64,000 bases of DNA from Luteithermobacter gelatinilyticus. GTDB lineage: Bacteria > Pseudomonadota > Alphaproteobacteria > Sphingomonadales > Emcibacteraceae. This document shows, piece after piece, positions 1-64,000 of this stretch. The first letter of the stretch is position 1, and each line of letters begins with the position of its first letter. A program made the position numbers and the translations under genes. The notes under the pieces are model-generated. The model saw only the letters and a program-made list of their open reading frames with translations. It was not told the origin of the DNA and did no database searches. The stretch covers positions 1-64,000 of the forward strand of contig NZ_CP040517.1 of NCBI RefSeq assembly GCF_005849285.1. Reading direction: 5' to 3'.

Positions 1-14
1 TGGCGGATTATGTC

Positions 15-899
15 ATGAAAACACCCGCAAAACCCGCTGCCCGCAAGGGCGGGGCCAGGAAAGTCAACTTTCATCTGGTTTCCGATGCAACCGGTGATAC
101 GCTGGAACAGGTGGCCAAGGCGGCGCTGGCGCAATTTCCGGATATTGAACCGGTTAAACATATGTGGCCCATGATCCGGACCTCGCGCCATATGGAACGG
201 CTGTTGCCAGAATTCAAGGAAGTGCCGGGCATCATCATGTTCACCCTCGTCAATCCGGAAATTGAGGAAGTGTTGGTGAATGCCTGTCAGGAAAACAACT
301 GGCCTTATATTTCCGTGATGCAGGGCATTATCCGTCAGCTCGGCCACCATTTGGGAGTCAAAAGCATTGCCCGGCCGGGATTGCAGCATGAAATGAATGA
401 GGAATATTTCGAACGGATTGACGCCATTCATTATACATTGGCTCATGATGACGGCCAGATGAGCGAAGGCCTCGCCGAGGCGGATGTGATTTTGGTGGGC
501 GTATCGCGCACATCCAAGACGCCGACCTGTATTTATCTCGCCAATCGAGGCCTGAAAGCGGCCAATGTGCCCATCGTGCCGGGCTGTCCCCTACCGCCGG
601 ATCTGGAAAAGAATCGCCACAAATTTATCGTCGGGTTGGTGAACAGCGCCGACCGGCTGATTCAGATTCGCAAAAACCGCCTTTTGTCCCTGAAGGAAGA
701 TAAGGAAACCGCTTATGTGGACGAAGACGCCGTGAAGGAGGAAGTCCGGATGGCCCGGCGCCTGTTTGCCAGTTACGGCTGGCCCATCATAGATGTGACC
801 CGTCGCTCCATTGAAGAGACGGCGGTGGCGGTGATGAATCTGAAACACAAATATGATGAGGAGCAGGCCCGCCGAAACGGCCTGAAAGAACATAAATAA
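15..899 (+). CDS. ppsR: Pyruvate,phosphate dikinase / PEP synthase regulatory protein (bifunctional kinase/pyrophosphorylase, DUF299)
   Basis: A 294-residue cytosolic protein of the DUF299 family, which phosphorylates (ADP-dependent) and dephosphorylates (Pi-dependent) a threonine of PEP synthase or pyruvate,phosphate dikinase, so it gates PEP formation. The P-loop-like stretch GVSRTSKTP lies at residues 162-170 and the conserved AHDDG at 143-147; the length is normal for the family. The ATG at 15 forms ATGA with a TGA in another frame, suggesting coupling to a gene that ends at base 18 and lies outside the window. Which dikinase is the partner cannot be told here. It heads the alphaproteobacterial maf-aroE-coaE-dnaQ block. 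Confidence 0.93.
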   Translation: MKTPAKPAARKGGARKVNFHLVSDATGDTLEQVAKAALAQFPDIEPVKHMWPMIRTSRHMERLLPEFKEVPGIIMFTLVNPEIEEVLVNACQENNWPYISVMQGIIRQLGHHLGVKSIARPGLQHEMNEEYFERIDAIHYTLAHDDGQMSEGLAEADVILVGVSRTSKTPTCIYLANRGLKAANVPIVPGCPLPPDLEKNRHKFIVGLVNSADRLIQIRKNRLLSLKEDKETAYVDEDAVKEEVRMARRLFASYGWPIIDVTRRSIEETAVAVMNLKHKYDEEQARRNGLKEHK

Positions 900-1062
900 C
901 TCAGGACATTAATGACTAAGAGCACATAGATAAAAGGTCCATATCAGAAAAAGATCGGGGCCCGAAGGAGGAAAGCCGCCAAAAGATTCCGGGATATCCG
1001 AGATATTATCGTAAATATGATTTTCGGGATTTTGTAAGAATAGGAAAAGGGGAAGAGATGTC

Positions 1063-1656
1063 ATGTCTCTCATTCTGGCTTCGGGCAGTCGCTCGCGCAA
1101 AAAACTTCTGGAAGATGCCGGTATTGCCTGTCGGGCGCATCCCGCTTCTGTTGATGAGGCGGCCCTAAGAGACCGGATGAGTGCTGCAGGGGCCACCTTC
1201 CAGGACATTGCCGAGACGCTGGCCCGGGAAAAGGCCGTGCAGGTATCGCGGAAATATCCGGGACATTATGTTCTGGGTGGGGATCAGCTTCTTATCTGCG
1301 ATGGTCGTCTGTTTGCCAAAGCCCATAATCTGGATCAGGCGCGCCGCCATTTGAAATTTTTTCGGGGCCGGACTCATTATCTCTATACCAGTCTGGTTCT
1401 GGTGAAGGATGACGAGGAAATCTGGCGGACGACAGTGACGCCGGAACTGACCATGCGGGACTTTTCCGATGATTTTCTGGAACATTATCTGGAAAAAACG
1501 GGGGAAGCGATCCTGTCTTCCGTGGGGTGTTATTTCCTGGAAGAGCGAGGGGCGCAGCTTTTTGCGGAGATCAAAGGGGATTATTTTTCCATTCTGGGGC
1601 TACCGCTTTTGCCCTTGATGGAAATATTGCGCCAGAAAGGAGTACTGCGGCGATGA
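1063..1656 (+). CDS. maf: Maf-family nucleoside triphosphate pyrophosphatase
   Basis: A 197-residue Maf/HAM1-fold house-cleaning enzyme expected to hydrolyse non-canonical or methylated NTPs to NMP and PPi in the cytosol. The amino end carries the substrate loop LILASGSRSRKKLL (residues 3-16), followed by GGDQ near 72-75 and the carboxy-terminal KGDYFSILGLPLLPL, all family signatures. The GGDQ form resembles the 7-methyl-GTP group rather than the dTTP/UTP group, but this is inference. The ATG at 1063 is preceded by a purine-rich GGAAGAG. Its TGA overlaps the aroE start (ATGA at 1653-1656), so the two are probably translationally coupled. Confidence 0.9.
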   Translation: MSLILASGSRSRKKLLEDAGIACRAHPASVDEAALRDRMSAAGATFQDIAETLAREKAVQVSRKYPGHYVLGGDQLLICDGRLFAKAHNLDQARRHLKFFRGRTHYLYTSLVLVKDDEEIWRTTVTPELTMRDFSDDFLEHYLEKTGEAILSSVGCYFLEERGAQLFAEIKGDYFSILGLPLLPLMEILRQKGVLRR

Positions 1657-2501
1657 AATTGAGCGGACAGGCAAAACTGGCAGGCGTGATCGGGTATCCC
1701 GTGGCGCATTCCCTTTCCCCCCGGCTGCATGGTTACTGGCTGGAATATTACGGGATTGACGGGGCCTATATCCCCATGACTGTCAAACCGCAGGATCTTG
1801 CCGAATGCTTGCGGATCTTGCCCAAGTTGGGGTTTCGCGGCTGTAATCTGACGGTGCCGCACAAAGAGGCGGCTGTGGCCCTGATGGACGAGGTGGAAGA
1901 ACATGCCCGGCGGATCGGTGCGGTTAACACCGTCATTATCGAACAGGATGGCCGGCTTTTCGGGCGCAATACGGACGGGCTGGGATTTCTGGAAAACATT
2001 CTGGTCAATGCGCCGGCCTGGTTACCGCCCTCAGGCCCGGTTACTGTGATTGGCGCCGGGGGAGCGGCCCGGGCCATTCTGGTGGCGTTGATGGATGCGG
2101 GGGTGCCGGAAATCCGGCTGGTCAATCGCACGGCAGAGAAGGCGGAAAAACTGTCTCAGGAGCTGGGGGCGGATGTGATCCGGGTTTGGCCGTGGCAGAA
2201 ACGGTCTGAAGCCCTGGAAGATATTACGCTTTTGGTGAACAGCACCACTCTGGGCATGAACGGTCAGCCGCCGCTGGATCTGTCGTTGGATCGGTTGCCT
2301 CATAAAGCGGTGGTCAATGATATTGTCTATGCGCCGCTCAAGACCCCGCTGCTTGCGGCCGCCGTCGCCCGGGGCCATACGGTAGTGGATGGTCTGGGCA
2401 TGCTGCTGTATCAGGCTGTACCAGGGTTTTTTGCCTGGTTCGGGCAAGAACCGGAAGTCACCGATCGTCTGCGCCAACGGGTACTGGAGGGGCTTCAGTG
2501 A
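1653..2501 (+). CDS. aroE: Shikimate dehydrogenase (NADP+)
   Basis: Reduces 3-dehydroshikimate to shikimate in aromatic amino acid synthesis; 282 residues. Shikimate-binding GYPVAHSLSPRLHG lies at 14-27, the catalytic lysine is K71 in NLTVPHKEA, and D108 in NTDG completes the catalytic pair. The Rossmann part has GAGGAARAI and the NADP-selecting VNRTAEKA; the end carries DGLGMLLYQAVPGF, typical of AroE. The frame is open further upstream inside maf, but the ATG overlapping the maf stop puts the conserved amino end at the right place. aroB and aroK lie at about 20 kb. Confidence 0.95.
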   Translation: MKLSGQAKLAGVIGYPVAHSLSPRLHGYWLEYYGIDGAYIPMTVKPQDLAECLRILPKLGFRGCNLTVPHKEAAVALMDEVEEHARRIGAVNTVIIEQDGRLFGRNTDGLGFLENILVNAPAWLPPSGPVTVIGAGGAARAILVALMDAGVPEIRLVNRTAEKAEKLSQELGADVIRVWPWQKRSEALEDITLLVNSTTLGMNGQPPLDLSLDRLPHKAVVNDIVYAPLKTPLLAAAVARGHTVVDGLGMLLYQAVPGFFAWFGQEPEVTDRLRQRVLEGLQ

Positions 2502-3196
2502 AGGCGCGTCGTGATATCGGGCGGCAGGATCTTGTTCTTCTGGGGCTAACGGGATCCATTGGCATGGGCAAATCGGAAACGGCCCGTATGTTCCGGGCGG
2601 AAGGGGTGCCGGTTTTTGATTCCGATGCCGAGGTGCACCGCCTCATGGGGCCTGGCGGGGAGGCCGTGGAAAAGGTGGAGGCGGCGTTTCCCGGGGTTGC
2701 TACTGGGGCAGCGGGGTCTGGACAGGTGTCTCGAAATGTGTCCCGAAATATCCCCCTAGATATTGCCGGAAAACCGTGTGAAAAAATGATTGACCGCAAG
2801 TTGTTGGGTCAGCGGGTGTTTGGTGATGAGGCGGCATTGCGTCGGTTGGAAAAAATCTTACATCCCCTGGTCAGCGCCGCCCGGCACAACTTCATCCGGC
2901 TCAAATATGCCCAGGGCCATCGTCTGATTGTTCTGGATGTACCGTTGTTGTTCGAGACCGGCGGCGACCGGTTGTGCGATTATACGGTGGTGGTTACGGC
3001 CCCGGCCTTTATCCAGCGTCAGCGGGTGCTGGCCCGGCCGGGCATGACCGCGGAACGGTTCCGGCTTATTCTGGAAAAACAGATGCCGGATGCGCAAAAA
3101 CGTCGCCGGGCTGATTTTATCATTCAAACGGGGCTGGGGAAACGTTATGCTCGCGAACAGGTCCGGCGGCTGGTCCGGTATTTGAGCGGTGTTTGA
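2498..3196 (+). CDS. coaE: Dephospho-CoA kinase
   Basis: Last step of coenzyme A synthesis, ATP-dependent 3'-phosphorylation of dephospho-CoA. It starts with GTG overlapping the aroE stop (GTGA). The P-loop GSIGMGKS lies at residues 19-26, followed by VFDSDAEVHRLM in the acceptor region and DVPLLFETGGD in the lid region. At 232 residues it is about 30 longer than usual; the amino end has an extra ten residues and residues 68-85 contain a short internal duplication (VSRNVSRN) not expected in the core. Part of the ppsR-maf-aroE-coaE-dnaQ run. Confidence 0.94.
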   Translation: MKARRDIGRQDLVLLGLTGSIGMGKSETARMFRAEGVPVFDSDAEVHRLMGPGGEAVEKVEAAFPGVATGAAGSGQVSRNVSRNIPLDIAGKPCEKMIDRKLLGQRVFGDEAALRRLEKILHPLVSAARHNFIRLKYAQGHRLIVLDVPLLFETGGDRLCDYTVVVTAPAFIQRQRVLARPGMTAERFRLILEKQMPDAQKRRRADFIIQTGLGKRYAREQVRRLVRYLSGV

Positions 3197-3219
3197 CCCA
3201 AGGGCGGGAGACGGAATAG

Positions 3220-3915
3220 ATGCGTGAGATCATTTTCGATACGGAAACCACAGGTTTTGACCCTTATGCCGGCGACCGGCTGGTGGAAATCGGCTGTGTG
3301 GAAGTGATCGACTATCTGCCGACCGGCAACACGTTCCATAAATATATCAATCCGGAACGCGAGGTGCCCGAAGCGGCGGTAAACGTGCATGGGCTGACAA
3401 CAGAATTTCTCAAGGATTATCCCGTATTTGCCGAGGTGGTGGCGGAATTCCGGGATTTTGTGGGTGAGGCACGGCTGGTGGCCCACAATGCGGAATTTGA
3501 TATGAAATTTATCAACTGGGAAATGGAACAGCTGGGATTTCCCGCCTATCCCATGAGCCGGGCAGTGGATACCCTGGCCATCGCCCGGCGCAAGTTTCCA
3601 GGCGCGCCCAATACGTTGGATGCATTATGTAAACGATTTAATATCGACAATTCCAACCGCGTCAAACACGGCGCGCTTTTGGATGCGGAGCTTCTGGCCG
3701 AGGTTTATCTGGAATTGATGGGCGGGCGACAGACCGGTTTTGCCCTCTCGCCGGCGCCGGGTGAGACCCCTGTTGAGACTACCGCGCCTCGGGAGAAAAA
3801 GTTCCGTCCCCCCCGTCCCCACGTCCCGAGCCCGGAGGAAATTGAACGCCATCGGGAGTTTCTGACCCAGCTTAACGACCCGCTGTGGCTGCGGGAACAG
3901 AAGGCTGCCGACTAA
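3220..3915 (+). CDS. dnaQ: DNA polymerase III epsilon subunit (3'-5' proofreading exonuclease)
   Basis: A 231-residue DEDDh exonuclease that proofreads for the replicative polymerase. All catalytic residues are visible: D7 and E9 in the Exo I motif FDTETTGFD, D94 in HNAEFDMKF (Exo II), and H150/D155 in VKHGALLDAELLAEVY (Exo III). The carboxy-terminal 50 residues after about 175 are proline- and charge-rich, matching the flexible tail that binds the alpha subunit. It is in the usual alphaproteobacterial place after coaE, 23 bases downstream. Confidence 0.95.
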   Translation: MREIIFDTETTGFDPYAGDRLVEIGCVEVIDYLPTGNTFHKYINPEREVPEAAVNVHGLTTEFLKDYPVFAEVVAEFRDFVGEARLVAHNAEFDMKFINWEMEQLGFPAYPMSRAVDTLAIARRKFPGAPNTLDALCKRFNIDNSNRVKHGALLDAELLAEVYLELMGGRQTGFALSPAPGETPVETTAPREKKFRPPRPHVPSPEEIERHREFLTQLNDPLWLREQKAAD

Positions 3916-3920
3916 GCCAT

Positions 3921-3947
3921 GAATTGTGAGCGAGGGGTCCCAATTCT
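3921..3947. repeat. Decayed copy of the GAATTGTGA-type palindromic element
   Basis: GAATTGTGA followed by CAATTCT after an 11-base G-rich loop begins six bases after the dnaQ stop. It matches the inner part of the better copies at 4065 and 13420 but lacks the outer TAGAGT end. The remaining bases to 4065 show no gene. Confidence 0.3.
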
Positions 3948-4064
3948 ATGACTCCCAGGTTTTTTAATTTTTGAATGACCTGTTCCGTCTTGCTGGGGAT
4001 CAATCCTGAGCAGCAGGGTGCCGGTCGGGATATGTGCTCCTGAGCGCAGGTTTGGATTGATTTC

Positions 4065-4102
4065 TAGAGTGAATTGTGAATAGGGTGGCTCAATTCACTC
4101 TA
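4065..4102. repeat. Minimal palindromic element (MITE-like), 38 bp
   Basis: Perfect 12-bp inverted arms TAGAGTGAATTG and CAATTCACTCTA around a 14-base loop; the outer C/G pair extends the stem to 13. TA dinucleotides bound both ends, as expected for TA target duplication. It overlaps the 3' end of the leftward tetR gene and provides that gene's last four codons and TGA stop. It could fold into a strong hairpin in RNA from either side. Confidence 0.7.
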
Positions 4103-4704
4103 GGGGAGGATGTAGGATTGTCAAGGGAATCGGTGATCAGCCTTAATAAAGGCGCGGTTTCTTCCAGAATATCAAATTCAAAATCATGGATTGACCAGCG
4201 AACAATGATACCCTGTACGGTACTGACGATGAGCCGTGCCGCCACGTGCGGGTCTATGTCGGGGCGGAACTGGCCACAGGACATGCCCTCTTGGATCAGT
4301 CCGGACAGTTTCTGGATATACATTTCCATGATTTTCTGGACCACCGCCTTGAGCTTCTTTGGTCCCTTATAGACCTGATTGGAGAAGAGTAGCCGCGCGA
4401 CGCCAGGATGTTTTTTGATAAAGGTTATTTGCGCTGTGATGAGGGCTTCGAGCTTTTCTTTCGGCAACTGTTCCTCATTGGTGAGGATGGTTTCAAATTT
4501 GGCGAATATTCTTTCTGAAACCCATTCAAAAATGGTCAAAAATAAGGCTTCGTTGTTTTTGAAATGACGAAAAATGGTGGGTTGGGAAATGCCGAGCCGG
4601 TCAGCAATGACCTGGGTCGTAATTTTCTTGGATTTTTCATCTGCAGCGACATCTAACGTGGCCTGAATGATTTCCGCTCTGCGGGTTTCATGGGATTTTC
4701 TCAT
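4090..4704 (-). CDS. TetR/AcrR-family transcriptional regulator
   Basis: A 204-residue repressor-type protein. The amino-terminal helix-turn-helix is intact at about 28-48 (ITTQVIADRLGISQPTIFRHF), followed by a ligand domain with QITFIKKHPGVARLLFSNQ, resembling the CecR/YbiH group that controls ybhGFSR-type exporters. It is divergent from the tetR-tetR-hlyD-ABC operon across a 332-base spacer, so it probably acts there. Its last residues PRVN and stop codon come from the palindromic element at 4065-4102, so the natural carboxy end was probably replaced. Ligand unknown. Confidence 0.85.
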   Translation of the reverse strand: MRKSHETRRAEIIQATLDVAADEKSKKITTQVIADRLGISQPTIFRHFKNNEALFLTIFEWVSERIFAKFETILTNEEQLPKEKLEALITAQITFIKKHPGVARLLFSNQVYKGPKKLKAVVQKIMEMYIQKLSGLIQEGMSCGQFRPDIDPHVAARLIVSTVQGIIVRWSIHDFEFDILEETAPLLRLITDSLDNPTSSPRVN

Positions 4705-4975
4705 CGCGTCTCAGTGGTTTCCAGTCTGAATAGAGGAGTTATTACAGGGGTTAACGCCGCGAATTTTATAGAACTAACCCAAAACTGTCTAGCGTGGTGG
4801 CCCGTCTGCTCCGGTGGCGCTCAGGCATTTAGCCTTCTCATCCCGTGGGTTTTCAGATCGCGCTTGCGCTTATTTGGCATGTATTAGGCGTTTATCAGGG
4901 CGACAGAAACGGCACACACAATTCCTGAAAGATAATTCATATACGCTTCCAGACTCCCTTTCCACCCGGCGGGCC

Positions 4976-5004
4976 TTGACAAAATGGTTTTATTTCCTTA
5001 ATTA
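4976..5004 (+). promoter_or_regulatory. Sigma-70-type promoter of the TetR/exporter operon
   Basis: TTGACA at 4976-4981, a 17-base spacer, and TAATTA at 4999-5004. It lies 33 bases before the start codon at 5037, with AAAGGAG at 5020-5026 as ribosome-binding site. The rest of the divergent spacer from 4705 shows no gene. Confidence 0.65.
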
Positions 5005-5012
5005 GTAATTAA
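4998..5012. promoter_or_regulatory. Palindromic operator over the -10 box
   Basis: TTAATTA-G-TAATTAA is a perfect 15-bp palindrome covering the -10 hexamer and the presumed start of transcription. A dimeric TetR protein bound here would block the promoter. Which of the three adjacent TetR proteins binds is not determinable from sequence. Confidence 0.6.
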
Positions 5013-5036
5013 TCACTTTCAAAGGAGATTTCAGTC

Positions 5037-5654
5037 ATGACAGACAGGGCAGTGGAAGAGGTGGAATCCTTCAGAGATCAGATTGCCAGAACTGCACTGC
5101 GACTGATGGACGAACGTCATGGAGACCGGCTGAGTCTCAGCGACGTGATGAAAAGCATGGGGATTACCCGGGCAACAATGGCGCGTTACTGTCCCAGCGA
5201 AGACGATCTTTGGCTCGCCGTGGCCACCCTCATCAATCGGCGGATGCAGAAGCTTTGGTCCACTATCTCGGTCCGTGAATCGTCTCCTTCTGCCCGCCTG
5301 CATAGCCTGCTGGCGGTTCAGATCCACCTGATCACCACCTTGCCCGCCTTGCGGATCCTGCTGCTCAAGGGAAGTCTGGATGAAGACATGCAGGCGCTGC
5401 GCCTGGGTCTGAAAGCCATCCGGAGGGGATTCATGTCACACCTTGCAGAACAGGTTCGGGAAGGACAACGCCTACAGGAATTCCCCTCGAAACTTGATCC
5501 TGAGGTAACAGCGGACTGTCTTCTGGGAGCGATCCAGGGCATGGTGGTCAGTCATTCCCTCAATCAGGAGACTCATGATCCGGTCGAAGAAATTCGCGTA
5601 CGACTTGACGCCTTTCTTTATAATGCCGACAGTCCCGCCCCCGGAGGCGACTGA
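5037..5654 (+). CDS. Divergent TetR-family regulator
   Basis: A 205-residue protein with TetR layout. The HTH is at about 32-55 (LSLSDVMKSMGITRATMARY) but the usual end of the recognition region, Y/F-R-H-F, reads ARYC, so DNA contacts may differ. The ligand domain shares the pattern QIHLITTLPALRILLLKGSLDED with its neighbours at 4090 and 5658, pointing to duplication. First gene after the promoter at 4976; the next regulator starts three bases after its stop. It may be an autoregulator or a partner that forms mixed dimers with its neighbour. Confidence 0.75.
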   Translation: MTDRAVEEVESFRDQIARTALRLMDERHGDRLSLSDVMKSMGITRATMARYCPSEDDLWLAVATLINRRMQKLWSTISVRESSPSARLHSLLAVQIHLITTLPALRILLLKGSLDEDMQALRLGLKAIRRGFMSHLAEQVREGQRLQEFPSKLDPEVTADCLLGAIQGMVVSHSLNQETHDPVEEIRVRLDAFLYNADSPAPGGD

Positions 5655-5657
5655 GCC

Positions 5658-6347
5658 ATGCGTGAGCGTAAAAGCGCCGAGGAGCGCAAATCGGAAATTA
5701 TTGAAACCACGCTGCGGCTGGCTGATCGGGTCGGGCCGGACCGGCTGAGCACTCAGGCGATCGCCAAGGCCATCTGTGTAACTCAGGCAACCATCTTTCG
5801 ACATTTCTCGACCAAACAGGCGCTATGGGAGGCCGTTGCGGGGCGTATCGGTGATAAATTTCAGACCTGCTGGCGAGCGGCGGAAGATTCCGAAACGCCG
5901 GCCACTGATAAACTTCAGGCGTTGATTATTTCTCAGCTCAAACTGATCCATGCCATTCCCGCGATTCCGGCGATCCTGTTGTCCCGAGAACTTCATGCGG
6001 AAAATAACCGCCTGCGTAGGCTGTTTTATGGTATGATGGAACGCTTTCACAGGCGTATCGCCCGGCTTATCGAAGAAGGCCAACAGCAGGGCCATTTCCG
6101 GGACAGCCTGGATTCAGCGGATGCTGCCTTTCTGGTTATCAGTCTCGTGCAGGGACTGGTCTTGCGCTGGTCGCTCAGTGGCCGCAACTTTGATATTGTG
6201 GGAGAGGGACAACGCCTGTTTTCGGTTCTGCGTGAAAGTTTCTGCATTGCACCACCGCTCGGATGGAACGGGAGTGAGGCCGCCCCGGCCACATCCCTCT
6301 CTGTCGATAAGCAACAATCTGACACTATGGACAGGACCTCCTCATGA
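5658..6347 (+). CDS. TetR/AcrR-family regulator (CecR/YbiH-like) of the exporter operon
   Basis: A 229-residue regulator with a well-kept HTH at about 30-52 (LSTQAIAKAICVTQATIFRHF) and a ligand domain containing QLKLIHAIPAIPAILLSREL, similar to the CecR group. It overlaps the hlyD-type gene by four bases (ATGA), so regulator and exporter are made from one message. The ligand is probably an export substrate, but nothing in the sequence names it. The last 25 residues are a polar tail. Confidence 0.87.
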   Translation: MRERKSAEERKSEIIETTLRLADRVGPDRLSTQAIAKAICVTQATIFRHFSTKQALWEAVAGRIGDKFQTCWRAAEDSETPATDKLQALIISQLKLIHAIPAIPAILLSRELHAENNRLRRLFYGMMERFHRRIARLIEEGQQQGHFRDSLDSADAAFLVISLVQGLVLRWSLSGRNFDIVGEGQRLFSVLRESFCIAPPLGWNGSEAAPATSLSVDKQQSDTMDRTSS

Positions 6348-7354
6348 CCCGAAAACATGTCATTCTTGCGGTCTTTCTGGGAATCATGGCGGCAGCGGTT
6401 TTTGCTTATTTTCAGTTGCGTCCGAAGCCTAATCCTGATCTGATCCGGGTTTCGGGAAATGTCGAGGTCACTGACGTGGAGGTGAGTTTCCGAATTCCGG
6501 GTTGGGTCGAGGAACGGCCTGTTGATGAGGGTGAGATGGTGCGCCGGGGCGCTCTGCTTGCGCGCCTGGATAACACTGAACTGGCTCAGGAGGTGGCGCT
6601 TCGGCAAGCCGAGATGGCTGCGGTCCGGGCCGAGCTTGCGGCGTTGATCGCCGGCTCGCGGCCGCAGGAAATCGCCGCTGCGCAGGCGGCTGTGGCGCGG
6701 GCTGAGGCCGAGGTTGAGCGGGCTAAACTGGAATTTGACCGCCAGAAAAATCTGTTCGAACGTCAGGTTGCCTCGGAACAGACTTTCGAGGTGGCGCGCA
6801 GCGCTTATGCCGCTACCCTTGCACGGCTTGAAGAGGCCCGGGAGCAGCTTGACCTAGTGCGGGAAGGACCGCGACAGGAGGATATCGACCGGGCCCGGGC
6901 GCGGCTAGACCAGGCGAAACAGGCGCTGGCGCTGGCCCGTACCCGGCTCGGTTACGCCACCCTCTCCGCGCCGCTCGACGGCGTGGTGTTGTCCAAGAAT
7001 GTCGAACCGGGGGAATATGTGGTGCCGGGCGTGCCGGTGGTCACCATCGGTGATCTGATGAATGTTTGGGTCCGGGCTTATATCAACGAAACAGATCTGG
7101 GGCGGATCAGGCTGGGCCAGAAGGTCTGTGTCACCACTGACACCTATCCTGACAAGGTTTATCCCGGCGAACTGACCTTCCTGTCCCAGGAAGCGGAATT
7201 CACCCCAAAAAATGTCCAGACCGCCAAGGAGCGGGTCAAGCTCGTCTACCGGGTCAAGATCAGCATCCCGAACCCCGATCTGGAACTTAAACCCGGCATG
7301 CCGACCGATGCGGACATCTGGCTGGGCAAGGGGGCGCCGCCATGTCTGCTTTAG
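6344..7354 (+). CDS. HlyD/MacA-type periplasmic adaptor protein (YbhG-like)
   Basis: A 336-residue membrane fusion protein. One uncleaved membrane anchor lies at residues 6-24; then a lipoyl half-domain, a long alanine/glutamate-rich coiled coil (about 85-205, starting GSRPQEIAAAQAAVARAE), the second lipoyl half with YATLSAPLDGVVLSKNVEPGE, and a beta-barrel. QEAEFTPKNVQTAKERVKLVY near 280-300 is characteristic of YbhG/YhiI-type adaptors. It would link the inner-membrane ABC pump of this operon to an outer-membrane channel of the TolC type, which is not encoded nearby. Overlaps the next ATPase gene by 13 bases. Confidence 0.9.
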   Translation: MTRKHVILAVFLGIMAAAVFAYFQLRPKPNPDLIRVSGNVEVTDVEVSFRIPGWVEERPVDEGEMVRRGALLARLDNTELAQEVALRQAEMAAVRAELAALIAGSRPQEIAAAQAAVARAEAEVERAKLEFDRQKNLFERQVASEQTFEVARSAYAATLARLEEAREQLDLVREGPRQEDIDRARARLDQAKQALALARTRLGYATLSAPLDGVVLSKNVEPGEYVVPGVPVVTIGDLMNVWVRAYINETDLGRIRLGQKVCVTTDTYPDKVYPGELTFLSQEAEFTPKNVQTAKERVKLVYRVKISIPNPDLELKPGMPTDADIWLGKGAPPCLL

Positions 7355-8292
7355 GAACCGTGACCATAAAAGCGGACGGCCTGACCCGCCGGTTCGACGA
7401 TCTTGTGGCCGTTGACGCTCTGTCGCTGTCGATCGGGAAAGGCGAGATTTTCGGTCTGGTCGGCCCTGACGGCGCGGGCAAGACCACCACCATGCGGCTG
7501 CTCACCGGCATTCTGGAACCAAGCGCGGGCGAAGCCTGGGTTGCCGGCCATCATGTCTGGCGCGAGGCGGAGATGGTGAAAGAGAATATTGCCTATATGA
7601 GCCAGCGTTTCGGCCTCTATCCCGATCTTACGGTGATGGAGAATATAGATTTTTATGCGGATATTTATGGCATGCCCCGCAAGGGGCGGGCGGAGCGCGT
7701 GGCGGAACTTCTGGCTTTCAGCAACCTGACCCCATTCAAGGATCGCCAGGCCAGTAAGCTGTCCGGCGGCATGAAACAGAAGCTGGGTCTCGCCTGTGCC
7801 CTGGTTCATACGCCGAAGGTTCTGTTTCTTGATGAGCCCACCAATGGCGTCGATCCGGTCTCGCGCCGCGACTTCTGGCGTATACTCTATCAACTCTTGC
7901 AGGAAAAGGTGACGATCTTCGTTTCCACCGCCTATCTGGATGAGGCCGAGCGTTGCGCTCGGGTCGCGCTTATGGACAAGGGCCGCATTCTCGCCACCGG
8001 CACGCCGGCGAAGATCAAGACCCTCATGCACGGCGCGTTGATTGAGGTGCGCACCCCCGACGCACGCAAGGCGGCGGCGATCCTGCGCGAACAGATCGAG
8101 GTTCAAAGCGTCGGCCTGTTCGGGGATCGCGTGCATGTTGTAGCGTCCGATGCAGCGCGAACGATTGCGGAAGCGGAGGCCGCGCTTGGTCGTGCGGGGT
8201 TTAAGGCAATCAGTCTAAAGACCATCGAACCGTCGCTTGAAGACGTTTTCATCTCGGTTCTCGCAGAAAAAGGGGAGGAGGCGCATGACTGA
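7342..8292 (+). CDS. ABC transporter ATP-binding protein, first nucleotide-binding subunit
   Basis: 316 residues. Walker A GPDGAGKTT is at 41-49, the signature is [15 protein letters not shown], and Walker B is VLFLDEPTNGVDP. The switch region reads VSTAYLDEAE where active ATPases have a histidine (STH), so this subunit probably forms the degenerate site in an asymmetric pair with the next gene. In E. coli YbhF these two domains are one polypeptide; here they are separate genes overlapping by eight bases. The carboxy third is the usual DrrA-like extension. Confidence 0.92.
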   Translation: MSALGTVTIKADGLTRRFDDLVAVDALSLSIGKGEIFGLVGPDGAGKTTTMRLLTGILEPSAGEAWVAGHHVWREAEMVKENIAYMSQRFGLYPDLTVMENIDFYADIYGMPRKGRAERVAELLAFSNLTPFKDRQASKLSGGMKQKLGLACALVHTPKVLFLDEPTNGVDPVSRRDFWRILYQLLQEKVTIFVSTAYLDEAERCARVALMDKGRILATGTPAKIKTLMHGALIEVRTPDARKAAAILREQIEVQSVGLFGDRVHVVASDAARTIAEAEAALGRAGFKAISLKTIEPSLEDVFISVLAEKGEEAHD

Positions 8293-9247
8293 GGCCGACA
8301 TTGCCGTGACAGTTCGGGATCTCGAACGCCGCTTCGGAGACTTCATCGCCGTCGATCGGGTGAATTTCGAGGTCAGAACCGGGGAGGTTTTCGGCTTTCT
8401 CGGACCCAACGGTTCGGGCAAGTCGACCACCATCCGCATGCTGACGGGCATCCTTGCCCCCAGCGCCGGCCAAGGCACAGTCGCCGGTTACGATATCCTG
8501 ACCGAGGCCGAAAAGATCAAGGAGCATATCGGCTATATGAGCCAGAAATTCTCGCTGTACGAGGATCTGACCGTCGAGGAAAATATTGATTTTTATGCCG
8601 GCATTTATCGCATCGCAAGGGACAAGCGCCGGGCGCGCAAGGACTGGGTGATCGAGATGGCCGGCCTTGCCGAACACCGGCGCGCCCGTACGGCGGTGCT
8701 GTCAGGCGGCTGGAAGCAACGGCTCGCGCTCGGCTGCGCAGTATTGCATGAGCCGCCGGTGATTTTCCTGGACGAACCGACCTCGGGCGTCGATCCCTTG
8801 AGCCGCCGCCGCTTCTGGGACCTTATTTACGACCTGTCCGCCAAAGGCGTCACCGTTTTTGTCACCACCCACTATATGGAAGAAGCCGAATATTGCGACC
8901 GCATCGGCCTTATTCATCGCGGTGAACTCGTTGCCGTCGGCACGCCGCATGAGCTTAAGACGAAGCTGATGCAGGAGTCCGTCATCGAGGTAATCTGTGA
9001 TCGGCCCCAGGATGCCATCGGCGCGCTTGAAAAGCTTGAGCACCTCAAGGGCGTGGCGCTGTTCGGGCGGGGGCTGCATGCGGTGGCCGCCGATGCGGAC
9101 GCGGCCCGGCGGGCGCTTGCCGACCGGCTGTCGGAGCGCGGCTATGAGGTTGAGGCGATCGAAGAGGTCACGCCGTCACTTGAGGACGTGTTCGTCTCCC
9201 TGATCGAAGCCCGGGACCGGGCGGCCCAGACCGCCGGAAAGGCCTAA
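8285..9247 (+). CDS. ABC transporter ATP-binding protein, second nucleotide-binding subunit
   Basis: 320 residues from the ATG at 8285, which overlaps the previous stop; the frame is open upstream but that part is inside the preceding gene. Walker A GPNGSGKST is at 40-48, the signature LSGGWKQRLALGCAV, Walker [14 protein letters not shown], and the switch histidine is present (VTTHYMEEAE). It is therefore the catalytically complete partner of the subunit encoded at 7342. It energises the two permeases encoded at 11159 and 12289. Confidence 0.92.
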   Translation: MTEADIAVTVRDLERRFGDFIAVDRVNFEVRTGEVFGFLGPNGSGKSTTIRMLTGILAPSAGQGTVAGYDILTEAEKIKEHIGYMSQKFSLYEDLTVEENIDFYAGIYRIARDKRRARKDWVIEMAGLAEHRRARTAVLSGGWKQRLALGCAVLHEPPVIFLDEPTSGVDPLSRRRFWDLIYDLSAKGVTVFVTTHYMEEAEYCDRIGLIHRGELVAVGTPHELKTKLMQESVIEVICDRPQDAIGALEKLEHLKGVALFGRGLHAVAADADAARRALADRLSERGYEVEAIEEVTPSLEDVFVSLIEARDRAAQTAGKA

Positions 9248-9277
9248 GGCATGACGGAAGAACAAGGAGAGGACGCG

Positions 9278-9694
9278 ATGTCACACCACAGGAAACATAG
9301 GATCTGGCTGAGGGCAGCGGGCGTCATCGCGGTGCTGTTTGGCCTGCTGACGATCCGCGAAGGCGGCACCGTTCTGCTGTGGAGCGAATGGGCGCGCCTG
9401 GCGGTCGGCAATTATGTGCCCTTTGTGGTCTGGTTTAATTTCATCGCGGGCTTTGCCTATGTCGCTGCCGGCCTGGCGTTGTGGTTCCAGTGGCGCTGGG
9501 CCGGTCTGCTGACCTTTACAATCGCTGCGATAACATTGGCGGTGTTCGCCATTTTCGGCATGTATGTGGCTGGCGGTGGCGTCTATGAGATGCGCACGGT
9601 CGTGGCCATGAGCCTGCGTAGCCTCATCTGGATTGTGCTAGCAATGATAGTCTATCGTCATCTGCCGAGGCTTCACAGGAGGCCGTACCTATGA
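9278..9694 (+). CDS. Small four-helix membrane protein of unknown function
   Basis: 138 residues with about four hydrophobic segments (near 12-30, 45-68, 72-95 and 110-130) and basic ends. The ATG at 9278 has a strong AAGGAGAGG ribosome-binding site, which decides against an ATG 27 bases upstream. I do not recognise the family. It overlaps the start of the ribonuclease gene by four bases (ATGA), so it is an integral operon member between the ATPase and permease genes. It could be an accessory subunit, but there is no direct evidence. Confidence 0.7.
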   Translation: MSHHRKHRIWLRAAGVIAVLFGLLTIREGGTVLLWSEWARLAVGNYVPFVVWFNFIAGFAYVAAGLALWFQWRWAGLLTFTIAAITLAVFAIFGMYVAGGGVYEMRTVVAMSLRSLIWIVLAMIVYRHLPRLHRRPYL

Positions 9695-11106
9695 AAATCA
9701 CCTTTCATGGCGCGGCGCAGGAAGTGACCGGTTCCTGTACCCTTATCGAAACGGACACCCTGCGGTTTCTGGTGGACTGCGGCATGTTCCAGGGGGGCCG
9801 GGAGCAGGACGCGCGCAATCGCGCGGCCTTCCCGTTCGAGGCGGATAAAATAGATTTCGTCCTGCTGACCCATGCCCATATTGATCATAGCGGCCTGCTG
9901 CCGAAGCTTTGGCAGGACGGGTTTCGCGGGCCGATCTATACCACGCAGGCGACGGCTAATCTGCTGAACATTATGCTACGCGACAGCGCCCATATCCAGG
10001 AATCGGAGATGGAGCGGGCGCGGCGTCATGCGAAAGGCCGCCGCCGTCCGCCGCCCCCCCTGTACCGGATGGCGGACGCCGAGGGCGTGCTGGCGCAAAT
10101 CCACCCGCAGGCCTATGACGAGCCGTTCCGTCCGCATCCCGACCTGCACATCCGGCTGCGCGACGCCGGGCATATCCTGGGGTCGGCCATTCTGGAAATT
10201 TGGCTCAGCGAGAACGGTTGCGAGCGCAAGCTGGTTTTTTCCGGTGATCTCGGTCAGCCCGGTCGCCCCATTCTGCGTGATCCCTGCCGGATCAAAGACG
10301 CCGACTATTTGTTCATGGAATCAACCTACGGCGACCGGCGGCATAAGGATCTTGCCGCCACTCTCGAGGAATTCGTCACGGTCGTGAATGAAACGCTCAA
10401 TGACAAGGGCGGCAATGTCATCATTCCGGCCTTCGCGGTGGGCCGCACCCAGGAAATCCTGTACTATTTCCATCACCTGACCCGGCAGGGCCGGTTCCGC
10501 AATCTCAATATCTTCGTCGATTCGCCAATGGCCACCGCCGTCACCGGGGTGACCCGTCATCACATGGAACTGTTTGACAAAGAAGCCCGCAAGCTGGCCG
10601 CTTGGCACGGTAAGGGGTGCGGTGTACCGCTGCTAAAATTCGTCGGTAGTGCCGAGGAATCGCGGGCGCTGAACAACATTCGTTCCGGCGCGGTCATTAT
10701 TGCCGCCAGCGGCATGTGCACTGCCGGACGCATCAAACATCATCTGCTGCATAATTTGGACCGACCCGAAAACGCGGTACTGATTACCGGTTTTCAGGCC
10801 AAGGGCACCCTCGGCCGGCGACTGGTGGATGGTGCCGAGCAGGTACGCATCTTCGGCCAGCAGGTACCGGTCCGCGCCCGCATACACACGCTCGGCGGCT
10901 TTTCCGCCCATGCGGACCAGGCGGCGTTGATGGACTGGCTCGGCGCCTTCACGCGCCCGCCCGCCCGCAGCTTCGTGATGCATGGCGAGCCTGAGGCTGT
11001 CGCTGCGCTAGCCGGCCGGATGCAAACGGATCTCGGCTGGCGGGTGGACCTGCCGGAACCGGGTGAGAGCTTTCTTGAGGAAACGATCAGCGAGAAGGCC
11101 GGGTAA
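9691..11106 (+). CDS. MBL-fold / beta-CASP RNA-processing exonuclease
   Basis: 471 residues. The metallo-beta-lactamase zinc motif THAHIDHSG (H61, H63, D65, H66) is followed by DAGHILGSAILEIW, FSGDLGQPGRPI and MESTYGDRRHKD; the beta-CASP domain has IIPAFAVGRTQEILYYF and the final HTLGGFSAHADQAAL. This is the architecture of CPSF73-like bacterial RNases that cleave or trim RNA. It is unexpected within a drug-exporter operon; the overlap with the preceding gene shows it is co-translated rather than adjacent by chance. Confidence 0.92.
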   Translation: MKITFHGAAQEVTGSCTLIETDTLRFLVDCGMFQGGREQDARNRAAFPFEADKIDFVLLTHAHIDHSGLLPKLWQDGFRGPIYTTQATANLLNIMLRDSAHIQESEMERARRHAKGRRRPPPPLYRMADAEGVLAQIHPQAYDEPFRPHPDLHIRLRDAGHILGSAILEIWLSENGCERKLVFSGDLGQPGRPILRDPCRIKDADYLFMESTYGDRRHKDLAATLEEFVTVVNETLNDKGGNVIIPAFAVGRTQEILYYFHHLTRQGRFRNLNIFVDSPMATAVTGVTRHHMELFDKEARKLAAWHGKGCGVPLLKFVGSAEESRALNNIRSGAVIIAASGMCTAGRIKHHLLHNLDRPENAVLITGFQAKGTLGRRLVDGAEQVRIFGQQVPVRARIHTLGGFSAHADQAALMDWLGAFTRPPARSFVMHGEPEAVAALAGRMQTDLGWRVDLPEPGESFLEETISEKAG

Positions 11107-11158
11107 CGAAAAGGCTAACGGGAAGTGGCGGGAACAATGATATGACAGGACCAGGAAC

Positions 11159-12292
11159 ATGAAAGTCTTTCGGGTATGGGCCGTCTCGCGCAAGGAGTTT
11201 ATCCATATTTTGCGCGATTCGCGCAGCCTCGGCATGGCGATCGCCATCCCCATGCTGTTGCTGCTGCTGTTCGGCTATGCTCTGTCGCTTGATGTGGACA
11301 ACGTGCCAACCGTCGTCTGGGACCAGAACAATTCCCAGTCAAGCCGGGAATTCATCAGCCGTCTCCAGGGCTCGCGTTATTTCTCGGTCACTGGTTATGT
11401 CACCAGCTATCCCGAGATTGAAGAAGCCCTCGATAGTGCCGCCGCCCTGATTGCCCTTGTTATCCCTGAGGATTTCACCGGGCGGATCGAAAGCGGCCGC
11501 AGCGCCCCGGTGCAGGCCATTATCGACGGCAGCGATCCCAACACGGCGACCATCGCCACGGGTTATCTCGATGTGGTGGCGTTCGGCTATTCCCGCGAGG
11601 TGGCGCTGCATAAAATCCGTCGCACCACGGGTCGGACGGTGTATCCGCTGATCGACCTGCGGCCCCGGGCCTGGTTCAATGCCGACCTTGAATCCAGGAA
11701 CTACATCATTCCCGGCCTGATCGCCGTCATCATGATGGTGATTGCCGCACTCCTGACCTCGCTCACCGTGGCGCGCGAATGGGAGCAGGGCACTATGGAA
11801 CAGCTCATTGCGACGCCGGTCAAGGGGTCGGAGCTGATCCTCGGCAAGCTGATCCCCTATTTCGCCATTGGCATGTTGGATGTCACACTTGCCGTGCTGA
11901 TGGGCGAGTTCCTGTTCGGCGTGCCCTTGCGCGGCAGTGTGGCGCTGCTGTTTGCTATGGCGGCAATCTTCCTCGCCGGCGCCCTGTCGCTGGGCATGCT
12001 GATCAGCATCGTCACCAAGAGGCAGTTGCTCGCGAGCCAGCTCGCCATGGTGTTGACCTTCCTGCCGTCCTTTTTGCTGTCGGGCTTCATGTACGCCATC
12101 GCCAATATGCCGCTCGGCGTACAGCTCCTTACCCACTTGGTGCCGGCGCGCTATTTCGTCACCATGCTCAAGGGCATCTATCTCAAGGATGTGGGGCTGG
12201 AAATACTGGCACTCGAAGCAGCCCTCCTGGTGCTGTTCGGCGTGATCCTGGTGTTGATCGCCAACAAACGGTTCCGAAAAAGGCTTGGATGA
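11159..12292 (+). CDS. ABC-2 type permease subunit (YbhS-like)
   Basis: 377 residues: one amino-terminal membrane helix (about 23-43), a large periplasmic part to about 175 containing DQNNSQSSREFISRLQGSRY, then five or six helices with VAREWEQGTMEQLIATPV and SGFMYAIANMPLGVQLLTHL. This is the ABC2_membrane_3 layout of YbhS/YhhJ. It is about one third identical by eye to the next gene, its heterodimer partner. A 52-base gap separates it from the ribonuclease gene. Confidence 0.92.
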   Translation: MKVFRVWAVSRKEFIHILRDSRSLGMAIAIPMLLLLLFGYALSLDVDNVPTVVWDQNNSQSSREFISRLQGSRYFSVTGYVTSYPEIEEALDSAAALIALVIPEDFTGRIESGRSAPVQAIIDGSDPNTATIATGYLDVVAFGYSREVALHKIRRTTGRTVYPLIDLRPRAWFNADLESRNYIIPGLIAVIMMVIAALLTSLTVAREWEQGTMEQLIATPVKGSELILGKLIPYFAIGMLDVTLAVLMGEFLFGVPLRGSVALLFAMAAIFLAGALSLGMLISIVTKRQLLASQLAMVLTFLPSFLLSGFMYAIANMPLGVQLLTHLVPARYFVTMLKGIYLKDVGLEILALEAALLVLFGVILVLIANKRFRKRLG

Positions 12293-13422
12293 TGTTTGAA
12301 CGCCTGTACCAGATGTTGATCAAGGAATTCCTGCAGATTTTCCGCGATCCCAAGATGCGCGGCATCATCTTTGTCATGCCGATCCTGCAGGTGCTGGTTT
12401 TCGGTTATGCAGTGACGCTGGATGTGGAGCATATCCGGACCGCCGTCCTTGATCACGACAATTCGGTAGCGAGCCGGGAATTCATCGCCCGCTTTGCCCG
12501 CTCGGGTTATTTCGACGTGGTGCGGCAGGCGCGCGACGAGGCGGAACTCAAGCGCCTGATTGACCGGGGCGAGGTGTCAGCGGCGTTCCAGATCAATCAC
12601 GGCTATCAAGACAAGATCCGCAGCGGGCGGCGGGCCGAGGTGCAGCTGATCGTCGACGGCACGGATTCCAACACTGCCGGCGTCGTGCTCGACTACAGTA
12701 ATAAAATCTCCACCCGGCTGTCGCGGGATGTGCTGATTTCCTGGTTCACCCGGGTGAACGGCGCCTTTGATCCGCCGGGGCGCGTCGATGTCCAGACCCG
12801 CACCTGGTTCAACGAGAATCTGGAAAGCCGCAATTTCTACGTTCCCGGGGTGATCGCCATCGTCGTTATGCTGATCACCCTGATGCTGACCAGCATGGCG
12901 GTGGTCCGCGAGAAGGAGATCGGCACCATCGAGCAGATCATGGTCACCCCGATCACGCCGCTGGAATTCATCCTCGGCAAGACGCTGCCCTTTGCGCTGA
13001 TCGGGTTTGTCGATGTGGTGCTGGTGACGGTGGTCGGCGTCTTCTGGTTCGAGGTGCCGATCCAGGGCAGCCTGCCGCTGCTGTTCGGCGCGACCACGCT
13101 TTACCTGATGACCACGCTCGGCATCGGGCTCTTGATCTCCACCGTCAGCCGCACCCAGCAACAGGCGATGATGAGCGCCTTCTTCTTCTATTTTCCTGCC
13201 GTGCTGCTGTCGGGCTTCATGTTCCCGATCGCCAACATGCCTCTAGTCGTGCAGTGGCTCACCTATCTCAACCCGCTGCGCTATTTCCTGGTGGTGGTGC
13301 GCGGCATCTTTCTGAAAGGCGTCGGGCCGGAAATCCTCTGGCCGCAAATGTTGGCGCTCGCCGTGCTTGGCGTCCTTATGCTGTGGCTCGCCGCAAGCCG
13401 CTTCCAGAAGACGCTCAGCTAG
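12289..13422 (+). CDS. ABC-2 type permease subunit (YbhR-like)
   Basis: 377 residues from the ATG overlapping the previous stop; a second ATG follows at once. Same layout as its neighbour: helix near 25-43, periplasmic domain with DHDNSVASREFIARF, then helices with VVREKEIGTIEQIMVTPITPLEF and FPIANMPLVVQWLTYLNPLRYF. With the two ATPases and the HlyD-type adaptor it completes a tripartite exporter; YbhGFSR in E. coli is linked to tolerance of certain antibiotics and to cation export. Its stop codon TAG is the first triplet of a palindromic element. Confidence 0.92.
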   Translation: MMFERLYQMLIKEFLQIFRDPKMRGIIFVMPILQVLVFGYAVTLDVEHIRTAVLDHDNSVASREFIARFARSGYFDVVRQARDEAELKRLIDRGEVSAAFQINHGYQDKIRSGRRAEVQLIVDGTDSNTAGVVLDYSNKISTRLSRDVLISWFTRVNGAFDPPGRVDVQTRTWFNENLESRNFYVPGVIAIVVMLITLMLTSMAVVREKEIGTIEQIMVTPITPLEFILGKTLPFALIGFVDVVLVTVVGVFWFEVPIQGSLPLLFGATTLYLMTTLGIGLLISTVSRTQQQAMMSAFFFYFPAVLLSGFMFPIANMPLVVQWLTYLNPLRYFLVVVRGIFLKGVGPEILWPQMLALAVLGVLMLWLAASRFQKTLS

Positions 13423-13453
13423 AGTGAATTGTGGATAGGTTGGCTCAATTCTG
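13420..13453. repeat. One end of the palindromic MITE-like element
   Basis: TAGAGTGAATTGTG followed by GATAGGTTGGCTCAATTCTG. It matches the left end of the 143-bp copy at 43613, but no matching right end is seen before secB. The initial TAG is used as the stop codon of the permease gene. Confidence 0.6.
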
Positions 13454-13468
13454 TACCCAGAATCCGGT

Positions 13469-13490
13469 ACCGGGGCCAATCAGCCCCGGT
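13469..13490. terminator. GC-rich hairpin between converging operons
   Basis: ACCGGGGC, six-base loop, GCCCCGGT: a perfect 8-bp stem between the exporter permease (+) and secB (-). There is no T run, so termination activity is only plausible. Confidence 0.4.
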
Positions 13491-13514
13491 GTAAATTCAG
13501 CCCCGGTGTAAATC
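13481..13514. repeat. 17-bp tandem duplication
   Basis: CAGCCCCGGTGTAAAT occurs twice with a 17-base period, the first copy containing the right arm of the hairpin at 13469. Confidence 0.7.
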
Positions 13515-13537
13515 ATGCGGGGAACCCACCGGCAAAA

Positions 13538-14074
13538 TCAGTTGACCGTGATGTTTTCCGTCGGGGTTTGGGCATCGCCCTTGGCGTTCTGGACCTGACG
13601 GGCATACAGGCTGGCAAAGTCGATGGGTTCCAGCATCAGTGGTGGGAAACCGCCATCACGGGTAGCATCGGCAATGATGCGCCGGGCAAACGGGAACAGC
13701 ATGCGTGGCGCCTCGATCATCAGGAAGGGCTGCAACGCCTGCTGCGGCACGTTTTTGGCGCCAAACAGACCGGAATAGACCAGTTCCACCACAAAGGCGG
13801 TATCTTCACCGGTTTTAGCCGTGGCGCTGATTTTCAGATCCACCTCAAAAACCTCTTCGCCGAGCTGGCGGGCATTAAGATTGACATTAATGTCCATGGA
13901 CGGTTTTTCATTGGCCAGCTTCTGGAGCGTCTGGGCCGGCGTCGGATTTTCGAAAGAGAGATCTTTGATATACTGACCGAGAATGCCGACCTGAATGGCG
14001 TCGGATTTTTGTTCCCCGGCTTTTTCGTCCCCGGAAGTGGTTTCAGCGGTTTTGTTTTCTGTTTCTTCAGACAT
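13538..14074 (-). CDS. secB: Protein-export chaperone SecB
   Basis: 178 residues. SecB tetramers hold unfolded precursors and deliver them to SecA. Recognisable segments are QYIKDLSFENPTPAQ, VFEVDLKISATAKTGEDTAF and the hallmark EAPRMLFPFARRIIADATRDGGFPP (in two parts). The start at 14074 (MSEETENK) has a GGGAAG site upstream on the minus strand; the open frame reaches 14173 but the extra residues do not look like SecB. The acidic amino end and the tail after ARQV are typical of alphaproteobacterial SecB. Confidence 0.95.
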   Translation of the reverse strand: MSEETENKTAETTSGDEKAGEQKSDAIQVGILGQYIKDLSFENPTPAQTLQKLANEKPSMDINVNLNARQLGEEVFEVDLKISATAKTGEDTAFVVELVYSGLFGAKNVPQQALQPFLMIEAPRMLFPFARRIIADATRDGGFPPLMLEPIDFASLYARQVQNAKGDAQTPTENITVN

Positions 14075-14281
14075 CGAATTCTTCCCAAATAAGATTATTC
14101 TGGCAATTGGATCAATATAGAGTGATAAATCTGTTAAAAGCGATTGGCTAGCACGGATTTTCGCCCAGCACAAGCCGAACCTGCCCGCTCTTTTGAAAAT
14201 CCGGCATATTTGACATTTGTGCCTGCAGTGCCCCCTTCTGATTTGCTGCCGGTTATTATCTTTAAACTGTTTACAAGCCTT

Positions 14282-14773
14282 TTATTTTCGCTCCTCATCA
14301 TCCTCCTTTTTATGCCAGGGGTCAAGAGAAGGGGGAGGCGTGTCCTTTTCTTCCCTGTATTCCCCGTCTATGGTGGGGCCTGGATGGTCAAAGGGATCTG
14401 TCTGCTGGCCATAAAAGCGCAGCTTTACATGGCGCAGCAAATATCGTCCCAGCAGGGTGCGTATCGGGCTTATGGATAAAAAAACCGCTGCCGTATCCGT
14501 GATAAATCCGGGAAGCAGGAAAAAAAATCCCGCAATCAGCAGAAAAAAACCGTGGAAAATTTCTTCCACCGGACTTTCCCCCCGTTGCAAGTTGTCATGC
14601 ATGCGGCGCATGACTTCAAATCCTTCCAGGCGGATCAGATAAACGCCCAGAACCGCGGTCAGCAGCGTGGCGATCAGGGCGTTCAGCCCGCCAATGGCCT
14701 CTCCCACTTCGAGGAAGACCAGAAACTCAAGATAGGGGACGGCAAGGATCAGAACCAGGATCAATAAGGGCAT
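14282..14773 (-). CDS. fxsA: FxsA-family membrane protein
   Basis: 163 residues with the FxsA core: PYLEFLVFLEVGEAIGG at the start, the LIRLEGFEVMRRMHDNLQRGE cytoplasmic stretch, and FLLLIAGFFFLLPGFITD. FxsA in E. coli influences exclusion of phage T7 by F plasmids; its normal role is unclear. The last 45 residues are charged and proline-rich. It is on the strand of secB, 207 bases upstream of it, and diverges from the Tim44-like gene, a usual alphaproteobacterial arrangement. Confidence 0.88.
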   Translation of the reverse strand: MPLLILVLILAVPYLEFLVFLEVGEAIGGLNALIATLLTAVLGVYLIRLEGFEVMRRMHDNLQRGESPVEEIFHGFFLLIAGFFFLLPGFITDTAAVFLSISPIRTLLGRYLLRHVKLRFYGQQTDPFDHPGPTIDGEYREEKDTPPPSLDPWHKKEDDEERK

Positions 14774-14960
14774 GTCATCATCTTCTTTTTTATCATCATC
14801 TTGGCGTGTTGCATGTTATGGGGGTTATGGGTGTCGTGTTGTACCGGAATTTCGGCGTTATCGGTTAAAATTATTTTGCGGTAACGGAACCGCTATTGCA
14901 GGGTTGGCCCAAGGGCGCAAAGAATCTTGCAATCCTGTATTCAAAAATTTGTTTATTCAT

Positions 14961-14984
14961 CCTATATATAAAACACTATATAGG
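14961..14984. promoter_or_regulatory. Inverted repeat in the fxsA / Tim44-like divergent spacer
   Basis: CCTATATA, eight bases, TATATAGG: perfect 8-bp arms in the 352-base spacer 14774-15125. It could be an operator or part of a promoter. Nearer to the gene start, 15050-15105 holds a T-rich stretch with several imperfect TTGGCCTGTTT units. No gene is seen in the spacer. Confidence 0.4.
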
Positions 14985-15125
14985 CACGCGGGCCGGATCG
15001 CCAAGTCCCGGTTCGGCCGATGCCCGGTTTCGGGGAAGGTCTTCCTGTTTTTTTGGCCTGTTTCTTGGCCTGTTTTTGGGGCCTGCTTTTTAGCCTTTTT
15101 TTGAGAATGCCTTTGAGAAAGTTCT

Positions 15126-15830
15126 ATGGAAAACGGATCTGACAATTTTGAGCTGATTATCCTGGCGCTGGTCGCCGCGTTCATCATCCTGCAACTGCGC
15201 CGGGTTCTTGGCCGGAAAACCGGCTATGACGGGTCCGACGAAAAGGACCGCAAGACATATGGCCGGGGGATGCAGGAAAAGGACAATGTGGTTCCCATGC
15301 GTCGGGACCCGCTGGATCCTTATGGCAAAAAAGAAAACAGCCATGCCGAGGAAAATCCCCTTGGCGTCAAACGGGATTCACCCTTTTATGAGACGCTGAG
15401 CAAAATTCGCGAGTATGACAGAAACTTCAGTCTGCACAGTTTCTTGGACGGCGCGGAAATGGCCTATGGCATGATTTTACAGGCGTTCTGGAGCGGAGAT
15501 AAAACCACCCTGCGGAATATGCTGAGCAAGGATGTGTATAGTCAGTTCGTCCGGGTTCTTGAGGATATGCAGCAAAAAGGCCTGCATTTTGACAATGTGT
15601 TGCGGGATGTGGAAAAAATCGACCTCAAGGAAGCCACGCTGACAGGAAGTGTGGCAGAACTTACCCTGGAGTTCACCAGCCATATGGTGCTGGCCACCAA
15701 AGATAGTGAAGGCCGGATTATTGAAGGGGATGTAACGGAACCGGTCCGGGTGGTGGACATCTGGACTTTCTGTCGCGATGTGAAACGTTCCGATCCCAAC
15801 TGGACTCTGGTCGCCACCCGCAATGGTTAA
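15126..15830 (+). CDS. Tim44/TimA-domain membrane-associated protein
   Basis: 234 residues. One membrane helix near 9-23 (LIILALVAAFIILQL), a charged linker of about 75 residues, then a Tim44-like domain with FLDGAEMAYGMILQAFWSGD and the ending VVDIWTFCRDVKRSDPNWTLVATRNG, typical of the bacterial family. Mitochondrial Tim44 descends from this group; the bacterial role is not settled. Overlaps mltA by eight bases, as in many alphaproteobacteria. Confidence 0.9.
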   Translation: MENGSDNFELIILALVAAFIILQLRRVLGRKTGYDGSDEKDRKTYGRGMQEKDNVVPMRRDPLDPYGKKENSHAEENPLGVKRDSPFYETLSKIREYDRNFSLHSFLDGAEMAYGMILQAFWSGDKTTLRNMLSKDVYSQFVRVLEDMQQKGLHFDNVLRDVEKIDLKEATLTGSVAELTLEFTSHMVLATKDSEGRIIEGDVTEPVRVVDIWTFCRDVKRSDPNWTLVATRNG

Positions 15831-17112
15831 GGTTGCCCCTCCTCAGCCCGAAACCGGTCCGGTCTTCGGGCGCAGGACGTTTGTGCTGGGGATGGCGGCG
15901 GGGCTTTTGATGGGGATGGTGTTGGGGGCCGTTCTGATCAGTCTGGTCGGGACCGGGGAAATCCGGCTTCCCCAAAAGGATAAAAGCCCCTATAAGGTCC
16001 TGGCGGTGACGGCTCTTCCGGGATGGGGGGAAGATGATCATGAGAAAGCGCTGGCCGCATTTGCCCGATCTTGTGAAAAATGGCGGACCCTGCCGCAGGA
16101 TGCCCCCCTGTCATCCGTACATACCATGACGCCCGCCGACTGGCAGGAGGTGTGTGAAAATCTTCCCGAACCGGGATCGGGGCAGGCAAAACCATATTTC
16201 GAAAAAAATTTTACGGCCCTTTCCTTGGTGAACAACCACAATGGGGATATCGAAACCGGTCTGTTTACGGGATATTTTGCTCCGGTCTATGAAGGCGCCC
16301 GGACCCGAAGTGAAACTTATGCCTACCCTCTCTATATGCTGCCTCCTGATCTGCAGGTGGTTGATCTGGGAGAGTTCGATCCCCGGTTCAAAGGCCACAC
16401 GATCGTGGGAGAAGTCCGGGAAGGCCGCTTTGTTCCCTATAAAAGTCGCCGCATGATTGAAGAGCGCCGCGCCTTGGATAATCAGGGGCTGGAACTGGTG
16501 TGGCTGAAAAATTCCACCGATGCCTTTTTTCTACATATTCAGGGATCCGGGCTTATCCGGTTTCCCGATGGGGAAATTATGCAGGTGGGGTATGCTGGGA
16601 AAAATGGCCGGCCATATCGGGCGGTGGGCCGATTTCTGATTGAAAATGGCGAAATTCCGCCCGAAAATATGTCGATGCAGGCCATTCGCACATGGATGAA
16701 GGAAAATAAGGACCGGGCAACAGAACTGATGTGGCAGAATCCGTCTTATGTTTTTTTCCGGGAACTGGACGGGGCTGGCCCCGTAGGCAGCCTCGGCGTA
16801 CCCCTGACGCCGGGACGGTCCCTGGCGGTGGACCGTTCGCAAGTGCCTTTGGGGGTTCCCCTGTGGCTGGATGTGGCGATCCGGGATGATCTTCTGGGCG
16901 GTGTGCCGCTCAAGCGGCTGATGGTGGCCCAAGATACCGGCGGGGCGATCCGGGGACGGGTTCGCGGCGATATATATTGGGGGATTGGCGCCGAAGCCGG
17001 GGAAATCGCTGGCCATATGCGTGAGACGGGCAGCTATTATCTGTTGCTGCCTCATGCCCTGGCGCAGAAAGTCATGGCCGAAACAGCTTCTTCTGCCGCC
17101 CGGGAGTCCTGA
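15823..17112 (+). CDS. mltA: Membrane-bound lytic murein transglycosylase A
   Basis: 429 residues. Cleaves glycan strands of peptidoglycan with formation of 1,6-anhydromuramic acid. A membrane anchor is at about 22-45 (LGMAAGLLMGMVLGAVLIS), so it is probably tethered rather than a lipoprotein. The MltA domain has ETGLFTGYFAPVYEGARTRS, HIQGSGLIRFPDGE and the 3D domain with the catalytic aspartate in MVAQDTGGAIRGRVRGDIYWG. Two bases separate its stop codon from the Smr-domain gene. Confidence 0.95.
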   Translation: MVKVAPPQPETGPVFGRRTFVLGMAAGLLMGMVLGAVLISLVGTGEIRLPQKDKSPYKVLAVTALPGWGEDDHEKALAAFARSCEKWRTLPQDAPLSSVHTMTPADWQEVCENLPEPGSGQAKPYFEKNFTALSLVNNHNGDIETGLFTGYFAPVYEGARTRSETYAYPLYMLPPDLQVVDLGEFDPRFKGHTIVGEVREGRFVPYKSRRMIEERRALDNQGLELVWLKNSTDAFFLHIQGSGLIRFPDGEIMQVGYAGKNGRPYRAVGRFLIENGEIPPENMSMQAIRTWMKENKDRATELMWQNPSYVFFRELDGAGPVGSLGVPLTPGRSLAVDRSQVPLGVPLWLDVAIRDDLLGGVPLKRLMVAQDTGGAIRGRVRGDIYWGIGAEAGEIAGHMRETGSYYLLLPHALAQKVMAETASSAARES

Positions 17113-17113
17113 A

Positions 17114-17749
17114 ATGACCCGGCGGCGTCTGACGGAAGCGGAAAAAAGGCTTTGGCGACTGGCAACCCGGGATGTCAAACGATTATCCGACTGCCGAAAA
17201 GAAGACCCTTTGGAAAAAGACCCTCTGAAAAAAGACTCTGGTGGCTCCGATCCGGATGCAGCATCCGTTCCGCGGCCTCGTCGGCCTAAACAGATCCCTC
17301 AGATCCGCCCCCGGTCTCAAGCAGCAGGATCACCTCGGTTCGGTTCTTACCCTGTCGATGCCGTCCCGTCGCTCCCCGATCATACCAGGCCCGATCACAA
17401 CTGGCAGCAGAAGTTGCGGCGCGGCAAGGTGGCGATAGAAGGTAAGATTGATTTGCATGGCATGACCCAGGAGCGGGCCTTTCAGGCCCTGCGGACCTAT
17501 ATTGAGCGAGCGCAGGCCCAGGGCAAACGGGTCATCCTGGTGGTGACCGGCAAAGGTGGTCCCAAACAGGATCTCGAAGGCTATGCGCTGCGGGATTTTG
17601 ACCGCCGCCGGGGCATTCTGCGTGAACAGGTGCCGAAATGGCTGGCCAGTGGCGAATTGCGCCAGCGGATCATCTCCTGGTATACGGCGGGACGTCAGCA
17701 TGGGGGCGAAGGGGCGCTGTATGTGGTTCTGAAACGGAGGCGCGGATGA
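17114..17749 (+). CDS. Smr (small MutS-related) domain protein
   Basis: 211 residues from the ATG at 17114. The carboxy half is an Smr domain: KIDLHGMTQERAF, then VILVVTGKGG and HGGEGALYVVLKRRRG. Smr domains nick or bind nucleic acids. The amino half is a charged, proline-rich linker with an in-frame repeat (DPLEKDPLKKDS) from a short tandem duplication. The frame continues upstream inside mltA but without conservation. Its stop overlaps the start of the XRE gene (ATGA). Confidence 0.9.
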   Translation: MTRRRLTEAEKRLWRLATRDVKRLSDCRKEDPLEKDPLKKDSGGSDPDAASVPRPRRPKQIPQIRPRSQAAGSPRFGSYPVDAVPSLPDHTRPDHNWQQKLRRGKVAIEGKIDLHGMTQERAFQALRTYIERAQAQGKRVILVVTGKGGPKQDLEGYALRDFDRRRGILREQVPKWLASGELRQRIISWYTAGRQHGGEGALYVVLKRRRG

Positions 17750-18111
17750 CGCCATTCGGCCACAAGGTGCGTGAACTGCGTCGGCAGCGCGGGGTCAGCC
17801 AGAAACAGATGGCCAGGGATCTGGAAATCAGCGCGGCCTATCTCTCGGCCCTGGAACATGGTCATCGCGGCCAGCCGTCCTGGGCTCTGGTACAACAGAT
17901 CATCACCTATTTTGACCTGATCTGGGATGATGCCCAGGAACTGGAGGATCTGGCACGGCTGTCCCATCCCAAGGTGGCGATCGACACCGGAGGACTGAGC
18001 CCTGAAGCCACCAAGCTGGTTAATCTAATGGCGCGCAACATCCATCGTCTCTCACACCAGGAAATCCGGGCTCTGCTGGACTATATGGAAAAAAAGGACA
18101 GCAGTCTCTAG
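17746..18111 (+). CDS. XRE-family helix-turn-helix regulator
   Basis: 121 residues. An amino-terminal HTH_XRE domain is at 8-62 (KVRELRRQRGVSQKQMARDL, then SAAYLSALEHGHRG). The rest has LVNLMARNIHRLSHQEIRALLDYM. It is the last gene of the Tim44-mltA-smr-xre run, an order shared with many alphaproteobacteria. Its target is unknown. Confidence 0.87.
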   Translation: MTPFGHKVRELRRQRGVSQKQMARDLEISAAYLSALEHGHRGQPSWALVQQIITYFDLIWDDAQELEDLARLSHPKVAIDTGGLSPEATKLVNLMARNIHRLSHQEIRALLDYMEKKDSSL

Positions 18112-18128
18112 AAAGGACAGCAGCCTGT

Positions 18129-18147
18129 TAGAGTGAATATGAGTCTA
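18129..18147. repeat. Relic of the palindromic MITE-like element
   Basis: TA-GAGTGAATATGAGTC-TA, 19 bp: the left end matches the family for ten bases and both TA flanks remain. It separates the converging XRE and corC genes and provides the TAG stop of corC (18145-18147 on the minus strand). Confidence 0.45.
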
Positions 18148-19467
18148 AGGGGGGGAGGTCTCCCTTTGGGCTCCCGTTGAAACCCGGTCCCGTCGCGTGA
18201 CCTTTTGCGGGGGAAGAATGCGGATCGAGGTGATCTGATTCCGTCGGCGTTTGAGGACTTCAAATGTGAAGCCGTTCTTGTGGAAGCTTTGTCCGGGAAG
18301 CGGGATCGCTTCGGCCAGGGCGATCACAAAACCGGCAATGGTGGTGGCTTCCTCATCGGACAGGGTCCAGTTGAACTGCCGGTTCAGGTCCCGGATCGCC
18401 GTGGTGCCTTCGGCAATCACGGTACCGTTCTTTAGCACCCGCACCCCGGTCTGGTGAATGTCGTATTCGTCGCTGATCTCACCAACGATTTCTTCCAGAA
18501 TATCCTCGAGGGTGGTAATGCCCATCAACGCCCCGTATTCATCCACCACCAGGGCAAAATGGGTTTTGCGGTCCAGAAAGGCGCCAAGCTGTTCCTGAAG
18601 ACTGGTGGTTTCCGGCACAAACCAGGGATCCTGGGTGATTTCTTCAAGGGTAAGGCGCGACAGGTCCCCATTTTTTGCCTTAATGGCCCGCAAGACGTCC
18701 TTGGCATGGATGACACCGATTACATTATCGGGGTTGTCTTTCCACAGCGGCAGGCGGGTATGGGTGCTGTCAACAATTTGCTGCAAGATGTCTTCCATGC
18801 TGTCATCGGCATTGATCATTTCCACATTCTTACGATGCACCATCACATCTTCGAGCAGCACCTCTTCCAAATCAAGGATGCTGGACAGCATATCCTTGTG
18901 TTCCTTAACCAGGCCGCCTTCATGAGCCTGAAGGGAAATGGCGCCGCGGATTTCATCCTGGGGGGAAAGGACCCGCTGCTGCCCACGGGTGTCAACACCA
19001 AACAGTTTCAGCGTGCCGCGCACAATGATCTGTACGGTTTTGACCACGGGAGAAAAAACTACCACCACCATACGGATCAAGGGCGAGACGGCAAGCGCCA
19101 TCTTGTCGGCATTGGTGATGGCATAGGTTTTGGGCAGCACTTCAGCAAACACCAGAACCAGGATGGTCATGGCGGCGGTGGCATAGACCACGCCCACTTC
19201 CCCGAAAAACTGGATAAACAGCGATGTGGCCAGGGCGGAGGCCAGAATATTGACCAGATTGTTGCCCAGAAGAATGGCGCCGATCAGGCTTTCCGCATCG
19301 TCCTTGAGCCGTTCCACCAGCGCCGCCCTGTGATGGCCTTCCTTGGCCAGTTTATGGATATTGGCTCGTGAGGCGGCGGTGAGGCTGGTTTCCGATCCGG
19401 AAAAAAAACCCGATAATAAAATCAGAAAAAGAATGGAAAGAGCCGAAAAAATTAAATCCGCTTCCAT
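18145..19467 (-). CDS. HlyC/CorC-family transporter (CNNM/DUF21 with CBS pair)
   Basis: 440 residues: a DUF21 domain with about four helices to residue 190 (starts [20 protein letters not shown]), two CBS domains near 205-325 ([40 protein letters not shown]), and a CorC_HlyC domain to about 420. The family is linked to Mg2+/Co2+ efflux or magnesium homeostasis. It lies 60 bases after aroB in the aroK-aroB-corC operon, a common alphaproteobacterial order. The stop codon comes from a palindromic relic. Confidence 0.92.
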
Positions 19468-19527
19468 GGGAGTCCCTATTGACCTTGACGATCCTTGTTT
19501 AGACGTCTTACCAGTTTTAAACTAAGG

Positions 19528-20673
19528 TTAAGCCGAATTTTCTGCCAGGCTTTCGGCAAGAATGGTTTTGACCTGCTCGGGGTCTACATCCTGAGTGAGA
19601 AATGCTGCCCCGATGCCGGAGGTTAGCACATAAGTCATCCGCCCGTCGGCAATTTTTTTATCTTGTGCCATATGATGCATCAGGCTATCCACCGTCATGC
19701 GAATCTGCGCCACCGGATGGTTGTCCCCCCTAAGCCGGGTCGGCAGCCCCACGGCCGTAAGGTGTTGGCGGACCCGTTCGGCGTCCGTCCCAGGACACAG
19801 CCCCAGTTTTACTGACAGATCAAAGGCCATGACCATGCCGATGGCGACCGCTTCGCCGTGATAAAGCGTTTCGCCGAAACCACTTTCGGCTTCCAGCGCA
19901 TGGGCAAAGGTATGGCCCAGATTAAGCAGCGCCCGCCGGCCGCTTTCCTTTTCATCCTCGGCCACAATGGCAGCCTTGGCCAGGCAGCTGGTTTTAATGG
20001 CGTAAATCTGTTTCTGCCGGTTCCCGGCCAGTAGAGCGGTGCCATTTTGTTCCAGCCAGCCGAAGAAATCCGCATCTCCCAGCAGGCCGTATTTCACCAC
20101 CTCCGCATAACCGGCCAGCCGATGGCGCGGCGTAAGCGTGTCCAGCGTGGTCACATCGGCCAATACCAGTCGCGGTTGATGAAAGCTGCCCACCAGATTT
20201 TTGCCACGCGCCGTGTTGATACCGGTTTTGCCGCCGACGGAACTGTCCACTTGGGACAGCAGGGTTGTCGGCATCTGGATAAAGTCGATGCCACGCTGAT
20301 AAATGCTGGCGGCAAATCCGGCAAGGTCGCCAATCACTCCGCCGCCAAGTGCCACAATCATGTCCTGTCGTTCCAGCCGGCGGGCCAGCAGCTGATCCAG
20401 AAGATTTTCCAGACCGGCAAAACTCTTGCTGCTTTCCCCGGGAGGAAGGACTATGCTGTCACAGTCAATATCTGCCGCCTTCAGGGCCGCTTGCAGCCGC
20501 GGCAGGTGATGGCGCGCCACAGTTTCGTCGGTCACGATGACCGTTCTGGGTCGTCTCAGCAACGGCTGCACATATTGTCCGGCATTGTCCAGCAGGTTTT
20601 CGCCGACAAAAATGTCATAGCTGCGATCTTTCAGGTCAACATGCACCTGGTCACATAAATGGGACTGCGTCAT
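19528..20673 (-). CDS. aroB: 3-dehydroquinate synthase
   Basis: 381 residues. Converts DAHP to 3-dehydroquinate, the second shikimate step, using NAD+ and a metal. NAD-binding ALGGGVIGDLAGFAAS, DSSVGGKTGIN and GYAEVVKYGLLGD are present; metal ligands are the glutamate of AEVVKYG and the histidines of NLGHTFAHALE and LYHGEAVAIGM. The start overlaps the aroK stop by four bases. Confidence 0.96.
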   Translation of the reverse strand: MTQSHLCDQVHVDLKDRSYDIFVGENLLDNAGQYVQPLLRRPRTVIVTDETVARHHLPRLQAALKAADIDCDSIVLPPGESSKSFAGLENLLDQLLARRLERQDMIVALGGGVIGDLAGFAASIYQRGIDFIQMPTTLLSQVDSSVGGKTGINTARGKNLVGSFHQPRLVLADVTTLDTLTPRHRLAGYAEVVKYGLLGDADFFGWLEQNGTALLAGNRQKQIYAIKTSCLAKAAIVAEDEKESGRRALLNLGHTFAHALEAESGFGETLYHGEAVAIGMVMAFDLSVKLGLCPGTDAERVRQHLTAVGLPTRLRGDNHPVAQIRMTVDSLMHHMAQDKKIADGRMTYVLTSGIGAAFLTQDVDPEQVKTILAESLAENSA

Positions 20674-21275
20674 GAGGGATCGGCCTTTTTCTGTTTGCGT
20701 TCTTTCGCCAGATAATAGTTCAGTGCATGGATAATGTCATTCACCACATCTTCATGGGCCCCGCTGCCGCTTTCCACGCAAATATCGGCTTCGGCGTAGA
20801 CCGGATAACGTTTGTCCGCCAGCTCCTGCAGGATCTTACGGGGATTTCCTTGTTGCAGCAGTGGCCGGGTGTTGCGCCGGCCGGTGCGTTCCACAAGCAG
20901 GTCCACATCCGCTTTCAGCCAGATCACAATGGCTTTTTCCTTTAAGGCGGCCCGGGTTTGTTCGTCCATGAACGCCCCGCCGCCGGTGCCAAGAATGATG
21001 TGGTCTTCGGAAATCAGCCGGTTGATGACTTTTCTCTCGCCATCCCGGAAATGCATTTCCCCGTATTTTTCGAAAATTTCGCTGATGCTAAGGCCGGCTG
21101 CAATTTCAATTTCCGCATCGGAATCAACAAAAGGAATACCCAGCCGACGGGCCAGCCGCCTGCCGACAGTGGTTTTCCCGGCTCCCATCAGCCCAACCAG
21201 GGCCAGGCTCTTTGTCAGCGGGTATCTGAGCCGGGGCGCGGGTTTTTTTCTTTTTCTTCTTCTTAATCTCTTCAT
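20670..21275 (-). CDS. aroK: Shikimate kinase
   Basis: 201 residues. Phosphorylates shikimate at the 3-hydroxyl. P-loop GLMGAGKTT is at 28-36, the shikimate-binding DSDAEIE follows, with GGGAFM and the lid RTGRRNTRPLL. The amino end up to residue 18 is a lysine/arginine-rich run from a purine-rich DNA tract; the true start might be a little downstream. First gene of the aroK-aroB-corC operon; the 218-base spacer to 21494 is a divergent control region without another gene. Confidence 0.94.
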   Translation of the reverse strand: MKRLRRRKRKKPAPRLRYPLTKSLALVGLMGAGKTTVGRRLARRLGIPFVDSDAEIEIAAGLSISEIFEKYGEMHFRDGERKVINRLISEDHIILGTGGGAFMDEQTRAALKEKAIVIWLKADVDLLVERTGRRNTRPLLQQGNPRKILQELADKRYPVYAEADICVESGSGAHEDVVNDIIHALNYYLAKERKQKKADPS

Positions 21276-21493
21276 TGTGGATTTCTCTTAGCACGGCTTG
21301 ACCGTGCAGGGAAGATGACAGTTGCAACGGTCCCAAAATAAACATAATTTTCTTGCAGCTTTACGCTGACGCGCCGGACCGTTAAGATGCCGGGGCAAGA
21401 GGCGGCTTGTTGGAGTGGCGGAGACGCTGCACCTGCAGAAGCCGTAAATGTTAGGAACAATGTCACATCACGAGACGGGGTATTCACGGAACA

Positions 21494-21634
21494 ATGGCTA
21501 AATTCTGGCTTTTTCTTATCGTCATTTTGCTTTTTCTGATTGGCGGGGGGATCGGATATTTGATGACGGCGGATATTCCCGCCCCGAAGGAAAATGTTGA
21601 AAAAACACTGCCCGACGATATGTTTCCGAAATAA
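21494..21634 (+). CDS. Conserved-type 46-residue membrane protein
   Basis: MAKFWLFLIVILLF begins a 46-residue protein with one membrane helix (about 4-24) and a short polar tail containing DIPAPKENVEKTLPDD. I have seen similar small proteins of this form (helix, then D-I-P-A-P, then V-E-K) next to xerD in other alphaproteobacteria, but cannot check here. It precedes the large exported protein by about 30 bases and is probably in one transcript with it and xerD. Function unknown. Confidence 0.65.
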   Translation: MAKFWLFLIVILLFLIGGGIGYLMTADIPAPKENVEKTLPDDMFPK

Positions 21635-21664
21635 GGCACGGACAGGATAATAATGGTGAGGATC

Positions 21665-23899
21665 ATGCGCGTTAAGGCTTATCTGGTTGCCAGCTCGAAA
21701 CTGGCCGTGGCTGTTTTTCTGACGGGGCAGGCTTATGCCCAGCCCCTTTCCCTGCCGCAAAACCAGCCCCGGCATCAGTCTCAATCCCAAAGCATAACGC
21801 CCCAAACCATACCCCAGATCCAGCCCGGATCCCCGGCCCCGACACAATTCCCTTCGCCGTCTTCTTCACAGCCCCCTTCACAGGACCCGGCCGCCGAAAA
21901 GCCGCCCCGGTCCATTCTGTTTCCTTCGGATGCGCCCGGTCCCTATCTGCCTCCCGAAGACCTGAACCGTCCCCCGGCTGAAGATGGGGACGTGGATAGG
22001 CCCCGGCAGACGGTCGGGCCGTCAGGTGAGGGAGAACGGGGACGGGACGAAATCACGGTGGATGACAAGATCATCGTTGCCGAACTGGAAGAACAGGATC
22101 CCGCTTCTTATGGGCTGCTTAGCCCGCAAAATGGCGGCTTTCCCGCCCATCTGTGGCGCGGTACGTCTCTTGAAACGGTACTCAGATTTTATCCGATCCT
22201 GCCGGTTCCGGCCCGTTCGCCGGTCATGCAGTCGCTGACCCACCGGCTGCTGTTTTCTGCTGCGGCAGTGCCGCAACGCGAAGCAGATGAGGTTGCGCCC
22301 TCCCGGATCGAGGCGGAAATGACGCCTACCGAGGAGGGGCCAGAGGAGGGGCCAGAAAAGGGGAGCGAAAGCCGGAAACAGAACGGAATGGTAAACGGTC
22401 CCCAGTCTCCCTATCTGAAAGCCCGGCTGGAAAAAATCATTGCCACCGGGGATCTCAAACAGCTCACGGCGTTTCTTCAGATTCTGCCTCCCGGCACCAT
22501 TCCGCTGACCCGGACTTATGCGGATATTCTGCTGCTGGCGGGGGACCTGCCACTGGCGTGCGAGATGACCCGGCGCGCGCTTGAAACCAACACTTTTGGC
22601 CAGGATCATCTGTTCTGGCTGAAAATGCTGGCTTATTGTCGGGCGGTGGAGGGCAATATGGCGGGAGCCAATCTGGCCATCGACATGTTGCAGGAAGAAG
22701 GCGCCACAGATTATGTCTTTTTTGACCTGATCAACAAGCTTCTGGCAGGGGCCGGCGAACAAACCTCTGCCAAAGCCGCTGTAATGTCTTTGGGCTATGC
22801 GCAGCTCGACCCGCTGCTCTACAGCTTGCTGACCACGCTGGGACAGGGGGCGGAGGGGGAGCAACTGGCCCAGTCCTCGCCGCTGGTGCAATATGCGGTG
22901 GCGGGCAATGCCAATCTGTCGGCGGAGGTGCGTCTGAAAGCCGCGCATAAGGCCTATCAGGCCGGCCGCTTTCCGGTTGACAGCCTGAGAGCGATTTACA
23001 ACTTGCAGGACTTTACCGATTCCGAACTGAACAGTGCGCTTGCTTTGACCGAGGGGGAAGACACTGCGCTTGCTGATGTTCTGTTGTATCAGGCGGCGGA
23101 AAAACAGATTGATGTACGGGAAAAGGTGCGGATCCTGAACCGCATCTGGGACCGGGCGTTGCAGCGGGGGGATTTGCCGCGGGCCGCCCAATTACATCAG
23201 CGGGCGGTCAAGGCGCTTGATCCGTCCCTGGATCTTGTGGTCCAGGCCCCGTCCATTGTCCGGGCCCTGCTGCTCAGCGGTAATTCCGCGCGGGCGCTGG
23301 ACTGGTATGATTTTATCCGCCGGGCGGCTTTTGAAGGTAATGCGGTGGCCACCAAGGCGTTGGTGGATATCTGGCCGTTGATGCTGGTGATGGATGAACA
23401 GAACCGCATTCCCTGGTCCACCGAAATACTAGATTTGTGGTGGAATGGTCAGATGGTGCTGTCTTCTGCGGCGCGCAACCGCAAGGCGGCCCTGTTTTAC
23501 AGTGTGCTTGAGGCGCTGGGTCATGAGGTCCCCGAAGCGGTTTGGTCCACCCTTGGTCCCGATCTGGAGCCTGAGGATTCGGCCGCTGGTGTTGTTGCTG
23601 ATAGTGCCGGGCGGCAGCTCCAACAGGATATGACGGCGGCTCCCATGAGCCCTGCCGTGCAGCCGCGTCGGGTATTGCACAGCATTTCTCCGGTGATCTG
23701 GCGCAGGCTGATCAAAAGCGCGCGGGAGGCCCGCCTGGGTGAAACGGTGATGCTGGGGCTGATTGCGTTGGGGCCAGACGGGCCGTCCAGTCTGGAAGCC
23801 ATCAGCCTGAGCACAATAATCCGGTCGTTGCGGGCCGTGGGCCTTGACAAGGAGGCCCGCCAGTTGGCGCTGGAAGCTTTGGCCGGTCGAGGATTCTAA
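21665..23899 (+). CDS. Large exported protein with helical repeats, function unknown
   Basis: 744 residues from the ATG at 21665 (GGTGAGG eight bases upstream); an ATG at 21653 in frame is also possible. A signal peptide ending at AYAQP near 27 is followed by a proline/glutamine-rich segment to about 110, then a linker with an in-frame repeat EEGPEEGPEKG near 226. From about 260 to the end the protein is alpha-helical with repeat-like units (for example LLLAGDLPLACEMTRRALE), suggesting a TPR-like periplasmic scaffold. The family is not known to me; the position before xerD seems characteristic of alphaproteobacteria. Confidence 0.75.
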   Translation: MRVKAYLVASSKLAVAVFLTGQAYAQPLSLPQNQPRHQSQSQSITPQTIPQIQPGSPAPTQFPSPSSSQPPSQDPAAEKPPRSILFPSDAPGPYLPPEDLNRPPAEDGDVDRPRQTVGPSGEGERGRDEITVDDKIIVAELEEQDPASYGLLSPQNGGFPAHLWRGTSLETVLRFYPILPVPARSPVMQSLTHRLLFSAAAVPQREADEVAPSRIEAEMTPTEEGPEEGPEKGSESRKQNGMVNGPQSPYLKARLEKIIATGDLKQLTAFLQILPPGTIPLTRTYADILLLAGDLPLACEMTRRALETNTFGQDHLFWLKMLAYCRAVEGNMAGANLAIDMLQEEGATDYVFFDLINKLLAGAGEQTSAKAAVMSLGYAQLDPLLYSLLTTLGQGAEGEQLAQSSPLVQYAVAGNANLSAEVRLKAAHKAYQAGRFPVDSLRAIYNLQDFTDSELNSALALTEGEDTALADVLLYQAAEKQIDVREKVRILNRIWDRALQRGDLPRAAQLHQRAVKALDPSLDLVVQAPSIVRALLLSGNSARALDWYDFIRRAAFEGNAVATKALVDIWPLMLVMDEQNRIPWSTEILDLWWNGQMVLSSAARNRKAALFYSVLEALGHEVPEAVWSTLGPDLEPEDSAAGVVADSAGRQLQQDMTAAPMSPAVQPRRVLHSISPVIWRRLIKSAREARLGETVMLGLIALGPDGPSSLEAISLSTIIRSLRAVGLDKEARQLALEALAGRGF

Positions 23900-23942
23900 C
23901 CTGGATAAGGTTTAGCGGCCATCATTCTAAGGGAATACGGCC

Positions 23943-24848
23943 ATGACGGAGAACAGGCTGATTGAGGGGTTTCTGGAAATGCTGGCCACGGAACGGGCGG
24001 CCGCTGAAAACACGCTTGTTTCCTACCGGCGGGATCTGGAACAGTTTCTGGATCATTTTTCGGACCGTTCCCTGATTGATATAGAGAGCACGCATTTACG
24101 CCGGTATCTGACCCGACTTGAGGCGCAGGGGCTGGCGGCAAGTACGGCGGCCCGCAAGCTAAGTTGTCTCAGACAGTTTTTCAGCTTTCTTTTTGCGGAA
24201 GGAATACGGCCCGATAATCCGGCATTGTCCCTGGAAAGCCCGCGGCTTGGACGGTCTTTGCCGAAATTGCTGACGGAACAAGAGGTGGAAACTCTCCTTG
24301 AGACAGCGCAAAAACGGGTGGAAAAGACACCGGATCTGAAAAATCTGCGGCTGCGGGCTCTGGTCGAGTTGTTATATGCCAGCGGGCTCAGGGTCAGTGA
24401 ACTGGTCAGCCTGCCGTTTTCGGCGGTCAAGAGCGGCCAGCCCTATATTTTTGTGCGTGGCAAGGGCGGCAAGGAGCGGCTGGTGCCGCTGAACCGCCGG
24501 GCGCTTGAGGCCTTAGGGGCCTATCTTGACGTCTTGACGTCATCTTGTGCAACGGCGCCGAAATGGCTGTTTCCGTCTCGGGCGGCGGCGGGACATTTGA
24601 CCCGACACCGGTTTGCCCAGTTACTGAAGGAGCTGGGCGCCGAAGCCGGTCTCGCGCCGGAGCGGCTCAGCCCGCATGTGGTCCGTCATGCCTTTGCCAC
24701 GCATCTTTTGGCCAATGGGGCGGATCTTCGGGCGGTGCAAAAAATGCTGGGTCATTCGGACATCAGCACCACCCAGATTTACACCCATGTTCTGGAAGAA
24801 CGCTTAAAGGCGCTGGTTTGCGAAAAACATCCTCTGGCCAAACGCTGA
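23943..24848 (+). CDS. xerD: Site-specific tyrosine recombinase XerD
   Basis: 301 residues. With XerC it resolves chromosome dimers at dif. The amino SAM-like domain (to about 100) is followed by the catalytic domain with R150 (ASGLRVSEL), K174 (RGKGGKERL), H245/R248 (SPHVVRHAFATHLL), H271 and nucleophile Y280 (LGHSDISTTQIYTHV). The place between the exported protein and accA favours XerD over XerC, though the two are similar. Confidence 0.92.
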   Translation: MTENRLIEGFLEMLATERAAAENTLVSYRRDLEQFLDHFSDRSLIDIESTHLRRYLTRLEAQGLAASTAARKLSCLRQFFSFLFAEGIRPDNPALSLESPRLGRSLPKLLTEQEVETLLETAQKRVEKTPDLKNLRLRALVELLYASGLRVSELVSLPFSAVKSGQPYIFVRGKGGKERLVPLNRRALEALGAYLDVLTSSCATAPKWLFPSRAAAGHLTRHRFAQLLKELGAEAGLAPERLSPHVVRHAFATHLLANGADLRAVQKMLGHSDISTTQIYTHVLEERLKALVCEKHPLAKR

Positions 24849-24958
24849 CAGAGGGGGCGGCCTGTCTGATTGGAGTATGATTTTAGCATTTATTTTTTTG
24901 TACGGGGACGGTATAAGAGCCCTTCATTTAAAGAATTCTGTGGGAAAAGTAACGGTTC

Positions 24959-25912
24959 ATGCTGACGTATTTGGATTTTGAAAAGCCGATTGCCGAACTG
25001 GAAAGCCGGATCCGGGATATGAAAAATCTCGAAAGCGGCGATGAACTGAATATCGCCGAAGAGATCGGAAGGCTGGAACGCAAGCTGGACAAGCTGTTGC
25101 GGGATACCTACAAGTCTCTTACTCCCTGGCAGAAGATCAAGGTGGCGCGGCACCCGAACCGGCCGCATTTTCCCGATTTCATCAAGGGCCTGATTACTGA
25201 TTTCATGCCGTTGTGCGGCGACCGCGCCTTTGCCGATGATGCGGCAATTACCGGTGGTCTTGGTCGGTTCAAAGGCCAGTCGGTCATGGTGATCGGCCAT
25301 GAAAAGGGCAGTGACACCCAAAGCCGGCTGAAACATAATTTCGGCATGGCCCGCCCGGAAGGATATCGCAAGGCCATTCGTCTGTTCAAACTGGCGGAAC
25401 AGTTTGACATTCCGGTGATCACTCTGGTGGACACGTCCGGCGCCTATCCCGGCATCGGGGCAGAGGAGCGCGGTCAGGCAGAAGCCATTGCCCGTTCCAC
25501 CGAAGCCTGTCTGGGGCTCAAGGTGCCGCTGGTCAGCGTGATTGTGGGAGAAGGCGGCTCCGGCGGGGCGGTGGCGTTGGCGGCCGGGAACCGGATCATG
25601 ATGCTGGAACACGCGGTCTACAGCGTGATTTCCCCCGAAGGTTGCGCTTCCATTCTGTGGCGGACCGCGGACAAGGCGGAAGAGGCAGCAGGGGCGTTAA
25701 AGATTACCGCGCAGGATCTGCTGAAACTGAATGTGATTGACGAGGTGATCCCGGAGCCGGTGGGTGGGGCACACCGGGATCATGAAAAAACCATGACGGC
25801 CCTTGGCAAGTCCCTGGATCAGGCGTTGAATGACCTGTCTGCCCTGTCTGCGGAAAAACTGCGTAGCCTGCGGCGGGAAAAATTCCTCAATATGGGCCGC
25901 GTGGGGCTGTGA
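24959..25912 (+). CDS. accA: Acetyl-CoA carboxylase carboxyltransferase subunit alpha
   Basis: 317 residues. Transfers the carboxyl group from carboxybiotin to acetyl-CoA together with AccD, the first committed step of fatty acid synthesis. The sequence is full length: [14 protein letters not shown] at the start, then [18 protein letters not shown], the oxyanion-hole region [20 protein letters not shown], and [11 protein letters not shown]. It has its own 110-base upstream spacer and ends before a clear terminator at 26002. Confidence 0.97.
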
Positions 25913-25959
25913 CGAATGTGTTTGGGCGTCTTTTCAGACAACAGCCCATAAAACAAAAG

Positions 25960-26004
25960 GAATTTTAGGCCAGAGAATTTTAGATCAGAGAATTTTAGGC
26001 CAAA
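25960..26004. repeat. Three tandem 15-bp units
   Basis: GAATTTTAGGCCAGA, GAATTTTAGATCAGA, GAATTTTAGGCCAAA in a row between accA and its terminator. Confidence 0.85.
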
Positions 26005-26035
26005 AAAGCGCTGTAAGGGGTCTCAGCGCTTTTTT
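26002..26035. terminator. Bidirectional rho-independent terminator after accA
   Basis: AAAAAAGCGCTG, ten-base loop, CAGCGCTTTTTT: perfect 12-bp palindromic arms with T runs on both strands. It serves accA (+) and the lipoprotein gene (-). Confidence 0.9.
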
Positions 26036-26059
26036 GATTGTTGTTTGTGTTTCCCTAGT

Positions 26060-26539
26060 CTAATTTATGGCCTGTTTAATAAAGATGGTTTCACCTATCT
26101 TTTCAAAAATGTTTCTATAAATTTCCTCATCTTCTATAGGGGTATCCACCCTAGAAGTGCCATACATGCTGGAATCTTCATCAATAGAAACGAAATTTAG
26201 TCGAACTTTCGTAAACTCAGTTCCGATTGCTTCTGCAGTTGCCGTAATTTTGGTTGTATGGTGCTCTTTTCCAAGCCCTGTAAATGGATTCCAAGTGCTA
26301 TTACTTTTAGAAGGTGCCTTTGCGGTAATGAAACCTGTGACGCTGTCAGCGTTTTCAACGATATATCCAGTGTCTTGAAGAACGGATACAATAGATTTGA
26401 ACACAATTTCATAAGGTGCTTCATACTCTCTGGTTTGAAGCTGTTGAAGCGCTAAGCCAGATAACGTCGGCTCTTTTATTTTATGAGAGCTACATGCAGC
26501 AAGGACAAGACATGTTAAGACAATAAAAAGTTGTTTCAT
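26060..26539 (-). CDS. Small lipoprotein of unknown function
   Basis: 159 residues with a lipoprotein signal: hydrophobic LFIVLTCLVLAACSS with lipobox LAAC at 14-17; after processing, C17 would be lipidated. Residues 30-140 form one domain (LQTREYEAPYEIVFKSIVSV, then GYIVENADSVTGFITAKAPS) that I do not recognise. The gene is visibly AT-richer than its surroundings and lies 31 bases after another exported protein gene on the same strand, suggesting a pair acquired together. Confidence 0.78.
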   Translation of the reverse strand: MKQLFIVLTCLVLAACSSHKIKEPTLSGLALQQLQTREYEAPYEIVFKSIVSVLQDTGYIVENADSVTGFITAKAPSKSNSTWNPFTGLGKEHHTTKITATAEAIGTEFTKVRLNFVSIDEDSSMYGTSRVDTPIEDEEIYRNIFEKIGETIFIKQAIN

Positions 26540-26570
26540 TTACCTCTCCCCTTTTTATTTTTCCGTTTAA

Positions 26571-26999
26571 TTAAAATGAACTGGACCTGCTTCTGAAGTC
26601 AGATACAATTTTTTCACCGTTAAATTTGATAATAAGAGTCATGGTTCTTGAAGACTGTTCAAAACCTGTAGTGGCATTACCAATGCCAGCACCAGCACCG
26701 CCTCCGACACCTCCAGCCCCAAACCCCAGACCAATGACAAAACTTTTTGAATTGGTTTTAGATGTGGAAACAGTGGCATGACGCCTGTATATCCATACTT
26801 CCTGCCCGTTACCGTCAATAGTGGTAATATTAGGAGCCCCGAAGGCTTCAGCTACAGCCAGTTGGGTAGTTTCTCCTACTTTTAATGTCATCTGAACCAT
26901 ACCATGTGTGAGAGTGTTTTTTTCTTCTGCGGCATGGCTAGCAGAAATAGTGAGTAAAAAATTTAGAAGAAAGGATGTAGCAATTAGCCTGTAATTCAT
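26571..26999 (-). CDS. Exported BamE/SmpA-like small protein
   Basis: 142 residues: signal peptide ending about residue 23 (TISASHAAEE), then a pattern KVGETTQLAVAEAFGAPNIT and GQEVWIYRRH resembling the BamE/SmpA fold (turn-helix then a strand with V-W-x-Y), a glycine-rich insert GFGAGGVGGGAGAGIGNA, and a last strand TMTLIIKFNGEKIVSDF typical of the fold. It lacks a lipobox, unlike BamE. Upstream of the 26060 lipoprotein gene in a likely two-gene unit. Confidence 0.6.
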   Translation of the reverse strand: MNYRLIATSFLLNFLLTISASHAAEEKNTLTHGMVQMTLKVGETTQLAVAEAFGAPNITTIDGNGQEVWIYRRHATVSTSKTNSKSFVIGLGFGAGGVGGGAGAGIGNATTGFEQSSRTMTLIIKFNGEKIVSDFRSRSSSF

Positions 27000-27441
27000 T
27001 TTACCCCTCCCAAGATGTTGCTACGTTTAACTGAATATAATGGGAATAAGTACAGACCTAATCTCGAGCCCCCAATTCCCCACTAAATTTAGTGAATATT
27101 ACTCTCATAGAAAAAAATATACAACAAAAACGTAATATAATTGTCTGGACTTCTCCTAAATTATAGTAGGTTACCGAAAGGTCTCTTTGTCAATAGAGTA
27201 TCATTGTTGCAGGACAAGTATGGCGCGATCTATAATTCCTTTGATGTGGAATCTCAAGTTTTTGAGGGGTCAATTTTTACTATCTTGTTGACCTTTTTTC
27301 GGGGGAATGATGCTTAATTTTGTTCTTTCTAGGAAGAGTTCAGCATGTAAAGCCTAAAGCAATTATCTAGACTGGATCAGTTCCCCGCCCGGCTTGTGCG
27401 CGGGACGGGGGATTCAGTTCAGAAATCCTTGGGGGCGCAGA
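27000..27441. other. AT-rich intergenic stretch with no recognised gene
   Basis: About 440 bases upstream of the exported-protein pair and downstream of secA. The AT-rich part (27040-27340) could hold the promoter of the leftward pair. Near 27384-27411 a GC-rich imperfect hairpin (CCCCG...CGGGG) follows secA and may help end its transcript; no T run is present. Confidence 0.5.
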
Positions 27442-30204
27442 TCAGATTGCGCCGTGACAATGCTTGTATTTTTTGCCGGAGCCGCAGGGGCAGGGTTGGT
27501 TACGCCCGACTTTGGGCACAATTTTCCCGTGACAGTTTTTGTATTTTTCACCGGAACCGCAGGGACAGGGGGCATTGCGACTGATGACCGGTCCGCCGGC
27601 CGCCCGGGCTGCAGGGATGGTGCCGGGCGCCCCGCCAGGGACGGCATCATTTTCGCCGGTGGTGGCGTCAATATGGCTGGTCTGCAACTGGTCCAGCGGC
27701 GGCTCTTCCAGCGGCGGCGGCGCCTGTTCGGTCTGCACCTGGATATGGGACAGCAGCATGACCACATTCTCGCGCGTCAGCGTCAGCATGTTTTCAAACA
27801 TGGCGAAGGCTTCGGTTTTGTATTCATTGAGCGGGTCGCGCTGACCGTAGGCGCGCAGCTGAATGACCTGACGCAAATGATCCAGTTGTGCCAGATGTTC
27901 TTTCCAGTGGCTGTCAATGCTTTGCAGCAGGATGCTTTTTTCAATCTGGCGCATAATGTCAGGGCCGATATTGGCGGCCCGGGACGCCATGAATTTGTCG
28001 GTTTCCTGGATCAGGCGTTCTTCAAAGCCGGCAATGTCAATGCCCTCTTCCTTGGCCCACGCCTCACAGCCGAAATCCTGTCCGAACAGCCGTTGAAGCT
28101 CCACGCTCAACCCCTTGACGTCCCATTCTTCCGGATAGGCCCGCGGTGGCAGATGCGCCTCGATCAGATCCTGCACGGTTTCATGGCGCATGTCGGTGAT
28201 GGTCTCGCTGACATCGTCGGCGGTCATCACTTCCAGGCGCTGTTCGTAGATGGCCTTGCGCTGATCATTCATGACATCGTCGAATTTCAGCAGGTTCTTG
28301 CGGATGTCATAGTTGCGGGCTTCTACCTTTTGCTGGGCTTTTTCAATGGCCCGGTTGATCCAGGGATGGACGATGGCCTCGCCTTCCTCAAGCCCGAATT
28401 TCTGCATCAGGGCATCCATGCGTTCGCCGCCAAAGATGCGCATTAGATCATCTTCCATGCTGAGGAAAAATTTGGAGCGGCCCGGGTCACCCTGCCGGCC
28501 GGACCGGCCCCGCAGCTGATTGTCGATACGACGACTTTCATGGCGTTCGGTGCCAATGACATAGAGCCCGCCGGCCTCGATCACTTTCTGTTTGTCGGCC
28601 TCGATCTCGGCGGCAATTTTTTCGATGGCCGCCGCGCGGGCGGTTTCGTCAATCTCGTCCACTTCGCTTTTGATGCGCATGTCCAGATTGCCGCCCAATT
28701 GGATGTCGGTGCCGCGTCCGGCCATGTTGGTGGCGATGGTGATGGCGCCGGGCCGGCCGGCCTGGGCCACGATATAGGCTTCCTGTTCGTGGAATTTGGC
28801 GTTCAGCACGTTATGGGGGATTTTGCGCTTTTTCAGCATGTCGCTGAGATATTCGGATTTTTCGATGCTGACCGTGCCCACCAGCACCGGCTGCTGCCGT
28901 TTGTAACAGTCTTCCAGAAGGTCGATAATGGCGGCATATTTTTCGCGTGCCGTACGATAGACCTCGTCATCCTCATCAATCCGGGCCACCGGAAGATGGG
29001 TCGGCATTTCAATGACTTCAAGGCCGTAAATATCGGCGAATTCGGCGGCTTCCGTGGCCGCGGTGCCGGTCATGCCGGCCAGTTTCGGATACAGCCGGAA
29101 ATAATTCTGGAACGTGACCGAGGCCAGGGTCTGGTTTTCGGTCTTGATCTCGACACCTTCCTTGGCTTCCAGGGCCTGGTGCAGGCCGTCGGAATAACGC
29201 CGGCCTTCCATCATGCGGCCGGTAAACTCATCAATGATGATGATCTGGCCGTCCTTGACGATATAATCCTTTTCCGCTTGGAACAGTTTATGGGCCTTAA
29301 GCGCTTGGTTCACATGATGCACCACGGCCACATTGCCAAAATCATACAGTCCGCCTTCGATCAGCCCGGCTTCGGTGAGGACTTGTTCCAGATGCTCCAT
29401 TCCCTCTTCGGTCAGGCTGATATTGTTGTTTTTCTCATCGACCTCGTAGTCCTCCTCATTGAGTTCGGGGATGATCTTGTCGATGGCCACATAAAGATCA
29501 GATTTGTCTTCGGTGGGGCCGGAGATAATCAGCGGTGTGCGCGCTTCGTCGATGAGGATGCTGTCCACCTCGTCAACAATGGCGAAATGGGGCGCGCGCT
29601 GGACCATGGCATCCGGATGATATTTCATGTTGTCGCGCAGATAATCAAAGCCCAGTTCGTTATTGGTGGCATAGGTGATGTCCGCGCGATAGGCTTCCCG
29701 CCGCAGGGCGTCGTCCATATTGGGAATGATGCAGCCTACCGAAAGCCCCAGGAAACGATAGACCTGTCCCATCCATTCGCTGTCGCGCCGGGCCAGATAG
29801 TCATTAACGGTGACCACATGCACGCCGTTGCCGGGCAGGGCGTTGAGATAGGCGGCAAGGGTTGCCACAAGGGTTTTCCCTTCGCCGGTTTTCATTTCAG
29901 CGATTTTGCCTTCATGCAGCACAATGCCGCCGATCAGCTGCACATCGTAATGACGCAGGCCGATGGTACGTTTTGCGGCTTCGCGGACCACGGCAAAGGC
30001 TTCTTCCAGCAGGCTGTCGAGCCGGGCGCCGTCGGCAAGGCGAGCCCGAAATTCATCGGTTTTGGCACGCAATTGCTCATCACTGAGCGCGCTGATATCG
30101 CTTTCCAGGGCGTTGATGGCATCAATGCGTGGTTTCAGGCTTTTGATATACCGATCGTTCGAGGTGCCGAAAATCTTCCTGGCGAGTGTGCCAAATCCCA
30201 ACAT
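27442..30204 (-). CDS. secA: Preprotein translocase ATPase SecA with duplicated zinc motif
   Basis: 920 residues, the motor of Sec export. The nucleotide-binding domain has [13 protein letters not shown] and [15 protein letters not shown]; later [27 protein letters not shown] and [17 protein letters not shown]. The carboxy end carries two complete SEC-C zinc motifs, [13 protein letters not shown] and [13 protein letters not shown], 25 residues apart, where most SecA proteins have one. This motif binds SecB, also encoded in the window, and phospholipids. In several alphaproteobacteria a parvulin gene lies between secA and argJ; none is here. Confidence 0.97.
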
Positions 30205-30467
30205 ATTCTATTCCTTAAGCGCTCAGACGGATCCGACCTGATATTTTCCTCAATGGGGGCTTATCTGTTTTTTCCAGTTATGCACAGATAAGTCCCGTAA
30301 GGGGTGCTGTCAATGACTGATCCGCCATTTACAGAAAAACTGTGACAATTTTGTATATTCTTCTTAGCAAGCGGCGGAACATGTTTTATAAATTCCGCAA
30401 AACACCGTCCCTTTCCTCGGATTTTACCGGATGCTTCGGACGGCCCATGATTAAAGGATCTGTATCT

Positions 30468-31709
30468 ATGGCCAAAATTACCAAAATTTCCCCTCTGGCT
30501 CCGGCGGAATTTCCGAACATGCCGGTGCTGGAAGGGGTCCGTTTGGGCACCATTTGCAGCGGCACCAGATATCAGGGGCGCGATGACCTGCTTTTTGCCC
30601 GATTACCTGAAGGCACCGTGACAGCCGGTGTCTTTACCCGCTCCAAAACCCGGTCGGCGCCGGTGGACTGGTGTCGTCGCGGGATCGAGAGCGGATGGGG
30701 CGGCCGGGCCTTGCTGGTCAATGCGGGTAACGCCAACGCCTTCACGGGCCGGGCGGGGGAGGCGGCCATGAAACAGACCATTGCCGCCGCGGCGCGGGTG
30801 GTGGGCTGTGCCGAGGAAGAGGTGTATGTGGCTTCCACCGGGGTGATCGGCGAAGTCCTGCCCGGGGAAAAAATCAGCGCTGCGGTTGAGGATGCGGCCC
30901 GGACAAACAGCACCTGGCGGCAGGCAGCAGACGCGATCCGTACCACTGATACCTTCCCCAAGGGAGCCACTCGAACCGCCGTGATTGATGGCCGAAAAGT
31001 GACCCTCAACGGGATTGCGAAAGGCAGCGGGATGATTGCCCCGGATATGGCGACCATGCTGGCTTTTGTCTTTACCGATGCGGCGCTGCCCCGGACCGTG
31101 CTGCAGCACATTCTGAAAGAGGCGACCGATAAAAGCTTTAATGCCATCACGGTCGACAGCGATACCTCCACCTCCGATACGCTGCTGGTTTTTGCGACCG
31201 GCACAAGCGGCGCTGGCGCAGAAATCAATGACAGTCAGGACCCGCGCCTTGAGGATTTCAGGAGCCAGTTTCTAGAAATAATGCAGGATCTGGCCCAGCA
31301 GGTGGTCAAGGACGGCGAAGGGGCCAGCAAGTTCATCGAAATCACTGTGGCCGGGGCGGAAGATGATCGGGCCGCAAAAGTGATTGCCTTGAGCATTGCC
31401 AATTCCCCGCTGGTCAAGACTGCCATTGCCGGCGAGGACGCCAATTGGGGCCGGATTGTCATGGCGGTGGGCAAGGCGGGTGAAGCCGCAGATCGGGACC
31501 GGCTGATCATTGAAATTGGGGGCCAGAGGCTGACCGAAGCGGGCCAGGCGGCCGAAAGTTACGATGAAGCGGCTTGTACCGCCCATCTCAAGGGGCAGTA
31601 TATCCACATTTTTGTGGATGTGGGGGTGGGCGGCGATGGCCAGGCCACGGTCTGGACCTGTGATCTGACCCATGATTATATCACCATCAATGCGGATTAC
31701 CGGAGTTAG
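30468..31709 (+). CDS. argJ: Bifunctional ornithine acetyltransferase / N-acetylglutamate synthase
   Basis: 413 residues from the ATG at 30468 (MAKITKISPLAPAEF); the open frame extends upstream but those residues do not fit the family. ArgJ recycles the acetyl group from N-acetylornithine to glutamate in arginine synthesis. The self-cleavage site with nucleophile T196 lies in GMIAPDMATMLAF; ALLVNAGNANAFTG and GEDANWGRIVMAVG are further signatures. It diverges from secA and heads argJ-GNAT-mutT-GNAT. Confidence 0.95.
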   Translation: MAKITKISPLAPAEFPNMPVLEGVRLGTICSGTRYQGRDDLLFARLPEGTVTAGVFTRSKTRSAPVDWCRRGIESGWGGRALLVNAGNANAFTGRAGEAAMKQTIAAAARVVGCAEEEVYVASTGVIGEVLPGEKISAAVEDAARTNSTWRQAADAIRTTDTFPKGATRTAVIDGRKVTLNGIAKGSGMIAPDMATMLAFVFTDAALPRTVLQHILKEATDKSFNAITVDSDTSTSDTLLVFATGTSGAGAEINDSQDPRLEDFRSQFLEIMQDLAQQVVKDGEGASKFIEITVAGAEDDRAAKVIALSIANSPLVKTAIAGEDANWGRIVMAVGKAGEAADRDRLIIEIGGQRLTEAGQAAESYDEAACTAHLKGQYIHIFVDVGVGGDGQATVWTCDLTHDYITINADYRS

Positions 31710-31712
31710 GTC

Positions 31713-32279
31713 ATGACCCTTGCGATGCCGGTACATCTGGAAACCGATCGTCTGATCCTCCGGCCCTTTGAGGACGCCGACGTGGCCGGCCTGGTGGCTA
31801 TTCTGTCTGACTGGGAAGTCACCCGTTGGCTGTCGCGCAATGTGCCGTTCCCCTTTCGCGAGGCGGATGGCGCCGGGATGATCCGGCAGCGGCGTGACGA
31901 TCAGGCCGCCGGGCGGGGGATGGCTTATGGCGTATTTGACAAAGTGACAGGCGCGCAGCTGGGTGGGGTGCGCCTGTTTGCCCTCACCGGCACGGCGGAA
32001 ATCGGTTACTGGTTCGGGCGCGCCGCCTGGGGCCGGGGATATGCGACGGAAATGCTGCAGGCGGTGGTCCGGGCCTGTTTTGAACATTCCGCGATAGAGG
32101 AACTGGTGGCGCAGACGGCGGCCGACAATATCGGCTCACGGCGTATTCTGGAAAAAGCGGGGTTTGTGTATCAGGGACAAACGCCAGAGGAATATGCCCG
32201 TTGTGGCCATACCCATGGCTGCGGGGAGTTTTTCCGCCTTAGCAAAGCTCACTGGTTCAAGCAGCAGGAGAAGACATGA
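31713..32279 (+). CDS. GNAT N-acetyltransferase (RimJ/RimL-like)
   Basis: 188 residues. The GNAT fold is recognised by LETDRLILRPFEDADVAGLV at the start, acetyl-CoA-binding GYWFGRAAWGRGYATEML and VAQTAADNIGSRRILEKAGF. Such enzymes acetylate protein amino ends or small amines; the substrate is unknown. Starts three bases after argJ and overlaps mutT by four bases (ATGA). Confidence 0.88.
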   Translation: MTLAMPVHLETDRLILRPFEDADVAGLVAILSDWEVTRWLSRNVPFPFREADGAGMIRQRRDDQAAGRGMAYGVFDKVTGAQLGGVRLFALTGTAEIGYWFGRAAWGRGYATEMLQAVVRACFEHSAIEELVAQTAADNIGSRRILEKAGFVYQGQTPEEYARCGHTHGCGEFFRLSKAHWFKQQEKT

Positions 32280-32716
32280 CCAATTGTCCCGATATACCAA
32301 ACCGCCCCACCGGGCCGATAAAACTGGTCACGGTGGCCGCCGTGATTCTGGTGGATGTGGATGGCCGCATTCTGCTGGCGCAGCGGCCCGAGGGCAAATC
32401 CATGGCGGGGTTGTGGGAGTTTCCCGGTGGCAAGGTGGAAGACGGTGAAACGCCGGAACGGGCCCTGATCCGGGAACTGAGGGAAGAATTGAATATCGAC
32501 ACCACCGAAGCCTGTTTCGCGCCGTTTGTTTTTGCCTCCCACAGTTATGAGGATTTTCATCTGCTGATGCCCTGTTTTCTGTGCCGGCGCTGGGACGGCA
32601 TTGTGCAGCCGCGGGAAGGGCAGATTCTGAAATGGGTACGGATCAAGGAGCTGCAGAACTATCCCATGCCGCCAGCGGACGAACCGCTGATTGCCATGAT
32701 CCGCGATTTTTTATGA
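32276..32716 (+). CDS. mutT: 8-oxo-dGTP diphosphatase (MutT-type Nudix hydrolase)
   Basis: 146 residues. Removes oxidised dGTP from the pool. A complete Nudix box starts at residue 51 (GGKVEDGETPERALIREL) and ends with REELNI near 73. WEFPGG before the box and the later PPADEPLI are MutT features. In many alphaproteobacteria mutT lies in the argJ neighbourhood, as here. Confidence 0.93.
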   Translation: MTNCPDIPNRPTGPIKLVTVAAVILVDVDGRILLAQRPEGKSMAGLWEFPGGKVEDGETPERALIRELREELNIDTTEACFAPFVFASHSYEDFHLLMPCFLCRRWDGIVQPREGQILKWVRIKELQNYPMPPADEPLIAMIRDFL

Positions 32717-32723
32717 GCCTGCC

Positions 32724-33518
32724 ATGTCACAGCCGATCTTTCACATTCGCCCCTTTGAGCCCACGGATTACGCCCGGGTGCGGGAGATTTACGGCCAGGG
32801 TATTGCCGGCGGGAATGCCACCTTCAATACGGAAAACAAAGACTGGCCCGACTGGGACCGCAGTTTTCTAAAGGATTGCCGTCTGGTGCTGACCGAACAG
32901 GGTGTGGTGCGGGGCTGGGCTGCGATCAGCGCCTTCAGCAACATGCCCGCCTATCGGGGGGTGGCGGAGGATACGCTCTATATTGATGAAAACTGCCATG
33001 GCCGGGGCGCGGGACGGCAATTGCTGGATGCCCTCGTTACGGCTACGGAACAAGCCGGGTATTGGACCTTGCTGGCCAAGATTTTTCCGGAAAATGAAGC
33101 CAGTCTGCGGTTGCATGAAAGGTGCGGTTTTCGGCGGGTCGGCATGCTCGAACGGGTTGCCTGCCATCATGGCCGCTGGCGGGATGTGGTGGTGTTGCAA
33201 CGACGCAGTTCGGTGTTTCATCTGGATGAGGTTATGACCCCGCTGCTGATTGAACAGTTGAGTGACAATTATGTTTCAGCCTGGTGGGACAGCTACGCTA
33301 TTTTGCAAAGACTGCAAAAACCGGTGGAATTTGTCATCTATCCCCGCGGCACCCATGTGCTGGTCAAACTGGCCGAGCGTTTCGCTTCCAAGCAGGGCAA
33401 TGTGGACTGGGTCGCGTTTTGGCTGAAGGGCGAGGAACACCCAGACCCAGGGAAGGTGGAACAATACCAAAGATGGCGTAAATTGCAGGCGCTGCACAAG
33501 GGCCAGAGAAAGGAGTAG
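32724..33518 (+). CDS. Chimera: GNAT (phosphinothricin-type) acetyltransferase fused to the tail of an S9 peptidase
   Basis: 264 residues. Residues 1-160 are a complete PAT-like acetyltransferase: IRPFEPTDYARVREIYGQGI, acetyl-CoA loop HGRGAGRQLLDAL, and LHERCGFRRVGMLERVA. The family normally ends near 165. Residues 165-258 instead read like the carboxy end of a prolyl-oligopeptidase family (S9) enzyme: TPLLIEQLSDNY, KPVEFVIYPRGTHVL with the catalytic histidine, NVDWVAFWLKGEEHPDPGK and QYQRWRKL. The nucleophilic serine part is absent, so the tail cannot be a peptidase. Fusion by deletion or illegitimate recombination is likely; the acetyltransferase may still work. Confidence 0.75.
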   Translation: MSQPIFHIRPFEPTDYARVREIYGQGIAGGNATFNTENKDWPDWDRSFLKDCRLVLTEQGVVRGWAAISAFSNMPAYRGVAEDTLYIDENCHGRGAGRQLLDALVTATEQAGYWTLLAKIFPENEASLRLHERCGFRRVGMLERVACHHGRWRDVVVLQRRSSVFHLDEVMTPLLIEQLSDNYVSAWWDSYAILQRLQKPVEFVIYPRGTHVLVKLAERFASKQGNVDWVAFWLKGEEHPDPGKVEQYQRWRKLQALHKGQRKE

Positions 33519-33529
33519 CAAGATGCGCA

Positions 33530-33706
33530 ACGGCGGGTTATCGCTGTCGTTTTTCCTTGTCTCTGTGCTGTGCGGTCCCGCCATCTTTCATATTGCCCGG
33601 CCTTCTTTTCCGGATCCGGGTCTTTGAAGGCGGCGAATTTGCTGAACGCTGTTTGGGTCACGTCTTCCGGGTCGGGGGAGCCGGCCGGGCCAATTAAACT
33701 CATCAC
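33530..33706 (-). pseudogene. Possible remnant of a gene (sigma-factor-like fragment)
   Basis: Read leftward, this stretch gives GSPDPEDVTQTAFSKFAAFK, which resembles region 2 of ECF sigma factors (D-x-E-D-x-x-Q-x-A-F), with no complete domain around it. The fragment starts at a 13-base copy of the end of fabI (AACTCATCACATG at 33697-33709 and 33717-33729). It is probably debris from recombination; no function is claimed. Confidence 0.25.
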
Positions 33707-33714
33707 ATGTTCAA

Positions 33715-34482
33715 CTAACTCATCACATGCAGGCCGGCATCCACATAGGCGATATTGCCGGTGACATTGCGCGACAGATCGCTGACCAGGCCCATGGCCA
33801 TGGCGCCCACGTCCTCAATGCTTACCAGCCGCCGTTCGGGAGCATTTTGCCGGGCCTTGTCCATCAGTTCGTCAAAATGGGCGATTCCGGAAGCCGCCCG
33901 TGTCTTGATCGGGCCGGGCGAGAGAGCATTGACACGAATTCCCCGCGGGCCCAGTTCGGCGGCCAGATACCGGACGCTGGATTCCAGTGCCGCCTTGACC
34001 GGCCCCATGACATTATAATGATCCACCACCTTTTCTGCCCCGTGATAACTGATGGTCAGCAGTGCCCCGCCGTTGCGCATCAGCGGTGCGGCCAGATGTG
34101 CCATGCGGATAAAGGAATAAACCGAAATGTCCATGGCCTGTAGGAATCCGGGACGGGAACAGGCGGACAACGGTCCGTGCAAATCTTCTTTGGGACAATA
34201 GGCGATGGAATGAATCAGAAAATCCAGACGGCCCCAGAAGGTCTCGATCTGTTCAAAAACCGCTTCCATTTGCCCGTCCCGCTCCACGTCAAGCGGCAGA
34301 AACAACGGAGCCTTGACCTCCTCGGCGAGCGGCGTCACATAGGGCCGGGCCTTGTCATTGAGATAAGTGAGTGCCAGATCCGCTCCGGCATTACGCAGGG
34401 CGCGGGCGCAGCCGGCAGCAATGGAATGACGGTTGGCAACGCCGACCACAAGACCCTTTTTTCCGTCCAGAAGCAACATCAT
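33715..34482 (-). CDS. fabI: Enoyl-[acyl-carrier-protein] reductase (NADH)
   Basis: 255 residues. Last step of each fatty acid elongation cycle. The divergent SDR signature of FabI is intact: GVANRHSIAAGCARAL for NADH, LIHSIAYCPKEDL, then Y146, Y156 and K163 (SYHGAEKVVDHYNVMGPVK), matching E. coli numbering, and NALSPGPIKTRAASGI. One of two SDR genes in the window. Its end has a duplicated 13-base copy just downstream. The 302-base spacer 34483-34784 to the next gene holds no gene and must contain both divergent promoters. Confidence 0.94.
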   Translation of the reverse strand: MMLLLDGKKGLVVGVANRHSIAAGCARALRNAGADLALTYLNDKARPYVTPLAEEVKAPLFLPLDVERDGQMEAVFEQIETFWGRLDFLIHSIAYCPKEDLHGPLSACSRPGFLQAMDISVYSFIRMAHLAAPLMRNGGALLTISYHGAEKVVDHYNVMGPVKAALESSVRYLAAELGPRGIRVNALSPGPIKTRAASGIAHFDELMDKARQNAPERRLVSIEDVGAMAMGLVSDLSRNVTGNIAYVDAGLHVMS

Positions 34483-34784
34483 TTTTCCTTATATTTTTCC
34501 GAAATATGACACCGTTTTTGCGCTGCATCAAAGGCTGTTCCGCCATTGGCAGCCAAAGGAATACCCCGAAAGCGGCGACCGTTTTCGAACTTTCAGAATG
34601 TGGTTAATGCCTTAATATGTCTGGAATATGGCATTTATCTTATAAATTCTGAAAATTGATCCTGGTCAAGTTATCCGATCTGCTTTAGGTATAGAACCTA
34701 TCCTTGGAAGTTATGGAAGACGACAAAAATTGTGCAGTGCAAATTTTTAATGATGCTCTGTTCCGGAAATATGGACTGATGTAA

Positions 34785-35759
34785 ATGAAAAAAACTCTTT
34801 CCCTGTTGATTATCCTTGTGACACTGGTGAGTGGTGGGGTCGTATACTGGCTGATAGAGGGACGGACATCGCTGCCGGAGGGCATCATTGTGACCAATGG
34901 CAGAATCGAGGCCGAACAGATTGAAATTGCGGCCAAGGCGCCCGGCCGTATCGCGGAAATTTTGGTCAATGAAGGGGATATGGTGAGTGCTGGCACAGTT
35001 TTGGCGCGGATGGATAACCAGGAGTTGCAGGCCCGGCTTCGTGGCGCTCAGGCGCTGGTCAATCAGGCCCAAAAGGCCCGGGCCGCTGCCAAGGCGGCCA
35101 TGGCTCAGGCTCTGAGCCAGCGCACCCTCGCCTTGCAGGAGTTTGAGCGGGCCAGCGCATTGCACAAAAAAGGGCATATTTCCACCGCGGCACTCGATCA
35201 GCGGCGCAGTCAGAAAGATTCCGCCATTGCCGCCCATGAGGCTGCCAAGGCCAGCTTTGACCAGGCCAGTGCTGCTGTGGATGTGGCCGAGGCCAGTGTG
35301 GCCGAGCTTGAGGCCCTGCTTGAGGATACGGTTCTTATCGCGCCGCGGGACGGGCGGGTGCAATATAAACTGGCCCAGCCCGGTGAAGTGGTGGGCGCGG
35401 GCGCGCGTATTCTGACCCTTCTGGATGTCACGGATGTCTATATGACGGTGTTTATCCCGGCGGGGCCGGCGGGGCGGCTGGCGCTGGGCAGCCCGGCGCG
35501 GCTGATACTTGATCCGGTGCCGCAATATGTGGTGCCGGCCAAGGTTACCTTTGTGGCGTCCGAGGCGCAGTTCACCCCGAAATCGGTTGAAACCCAGGAC
35601 GAACGGGACAAGCTGATGTTCCGGGTCAAGCTTACCCTGCCGCGTGATCTGCTGAAGCAATATGAAAAACAGGTCAAGACCGGGGTGCGCGGCAGGGTTT
35701 ATATCGCCGTTGACCCGCAGGTCGCATGGCCGGATCACCTCAACGTCAAGCTGCCGTGA
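34785..35759 (+). CDS. HlyD-type periplasmic adaptor (YhiI-like)
   Basis: 324 residues: membrane anchor at 4-23 ([20 protein letters not shown]), first lipoyl half [20 protein letters not shown]-like at 45-65, coiled coil about 75-185, second half with [20 protein letters not shown], and a beta-barrel with [20 protein letters not shown], the same signature seen in the adaptor at 6344. Its TGA overlaps the next start (TGATG). Adaptor of the second exporter in the window. Confidence 0.9.
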
Positions 35760-36196
35760 TGTGTGCCGAAAGTGTCACCCGTCTGGAGCGGGTCAGCCAT
35801 AATTATGGTGCCGCCGTGGCCCTCAGGGAAGTGACACTCGATATTCCGGCCGGCTGCATGGCGGGAGTGATCGGGCCGGACGGGGTGGGCAAATCGACGC
35901 TTCTGGCATTGATCACCGGTGTCCGGCGTTTACAAGACGGACAGGTTCACACTCTCGGCGGGGATATGACCGACCGGCGCCATCGCCGCCTCTGCCATCA
36001 CCGCATTGCCTATATGCCGCAGGGGCTGGGCCGGAATCTCTATCCCACCCTCAGCGTGTTTGAAAATATTGACTTTTTCGGCCGCCTGTTCGGCCAGCCG
36101 GAAGCGGAGCGCCGGGCGCGTATCGCTGATCTTTTGCAAGCCACTGGCCTTGCCCCCTTTGCCGCCCGCCCGGCCGGCAAACTGTCGGGGGGATGA
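35759..36196 (+). pseudogene. rbbA: RbbA-like ABC transporter, amino-terminal part before a frame break
   Basis: 146 codons from the ATG overlapping the adaptor's stop. It has Walker [10 protein letters not shown] (39-47) and the Q-loop region [16 protein letters not shown], and runs to KLSGG, where a run of six G residues (36187-36192) is followed by ATGA. The next codons of the signature motif continue in the -1 frame as MKQKLGL. Seven Gs would give an uninterrupted gene of 917 residues, the usual RbbA size. Either a mutation, a sequencing error, or translation by -1 slippage or stop-start coupling explains it. Confidence 0.8.
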
Positions 36197-38511
36197 AACA
36201 GAAACTCGGACTGTGTTGTGCGCTGATTCATGATCCGGATCTTCTGGTGCTTGATGAACCGACCACCGGGGTGGATCCCTTGTCCCGTCGACAGTTCTGG
36301 GAATTGATTGACCGTATCCGCCGCCGTCGGCCGGGCATGAGTGTGCTTGTGGCTACCGCCTATATGGAGGAAGCCGAACGGTTTGACTGGCTGGCGGCCA
36401 TGGATGATGGCCGGGTAATCGCTTCGGGCGCGCCGGAGACGTTCAAGACCCAGACCGGCGCGCGTACCCTTGAGGCCGCGTTCATTGCCCTGCTGCCGGC
36501 GGAAAAACGCGCCGGACATCAGGCGGTTGTAGTTACCCCCCGCGCGGTGGAGGAAACGCAAGTACCGGCCATTGAGGCCGAGGGCCTGACCCGCCGGTTC
36601 GGCCAGTTCACCGCTGTCGATCATGTGAGTTTCCGTATTTATCGTGGGGAAATTTTCGGTTTTCTCGGCTCCAATGGGTGCGGCAAGACCACCACCATGA
36701 AAATGCTGACGGGTCTTTTACCGGCGACGGAGGGCGAGGCCCGCCTGTTTGGCCGACCGTTAGCGGGCGGTGACCTGGAAACCCGCCGCCGGGTCGGTTA
36801 CATGTCCCAGACCTTTTCCCTCTATGGCGAACTGACCCTACGGCAAAATCTGGAGCTACACGCCCGGCTCTATCATCTGCCCAAAGCGCAGATCGGGCCC
36901 CGGGTAGAGGAATTGCTGCGGGATTTCGACCTTGAGGCTGTGGCCGATCAACGCCCCGAAAGCCTGCCTCTGGGGATTCGTCAGCGTCTGCAACTGGCGA
37001 CGGCGGTCCTGCACGGCCCGGAAATGTTGATTCTGGACGAGCCCACTTCGGGGGTGGATCCTGTGGCCCGGGATCAATTCTGGCATTATCTGATCGACCT
37101 GTCCCGCAACAAGGGGGTGACGATTTTTATTTCCACCCATTTCATGAATGAGGCCGAACGCTGTGATCGGATTTCCCTGATGCATGCCGGACGGGTGTTG
37201 GCGGTGGGGGCACCGGATGAGCTGATGCGGGCCCACGGGGCTGCGACGCTGGAAGAAGCCTTTATTTTCCGGCTGGAGGAGGCGGTGCGGGAAACGGCGG
37301 TGGCGCCCTCGTCAGAGCCGTCTGCACAGGAGGAGGGGGTGTTACCGGTTGCACACCAGAGGCCGGTTGTAGAGCGGCGTTTTAATCCCGGCCGGCTGTG
37401 GGCCTATGCCCGGCGGGAGAGCATGGAACTGTTGCGGGATCCGATCCGACTGGCTTTTGCCCTGCTGGGGCCGCTGCTGCTGATGCTGACCTTTGGATAC
37501 GGTATTTCCCTGGATGTGGAAGACCTGCCTTATGCGGTTTATGATCAGGATCAGTCCCTGGAAAGCCGGACGCTGCTGGAAAATTTCAGTGGTTCGCGGT
37601 ATTTCATCGAAAGGCCGCCGGCGCAAAGTGCCGAGGAGCTGATGCGCCGGCTGAAAAGCGGAGAACTGAAACTTGCGCTTGAAATTCCGACGGATTTTGG
37701 CCGCCGGCTGTTACAGGGAGAGACCCCGGAGGTGGGGATCTGGATTGACGGCACCATGCCATTCAGAGCTGAAACCATTCGCGGCTATGTCACCGGGCTG
37801 GCGCTGCACTATCTTGAGCAACAGACGGCTCGGGGTTATGACTTTCAGGGGCGCTCTGCGGCGCTGCCGGTCAATCTTGAAACCCGGTTCCTTTATAACC
37901 AGGCGTTCAAGAGCGTTTATGCCATTCTGCCCGGGGTGATTATGCTGATGCTGGTGCTGATTCCGGCGATGATGACGGCGGTGGGTGTCGTGCGGGAAAA
38001 GGAAACCGGCTCGATCGCCAATTTTCGCGCTACGCCGGTGACCCGGTTTGAATTTCTGGCCGGCAAACAGCTGCCTTATGTGGCCGTTTCGCTGCTGAGT
38101 TTTCTCAGCATGCTTCTTATGTCCTGGCTGGTGTTCGGGGTGAGCGTAAAGGGATCATTTGTCGCGCTGGCGTTGGGGGGTATTCTGTATATTCTGGCCA
38201 CCACCGGTTTCGGGCTTTTTATGTCGAGCTTTACCAAAAGCCAGGTGGCAGCGATTTTTGCCACCGCCGTGATTTCCATTGTCCCGTCTGTGAATTTTTC
38301 CGGTCTTCTGGTGCCGGTTTCATCGCTTTCAGGCGGCGGGCGGTTTCTGGGGCTGGCCTTTCCGTCCTCCTGGTTTGAACAGATCAGCATCGGTACCCTG
38401 ACCAAGGGGCTGGGGCTTTCGACCTTGTGGCAGAATCATCTGGCGCTGGCAGGTTTCGCCATGGTCTTTATTGTCGCGGCGCTGGTGGCGTTGCCGAAAC
38501 AGGAAAACTAG
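36193..38511 (+). CDS. rbbA: RbbA-like ABC transporter, remaining ATPase and permease domains
   Basis: 772 residues. Begins inside the first ATPase signature ([11 protein letters not shown]), has Walker [14 protein letters not shown] and a switch without histidine ([10 protein letters not shown]). The second ATPase has Walker [10 protein letters not shown] (159-167), [12 protein letters not shown] in place of [17 protein letters not shown], and the histidine present ([10 protein letters not shown]). From about 400 an ABC-2 permease follows with five or six helices and [19 protein letters not shown]. coli RbbA/YhiH has this fused form. The ATG overlaps the TGA of the upstream part, so coupled re-initiation is possible. 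Confidence 0.88.
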
Positions 38512-38514
38512 ACC

Positions 38515-39642
38515 ATGGGGAAACGCTGGAGCAATATTTTTCATCTTGGCATCAAGGAATTGTATGGCCTGCGCACCGATCCGGTGCTGATGGTTCTGAT
38601 TGTCTATGTGTTTTCCTATGCAGTTTATGCGGTGGCCACCGGCGCCAAATTCGAGGTGGAAAACGCCGCCGTGGCGATTGTTGACGAGGACCGCTCGGAA
38701 CTGTCGCGGCAAATCGGGGCGGCGCTGCTGCCGCCGTTTTTCAAAACCCCGGACTATATCGACTCCCGGCAGATGGAGGCGGTACTGGATCAGGGAAAAT
38801 ATGTTTTTGTTTTGGATATTCCGCCGGAATTTGAAGCCGATCTTCTGGCTGGCAGACGCCCCGCATTGCAGATCAATGTGGACGCCACAGCCATGACCCA
38901 GGCCGGCAACGGTGCCGTTTATCTGCAAAATATCATCATGCAGGAAGCCGTGAAATATGCAACCGGTCAGGAAAAGGCCGCCCCGCTGCCGGTTGATCTT
39001 GTGATCCGCGCTAAGTTCAATCCCAATTTCCGGTCGGTCAATTTCAATGCGATCATGCAGATCATCAACAACATCACTATTCTGGCCATCATCCTGACCG
39101 GTGCGGCGCTGATCCGCGAACGCGAGCACGGCACGGTGGAACATTTGCTGGTCATGCCGGTGGTGCCCACGGAAATCATGCTGGCCAAGATCTGGGCCAA
39201 TGGTCTGGTGATCATTGCCGGTGCCATTCTGTCCTTGTGGCTGGTGGCGCATGAGCTTCTGGAGGTGCCCATTGCCGGGTCCGTCCCGCTGTTTATTGTG
39301 GGTGCGGTGTTGTATCTGTTTTCGGTGACGGCGCTGGGCATCCTTTTGGCCACCTTTACCGGCTCCATGCCGCAGTTCGGGCTGCTGGTCATACCGGTTC
39401 TGGTGATGATGTATCTGCTCTCGGGCAGTACCACGCCGCTGGAAAGCATGCCGGTGTGGCTGCAAAATGTCATGCAGCTGTCTCCCTCCACCCATTTTGT
39501 GGCCTTTTCCCAGGCGATCCTCTATCGTGGCGCCGGGCTGGATATTGTCTGGCCGGATCTTCTAGCGATTATAGGCATCAGCGGGGTTTATTTCCTGATT
39601 TCCCTGGCGCGATTCCGCAAAGCCATCGCCAGCTTCCATTAG
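38515..39642 (+). CDS. yhhJ: ABC-2 type permease (YhhJ-like)
   Basis: 375 residues: helix near 20-40, periplasmic domain with DEDRSELSRQIGAALLPPFF, then helices with LIREREHGTVEHLLVMPVVP and SGSTTPLESMPVWLQNVMQL. It is the partner of the RbbA-like permease. Gene order adaptor-rbbA-yhhJ is the same as E. coli yhiI-rbbA-yhhJ. Three bases after the preceding stop. Confidence 0.9.
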   Translation: MGKRWSNIFHLGIKELYGLRTDPVLMVLIVYVFSYAVYAVATGAKFEVENAAVAIVDEDRSELSRQIGAALLPPFFKTPDYIDSRQMEAVLDQGKYVFVLDIPPEFEADLLAGRRPALQINVDATAMTQAGNGAVYLQNIIMQEAVKYATGQEKAAPLPVDLVIRAKFNPNFRSVNFNAIMQIINNITILAIILTGAALIREREHGTVEHLLVMPVVPTEIMLAKIWANGLVIIAGAILSLWLVAHELLEVPIAGSVPLFIVGAVLYLFSVTALGILLATFTGSMPQFGLLVIPVLVMMYLLSGSTTPLESMPVWLQNVMQLSPSTHFVAFSQAILYRGAGLDIVWPDLLAIIGISGVYFLISLARFRKAIASFH

Positions 39643-39819
39643 GGTTCAGGATTATTAATAACCAAGATCGCGCCGTATCGGTTATTCCAGCCGGTACGCC
39701 CGTGTCGTATCTGGTACTTTGGCTTCGCAATTCTCTAAGGTATAGGGGGGGGTGAGCCACATGACAGATCATGACTTGAGAATCACAAGTGAGCGCATAT
39801 TGACCATTGCAGGGCAACT

Positions 39820-39957
39820 TTAACACCCAGTCTTTGAAGCTTCAATAACGCTTAGCCATTGCTGATCTGTAAGTTGATAGGCCTGTGCCTCTCTTTTTCC
39901 TGTTTCTTCTTCATATAATAGATAGCACTTTATATAATAGATAGCTCTTTGCGGCAT
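39820..39957 (-). CDS. Possible 45-residue protein in an AT-rich spacer
   Basis: A leftward frame from ATG at 39957 with AAAGG seven bases upstream encodes 45 residues ending AYQLTDQQWLSVIEASKTGC. Composition is plausible for a protein, but there is no recognised family and a 19-bp tandem duplication lies inside. The rest of the 487-base spacer 39643-40129 shows no gene. Confidence 0.3.
   Translation of the reverse strand: MPQRAIYYIKCYLLYEEETGKREAQAYQLTDQQWLSVIEASKTGC
39913..39945. repeat. 19-bp-period tandem duplication
   Basis: ATATAATAGATAGC occurs at 39913-39926 and 39932-39945 with five bases between. Confidence 0.75.
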
Positions 39958-40129
39958 GACCTTTATGCCAATGCTCGATCGCGGGTTGGATATATGAACG
40001 CCCCCCTCCTGTATCCTAACTTGACGAATCCAGGATAACTTCCTATATTCAGAGACAAAGGATTGGGCATTTCCCGGTCGACAATGGGGTTCTGGAATTT
40101 CCGGGGCCCTTTTGTTTTTCTACTTTTTG

Positions 40130-40861
40130 TCACGGAAAACTCTTCACACCATATAGCTTGGGTGCGATCAGGTCATAAGCTCTGTTAGCTTGTTCTGGCC
40201 GCAAATAATGGAGCGCAATGGGCCGTGCCGTAAGGTCTGCCAATTGCAACCCTGTTGCATTTGCTGCCTTGCTTACAAAAACCGGCTCAAACTGAATCTG
40301 AGTAAAGTCCGATTGCTTGTAGCCCCAGTTGTTCCGATTGGCACATATCCGCCGAAACTCTATCTCTAACTCGGCATCCTCCCGATTTCCTCTGCTTTCA
40401 AAGAGAACATGGACAAGTTTCCCGTGTTGTTTTTCCGCCAGGAGCCGGGAGAGAAGTCGTTCCATACAAAAATAAAGAGCAATCTCATATGGATTCCAAG
40501 GTGTCTTATATTTCTCAATCAAGTTGTGCTTACGGATTACCGATGCTGAAATATGCATTGGGGCATCCACCATCAAAGTGTTCATCCGCCCATAGAAGTG
40601 TTGTCGCAGTTCAGGGTTGGCACGCAAAACTGCAAACGGACCTTTCGATTTACGGATCTCACGTTCATGGAGAACAATTCCATCGTGGCCCCAAAAGTCG
40701 AATTTGAGCTGTTGGAACGCCGGCACGACAGTGGACACATAGTCTTGCTTTTTGATCAGGCAGAAGGATAGGCAGAACATGGGAAAGCCCTTATCGATCC
40801 CATCCAAACCGTGGTCTCCACTTTCGTCTGCAAAAACAACGTAATCCGCGTAATTGGACAT
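40130..40861 (-). CDS. DUF3800 domain protein
   Basis: 243 residues. The RNase H-like DUF3800 family is recognised by the start YVVFADESGDHGLDG and the later KAANATGLQLADLTARPI; acidic residues of DES and LADL would be the metal ligands. The family is frequent in prophages, islands and defence clusters and its activity is unknown. The gene is AT-richer than its neighbours, stands alone, and is flanked by spacers of 487 and 294 bases, so it may have been acquired. The upstream spacer (40862-41155) shows no gene. Confidence 0.85.
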   Translation of the reverse strand: MSNYADYVVFADESGDHGLDGIDKGFPMFCLSFCLIKKQDYVSTVVPAFQQLKFDFWGHDGIVLHEREIRKSKGPFAVLRANPELRQHFYGRMNTLMVDAPMHISASVIRKHNLIEKYKTPWNPYEIALYFCMERLLSRLLAEKQHGKLVHVLFESRGNREDAELEIEFRRICANRNNWGYKQSDFTQIQFEPVFVSKAANATGLQLADLTARPIALHYLRPEQANRAYDLIAPKLYGVKSFP

Positions 40862-41155
40862 ATTAATTCAAATCACCTAAAATCTGGGTATATCTTTGTG
40901 TAAAGCCGGTTTATCCAGTTTGCTCTTCCCAACAGAGTCATACAATTATAACGTGCATATTGCACTCTGCATAGAAAAACCCTCAATAATATGTTCACCT
41001 GCCGGCCTTCCTGCTGGCGAAAACTGTTAAATGGAAAACTGCTGAATAATACAGTTTCTATCTGGGGGAATGATGCGCAATTCGGTTGTCGCCTACGGGG
41101 CATCTGATACACTTTAAGGGATCAGGAAGGGATCAGGAACAGACAGGAGGACAAG

Positions 41156-41827
41156 ATGGGAGACTTTATCGAACTGGTTGCTGAGGATGGCCATCATTTC
41201 GATGTTTATCAGGCGTTACCGGATGGCAGCGCCCGGGGCGGCATTATCCTGTTGCAGGAAATTTTCGGGGTCAACCGCCATATCCAGGCCCTGGCGGACG
41301 GCTATGCCGCGGAAGGATACGCGGTGTTGGCGCCGGCGCTCTATGACCGGATCGAAAAAAAACTCTGTCTGTCCTATGCGGATTTTGCCCGGGCGCGGGA
41401 ATATAAATTCGCAACCCCGGATGAGGTGGCGCTTCAGGATATTACCACCTGTTTCGAGGCGCTGGCTCCATATGGCCGGCGGGCCACGATTGGATATTGC
41501 TGGGGCGGTTATTTGTCTTTCATGGCGGCGTGTCATCTGAATCTGGAATGTGCCGTGGTCTATTACGGCGGCGGCATCACCGGCCAGAGGGAACGCAAAC
41601 CCCGCTGTCCGGTGCTGTACCATTTCGGCGAGCGGGACCAGATCATCACCGTGGGAGATGTGGAAAAAATCCGCCAGAGCCAGAAGGCCCTTGGAGCAGA
41701 CGCGATTTTCCATATTTACGACGGCGCCGATCACGGATTTGTTTGTGACGAGCGGGGCAGTTATGATCCCAAAGCTGCCGCCCTGTCCAGAAAACGCACC
41801 CTGGATTTTCTGAAGACACATTTATAA
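41156..41827 (+). CDS. Dienelactone hydrolase family protein
   Basis: 223 residues, alpha/beta hydrolase. The nucleophile is the cysteine in TIGYCWGGYLSF, the family hallmark; the histidine is in DGADHGFVC and the acid in GERDQI. LLQEIFGVNRHIQALADGYA at 33-52 is conserved. In chloroaromatic degraders such enzymes open dienelactone; no pathway genes are here, so the substrate is uncertain. AGGAGGAC precedes the start. Confidence 0.9.
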   Translation: MGDFIELVAEDGHHFDVYQALPDGSARGGIILLQEIFGVNRHIQALADGYAAEGYAVLAPALYDRIEKKLCLSYADFARAREYKFATPDEVALQDITTCFEALAPYGRRATIGYCWGGYLSFMAACHLNLECAVVYYGGGITGQRERKPRCPVLYHFGERDQIITVGDVEKIRQSQKALGADAIFHIYDGADHGFVCDERGSYDPKAAALSRKRTLDFLKTHL

Positions 41828-41852
41828 GAGCTCCCGGTATAAGAGCTGCCGG
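41823..41852. repeat. 15-bp tandem duplication
   Basis: TATAAGAGCTCCCGG and TATAAGAGCTGCCGG, adjacent, at the end of the hydrolase gene. Confidence 0.8.
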
Positions 41853-41943
41853 ACTTTTTGAGAGCGGGAGATGGGGCCTGGCTTTTTTGATCCCGCCGCG
41901 ATACAGTTTTCAAACGATTGTTTGGGTTAGGGAGAATGGCAAC

Positions 41944-42717
41944 ATGAAAACTCTTTTTGACATTTCCGGCAAAACGGCGGTGATTACCGGTGGCTCGCGC
42001 GGCATCGGGGCCATGATTGCCCGCGGGTTTGTGGAAAACGGGGTCAGAACCTATATCTGTTCGCGCAAGGAGGAGCAGGTCAGAAAAACCGTCGAGGAGC
42101 TTTCGGCCTATGGCACCTGTATCGGTCTCAAGGCGGATCTGTCCACCTATGAGGGGGTGGTGGCCTTTGCCGAGGCCATCAAGGAACGGGAACAGCGTCT
42201 CGATATTCTGGTCAATAATGCAGGGGCCGCCTGGGGGGCGCCGTTTGAGGACTTCCCGGAAAGCGGCTGGGACAAGGTGATGGATGTGAATGTGAAGGGG
42301 GTGTTTTTCCTGACCCAGAAGCTGTTTCCGTTGCTCAGGGCTGCGGGGCGGCATGAAGATCCGGCGCGGGTGGTCAATATTGCCAGCGTGGATGGACAGC
42401 ATGTTCCGGATCCGGAAACCTATAGCTACTCTGCCAGCAAGGCGGCGGTGATTCATATGACCCGGGTGCTCGCCAAACGTCTGGCGGCGGATCATATCAA
42501 TGTCACGGCCATTGCGCCGGGCCCGTTCCCCAGCGCCATGACCAAGGGTCTGTTTGAGGCGGTGGGCACCGATAAAATCATCCGCGAAGTGCCTCGCGGG
42601 CGAATCGGAGAACCGGAGGATATGGCGGGAGCGGCCATTTACCTGTGCAGCCGGGCCGGATCCTATGTGACGGGCGCGACGTTGACGGTGGATGGCGGCT
42701 GGGCCACGACGGTATAG
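41944..42717 (+). CDS. SDR-family oxidoreductase
   Basis: 257 residues from the ATG at 41944, with GGGAG upstream. Classical short-chain dehydrogenase: nucleotide-binding TGGSRGIG at 15-22, LVNNAGAAWG, serine in NIASVDG, and Y162/K166 in YSYSASKAAVIHM. The length and DLSTYEGVVAFAEAIKEREQ resemble the RhlG/3-oxoacyl reductase group; the exact substrate is unknown. Lies 116 bases after the hydrolase. Confidence 0.88.
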   Translation: MKTLFDISGKTAVITGGSRGIGAMIARGFVENGVRTYICSRKEEQVRKTVEELSAYGTCIGLKADLSTYEGVVAFAEAIKEREQRLDILVNNAGAAWGAPFEDFPESGWDKVMDVNVKGVFFLTQKLFPLLRAAGRHEDPARVVNIASVDGQHVPDPETYSYSASKAAVIHMTRVLAKRLAADHINVTAIAPGPFPSAMTKGLFEAVGTDKIIREVPRGRIGEPEDMAGAAIYLCSRAGSYVTGATLTVDGGWATTV

Positions 42718-42808
42718 CGGCCTTGGTATCTTTCAGGACACCCGGCGCGAAATGAACAAGGTGCGGATAATATTTGGCTCTGATGCGGGCTTACGGTAAA
42801 AAAGAGGT

Positions 42809-43465
42809 ATGACAAAAAAATCCCGATCTTCACCGCCGGTTTTCGACCAGGAGTTTCTCGACAAACTGGATGAGTTGTATATCTGGCGGCGTGACGTCAG
42901 ACATTTCAAACCCGATCCCCTGGAAGAGGGATTGCTGGATGATATCCTCGACCGGGCCTGTCTGGCGCCGTCCGTGGGCAACAGTCAGCCCTGGCGTTTT
43001 GTCAGTGTGGAAAGCCCGGAGCGCCGCCGCCAGATCATCGAGGATTTCAGCGACTGCAATCAGGCGGCCTTGCAGGATTATGAGGGGGAAAAAGCCAAAC
43101 TTTATGCCTCGTTGAAGTTGGCCGGGCTCAAGGAGGCGCCGGTGCATCTGGCGATTTTTGTGGACCGGGACGTTCAGGAAGGGGCGGGGCTCGGCCGCAA
43201 GACCATGCCTGAAATGCTCAATTATTCTGTGGCCGGCGCGGTTGTGGCGTTGTGGCTCCAGGCGCGGGCGCGTGGAGTGGGAATGGGCTGGGTGTCGATC
43301 CTGCATCCTGACAAGGTGCATGAAATTCTTGATGTGCCCGACAGCTGGGACCTGGTGGCCTATATGTGTGTGGGCTATCCGGCGGAAGAAAACGATACAC
43401 CAGAACTGGAACGAGTCGGTTGGCAACCCCGCACCGCCGCCAGCCGCAAACTGCATATCCGGTAG
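42809..43465 (+). CDS. bluB: 5,6-dimethylbenzimidazole synthase
   Basis: 218 residues. Destroys reduced FMN with oxygen to make the lower ligand of vitamin B12. Family features: RRDVRHFKPDPLEEGLLDDI, LAPSVGNSQPWRFV, and ARGVGMGWVSILHPDKVHEIL. The nitroreductase fold is complete. No other cobalamin genes or riboswitch are seen in the window. Confidence 0.93.
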   Translation: MTKKSRSSPPVFDQEFLDKLDELYIWRRDVRHFKPDPLEEGLLDDILDRACLAPSVGNSQPWRFVSVESPERRRQIIEDFSDCNQAALQDYEGEKAKLYASLKLAGLKEAPVHLAIFVDRDVQEGAGLGRKTMPEMLNYSVAGAVVALWLQARARGVGMGWVSILHPDKVHEILDVPDSWDLVAYMCVGYPAEENDTPELERVGWQPRTAASRKLHIR

Positions 43466-43612
43466 ACTGTTTTGTGAAGGCGTTCCTGTGAGAAGACATT
43501 TAGAGCCTTCTGGTCTCCTCTGAAATTGTGGCCCTCTGAAATTGTGGATTGCTGCGTTGCTGTTGCGCGTTGCAATGACGTTAAAGGGAAACGTCATCCA
43601 CACGTCATCCAC

Positions 43613-43755
43613 TAGAGTGAATTGTGAAGAGGTTGGCTCAATTCTGTTGGCGGATTGTGGCTTGGCCGTACCGCCAGTATGGCCGGCGCCAAACCCCTGG
43701 CTCCTGAACCAGACCTGACCGGCAGAATGGGTCAACCTCTTCACAATTCACTCTA
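43613..43755. mobile_element. 143-bp MITE-like element with 23-bp perfect terminal inverted repeats
   Basis: The left end TAGAGTGAATTGTGAAGAGG (plus TTG) and its exact complement at 43733-43755 bound 97 bases without a coding frame; beyond the perfect 23 bp the ends stay similar (CAATTCTG versus CATTCTG). TA at each tip fits a TA target duplication, as made by IS630/mariner-type transposases. No transposase for it is in the window. Confidence 0.75.
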
Positions 43756-43817
43756 TGTTTGAGGTTTTCGTCCCGAAGAGCCTGCATCATCGTGAGCTCC
43801 CGAAGTTCCCTTTCGTC

Positions 43818-43837
43818 GCTCCCGCGCAGGCGGGAGC
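43818..43837. repeat. REP-like hairpin
   Basis: GCTCCCGC, four-base loop GCAG, GCGGGAGC: 8-bp perfect stem in the 592-base spacer between the converging bluB and M14 genes. Confidence 0.6.
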
Positions 43838-43839
43838 CC

Positions 43840-43875
43840 AGAGTCCTTTTTAAGAGTCCTTTTTAAGAGTCTTTT
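43840..43875. repeat. 13-bp tandem repeat
   Basis: AGAGTCCTTTTTA twice, followed by AGAGTCTTTT. Confidence 0.85.
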
Positions 43876-43931
43876 CAAATAAAGCCCTTCCGGACGACAA
43901 GCCGGGCGGAACATCTTTGGGGAGGGGCTGG

Positions 43932-43951
43932 ATTGCCGCCTTCGCGGCAAT
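43932..43951. repeat. REP-like hairpin with CTTC loop
   Basis: ATTGCCGC, CTTC, GCGGCAAT: 8-bp perfect stem, then AATGACG, the form of extragenic palindromes common in alphaproteobacteria. A third hairpin (CCCCC, CGAA, GGGGG) is at 44014-44027. Together they probably end transcription from both sides. Confidence 0.6.
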
Positions 43952-44057
43952 GACGCAGGAGAGGTGGCAAGGACAATGACGGGGAAGCGCAAGGAAGGGG
44001 AAACGTCATCGCACCCCCCGAAGGGGGCGATCCACAGGGGGGCTGCTTCCCGCGTCC

Positions 44058-45182
44058 TTACAGCCGATCAATGATGGCCCACAGGGCATCCAGGGTGGAA
44101 CGGCCGAGTTTTTGTGCCCGTTCCGGGGACCAGCCGCTTTCCGGGTATGGTGTTTCCACCGTATCCTTGAACGGCATTTCCAGGGTCATGGCAACGGCAT
44201 TATAACGGAAGGCGAGCTGGTTGGTGGCCATGCTGAGATCCGCTGTGCCGGGCGCCGATTTGGGATAGCCTTTTTCGGTCTGGAAATCAGGATTGAGGCG
44301 CGCCAGTTCCTTCTGGAAGTCATAGGCCAGGTCAAGCTGGGATTCGTTAATGTCGGGAATACCTTCGAAACAGGCGATGAAGTTATAGGGCAGGGCTTCG
44401 TCCCCGTGCACATCCAGTACCAGATCCATGCCGGTTTCATCCATCTTGCCGCGCACGTAAAATACTTCGGGGCTGTGATCCAGGGAGGGGTCATGCCATT
44501 CGCGGTTGAGATTACGCCCCACGGCATTGGTGCGCAGATGTCCCCGGCGGCTGCCGTCGGGATTCATGTTGGGCACCGCATAGAAGACACATTTTTTCAA
44601 TAATTCCCGGCTGACCGGGTCCGTATCGTCCAGCAGCCTTTCGAGAAAACCTTCCATGAACCATTCGGCCATGGTTTCACCGGGATGCTGGCGGGCAATG
44701 ATCCAGATAACTTTTTTGTTGCTATCGCTCTCACCGATGGTCAGAAGATCCATATCCTGCCCATCCACCGTTTCCCCGATAGAATGCAGGGCGACCTGCT
44801 CATGACGGGCACAGCGGGCGATCAGGTCGTGATGCCGTTCCATGCTGTAGGGGGCGAAATAGGCATAATAAACACAGTCGGTTTCCGGGACATGCTGGAT
44901 CGTGAGGGTGCCGTTTTTATAAACCGTGCTGACCCGGAACCAGTTCTCCCGGTCATAGGAGGCCACGGCCTGATAATTTTCCCAACCCTCGGGATAGGCG
45001 GCGTCGGCCACCTCCTCGATGCTGAGCGCACATAGCTGGCCTTTGGCGCCAGTCATGCGGAAATAAAACCACTGAAAAAAATCGGACTGATTGTCCTTGC
45101 GGATCCGCAGGCGGATATTCTGCGGATTTTCCGCCTCGATAACCTCGATATTGCCGCCGTCGAAATTACTGCTGATCTTCAT
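44058..45182 (-). CDS. M14-family zinc carboxypeptidase (cytosolic, AGBL/CCP-like)
   Basis: 374 residues from the ATG at 45182, with AGGGG upstream. The amino domain (to about 120) has FQWFYFRMTGAKGQLCAL, typical of the cytosolic carboxypeptidase group; the catalytic domain has RQHPGETMAEWFMEGFL with zinc ligands H and E, NMNPDGSRRGHLRTNAVG, the third ligand in VLDVHGDE, and the catalytic glutamate in TLEMPF. No signal peptide. Related bacterial enzymes remove acidic or other terminal residues; the substrate is unknown. Confidence 0.9.
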   Translation of the reverse strand: MKISSNFDGGNIEVIEAENPQNIRLRIRKDNQSDFFQWFYFRMTGAKGQLCALSIEEVADAAYPEGWENYQAVASYDRENWFRVSTVYKNGTLTIQHVPETDCVYYAYFAPYSMERHHDLIARCARHEQVALHSIGETVDGQDMDLLTIGESDSNKKVIWIIARQHPGETMAEWFMEGFLERLLDDTDPVSRELLKKCVFYAVPNMNPDGSRRGHLRTNAVGRNLNREWHDPSLDHSPEVFYVRGKMDETGMDLVLDVHGDEALPYNFIACFEGIPDINESQLDLAYDFQKELARLNPDFQTEKGYPKSAPGTADLSMATNQLAFRYNAVAMTLEMPFKDTVETPYPESGWSPERAQKLGRSTLDALWAIIDRL

Positions 45183-45563
45183 TTCTGTGCCCCTCAAAAA
45201 AAAGAATGCCAGTTTACTCTATCCGGTTTCATTTATACGGATCAAGCAGGCCGGCTGTAAACTGCTGAAATGCGTGTTTTTGAGTGGACTCTTTTGTCAT
45301 TACCATTGGCCCCTGTGCGTGAGAGCGGTTGTTTTCAAGAACTGCCATGAGAACAGATGCGGAAAATTCTGTATAAAATTTTCGCATAGGACAGCAGATC
45401 GGAATAATCTGCTGTTTTGCGCTGTCGGTGGGTTAAGGCAGATGACAGATAATATCTTTTCTGCCAAACTGTGCGCTTTCAATCGCCGAGATTAAGAAAA
45501 ATTAGGGATGAGAATGTCAGATATGGCAGTTTATGTGAACGACAATAGCAAGGAGATCAGGAC

Positions 45564-47111
45564 ATGACCGATATAGCTGATGATCTGCATACCGGGTCGC
45601 AGAAACGTGAGCTTATGGGCCATCCGATTGGTCTCGCCGTGTGTTTCCTCACTGAAATGTGGGAACGGTTTTCCTATTACGGCATGCGTACTATTCTGGT
45701 GCTGTATATGGTGAAATACCATATGTTCAGCACTGAAAAAGCCAGCATGATTTACGGGGCCTATTCCGGTCTTGTCTATATGATGCCCATTATTGGCGGA
45801 TTTTTGGCGGACCGTTATCTAGGCAGCCGCAAAGCGGTTGTATATGGTGCTTTCCTGCTGGTAGCGGGGCATGGCATGATGGCATTTCACGGCCCGAAAG
45901 CCTATCTGGACGGTGATGTGGTCGTCCGCAGCGAGTTTTACCTCAATATCTTTTTTCTTTCCCTGGCGCTGATCATTACCGGGGTCGGATTCCTGAAAGC
46001 GAATATTTCCACCATTGTGGGGGCGTTGTACGGGCCGAACGATCCCCGTCGGGATGGCGGTTTCTCCATTTTCTATATGGGCATTAATCTGGGGTCCGTG
46101 CTGGCGACCGTTATTGTCGGGTATGTGGGCGAAACCTATGGCTGGAACTGGGGTTTCGGAATTGCCGGCATTGGGATGCTGTTCGGGCTTCTGGTGTTCC
46201 TGGGGGGGCAGGCGTTGCTGGAAGGCCGGGCCGAGCCAACCCGGCCCGAAGTACTGAAGGAAAAGAGCCCCATTGGCCTGACCAAGGAAAACACCATTTA
46301 TCTGGGCGGTCTGGGTCTTGTGATCATCAACTGGATCTTCATGCAGTATCAGAGCCTGGTGGGACAGATTCTCGGCGTGTCGGGGGTAGCGATGATTTCG
46401 ATCATCCTCTTTTATGCCTTTACCAAATGTCTCAAGGAAGAGCGGGACCGGTTGCTGGTTGCTTGTTTCCTGATCGCGGTTCAGGCGGTGTTCTGGGCCC
46501 TGTTCGAACAGCAGGCTGCAAGCCTGACTCTGCTGGCGGATCAGCAGTTCGATCTGAATGTGTTCGGATTCAGTCTGCTGGCGTCACAGGTGCAGTTCCT
46601 CAATCCGGCTCTGATTGTTATATTGGCGCCGATGATGGCGTGGCTGTGGGTGGCGTTGTCTGAAAAGGGCTGGGAGCCCTCAACGCCCGGTAAATTCGGT
46701 CTCGCCATGTTGCTGATTGGTCTGGGATATGTGGTGTTTGCCTGGGGCATGGGTCTTGATGACAGCACCGCAAAGAACTTCATGTGGCTGGTGTTCATTT
46801 ATCTGTCGCTGACAGTGGCCGAGCTATGCCTGAGCCCGGTAGGGCTGTCCATGGTGACCAAACTCAGCGTGCCGCAGATTGTCGGCATGATGATGGGCAC
46901 ATGGTTCCTGTTTTCGGCCATGGGCAATTATGTGGCCGGCTGGATCAGTTCGCTCACCGGCAGTGGCGGCCACGGCGCCGACGCCGGCAAGTTGGACGTG
47001 ATGGCCACGATGGAGGTCTATACCAATATCGGTCTGATCAGTATCGGCGTGGGTGTGTTTATCCTGCTTTTGACCCCGCTTCTGAGAAAGGCCATGCACG
47101 GGGTGCATTAA
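45564..47111 (+). CDS. Proton-dependent oligopeptide transporter (POT/PTR family)
   Basis: 515 residues with 12-14 helices. The proton-coupling motif EMWERFSYYGMR lies near 31-42; MIYGAYSGLVYMMPIIGGFLAD and FSIFYMGINLGS are PTR signatures. Imports di- and tripeptides. AAGGAG precedes the ATG. The spacer 45183-45563 toward the M14 gene is a divergent region without another gene; co-occurrence of peptide import with a peptidase is suggestive only. Ends at the terminator at 47135. Confidence 0.93.
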   Translation: MTDIADDLHTGSQKRELMGHPIGLAVCFLTEMWERFSYYGMRTILVLYMVKYHMFSTEKASMIYGAYSGLVYMMPIIGGFLADRYLGSRKAVVYGAFLLVAGHGMMAFHGPKAYLDGDVVVRSEFYLNIFFLSLALIITGVGFLKANISTIVGALYGPNDPRRDGGFSIFYMGINLGSVLATVIVGYVGETYGWNWGFGIAGIGMLFGLLVFLGGQALLEGRAEPTRPEVLKEKSPIGLTKENTIYLGGLGLVIINWIFMQYQSLVGQILGVSGVAMISIILFYAFTKCLKEERDRLLVACFLIAVQAVFWALFEQQAASLTLLADQQFDLNVFGFSLLASQVQFLNPALIVILAPMMAWLWVALSEKGWEPSTPGKFGLAMLLIGLGYVVFAWGMGLDDSTAKNFMWLVFIYLSLTVAELCLSPVGLSMVTKLSVPQIVGMMMGTWFLFSAMGNYVAGWISSLTGSGGHGADAGKLDVMATMEVYTNIGLISIGVGVFILLLTPLLRKAMHGVH

Positions 47112-47134
47112 ACTTTCGAAGAGGGGGATCTGAC

Positions 47135-47167
47135 AAAATGCTGCGCCTATGTTGCGCAGCATTTTTT
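47135..47167. terminator. Bidirectional terminator between the POT gene and uup
   Basis: AAAATGCTGCGC, seven-base loop, GCGCAGCATTTTTT. The right side overlaps the stop codon of uup on the minus strand. Confidence 0.88.
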
Positions 47168-48992
47168 ATGGCCCGTCCATTTCTTCCCGCAGAAGCTCCA
47201 GTTCAAGCCATTCTTCTTCGATTGCGGCAAGGTTGTTCTGGCATTTTTCCAGTTCTTTGGTGAGCAAGGCAAAACCATCCGGATCCCTGGCATAGAACCC
47301 CGGATCTGCCAGCGTGGTTTCGATTTTGGCAATCCGCTTTTCCAGCGTCGCCATTTCCTCCGGAAGCTGTTGCAGGCGGAGCTGATGTTTGTAACTGAGT
47401 TTTTTGCTGCTGCGGGCCGTCGGTTTTTGAGGGGGGGTCTTGCCGCTAGGGGAACCGGGCCTCATCCGGTCGGCCGGTGATGCCTGGGGGGCTGGATCGG
47501 GGGATTTGCGTTGTCGCAAATAATCGCTGTAGCCGCCGGCATATTCGGTTACCTGACCATTGCCTTCCATGACTATAGTCGAGGTGACGGTGCGATCAAG
47601 AAAATCCCGGTCATGGCTGACCAGAAGCACAGTGCCGTCATAGTCGCTGAGGACCTCCTGCAAGAGGTCCAGCGTATCCATATCCAGATCGTTGGTCGGC
47701 TCGTCCAGGATCAGCAGGTTGGTGGGGTGGGCCAAGGTCTTGGCAAGCAAAAGCCGATTGCGTTCCCCGCCGGACAGCGCCCCTACCGGGGTGTGGGCCT
47801 GAGATGCATCAAACAGGAAATCTTTCATATAGGAAATGATGTGTTTGGACGCGCCGCGAACCATAATGTGATCGCCGCCGTCGCTTAAGGTTTCCCAGAC
47901 CGTGTCGGTGTCCTTCAACAGGCTGCGGCGCTGGTCCAGATAGGTGGCCTCCAGATGGGTGCCCAGTTTGACGGTGCCGCTGTCGGGGGCCAGTTCCCCG
48001 GTCAGAATTTTCAACAGGGTGGATTTTCCCGCCCCGTTGGGACCAATGATCCCGATGCGGTCGCCGCGCAGGATGCGGAGGGAAAAATCCTTGAGAATGA
48101 CTTTGTCGCCAAAGGCCTTGCTGACCTTGCGGGCTTCGATCACCTTGCGGCCGCTGACCTTGCCGCTGTAGGCTTCCAGTTTGACCTGGCCTACCTCACG
48201 GATTTGCCGGGCGCGCTGTTCTCGCAGGGCGTTGAGCGCGCGCATACGGCCCATATTGCGTTTGCGCCGGGCGGTGATGCCCTTGTGTGACCATTCGGTT
48301 TCTTTTTCAATCAGTTTGTCGAGTTTTTCCCGTTCTCCCCGCTCTTGGTCAAGGATGGTTTCCGCCCAGTCTTCAAAATGCGCAAATCCCTTGTCAAGAC
48401 GGCGCACCCGGCCCCGGTCCAGCCAGAAAGTAGTGGTGGTAAGATGTGACAGGAAAGCGCGGTCATGGCTGATGATCACCAGTGCCCCGCGATACTCCTT
48501 CACCCTGGTTTCTAGCCATTCGATGGTGGCAATATCCAGATGGTTGGTGGGTTCGTCCAGCAGCAGGATGTCCGCTTCGCTTACCAGGATGCGGGCAATG
48601 GCCGCGCGCCGTCGTTCCCCGCCGGAAAGGTTTCTGGTGGCGAGAGTGGGATCAAGACCGATTTCGGCCAGAATAATATCGGCTTGATACAGATCGTCCC
48701 GCGAAGCTTCCGGCAGACCTGCGGCCACATAATCCCGAACTGTTTCATGGGAGGACAGATCCGGGTCCTGATCCAGATAGGCGATATGGGTGCCGGGCTG
48801 GACAAAACGTTCGCCGCTGTCGGCGTCCACCGTGCCGTGAATAACTTTCATCAGGGTGGATTTGCCGGAGCCGTTCCGGCCCACCAGACAGATCCGGTCC
48901 CGTTCACCGATGGCAAGGCTGACCCCGTCAAACAGCGGATGGGGGCCGTATCGAAGGGCAATATCCTGTAAGATCAGCAGCGGCGGGCTCAT
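47166..48992 (-). CDS. uup: ABC-F ATPase Uup
   Basis: 608 residues. Two ATPase domains with Walker A GRNGSGKSTLM and GPNGAGKSTLL, signatures LSGGERRRAA and LSGGERNRLL, and Walker B LLLDEPTNHLD and LILDEPTNDLD, joined by the ABC-F linker with KEYRGALVIISHDRAFL before it. The carboxy end after about 530 is a coiled coil typical of Uup, which acts on ribosomes and branched DNA. No membrane part. The 196-base spacer to msrP contains a palindromic element. Confidence 0.93.
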   Translation of the reverse strand: MSPPLLILQDIALRYGPHPLFDGVSLAIGERDRICLVGRNGSGKSTLMKVIHGTVDADSGERFVQPGTHIAYLDQDPDLSSHETVRDYVAAGLPEASRDDLYQADIILAEIGLDPTLATRNLSGGERRRAAIARILVSEADILLLDEPTNHLDIATIEWLETRVKEYRGALVIISHDRAFLSHLTTTTFWLDRGRVRRLDKGFAHFEDWAETILDQERGEREKLDKLIEKETEWSHKGITARRKRNMGRMRALNALREQRARQIREVGQVKLEAYSGKVSGRKVIEARKVSKAFGDKVILKDFSLRILRGDRIGIIGPNGAGKSTLLKILTGELAPDSGTVKLGTHLEATYLDQRRSLLKDTDTVWETLSDGGDHIMVRGASKHIISYMKDFLFDASQAHTPVGALSGGERNRLLLAKTLAHPTNLLILDEPTNDLDMDTLDLLQEVLSDYDGTVLLVSHDRDFLDRTVTSTIVMEGNGQVTEYAGGYSDYLRQRKSPDPAPQASPADRMRPGSPSGKTPPQKPTARSSKKLSYKHQLRLQQLPEEMATLEKRIAKIETTLADPGFYARDPDGFALLTKELEKCQNNLAAIEEEWLELELLREEMDGP

Positions 48993-49134
48993 ACTCTCTC
49001 CTGTTCAATTCTGCCTTCGTGATGCCCGAATTCAGTAATTTTCGCAAGCCATAACATGATCTCCCGAAATTGTGATCGGCTGTTAATGGCACAGGTCGGC
49101 GGGGCAAATTATGGTATGCTTAGAAAGGGAATAC

Positions 49135-49178
49135 TAGAATGAATTGTGCATAGATTGACCCATTTGCAATTCACTCTA
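49135..49178. repeat. 44-bp palindromic MITE-like element before msrP
   Basis: TAGAATGAATTGTGCATAGA at the left and GCAATTCACTCTA at the right, with TTGACCC in between as in the right end of the 143-bp copy: an internally deleted form. Only ten bases, including AAAGGAAAG, separate it from the msrP start. Confidence 0.65.
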
Positions 49179-49188
49179 AAGGAAAGAC

Positions 49189-50169
49189 ATGCTGATCAAG
49201 ATCGTGAAAAGCTCTGACCTATTGGAAAACGAGGTGACCCCCCGGGATATTTACCTCACCCGCCGCAATTTCCTGCGCGATGTGGGCCGGATTGGTCTGA
49301 TGGGCGGAAGCCTGGCGGGCGGGGCGGCGGCCGGTCTGATGCCGGCAGCGGGACGGGCCGAAGGGCGAGGGAAGAAGCTGTCTGGGGTGACGAAGAATCC
49401 GCTCTATGATCCTGGGGAGGCGTTGACCGCCTATAAGGCGGTGACCGGCTATAATAATTTCTACGAATTGGGCACCGGCAAGGAAGACCCGCGGAAGAAT
49501 GCCCCTTATCTCAAACCCCGGCCTTGGGCCGTGCGCATTGATGGGCTGGTGAACAAGGCGGGAGATTATGATGTGGATGATTTGATCGGCCGTTTCCCGC
49601 TGGAGGAGCGCATCTATCGCCTGCGCTGTGTGGAAGCCTGGTCCATGGTGATTCCGTGGGTGGGGTTTCCGCTGGCGGATCTGATCCGCTGGCTAGAGCC
49701 GCAATCGGGGGCGAAATATGTGCGGTTTGAAACGCTTTATGATCCTGACCAGATGCCGGGGCAGAACCGTCGGGTTATCCCCTGGCCTTATGTGGAAGGG
49801 TTGCGTCTGGATGAGGCGCTCAATCCGCTCAGCCTGATGGCGGTGGGGCTTTATGGGGAAGTTCTGCCGGGCCAGAACGGGGCGCCGCTGCGGTTGGTGG
49901 TGCCCTGGAAATACGGGTTTAAAAGCATTAAATCCATTGTCCGCCTCAGTTTCACCGACCGGCAGCCGCAAAACAGCTGGCAGCGTCTTGCGCCCCGGGA
50001 ATACGGCTTTTACGCCAATGTGAACCCGGCGGTGGATCATCCGCGCTGGTCGCAGGCCCGGGAACGGCGCATTGGCGAATTTTTTCGTCGGGACACGCTG
50101 CCCTTTAACGGGTATGGCGAAGAGGTGGCGCATCTGTATCGGGATATGGATCCCAGGACACTTTATTGA
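49189..50169 (+). CDS. msrP: Protein-methionine-sulfoxide reductase, molybdopterin catalytic subunit
   Basis: 326 residues. Repairs oxidised methionines of periplasmic proteins. A Tat signal with RRNFLRD (25-31) and a hydrophobic stretch to about 52 exports the folded enzyme. The molybdenum ligand is C147 in [37 protein letters not shown] and [12 protein letters not shown] are conserved. Its stop overlaps the possible TTG start of msrQ. Formerly yedY. Confidence 0.95.
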
Positions 50170-50171
50170 TC

Positions 50172-50828
50172 ATGAAAGCCTATGGGACATATCTGCAACT
50201 GGGCCTGCATGTGCTGGCGCTGCTGCCGTTGCTCTGGCTTCTTTGGCAGGTGGGGCTGCTGCTGAATGTCCAGGCTCATGCGCTGACCGCCAATCCCTTT
50301 CAATATGTCAATCAATATACCGGGGACTGGGCGATCCGGTTTTTGCTGCTAAGCCTTGCGATCACGCCGCTGCGCCGGGCCTTGAAACAGAACTGGTTGA
50401 TCCGGTGGCGGCGGCCGCTGGGGCTGTATGCGTTTGTTTACGCCCTGCTGCATCTGACAAATTACCTTGTACTGGATCATTTTTTCGACTGGGCGGTGAT
50501 CTGGAAGGATCTGGTGAAACGACCGGCCATGATGCTGGGGATGGTGGCTTTTGTGCTGCTTCTGCCGCTGGCGGCGACCTCCACAAAAACCATGATCCGC
50601 CGGCTCGGGCGCCTCTGGTCCCGGCTGCACCGGCTGGTATACCTGATCGCTGCCCTGGCGGTGGGGCATCATCTGATGATGGTCAAGGCGGACCTGCGGG
50701 AGCCGCTGATCCACCTGGCGATATTAAGTTTTCTGCTGGTGTTGCGTTTTTACAGGATCATATCAACAGGCCCCAAAAGAACCCTCCCCGACTACCTATC
50801 AGCTAAAAATAATGAATTAGGTTTATAA
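50172..50828 (+). CDS. msrQ: Protein-methionine-sulfoxide reductase, heme-binding membrane subunit
   Basis: 218 residues, five or six helices. Passes electrons from the respiratory chain to MsrP. The ferric-reductase-like domain has LLSLAITPLRRALKQNWLIRWRRPLG, with helix histidines in YALLHLTNYLVLDHFFDWA and LHRLVYLIAALAVGHHLMMVK as heme ligands. The ATG at 50172 is preferred to a TTG six bases upstream. Its 3' end overlaps the opposite gene by 37 bases. Confidence 0.92.
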   Translation: MKAYGTYLQLGLHVLALLPLLWLLWQVGLLLNVQAHALTANPFQYVNQYTGDWAIRFLLLSLAITPLRRALKQNWLIRWRRPLGLYAFVYALLHLTNYLVLDHFFDWAVIWKDLVKRPAMMLGMVAFVLLLPLAATSTKTMIRRLGRLWSRLHRLVYLIAALAVGHHLMMVKADLREPLIHLAILSFLLVLRFYRIISTGPKRTLPDYLSAKNNELGL

Positions 50829-51493
50829 ACGCCATAGAGGGCGAAACAAGCCATGCCCAGTCCGAATAGAAACTCACGTACTTCCGTAATATTATTCAGG
50901 GGTGTAACCCCTGTGGCGGGATTCCAGACCAGATAATATTTTCCATAAATATAGCTGCCCAAGAACAGCAGGCTAAATTGCAGAGGGCAAACCGGGAATG
51001 CAAATTTCTGAAACAGGGCTTTGCCTCGTGCGGATAATGCCAGTAGTGGAAAAACAATGCCGGTCAAAAGTATCATGAGGGACAAATAGCGGTATTTACC
51101 GCCGAAGGCGGCGTTGACGAGAGCAATATTATGAAGATTAAATTCCTGCTGTTCATTTATTTTGCTTAACGATTCAGGAGTATTGAAATCAAAAATCCGC
51201 TGCCCCCAGCTGATTTCCTCCCCAAAGAAAACAAACATCAGCACTGCCCAGCTTAAAATCATAAAATATGACCATCGGGAACCTGACTGCTTCAGATACG
51301 TTGATTTCCAGGCGACAATAAAGAAGCCCGCGCTCGAAATGAGAAAAAACACAGCAGAGATATTCTCTATAACGCCATCCTCCGTTCCATATAGGCTTAG
51401 TGTTTCTGGTGAAAGTTCGGTCCATAAAATGAACAATGTGATGATCAGTAAACTGAAAACAGTACCTTTGAGAACAGAGTTTCCCTTCCCCAT
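50792..51493 (-). CDS. Uncharacterised integral membrane protein with GEEISWGQR motif
   Basis: 233 residues with six or so helices (about 9-27, 43-60, 75-92, 125-145, 165-185, 205-225). The segment FVFFGEEISWGQRIFDFNTPE between helices is the most striking feature and recurs in unnamed membrane proteins of many bacteria. The gene is AT-richer than msrPQ. It ends inside msrQ on the other strand. The 247 bases between its start and 51741 are AT-rich and show no gene. Function unknown. Confidence 0.75.
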   Translation of the reverse strand: MGKGNSVLKGTVFSLLIITLFILWTELSPETLSLYGTEDGVIENISAVFFLISSAGFFIVAWKSTYLKQSGSRWSYFMILSWAVLMFVFFGEEISWGQRIFDFNTPESLSKINEQQEFNLHNIALVNAAFGGKYRYLSLMILLTGIVFPLLALSARGKALFQKFAFPVCPLQFSLLFLGSYIYGKYYLVWNPATGVTPLNNITEVREFLFGLGMACFALYGVYKPNSLFLADR

Positions 51494-51775
51494 TATTTGG
51501 CCCCACCTTTTAGTTGCAAAAATATGACAATCACATTAACATCGTATTAAAAAATATTCTATAATAGATTAAGGGTAGTAGAGAATTTTGCCGAGGGGTG
51601 TGTATCAGCCTAAGAAGCTAAATAGTAAAGTTAAATAAAGAATAGCATGGTTCTTTAGGGGATTTAGCGGTATGTCACTCTCTCTTAAGTGATTTATCTG
51701 TTAAAATCCTGCCCTTAGTATTGGGTGTAAGGTTGGGGGAATGCGTTATCTGAAAATACTAGTTCTTTATATAGC

Positions 51776-51783
51776 AAAATATA
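51776..51783. repeat. Left target-site duplication AAAATATA
   Basis: Eight bases identical to 55156-55163, directly flanking the transposon ends. Confidence 0.92.
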
Positions 51784-51807
51784 GGGTAAGCGGATTAAAT
51801 GGTTGAT
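51784..51807 (+). repeat. Left inverted repeat of the ISL3 transposon
   Basis: GGGTAAGCGGATTAAATGG continuing TTGAT; 21 of 24 bases match the right end. Confidence 0.92.
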
Positions 51808-51870
51808 CTTACCTTTGCATGAGAGTGAGACAGACCGGCATCTCATCGGATTATCTGGTTGATGCTTCAC

Positions 51871-52278
51871 CTACTGCTGGTGCATGTTTCCTTCGCTAAT
51901 TCCAGCAAGAACCCCACACGCCTCAACTTCCCGGTCATCGTTGCAACTCGCTCTCAGTGAAACGAGTTGTTTCTCAAGCGCTTGCAGAGCGGTTATCTGC
52001 GACCGCACATGAGAGATGTGATCATCGAGCAAGGTGTTGACGGCGGTACAAGGCTGATGAGGGTCGTCCTGATAGCTCTGTAGTTCGTGAATCTCAGCCA
52101 GTGACAGGCCCAGGATTCTGCAGCGACGGATGAAGGCCAGCCCCTCACCATGCTTCTCGGTATAGACACGGTAACCGTTGTCCTGCCGATCAGGCGGCGG
52201 CAACAAGCCCTGCTGTTCATAGAAGCGGATCGTCTGTGTTTCGACCCCTACCAACTGCGCCAACTGACCAATGCGCAT
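51871..52278 (-). CDS. MerR-family heavy-metal-responsive regulator (CadR/PbrR-like)
   Basis: 135 residues from the ATG at 52278 (GGGAGGAGG upstream). The MerR HTH is at the start (MRIGQLAQLVGVETQTIRFY, then YEQQGLLPPPDR). Metal-binding cysteines in QPCTAVNTLL and ASCNDDREVEACGVL resemble the cadmium/lead group. It diverges from the transporter gene and should act on the promoter at 52310, distorting it when metal binds. Confidence 0.9.
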   Translation of the reverse strand: MRIGQLAQLVGVETQTIRFYEQQGLLPPPDRQDNGYRVYTEKHGEGLAFIRRCRILGLSLAEIHELQSYQDDPHQPCTAVNTLLDDHISHVRSQITALQALEKQLVSLRASCNDDREVEACGVLAGISEGNMHQQ

Positions 52279-52309
52279 CAGCCTCCTCCCCAACGGATTC
52301 TTTACTCTA

Positions 52310-52340
52310 TTGACCTTATAGTAGCTTTATAGTTTTAAAT
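52310..52340 (+). promoter_or_regulatory. MerR-type promoter and operator for the transporter gene
   Basis: TTGACC at 52310-52315 and TTAAAT at 52335-52340 are separated by 19 bases, the over-long spacer that MerR proteins correct. The spacer holds CTTATAG and CTTTATAG. Confidence 0.7.
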
Positions 52341-52373
52341 GGTACCACAACATTGTTCAAGTGGAGTCGTATC

Positions 52374-53270
52374 ATGAGCAAATCCTGTGGTGGCGCCTGT
52401 GGCGGTGATGCAACGTCCGCAGCGGATACCGATATACAGGCCTCCTCCGAGGCGCCAGGGAGATGGGTCAGTGTTTATGCCGTGCCGAAGATGGACTGTC
52501 CATCAGAAGAACGAATGATTCGCCTAGCCCTGAACGGCTTTGAGGAGATTCGGGCGCTGTCCTTCGACTTGTCGAACCGCCGGCTGAAGGTCGTGCATGA
52601 CGGCGAGGTCGAGCCCGTCACCTCGAAACTGAAGACCTTGGGGCTAGGCGCCTCGCTTCAGGAAACCGTCGCTGCAAATCCGGAGACCATCAAGGCCGCC
52701 GAGTTTTCGGCAGCTTCTGCTAAGCAAGAATCCGGGACCCTGCGCTGGTTGCTCGGCATCAATGCACTTCTGTTCGTGGTGGAAATGACTGCCGGTCTGA
52801 TCGCCCGGTCCACCGGCCTGATTGGAGAATCCCTGGACAATTTTGCCGATGCGGCGGTGTACGGGCTTGCCCTTTATGCGGTTGGACATAGCGTGAAAAT
52901 GCAGGTACGTGCCGCGCATCTTGCTGGTGTACTGCAACTGATCTTGGCTGTGGGCGTGCTCGTAGAGGTGGTGAGACGCTTTGTATTCGGTAGTGAGCCT
53001 GAATCGCTGGTGATGATGGCTATCGCATTCCTCGCATTGATTGCCAATACCAGTTGTCTGCTGCTCATATCCAAACATCGGGAAGGCGGGGCGCACATGA
53101 AGGCAAGCTGGATATTCTCGGCCAACGACGTGGTGATCAACCTGGGGGTCATCACCGCCGGCGCCCTGGTCGCGTGGACCGGTTCCAATTATCCGGATCT
53201 GATTATCGGCACCATCGCGGGGGGCATTGTACTTAACGGTGCCAGACGCATTTTGGCGTTGAAGGGTTAA
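52374..53270 (+). CDS. Cation diffusion facilitator with amino-terminal metal-binding domain
   Basis: 298 residues. A cysteine-rich start (MSKSCGGACGG), an HMA-like domain at about 25-100 with MDCPSEERMIRLALNG, then about five or six membrane helices from 125. ESLDNFADAAVYGLALY has the CDF DxxxD site of helix 2; helix 5 reads FSANDVVINLG with one aspartate. Expected to export Zn, Cd or related divalent ions under control of the adjacent MerR protein. Four bases before lspA; both are transposon passengers. Confidence 0.88.
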   Translation: MSKSCGGACGGDATSAADTDIQASSEAPGRWVSVYAVPKMDCPSEERMIRLALNGFEEIRALSFDLSNRRLKVVHDGEVEPVTSKLKTLGLGASLQETVAANPETIKAAEFSAASAKQESGTLRWLLGINALLFVVEMTAGLIARSTGLIGESLDNFADAAVYGLALYAVGHSVKMQVRAAHLAGVLQLILAVGVLVEVVRRFVFGSEPESLVMMAIAFLALIANTSCLLLISKHREGGAHMKASWIFSANDVVINLGVITAGALVAWTGSNYPDLIIGTIAGGIVLNGARRILALKG

Positions 53271-53273
53271 ATA

Positions 53274-53786
53274 ATGCTCATTATTGGCAAAAAGCTCTCG
53301 CCGTATGCCCTATTGTCCATATCGGGCCTGCTGGCAGCGTCTGATCAGGCTGTAAAGTGGCTGGTGCAGCAATCAATGGCCTATGGCGAGTATGTTTCGG
53401 TGACCCCGTTCTTTAACTGGGTGCACCTATGGAACACCGGTGCCGCATTCAGTCTTTTTGCGAATGGTGGAGGCTGGCAGCGCTACTTTTTTATCGGAAT
53501 CGCGGTAGTGGTCTCGATTTTTCTGATCAAGCTGATCCTTGAAAATCGTCATAAAGGAGAAGCCATCGCTTACAGTCTTATCCTCGGTGGCGCCATGGGC
53601 AACCTGATTGACCGGGTCTTTCGCGGCTATGTTGTGGATTCCTTTGATTTCTATTGGCGAGACTGGCATTGGCCGGCCTTCAACCTGGCTGATATTGCAA
53701 TTGTCCTCGGTGCCTTACTTTTCGTTTCCAGCAGCTTGTTGGGTAAAAAAGCAAACACCAATGCCGAGTCGGATGGATCTGACTGA
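53274..53786 (+). CDS. lspA: Signal peptidase II (transposon copy)
   Basis: 170 residues, four helices. Cleaves signal peptides of lipoproteins. The catalytic aspartates are in GGAMGNLIDRVFRGYVVD and FNLADIAIVLG, with LWNTGAAFSLF before them. The host should have its own copy elsewhere; this one travels with the transposon as in ISPpu12. Ends 21 bases before the transposase gene. Confidence 0.93.
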   Translation: MLIIGKKLSPYALLSISGLLAASDQAVKWLVQQSMAYGEYVSVTPFFNWVHLWNTGAAFSLFANGGGWQRYFFIGIAVVVSIFLIKLILENRHKGEAIAYSLILGGAMGNLIDRVFRGYVVDSFDFYWRDWHWPAFNLADIAIVLGALLFVSSSLLGKKANTNAESDGSD

Positions 53787-53807
53787 CACCTACGCCTATA
53801 CAACACC

Positions 53808-55097
53808 ATGACCGAACTTCCCGACAACATCCTTCACCTGCCGCAATACCAAGTACTGGGCTGCAAATCAACCGACGACGAAATGCACTTCCAGGTGGAC
53901 GTGCCCGATCCCATCGCCTGCGAGGAATGCGGCGTGCAGGGTGAGTTCGTACGGTTCGGCAAGCGTGACGTTCCCTATCGTGATCTGCCCATCCACGGCA
54001 AGCGGGTCACTCTCTGGGTGGTCCGCCGCCGATACACCTGCCGGGCCTGCAAGACAACATTCAGGCCCCAGCTACCGGAGATGGTGGACGGATTCCGTAT
54101 GACACTGCGGCTGCATGAGTACGTGGAGAAGGAATCCTTCAACCACCCCTACACCTTTGTGGCGGCACAGACCGGCCTGGACGAGAAGACGGTGCGCGAC
54201 ATCTTCAACGCCCGCGCCGAGTTCCTGGGGCGCTGGCACCGCTTCGAGACGCCCCGCATCCTGGGCATTGACGAGCTATACCTGAACAAGCGCTACCGCT
54301 GCATTCTGACCAACATTGAGGAGCGAACCCTGCTCGACCTGCTGGCCACCCGCCGCCAGGACGTGGTGACCAACTACCTGATGAATCTGAAAGACCGGCA
54401 GAAGGTCGAGATCGTCAGCATGGACATGTGGAACCCCTACCGGGCAGCGGTCAAGGCTGTGCTGCCCCAGGCCCGTATCGTGGTCGATAAGTTCCATGTG
54501 GTGCGCATGGCCAACGATGCCCTAGAGAGAGTGCGCAAGGGCCTCAGAAAGGAGCTGAAACCGTCCCAGAGCCGGACTCTCAAGGGAGACCGGAAAATCC
54601 TGCTGAAACGCGCTCACGAAGTCTCAGACCGGGAGCGCCTCATCATGGAGACCTGGACAGGCGCGTTCCCGCAACTGCTGGCCGCCTACGAGCACAAGGA
54701 GCGCTTCTACGGCATCTGGGACGCCACCACACGGCTCCAGGCAGAAGCCGCCCTGGACGAGTGGATAGCCACCATCCCGAAGGGCCAAAAGGAAGTCTGG
54801 AGCGATCTGGTCAGGGCAGTGGGAAACTGGCGCGAAGAGACCATGACCTACTTCGAGACGGACATGCCCGTCACCAACGCTTACACGGAGTCCATCAACC
54901 GACTGGCCAAGGACAAGAACCGTGAAGGGCGCGGTTACTCCTTCGAGGTGATGCGGGCACGAATGCTCTACACCACGAAGCACAAGAAGAAGGCACCGAC
55001 TGCGAAGGTCTCTCCTTTCTACAAGAAAACCATCGGTTACGGACTGCCGGACTTCGCAGAGGAACTCAACTACGGAGTCGATCTATCAACCATCTGA
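53808..55097 (+). CDS. tnpA: ISL3-family transposase
   Basis: 429 residues, apparently intact. An amino-terminal zinc-binding domain (CEECGVQGEF...CRACKTTFRP), an HTH-like part, then the DDE catalytic residues in LGIDELYLNKRY, VSMDMWNPYRAAV and NAYTESINRLAKDKNREG. A frameshift or stop is not seen, so the element may be active. Confidence 0.95.
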   Translation: MTELPDNILHLPQYQVLGCKSTDDEMHFQVDVPDPIACEECGVQGEFVRFGKRDVPYRDLPIHGKRVTLWVVRRRYTCRACKTTFRPQLPEMVDGFRMTLRLHEYVEKESFNHPYTFVAAQTGLDEKTVRDIFNARAEFLGRWHRFETPRILGIDELYLNKRYRCILTNIEERTLLDLLATRRQDVVTNYLMNLKDRQKVEIVSMDMWNPYRAAVKAVLPQARIVVDKFHVVRMANDALERVRKGLRKELKPSQSRTLKGDRKILLKRAHEVSDRERLIMETWTGAFPQLLAAYEHKERFYGIWDATTRLQAEAALDEWIATIPKGQKEVWSDLVRAVGNWREETMTYFETDMPVTNAYTESINRLAKDKNREGRGYSFEVMRARMLYTTKHKKKAPTAKVSPFYKKTIGYGLPDFAEELNYGVDLSTI

Positions 55098-55131
55098 GGG
55101 TGGTATCAGATTGATGGGGTGAAGGTGCCCC

Positions 55132-55155
55132 ATCAACCATTAAATCCGTATACCC
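55132..55155 (-). repeat. Right inverted repeat of the ISL3 transposon
   Basis: Complement begins GGGTATACGGATTTAATGG; mismatches to the left end at positions 6, 7 and 14 only. Confidence 0.92.
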
Positions 55156-55163
55156 AAAATATA
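55156..55163. repeat. Right target-site duplication AAAATATA
   Basis: Second copy of the 8-base duplication; the deacetylase frame continues at 55164. Confidence 0.92.
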
Positions 55164-56291
55164 CAGGTCTGTTTTACGTCGCGCGGTTTTGTACAAGAAA
55201 AGGCCTCAGGATCCTGTGTTATCATGGTTTTGCCCTGGATGATGAGCATTTGTTTCATCCCAAATTGTTTATTTCTGAAAACGTTTTTCGACGGCGGCTG
55301 GAGAAAATCTCACGAATGGGGTTTTCAGTCTTAAAACTGGATGATGCTGTAAAGCTCATGCAAGAAGACCGTCTACCGCCTCATAGTCTGGTACTAACAG
55401 TGGATGATGGTTGGCAGGGGGTGGAAAATATCGCGTGGCCATTATTGCGGCAATATGGTTTCGACTGGACCCTTTATGTCACCACATATTATGTGGAAAA
55501 ACAGCTGCCGGTCAATAATATCCTGCTTCTCTATCTTTTCTGGAAAACAACACGACAGAAAGTGGATTTCTCTGATTTCACCGGAAAGCTACCTCAGGAT
55601 TTTGTTGCATATCCACATGTGGTTTCGGAAGATCTGGTATCCCGTCTTGTACGGTATGCCGATAGCCTGCCCACAGCTGTAGACAGGCAGGCCTTTGTTA
55701 ACTATGTTGCGATCAAGCTGGGACTTGATCCAAAAAACATAGAACAAAAGCGGTTATTTTATCTTATTGACCAACAGGTGCTTTATGACATGCACCGGTC
55801 TGGTGTGGATATTCAACTGCATACACATCGACATAATTTGGGGGGAGTATGCAGGGAGACAATGTTTCGGGAACTCCGCGACAATCGGGACAGCATTGCA
55901 AAAATCTGTTCGCATCGGCCGACGCATTTCTGCTATCCAAGCGGGTTTTATAAAAAAGAGCATCTGGAATGGCTGTCGGATTGGGGGATGGCTTCTGCCA
56001 CCACCTGTAAGGCGGGATTAAATTACCCCCATACAAATCCCCTAGAATTAAACCGTTTTCTGGATGGGGAAAACATCTCTGAAATTGAATTTGAAGCAGA
56101 ACTGTCCGGATTTGCGGAAGTTTTGCGCTATCTAAAGAACGGCAGATGGCTGGTCCCTTGGTTTCGAAAAAAGCAACAGCCCTTGGGTTATGCGGCTGGG
56201 GAGTAAAAACGTTTTTTTATTGGTCATATCTGGGGGAAAGAGCAACGACACGGCGTTGTCTTTTCGGGAGAGGATGGGCTAGAATACCAGC

Positions 56292-56711
56292 ATGAAACAG
56301 ATGACGCATATTCTGTCTGTCGACAGCGGCGGCACCGGGCTTTATGACATCACCCGCGAGGTGAAACGCTGGGTTTGCGATCAGGGCGTACGGGACGGGT
56401 TGCTGACCTTGTTTGTGCGCCATACCTCGGCGTCGCTGGTGATTCAGGAAAATGCCGATCCGGACGTGATGCGCGATCTTGAGGATTTTTTCCGCAAGCT
56501 TGTGCCGGAAGACAATCGTCTTTACCGTCATGTGGCGGAAGGGCCGGACGATATGCCGGCCCATATCAAATCGGCCCTGACCCAGACCCAGCTCAGCATC
56601 CCTTTGATGGGCGGGGAACTGATGCTTGGCACCTGGCAGGGCGTTTACCTGTTTGAGCATCGCGCCCGCCCCCACCGGCGCAGCATTGCGCTGCATCTGA
56701 TGGGGACATAG
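56292..56711 (+). CDS. yjbQ: YjbQ/UPF0047 family protein
   Basis: 139 residues. The whole family pattern is visible: LFVRHTSASLVIQENADPDV, YRHVAEGPDDMPAHIKSAL, and IPLMGGELMLGTWQGVYLFE. Some members show weak thiamine-phosphate synthase activity; the real role is unknown. It lies 85 bases after the interrupted deacetylase gene and converges with the DUF481 gene. Confidence 0.9.
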   Translation: MKQMTHILSVDSGGTGLYDITREVKRWVCDQGVRDGLLTLFVRHTSASLVIQENADPDVMRDLEDFFRKLVPEDNRLYRHVAEGPDDMPAHIKSALTQTQLSIPLMGGELMLGTWQGVYLFEHRARPHRRSIALHLMGT

Positions 56712-56757
56712 GGCGGCGGGCGCGTCATCGCCACCTCAGCCGGATATCATACGGCGG

Positions 56758-57771
56758 TTAAAAATCATACAGTAGACCGGCGCGGGCGATCAGGTCCGTG
56801 GTGTCCCGGTCTGTGGGCGCATCCCGGTCATACAGGATATCAAAGGAAAATTTGCTGCTCAGCGCGCCGTTGATTTTGACTTTGAGCGCTGTTTTATTTT
56901 CCGCGACCAGCAGATTGCCGAAATAGACGTTACTCTCGTTGCTCAGATCGCTGCGTTCGTTGATCATCCAAGTGAAATTGCTGCTGGCAAAGGCATTCAC
57001 CTCCCGGTCAAAATCTTCTCCGGCCAGTTCCTTGGTCCACAGAATACTGGGGCCGCCTTCTACGTCCCATTGATAGGTGTCGTTTTCAAAGACCCGATAA
57101 CCGGCACCCATCGACAGGGTAAACCTTTCGCGGAAAGCCCCGAACTGATCGTTTTTGTAGCCTAGGAAGCCGGACAGGAACATACGTTGCGAAAAGTCAT
57201 AATCCAGTTTGTAGGACAGCCCCCAGGTCTGTTTGTCCTTGACGCCTGAGCTTTTGTTAAAGTCGAAAAATCCCTTGAAGGTGCTGTGATAACGCCCATT
57301 ATCGCGGGTCATTTTCCCGCCAAGGCCGAAGGATTGCTGATCCGTGTTCCCGGAACTGACCAGAAGATTCAGGTCCGCTTCGCCGTCCCAGCCCTTGAAA
57401 TGGAAAAACGGATACTGGGCTTCGGGGATGCGTTCTTCGACCACAGTAATCGGTTCGGGCGCGGGGGGCGCCTCACCAGGAGTCATTTGCGAGGACGGGT
57501 GTGGCCTCAGGGCCTCGGCGGCGCTCAACAAGGCGTCTTTTTTATCTGGATTGGCGGCAATGGCCAGCTCCAGTACGGTTTGGAAATGTTGTCCCCCGTC
57601 CCGCGCGGCGGCCTGGGCCAGGATTTCCAGAATGGCCGGGTCCACCCGTTGGTCTTCGGAGATCAGTTGGTCTTCGGTTTGGGCCCCTGCGGGTAATGAG
57701 AGGGGGAAGGACAGCAGGGCGCATCCGCCGAGGAAACAGGACAAAAGGGTTTGAGGGGTAAGTTTTGGCAT
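56758..57771 (-). CDS. DUF481 outer-membrane beta-barrel protein
   Basis: 337 residues from the ATG at 57771; the open frame reaches 57846. A signal peptide ends near 29 (LPAGAQ), a helical linker follows to about 105, and from WDGEADLNLLVSSGNTDQQS onward come the alternating strands of a DUF481 barrel, ending with aromatic LLYDF as outer-membrane proteins do. DUF481 proteins are exported porin-like barrels of unknown role, some salt-induced. Separated from yceI by a 120-base spacer with an imperfect hairpin near 57837-57870. Confidence 0.85.
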   Translation of the reverse strand: MPKLTPQTLLSCFLGGCALLSFPLSLPAGAQTEDQLISEDQRVDPAILEILAQAAARDGGQHFQTVLELAIAANPDKKDALLSAAEALRPHPSSQMTPGEAPPAPEPITVVEERIPEAQYPFFHFKGWDGEADLNLLVSSGNTDQQSFGLGGKMTRDNGRYHSTFKGFFDFNKSSGVKDKQTWGLSYKLDYDFSQRMFLSGFLGYKNDQFGAFRERFTLSMGAGYRVFENDTYQWDVEGGPSILWTKELAGEDFDREVNAFASSNFTWMINERSDLSNESNVYFGNLLVAENKTALKVKINGALSSKFSFDILYDRDAPTDRDTTDLIARAGLLYDF

Positions 57772-57891
57772 AATCTGTGTCTTTCTCACCTGCAAATTAT
57801 CAACGACAGTATATCTACGGTACATATAACGTTTGGCCGACCTCAAAGCCTTATGTCTTCGAGGTCCGGTATTTTGAAAGAATATTCGGGG

Positions 57892-58482
57892 TCAGTCTTT
57901 CTGATAGGTCAGATAGAAACTGATGGGGACGGCGGTGCTGATGGACGGCAGGCCGGCAAGCTCCTGTAACTTGAGAAGTCCGGAAAGTAAACCGAAATTT
58001 TCCGCATCCAGAAAAATCAGTTCATGGGGCAGCACCATGACCCGGTCTTTCGCAAGGCGCACGACACGAAGTTCGCTCTCAATGGCCCGCTCTGTCCCAT
58101 GCAGCGACAGGGTAAAGGTGGTGTCAATCACAAGGCTTTCCCCCGGGGCAAGTTTTTCAAACTCCGCCAGATCAATGGTGCCCCGCAGCGTGGCCAGCGG
58201 GAAGCGATCGGTCTGCCACAAATATTTTCTGATGCGGTCGTTACGGATGTCGATCCAGGTTTCCACGGAAGACAGATCAATGGTCAGCGTGATGGTGCCG
58301 TTTGTGCTGATCCGACTATCTATATTGGTAAAGTGATTGACCTCCCCGATGGTGTTTTTCTTGATGGAACCAAAGGACAGATGGGAATTTTCCGCCTCAA
58401 GCACCCAGTCGGCTCGGGCAAGGGAGGCGGTCAGGACAACAAAGAGAAGGCAGAAAATGAAAAAAAGAGGAAACTTTTGCAT
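57892..58482 (-). CDS. YceI-like periplasmic lipocalin-fold protein
   Basis: 196 residues from the ATG at 58482. A signal peptide (FFIFCLLFVVLTASLARAD) is cleaved near 24. The YceI barrel is shown by WVLEAENSHLSFGSIKKNTIG, IDLSSVETWIDIRNDRI and LRGTIDLAEFEKL. Members bind isoprenoids or fatty amides. Upstream are two identical 14-bp motifs (58583 and 58605). Confidence 0.85.
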   Translation of the reverse strand: MQKFPLFFIFCLLFVVLTASLARADWVLEAENSHLSFGSIKKNTIGEVNHFTNIDSRISTNGTITLTIDLSSVETWIDIRNDRIRKYLWQTDRFPLATLRGTIDLAEFEKLAPGESLVIDTTFTLSLHGTERAIESELRVVRLAKDRVMVLPHELIFLDAENFGLLSGLLKLQELAGLPSISTAVPISFYLTYQKD

Positions 58483-58582
58483 GTCGGGGCCCTGTTGCAG
58501 TTGATGATGCCGTCTTTTTGGGGACAACTTATCGTTCGGTTTTCTCGAATTCAAGACATCGCTGAAAAATTACGGCCTGAAC

Positions 58583-58618
58583 TATATCAAAATATACTAT
58601 GCGATATATCAAAATATA
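58583..58618. promoter_or_regulatory. Two 14-bp direct repeats upstream of the yceI-like gene
   Basis: TATATCAAAATATA at 58583-58596 and 58605-58618, 22 bases apart (two helical turns); each has TATAT/ATATA inverted ends. About 100 bases before the start codon, so likely binding sites of a regulator. The remainder of 58619-58852 shows no gene. Confidence 0.5.
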
Positions 58619-58852
58619 TTAAAGGATATTAAAAGAACTGCGCGGACGGGATTTCCGGGTAGAAATTTATCACCACCCCCTCCCTGCAATCAAGGATACA
58701 GGCATACAATACCCTTCTTCCGCTCTTTCCATATTGTTTCCGTAAGGAAAACTGTTGCGATCGTTCGGAGGAAGCGGGGGTAAACGGGGAGACAGGACAC
58801 GGCCGGGATTTGCCTTGGGGTTTGTATTGATCGTGCTGTCGGCTGTTTTCGT

Positions 58853-58879
58853 GGGTCAACCTCTTCACAATTCACTCTA
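58853..58879. repeat. Single right end of the MITE-like element
   Basis: GGGTCAACCTCTTCACAATT followed by CACTCTA, identical to the right end of the 143-bp copy (43729-43755). No left end is seen upstream. Confidence 0.6.
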
Positions 58880-58880
58880 A

Positions 58881-58910
58881 TAATATGAATGGGGTTAATA
58901 TGAATGGGGT
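58881..58910. repeat. 15-bp tandem duplication
   Basis: TAATATGAATGGGGT twice, ending at the -35 box of the marR promoter. Confidence 0.85.
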
Positions 58911-58937
58911 TGACATACCCGGGCACTTCCTTAATAT
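58910..58937 (+). promoter_or_regulatory. Promoter of the MarR-type gene
   Basis: TTGACA at 58910-58915, 16-base spacer, TAATAT at 58932-58937. An operator follows 11 bases downstream. Confidence 0.6.
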
Positions 58938-58948
58938 TAGCCTTGATA

Positions 58949-58965
58949 TTAGTTAGGCTAACTAA
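58949..58965. promoter_or_regulatory. MarR-type operator 1
   Basis: TTAGTTAGGCTAACTAA, a near-perfect 17-bp palindrome just after the -10 box, so binding would block transcription of the marR gene itself. Confidence 0.65.
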
Positions 58966-59081
58966 TTTTATTTGATCGTGGCCCAATATAAGATATAAGG
59001 GGTATGAGATAAGGGGTCCCGATCCCTAAAACCAGATCAGAAAAAAGGATGACGTTTTCCAACCAAAGGAGTGTGGGGTAT

Positions 59082-59540
59082 ATGATGTCTCTCGGTCAGG
59101 CCCTCGATCATGTGCAAAGATATTTGGCCCGGCGCTGGCAGGCGGAACGCAGCCTGCGCCCCCTGACTTTCAGTGAATATGATTACCTGAAATCTGTGGA
59201 AAGATTGGAGCAGATCTATCATCATGAGCATCAAGGAGAGAAACGGGACTTTCATGGGCAAGGGGCACATCTGTCCCAACTGGCCGAAACTCTGCAGGTG
59301 CAACGGGCCTCTGCCAGTACGATGGTTAAAAAGCTGGAAGAACGAGGGTTGATTGAAAGAGTACGATGCCAATATGACTCCCGGGCCTGGCATATTTTAC
59401 TGACCCGCGACGGACGGGACCTTCTGGAAAAGGAAAGTCGGGTTTATGATTTGGTGGCGCATGAAATCCAGGATTTGCTCACGCCGGAGGAGGGGGTGAA
59501 ACTGACGGCTCTTCTGACGAAAGTCTGCCGAAACCTGTGA
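59082..59540 (+). CDS. MarR-family transcriptional regulator
   Basis: 152 residues from the ATG at 59082 (AAAGGAG upstream); an ATG at 59049 is less well placed. The winged helix is at about 60-120: HLSQLAETLQVQRASASTMV for the HTH and CQYDSRAWHILLTRDGR for the wing. The amino helix carries RPLTFSEYDYLKSVERL. Three copies of one palindrome near its gene and the methyltransferase gene suggest it represses both and senses a small ligand. Confidence 0.85.
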   Translation: MMSLGQALDHVQRYLARRWQAERSLRPLTFSEYDYLKSVERLEQIYHHEHQGEKRDFHGQGAHLSQLAETLQVQRASASTMVKKLEERGLIERVRCQYDSRAWHILLTRDGRDLLEKESRVYDLVAHEIQDLLTPEEGVKLTALLTKVCRNL

Positions 59541-59617
59541 TCTGGCCCCGCTGGCTCGTCCAAGATCAGCAAGTTGGTGAAATCGTGAACTCTGGTGTGG
59601 TTTTTCAATGCGAAGTT

Positions 59618-59657
59618 CCCAGGCTGTATGACATCAACCCAGGCTATATGACATCAA
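59618..59657. repeat. 20-bp tandem duplication
   Basis: CCCAGGCTGTATGACATCAA and CCCAGGCTATATGACATCAA, adjacent, in the 422-base spacer 59541-59962 between the marR and methyltransferase genes. Confidence 0.85.
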
Positions 59658-59836
59658 CAAGGACAGGACCGTCAAATTCATCACACCAGATCCAATAAGC
59701 ATAAGGGACCGGGCGGGCCGTAATAAGGGCGTGGCTTCGCGTAAATTGTGGTGAGAGTCGCGCTAAAGTTTTTCAACCACATACAAACACTGACGAAAGG
59801 AAAGAGATCAAAGGGAACATGTTATGACTTTTAAAG

Positions 59837-59853
59837 TTAGTTAGCCTTACTAA
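59837..59853. promoter_or_regulatory. MarR-type operator 2
   Basis: TTAGTTAGCCTTACTAA, 110 bases before the methyltransferase start; same consensus as operators 1 and 3. Confidence 0.6.
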
Positions 59854-59885
59854 CCTAAATAATTCACGAGATGGCCGTTTACAAC

Positions 59886-59945
59886 GCGAGAGTTAAGGCG
59901 GCGAGAGTTAAGGCAGTGAGATTAAGGACAGTGAGATTTAAGAAT
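59886..59945. repeat. Four degenerate 15-bp tandem units before the methyltransferase gene
   Basis: GCGAGAGTTAAGGCG, GCGAGAGTTAAGGCA, GTGAGATTAAGGACA, GTGAGATTTAAGAAT. They lie in the likely untranslated leader. Confidence 0.8.
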
Positions 59946-59962
59946 TTAAGATAGGGGAACCC

Positions 59963-60559
59963 ATGACCAACAGAAACTGGAAAGCATTTTGGCAGGAATA
60001 TTATGAAGCTTGTGACGAGGTCTGGACCAAACCGGATGATTTTTTGATGCAGGAAGTGCGGACTCTCAAACCGGGTCGGGCGCTGGATCTTGGCGCGGGT
60101 CAGGGCGCGGATAGCATTGCCCTGGCGCAACAGGGATGGCAGGTCACAGCGGTGGATTTTAGTGCGGCGGCGATCCGGGATCTCGCGCGCGCTGCGGCAC
60201 AAGCGGGGGTCAGGATCACCACCCATATCGGGGATATTCTGGATTTTTCTTCGCCCAAAAAATTCGATCTGATTTATCTGTGTTTTATTCATTTACCCAA
60301 AGCCGACCGCACCCGCCTTCTGGCCCAGATCGGGGATCTTCTGGTGCCGGGTGGGGTGGTGCTGTATATCGGCCTGACCGGGGTTGATTTTGAGGATCAG
60401 GCCGCACAAGAGGATCTTTTTGCGCCGGCTGAGGAGATAGCCGGGCTGCTCCAAGGGCTGGAGATTGAAAAAACCGAAACCCGCCGCCGGAAGATGGACA
60501 TTCCGGGGCACAGTTTCGAAGCAGACGGTGTGGTGGTGCGGGCCCGCCGGCGGCCATGA
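59963..60559 (+). CDS. Class I SAM-dependent methyltransferase
   Basis: 198 residues. Motif I LDLGAGQGADSIALAQQGW, motif II VTAVDFSAAAIRDL and IGDILDF, then FDLIYLCFIHLPKADR identify a small-molecule methyltransferase of the TehB/UbiG-like fold; the substrate is unknown. It follows operator 2 and precedes operator 3, so it is the probable target of the MarR protein. Confidence 0.87.
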   Translation: MTNRNWKAFWQEYYEACDEVWTKPDDFLMQEVRTLKPGRALDLGAGQGADSIALAQQGWQVTAVDFSAAAIRDLARAAAQAGVRITTHIGDILDFSSPKKFDLIYLCFIHLPKADRTRLLAQIGDLLVPGGVVLYIGLTGVDFEDQAAQEDLFAPAEEIAGLLQGLEIEKTETRRRKMDIPGHSFEADGVVVRARRRP

Positions 60560-60906
60560 ACTCTCCGACGTGTGGCTAACATTCTGGGGACGGATATTAG
60601 ATTAGTTAGGCAAACTAACTTAATATCCGTCTTAATATCCGTTGATCAGGATTCAGGGATTCAATCAATGCCTTCGGCCAGGGAGTCATTGTTGCCCGTG
60701 CAGCTGTTGTTGCATGTAGTTGTCACCCGCCGCTGCTGTCGCGCGGGGGCCAGGAGAGATCAACAAGGAGAGATCAACAAGGAGGGAGTAAAAAAAGAAG
60801 GGTCGAAAAGGAGCGGCAAAGAAAAAAGGGTAAAGAGGGAAAAAAGGGCGAAAAGGGGGTTGAGACCCTTTCCGCCCGAAAGTTGCGCAGTAGACAGCAC
60901 GAAAAA
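60560..60906. other. Spacer without a supported gene
   Basis: Holds operator 3, a 14-bp tandem duplication (GGAGAGATCAACAA at 60753-60780) and a purine-rich tract (about 60780-60868). A rightward lysine/arginine-rich frame crosses it, but composition and lack of any domain speak against a gene. Confidence 0.5.
60591..60629. promoter_or_regulatory. MarR-type operator 3 within a longer palindrome
   Basis: TTAGTTAGGCAAACTAA at 60602-60618 lies within outer arms CGGATATTA (60591) and TAATATCCG (60621). Another TTAATATCCGT follows directly. It is 32 bases after the methyltransferase stop; no convincing gene follows on the + strand. Confidence 0.55.
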
Positions 60907-63060
60907 TCAGCTATAGAACTTTTCGCCCTTGGCGACTTTTTCTTTCAGAAGCTTGGGCGGGGTATAATGAGCCCCGTAGCGGGCCGCCAGTGCCTCACAA
61001 TCTTCGAGGAATTTCTTGGGCCCGATGGTGTCCACCATACTTAAGGGGCCGCCGGTCCAGGGCGCAAAGCCCCAGCCGAAAATGGCCCCGATATCCGCAT
61101 CTTCCGGGGCCAGCAGCACCCCTTCCTCAAGGCAGCGGATCACTTCGATGGCCTGGCGGTACATCAGCCGCTTGGTCACCTCTTCCGGCGCGGGTTGTTG
61201 ATCTTTCAGCGGGAACAGTTCAGCAAGCCCCGGCCAGAGATATTTTTTGCCGCCCTCGGGATATTCATAAAAGCCGTGGCCGTTCTTTTTGCCTTTGCGG
61301 CCCAGCTCCTTATAGAGTTTTTCCACCACCGCGTCCGCCGGCTGGGCCACATAAGCCTCGCCAAGGGCTTTTTTGGTGGCTTCGGTCACATGATAGCTGA
61401 GCTCCAGGCTGACCTCGTCGCCCACCGCCAGCGGCCCCACAGCCATGCCGGCATAAACCCCGCAGTTTTCAATAAGCGCCGGGGCAATGCCTTCGGCCAC
61501 CATATTGCCGGCTTCCTGCACATAGGTGGCAAAACAGCGGCTGGTGTAAAAGCCGCGGCTGTCATTGACCACGATCGGGGTTTTCTTGATCTGGGCCACA
61601 TAGTCCAGGGCCTTGGCGAGCGCCGCATCCCCGGTTTTTTTGCCCATAATGATCTCCACCAGCGGCATTTTGTCCACCGGCGAGAAGAAATGAATGCCGA
61701 TGAACTGATCTTCGCGCTGGCTGGCCTTGGCCAGTTCGGTGATCGGCAGGGTGGAGGTGTTGGAGCCGTAAATACAGCTTTCCGGCACCACCGCTTCCGT
61801 CTTGGCGGTTACATCTGCCTTCACGTCCATATCTTCAAGGACCGCTTCAATAATCAGGTCACAGCCTTCAAGATCCGCATAATCGGTGGTCGGTTTGATC
61901 CGGGCGAGAATTTCATCGGCCTTTTCCGGGCTCATTTTCTTGCGTTTAACCGCCTTGTCCAGCAGCCCCCGGGAATAGTCCTTGCCTTTTTCGGCGGCTT
62001 CCTGGGTCACGTCCAACAAGATGACCTCGATCCCGGCCCGGGCAGAGACATAGGCGATCCCCGCCCCCATCATGCCCGCGCCCAGCATACCGAGCTTTCT
62101 GGTCGGCATTTTCGGTTGGTCCTTGGGCCGGCGAATGCCTTTTTCCGCGGCCTGTTTGTTGACAAACAGCGTGCGGATCATGTTGGGGGCCACGTCGCCC
62201 CTAAGCAGATCGACAAAATATTTGCTCTCGACTGCAAGCGCCTTGTCCATGGGAAGCTGGTGGCCTTCATAAACACAACTCAGGATGTTGATGGCGGCCG
62301 GATAGTTCCCCTTGGTTTCCTTTTTGGTCATGGCGGTGGCGCCAATAAAGGTCTGCACGATATTGGGGTCATAAACGCCCTGGCCGCCAGGGATCTTGAA
62401 TTTCTTGCTGTCCCAGGGCTGTTCCGCCTTGCCGCCGTCGAGAATCCATTTTTTCGCTGCCGGGATAATTTCGGCTTCCGGCACCACCTGCTGGATGACC
62501 CCGAAGGCCAATGCCTGCTGTGGTTTCATATTCTTGCCCTGTAGCAGATATTGCAGGGCCATCTGAACCCCCATCAGCCGCGGCAACCGCTGTGTGCCCC
62601 CGCCGCCCGGCAGCAGGCCGACCATCACCTCCGGCAGGCCCAGATTGAGTTTCGGGTTGTCCGCTACTACCCGGTGATGACAGGCCAGCACAATTTCCAA
62701 TCCGCCGCCCATGGCGAGACCATTCACGGCCGCCGCCACCGGCTTGCCGCAGGTTTCCAGGTCCCGCAGCATTTTGTTGAGCCGAAACGCCTTAGCAAAC
62801 ATTTCCTCCGGGCTCATGCTGTCGCGGTTCTGGGTGAGAGAGAGCAGCATGCCGAGATCGGCACCGGCCACAAAGGAGCCTTCCTTGGCCGAAGTGATGA
62901 CAGCCCCCTTGATGGCGTCATCTTCGGAAATCTTGCGGATCAGCGCCTCCATGTCGTCCATGAAGGCTTCGGTGATCACATTCATGGATTTACCCGGCAC
63001 GTCAATGCTGAGGAGGGCGATACCGTCCTGATCCAGATCGAATTTGATGGTATTTGTCAT
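60907..63060 (-). CDS. Bifunctional enoyl-CoA hydratase / 3-hydroxyacyl-CoA dehydrogenase (FadB/FadJ-type)
   Basis: 717 residues, alpha subunit of the beta-oxidation complex. The hydratase domain (to about 190) has [20 protein letters not shown] and [19 protein letters not shown] with both catalytic glutamates. The NAD-binding site is [20 protein letters not shown] near 328-347, and the catalytic histidine is in [19 protein letters not shown]. Two carboxy-terminal dehydrogenase domains follow. It begins 12 bases after the thiolase gene in a fadA-fadB operon (thiolase first). Confidence 0.94.
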
Positions 63061-63072
63061 GTCCTGTCCTCC

Positions 63073-64000
63073 TTAAAGCCGTTCAATGATGGTCGCCGTG
63101 GCCATGCCGCCGGCGACACAGAGGGTGGCCAGTGCGGTGGCCTTGCCGGTGCGTTCCAGCTCGTCCAGCGCGGTGCCCAGGATCATCGCCCCGGTGGCGC
63201 CCAGCGGATGCCCCATGGCAATGGCGCCGCCATTGACGTTGACCTGTTCCGGGGTCAGTTCCATTTCCTGGCAGAAGCGCAATACCACAGAGGCGAAGGC
63301 TTCATTGACCTCCCAGACGTCAATATTTTCCTTGACCATGCCGGCGCGCTTGAGCGCCTTGCGGGCCGCCGCCCCCGGCCCGGACAGCATGATCGTGGGG
63401 TCGATGCCCACATCGGCAAAGGAGATCAGCCGGGCCCGGGGTTTCAGGCCCAGTTTTTCGCCCATTTCGCGGCTGCCGATCAGCATGCCGGCGGCGCCGT
63501 CCACAATGCCGGAACTGTTGCCGGCGTGGTGAACGTGGTTCATGCGTTCCAGCAGCGGGTATTTTTGCAGCGCCACACTGTCAAATCCTATCTCGCCCAT
63601 ATCCACAAAGGACGGTTTGAGACCAGCGAGATCCTCGGCCGTGGTCTCGGGGCGCATATATTCGTCTCGGTCCAGCAGGGTGATGCCCAGCTGATCCTTG
63701 ATGGGGATGACGGAATTGGCAAAATGGCCCTGATCCCAGGCCGCCTTGGCCCGTTTCTGGCTGAGCAGGGCATAGGCATCGCAATCCTCGCGGCTGAAGC
63801 CGTATTTGGTGGCGATCAGGTCGGCGCTGATGCCCTGAAGCACAAATCCCACTTTGTTGCTGACCTGCGGATCAAACAGCCAGGCCCCGCCGTCAAATCC
63901 CATCTGCACCCGCGACATGCTTTCCACGCCACCGGCCAGCATAAGATCGGCCTGGCCGGCCATAACCCGTGCGGCGGCATAGTTGACCGCCACCAGCGCC
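63073..64000 (-). CDS. Acetyl-CoA C-acyltransferase (thiolase), 5' part outside the window
   Basis: At least 309 codons are inside; the frame continues past base 64000, so the amino end with the nucleophilic cysteine is not visible. The visible part has [32 protein letters not shown], the histidine in [18 protein letters not shown] and the second cysteine in [16 protein letters not shown]. It performs the thiolytic step of beta-oxidation with the FadB-type partner. Confidence 0.93.

Follow-up and report, generated by a model that had tools for sequence, protein, structure and literature searches.

A marR gene flanked by conserved palindromes beside a methyltransferase gene in Luteithermobacter gelatinilyticus: a predicted MepR-like circuit

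Regulators of the MarR family frequently, though not universally, have a palindromic operator in their own promoter region. The closest known system to the locus described here is MepR–MepA of S. aureus: MepR represses both its own gene and the MATE pump gene mepA via pseudo-palindromes and a GTTAG motif that occur in either promoter, and its site at mepR is situated shortly past the −10 element (PMC3617543). A link between a MarR regulator and a methyltransferase is described for TamR of Streptomyces coelicolor, which is named after trans-aconitate methyltransferase, is released by small metabolites and controls several citric-acid-cycle genes (PMC5487221).

The window (i.e. the whole stretch of 64,000 nucleotides that was analysed) contains three copies of a 17-bp palindrome, TTAGTTAGSCWWACTAA, at a marR-family gene and a methyltransferase gene (Table 1). 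Copy 1 (TTAGTTAGGCTAACTAA) is a perfect palindrome around one central base, while copies 2 and 3 read TTAGTTAGCCTTACTAA and TTAGTTAGGCAAACTAA respectively. The first-pass annotation had placed them just past the marR promoter, upstream of the methyltransferase gene and downstream of it in a spacer, and our window search recovered all three in this arrangement: a promoter-like TTGACA-16-TAATAT precedes copy 1, copy 2 lies 296 bp past the marR stop codon and 110 bp ahead of the methyltransferase ATG, and copy 3 lies 43 bp past the methyltransferase stop codon. As the predicted promoter ends 11 bases before copy 1, this copy would lie at approximately +4 to +20 relative to the predicted marR start site. 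With up to three mismatches allowed on both strands, the window gave six matches, i.e. the three places on each strand (expected 0.21), a number reached in none of 100 shuffles. We then scanned the entire genome (3,145,891 bases in one contig, 99.3% complete) with TTAGTTAGNNNNACTAA at up to two mismatches, a search in which many copies at unrelated places would have spoken against a motif of this locus; sites with no or one mismatch were confined to the three of the locus. All other matches had two mismatches, namely a shifted reading of site 3 and sites at 1,883,259, 2,476,595 and 2,476,767. The latter two, near TetR-type and TonB-receptor-like genes (named by eye from their translations), were considered as a second cluster and set aside as unrelated.

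Table 1. Coordinates of the features at the marR–methyltransferase locus, numbered from the first letter of the window.
Feature	Position	Strand	Basis
Predicted sigma-70-type marR promoter, TTGACA-16-TAATAT	58910..58937	+	Consensus scan, 10/12 matches
Operator 1 (putative; copy 1), perfect 17-bp palindrome	58949..58965	.	Motif search; conserved in relatives
marR-family repressor gene, P0001, 152 aa	59082..59540	+	Pfam, AlphaFold2, Foldseek
Operator 2 (putative; copy 2), between marR and methyltransferase gene	59837..59853	.	Motif search; conserved in relatives
Class I SAM-dependent methyltransferase gene, P0002, 198 aa; TehB/TPMT/Slr1183-like	59963..60559	+	Pfam, PDB sequence match
Extended 43-bp inverted repeat enclosing copy 3; strong RNA hairpin	60589..60631	+	19-nt arms, 89% complementary
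Third palindrome copy (copy 3), between convergent genes	60602..60618	.	Motif search
Next gene, convergent	60907..63060	-	–

The marR product, P0001, scores above the Pfam cut-offs of both MarR_2 (39.2 bits; cut-off 27) and MarR (38.3 bits; cut-off 24.6), and its AlphaFold2 model is a confident winged-helix (pLDDT 90.7). The best Foldseek match of this model is the MepR–DNA complex 4lln (E 1.0e-7), with many other MarR structures about as close, and by sequence too MepR is one of many MarR proteins comparably close to P0001. The likeness to MepR–MepA includes a MarR-fold repressor that is putatively autoregulated, the presence of GTTAG/CTAAC in copies 1 and 2, i.e. at regulator and partner, as in S. 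aureus (PMC3617543), and a MATE pump as partner in nine relatives of the window's MarR from outside its class. Unlike MepR–MepA, the window has a class I methyltransferase and not a MATE pump as partner, and identity in the structural alignment is 20%; since its output is a methyltransferase, we do not file the system as MepR–MepA. Membership of the MarR family suggests, by analogy, that P0001 may be under ligand control.

Relatives of the MarR protein were gathered by protein similarity alone, blind to the DNA motif, yielding 22 relatives and, with the window, 23 loci. The window's own family contributed only the window's genome (1 of 32), and its own order one clear relative besides the window, G049 (1.2e-16), among 296 genomes including its own; 98 of these 296 matched the MarR protein at E ≤ 1e-5, the weak matches, G000 and G049 excepted, being taken as other MarR families. 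Three clear relatives besides the window were found among 385 in the class, two of 43 in the order of G593 (both already in the class search), nine of 292 in the order of G316 (G316 itself among them) and 13 of 398 in the phylum sample, nine of which were new and came from two families outside the class. Two plasmid records, both from Phaeobacter inhibens and of the same length, coordinates and score, were represented by one in the comparison, and a contig scan gave a single locus, in Kordiimonas gwangyangensis, at the same place as G049. The 23 loci do not count as independent events: G739 is near-identical to G829, and a single genus accounts for eight of the nine genomes from outside the class. 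A clan tree (29 rows) was discarded as an argument; in it the window protein had no well-supported close partner and one long outgroup row fell inside the clan.

Operators were scored by matching the half-site TTAGTT[A/C]G to its partner half at a gap of 1 or 5 (maximum 16), the A/C tolerance and the two gaps having been set after the sites were seen. Upstream of marR, scores were 13–16 in every one of the 23 loci (the window included), and at no locus did more than 1 of 500 shuffles do as well, whereas none of 28 control loci with non-orthologous MarR genes, taken from the weak MarR matches (L010–L037), had a matching palindrome (maximum 11 upstream and 10 downstream). Behind marR, 18 of the 23 loci, again with the window, scored 13–16; three more reached 12, i.e. 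G049 (shuffle fraction 0.028), G993 (0.02) and the Phaeobacter plasmid (0.032), and by the same scoring a second operator was absent from two (G1206 and G1222). The palindrome, whose absence near orthologous marR genes would have counted against the first-pass annotation, is thus present upstream in 22 of 22 relatives. Of the gene pair whose conservation it had put up for checking, marR with its palindromes is kept (clearly behind marR too in 17 of the 22 relatives) but this methyltransferase as partner is not: the motif occurs near none of the P0002-like genes at 14 other loci, so that a P0002-type methyltransferase was rejected as the conserved partner. The MarR–methyltransferase regulon it proposed holds in so far as the motif is unique to the locus in its genome and conserved by related marR genes; 'regulon' is generous for two neighbouring genes, and the third copy fits no promoter. 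Degenerate-motif searches in the genomes of 15 relatives found many sites at marR loci together with two-mismatch strays, and as the reversed control pattern equalled or exceeded the motif in frequency in most of the 15, uniqueness is not claimed there.

Promoter-like sequences accompany the first operators. A TTGACN lies 21–26 bp before the marR operator in each of the 13 class loci besides the window (those of 12 genomes and of the plasmid) and 39 bp before it in the window. When all 23 loci were taken together, none of 2000 shuffles attained the mean best match to TTGACA before first operators, although the nine loci outside the class add little to this signal (4–5 of six letters, at scattered distances). 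This geometry makes it very likely that the marR promoter is blocked at the first operator. Before the second operators (18 loci) a −35 box is not enriched, 1894 of 2000 shuffles being as good; the second operator may act as a road-block inside an operon or at an unrecognised promoter.

We put at roughly four in five the probability that the adjacent MarR protein uses the palindrome as its operator in an autoregulated, MepR-like circuit, predicted from sequence, with the methyltransferase as output, release by a ligand and detoxification as its role. The direct basis is the three copies, their genome-wide uniqueness and an operator–marR–operator–partner order kept inside and outside the class, and from it we infer binding by P0001, repression, ligand release and detoxification. 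A ligand-free MarR dimer would occupy copy 1, overlapping the predicted start of the marR transcript, and so limit its own synthesis, while MarR on copy 2 would keep the methyltransferase off, either at its promoter or as a road-block in a marR–methyltransferase operon. Binding of a toxic small molecule to the repressor would release both genes, and the methyltransferase, whose relatives include TehB as well as thiopurine, thiol and halide methyltransferases, would probably inactivate the inducing molecule by methylation. The main competitor, still an unlikely one, is that MarR controls only itself, copies 2 and 3 being relics or decoys and the methyltransferase constitutive or under another factor. 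Copy 2 does stand 110 bp from the ATG with no promoter for the methyltransferase found near it, either by consensus scan or by −35 comparison across loci, the P0002-type gene is not a conserved neighbour and the second copy is missing from two loci of the clan; this is set against a second copy that stays clear behind marR in 17 of 22 relatives despite the differing type of partner.

It is very improbable that the palindromes work in RNA, as terminator or attenuator hairpins, and not as protein-binding DNA. Copy 3, the core of the extended inverted repeat, does fold strongly (−22.7 kcal/mol; z −4.73 versus shuffles), but as RNA copies 1 and 2 are no better than shuffles (z −1.06 and −0.27 respectively), copy 3 has no T-run after it, and the sites upstream of marR in the class, which begin 21–26 bp past the first base of TTGACN, extend over the untranscribed −10 region. 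Because the next gene is convergent, neither strand carries a gene that site 3 would evidently control, and no third site was found at up to three mismatches of the 17-bp form in the clan loci read with extended flanks (L048–L051, 9–11 kb). The probable roles of copy 3 are those of a surplus or a decoy site, or simply of a piece of a transcript-ending hairpin. The idea that the palindromes belong to a dispersed repeat family or arose by chance in AT-rich DNA, for which nothing speaks except the AT-rich spacers, is ruled out for practical purposes by the shuffles, by the whole-genome scan without a further copy within one mismatch and by the conservation of the palindrome in MarR relatives.

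The methyltransferase, P0002, matches Pfam Methyltransf_25 (67.8 bits), TehB (46.2 bits) and TPMT (39.9 bits), the latter two above their cut-offs, and its best PDB sequence match is Slr1183 (2kw5, 2.5e-15). It falls below the cut-off of every NCBIfam model among the best 25 of 53. The Pfam TehB and TPMT matches are shared with detoxification enzymes of the TehB and thiopurine methyltransferase type, but P0002 lies far under the TehB equivalog models (48.8 bits; cut-off 219.5) and does not classify as a TehB tellurite methyltransferase. As with TamR (PMC5487221), a MarR protein is tied to a SAM-dependent methyltransferase in the window; in contrast to that system, P0002 is no trans-aconitate methyltransferase, with 24.0 bits against a cut-off of 297 for the corresponding model, and the window motif is found at local sites only.

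Partner genes differ between loci: a TehB-like methyltransferase in the window, another methyltransferase in two genomes, a small membrane protein in ten relatives and a MATE pump in the nine loci outside the class, the pumps having been recognized by reading translations and confirmed by Pfam in the two of nine that were tested. In G593 and G504, marR is paired with a class I methyltransferase of the Methyltransf_11/UbiE-like type (45% mutual identity over 170 residues), to which P0002 shows short weak matches only (best E 0.005 and 0.20 in a single comparison). A protein of 129–136 amino acids containing YxQWxCPYCAGFWI is the partner in all nine loci of G316's order and on the Phaeobacter plasmid, and a gene similar to this CPYC membrane protein follows the methyltransferase in G504. 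Membrane-type proteins of 128–136 amino acids with YxQWxCPYCxGFWI were seen in L047 (1937–2326), L056–L063, L046 (395–781) and L077 (4491–4889). No Pfam or NCBIfam model matched the CPYC protein above cut-off, DUF1360 giving a weak echo, and its structural model is poor (pLDDT 71.6; pTM 0.49). With one family member as query no relative of it was found in the window's own genome, and the notion of a decayed copy near site 3 was abandoned after an hmmsearch of the six-frame window with the profile of the family, the best hit (E 0.9) being elsewhere in the window. In G049 no same-strand partner directly follows marR, and a GNAT gene converges on it.

Since matching palindromes stand beside quite different partner genes in distant relatives, the locus looks, from sequence comparison, like a MepR-type detoxification switch that can be reused. 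We tentatively suggest, with rather less than even confidence, that operator–marR–operator is a portable cassette in which the DNA code is kept and the partner is exchanged (MATE pump, CPYC membrane protein and at least two unlike methyltransferases), the partners being alternative ways of dealing with a single class of ligand, either by exporting it or by masking it chemically. If so, the window would represent methylation in place of efflux under the same sensor, and if pumps and methyltransferases share one sensor, the known substrates of MATE pumps would be the first ligand candidates. Circuits of this kind are common; noteworthy here is that the DNA code is conserved although the partner genes can be exchanged. 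The comparison assigns both this code and its partner genes to the MarR clan, and it provides a first regulatory link for a conserved small membrane protein without a Pfam or NCBIfam family. Among the open-licence papers listed for the topic, none described this clan or linked the TTAGTTAG operator to it, which is no proof of absence.

The Phaeobacter inhibens plasmid pP83_h (L077; 21.5 kb, typed as conjugative) carries the marR–membrane protein pair beside recombinase genes and a divergent GNAT–methyltransferase fusion, and the presence of the pair on a plasmid of conjugative type indicates that the cassette can travel. The methyltransferase half of this fusion is 35% identical to P0002 over 111 residues, and in G839 (L059) a PEMT/ICMT-type methyltransferase gene (2114–2488) is divergent from marR; these far-side methyltransferases may be a coincidence. 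Of the 23 clan MarR proteins, 19 share a cysteine that is residue 96 in P0001, where the wing begins (those of G049, G1057, G1213 and G1157 lack it); it is a possible redox or metal sensor. The spacers of the locus also contain short tandem duplications (58881–58910, 58989–59016, 59618–59657, 59886–59915 and 60619–60642), perfect or near-perfect, of 12–20 bp and in two copies each, which may account for the greater distance of both operators from their genes than in most relatives.
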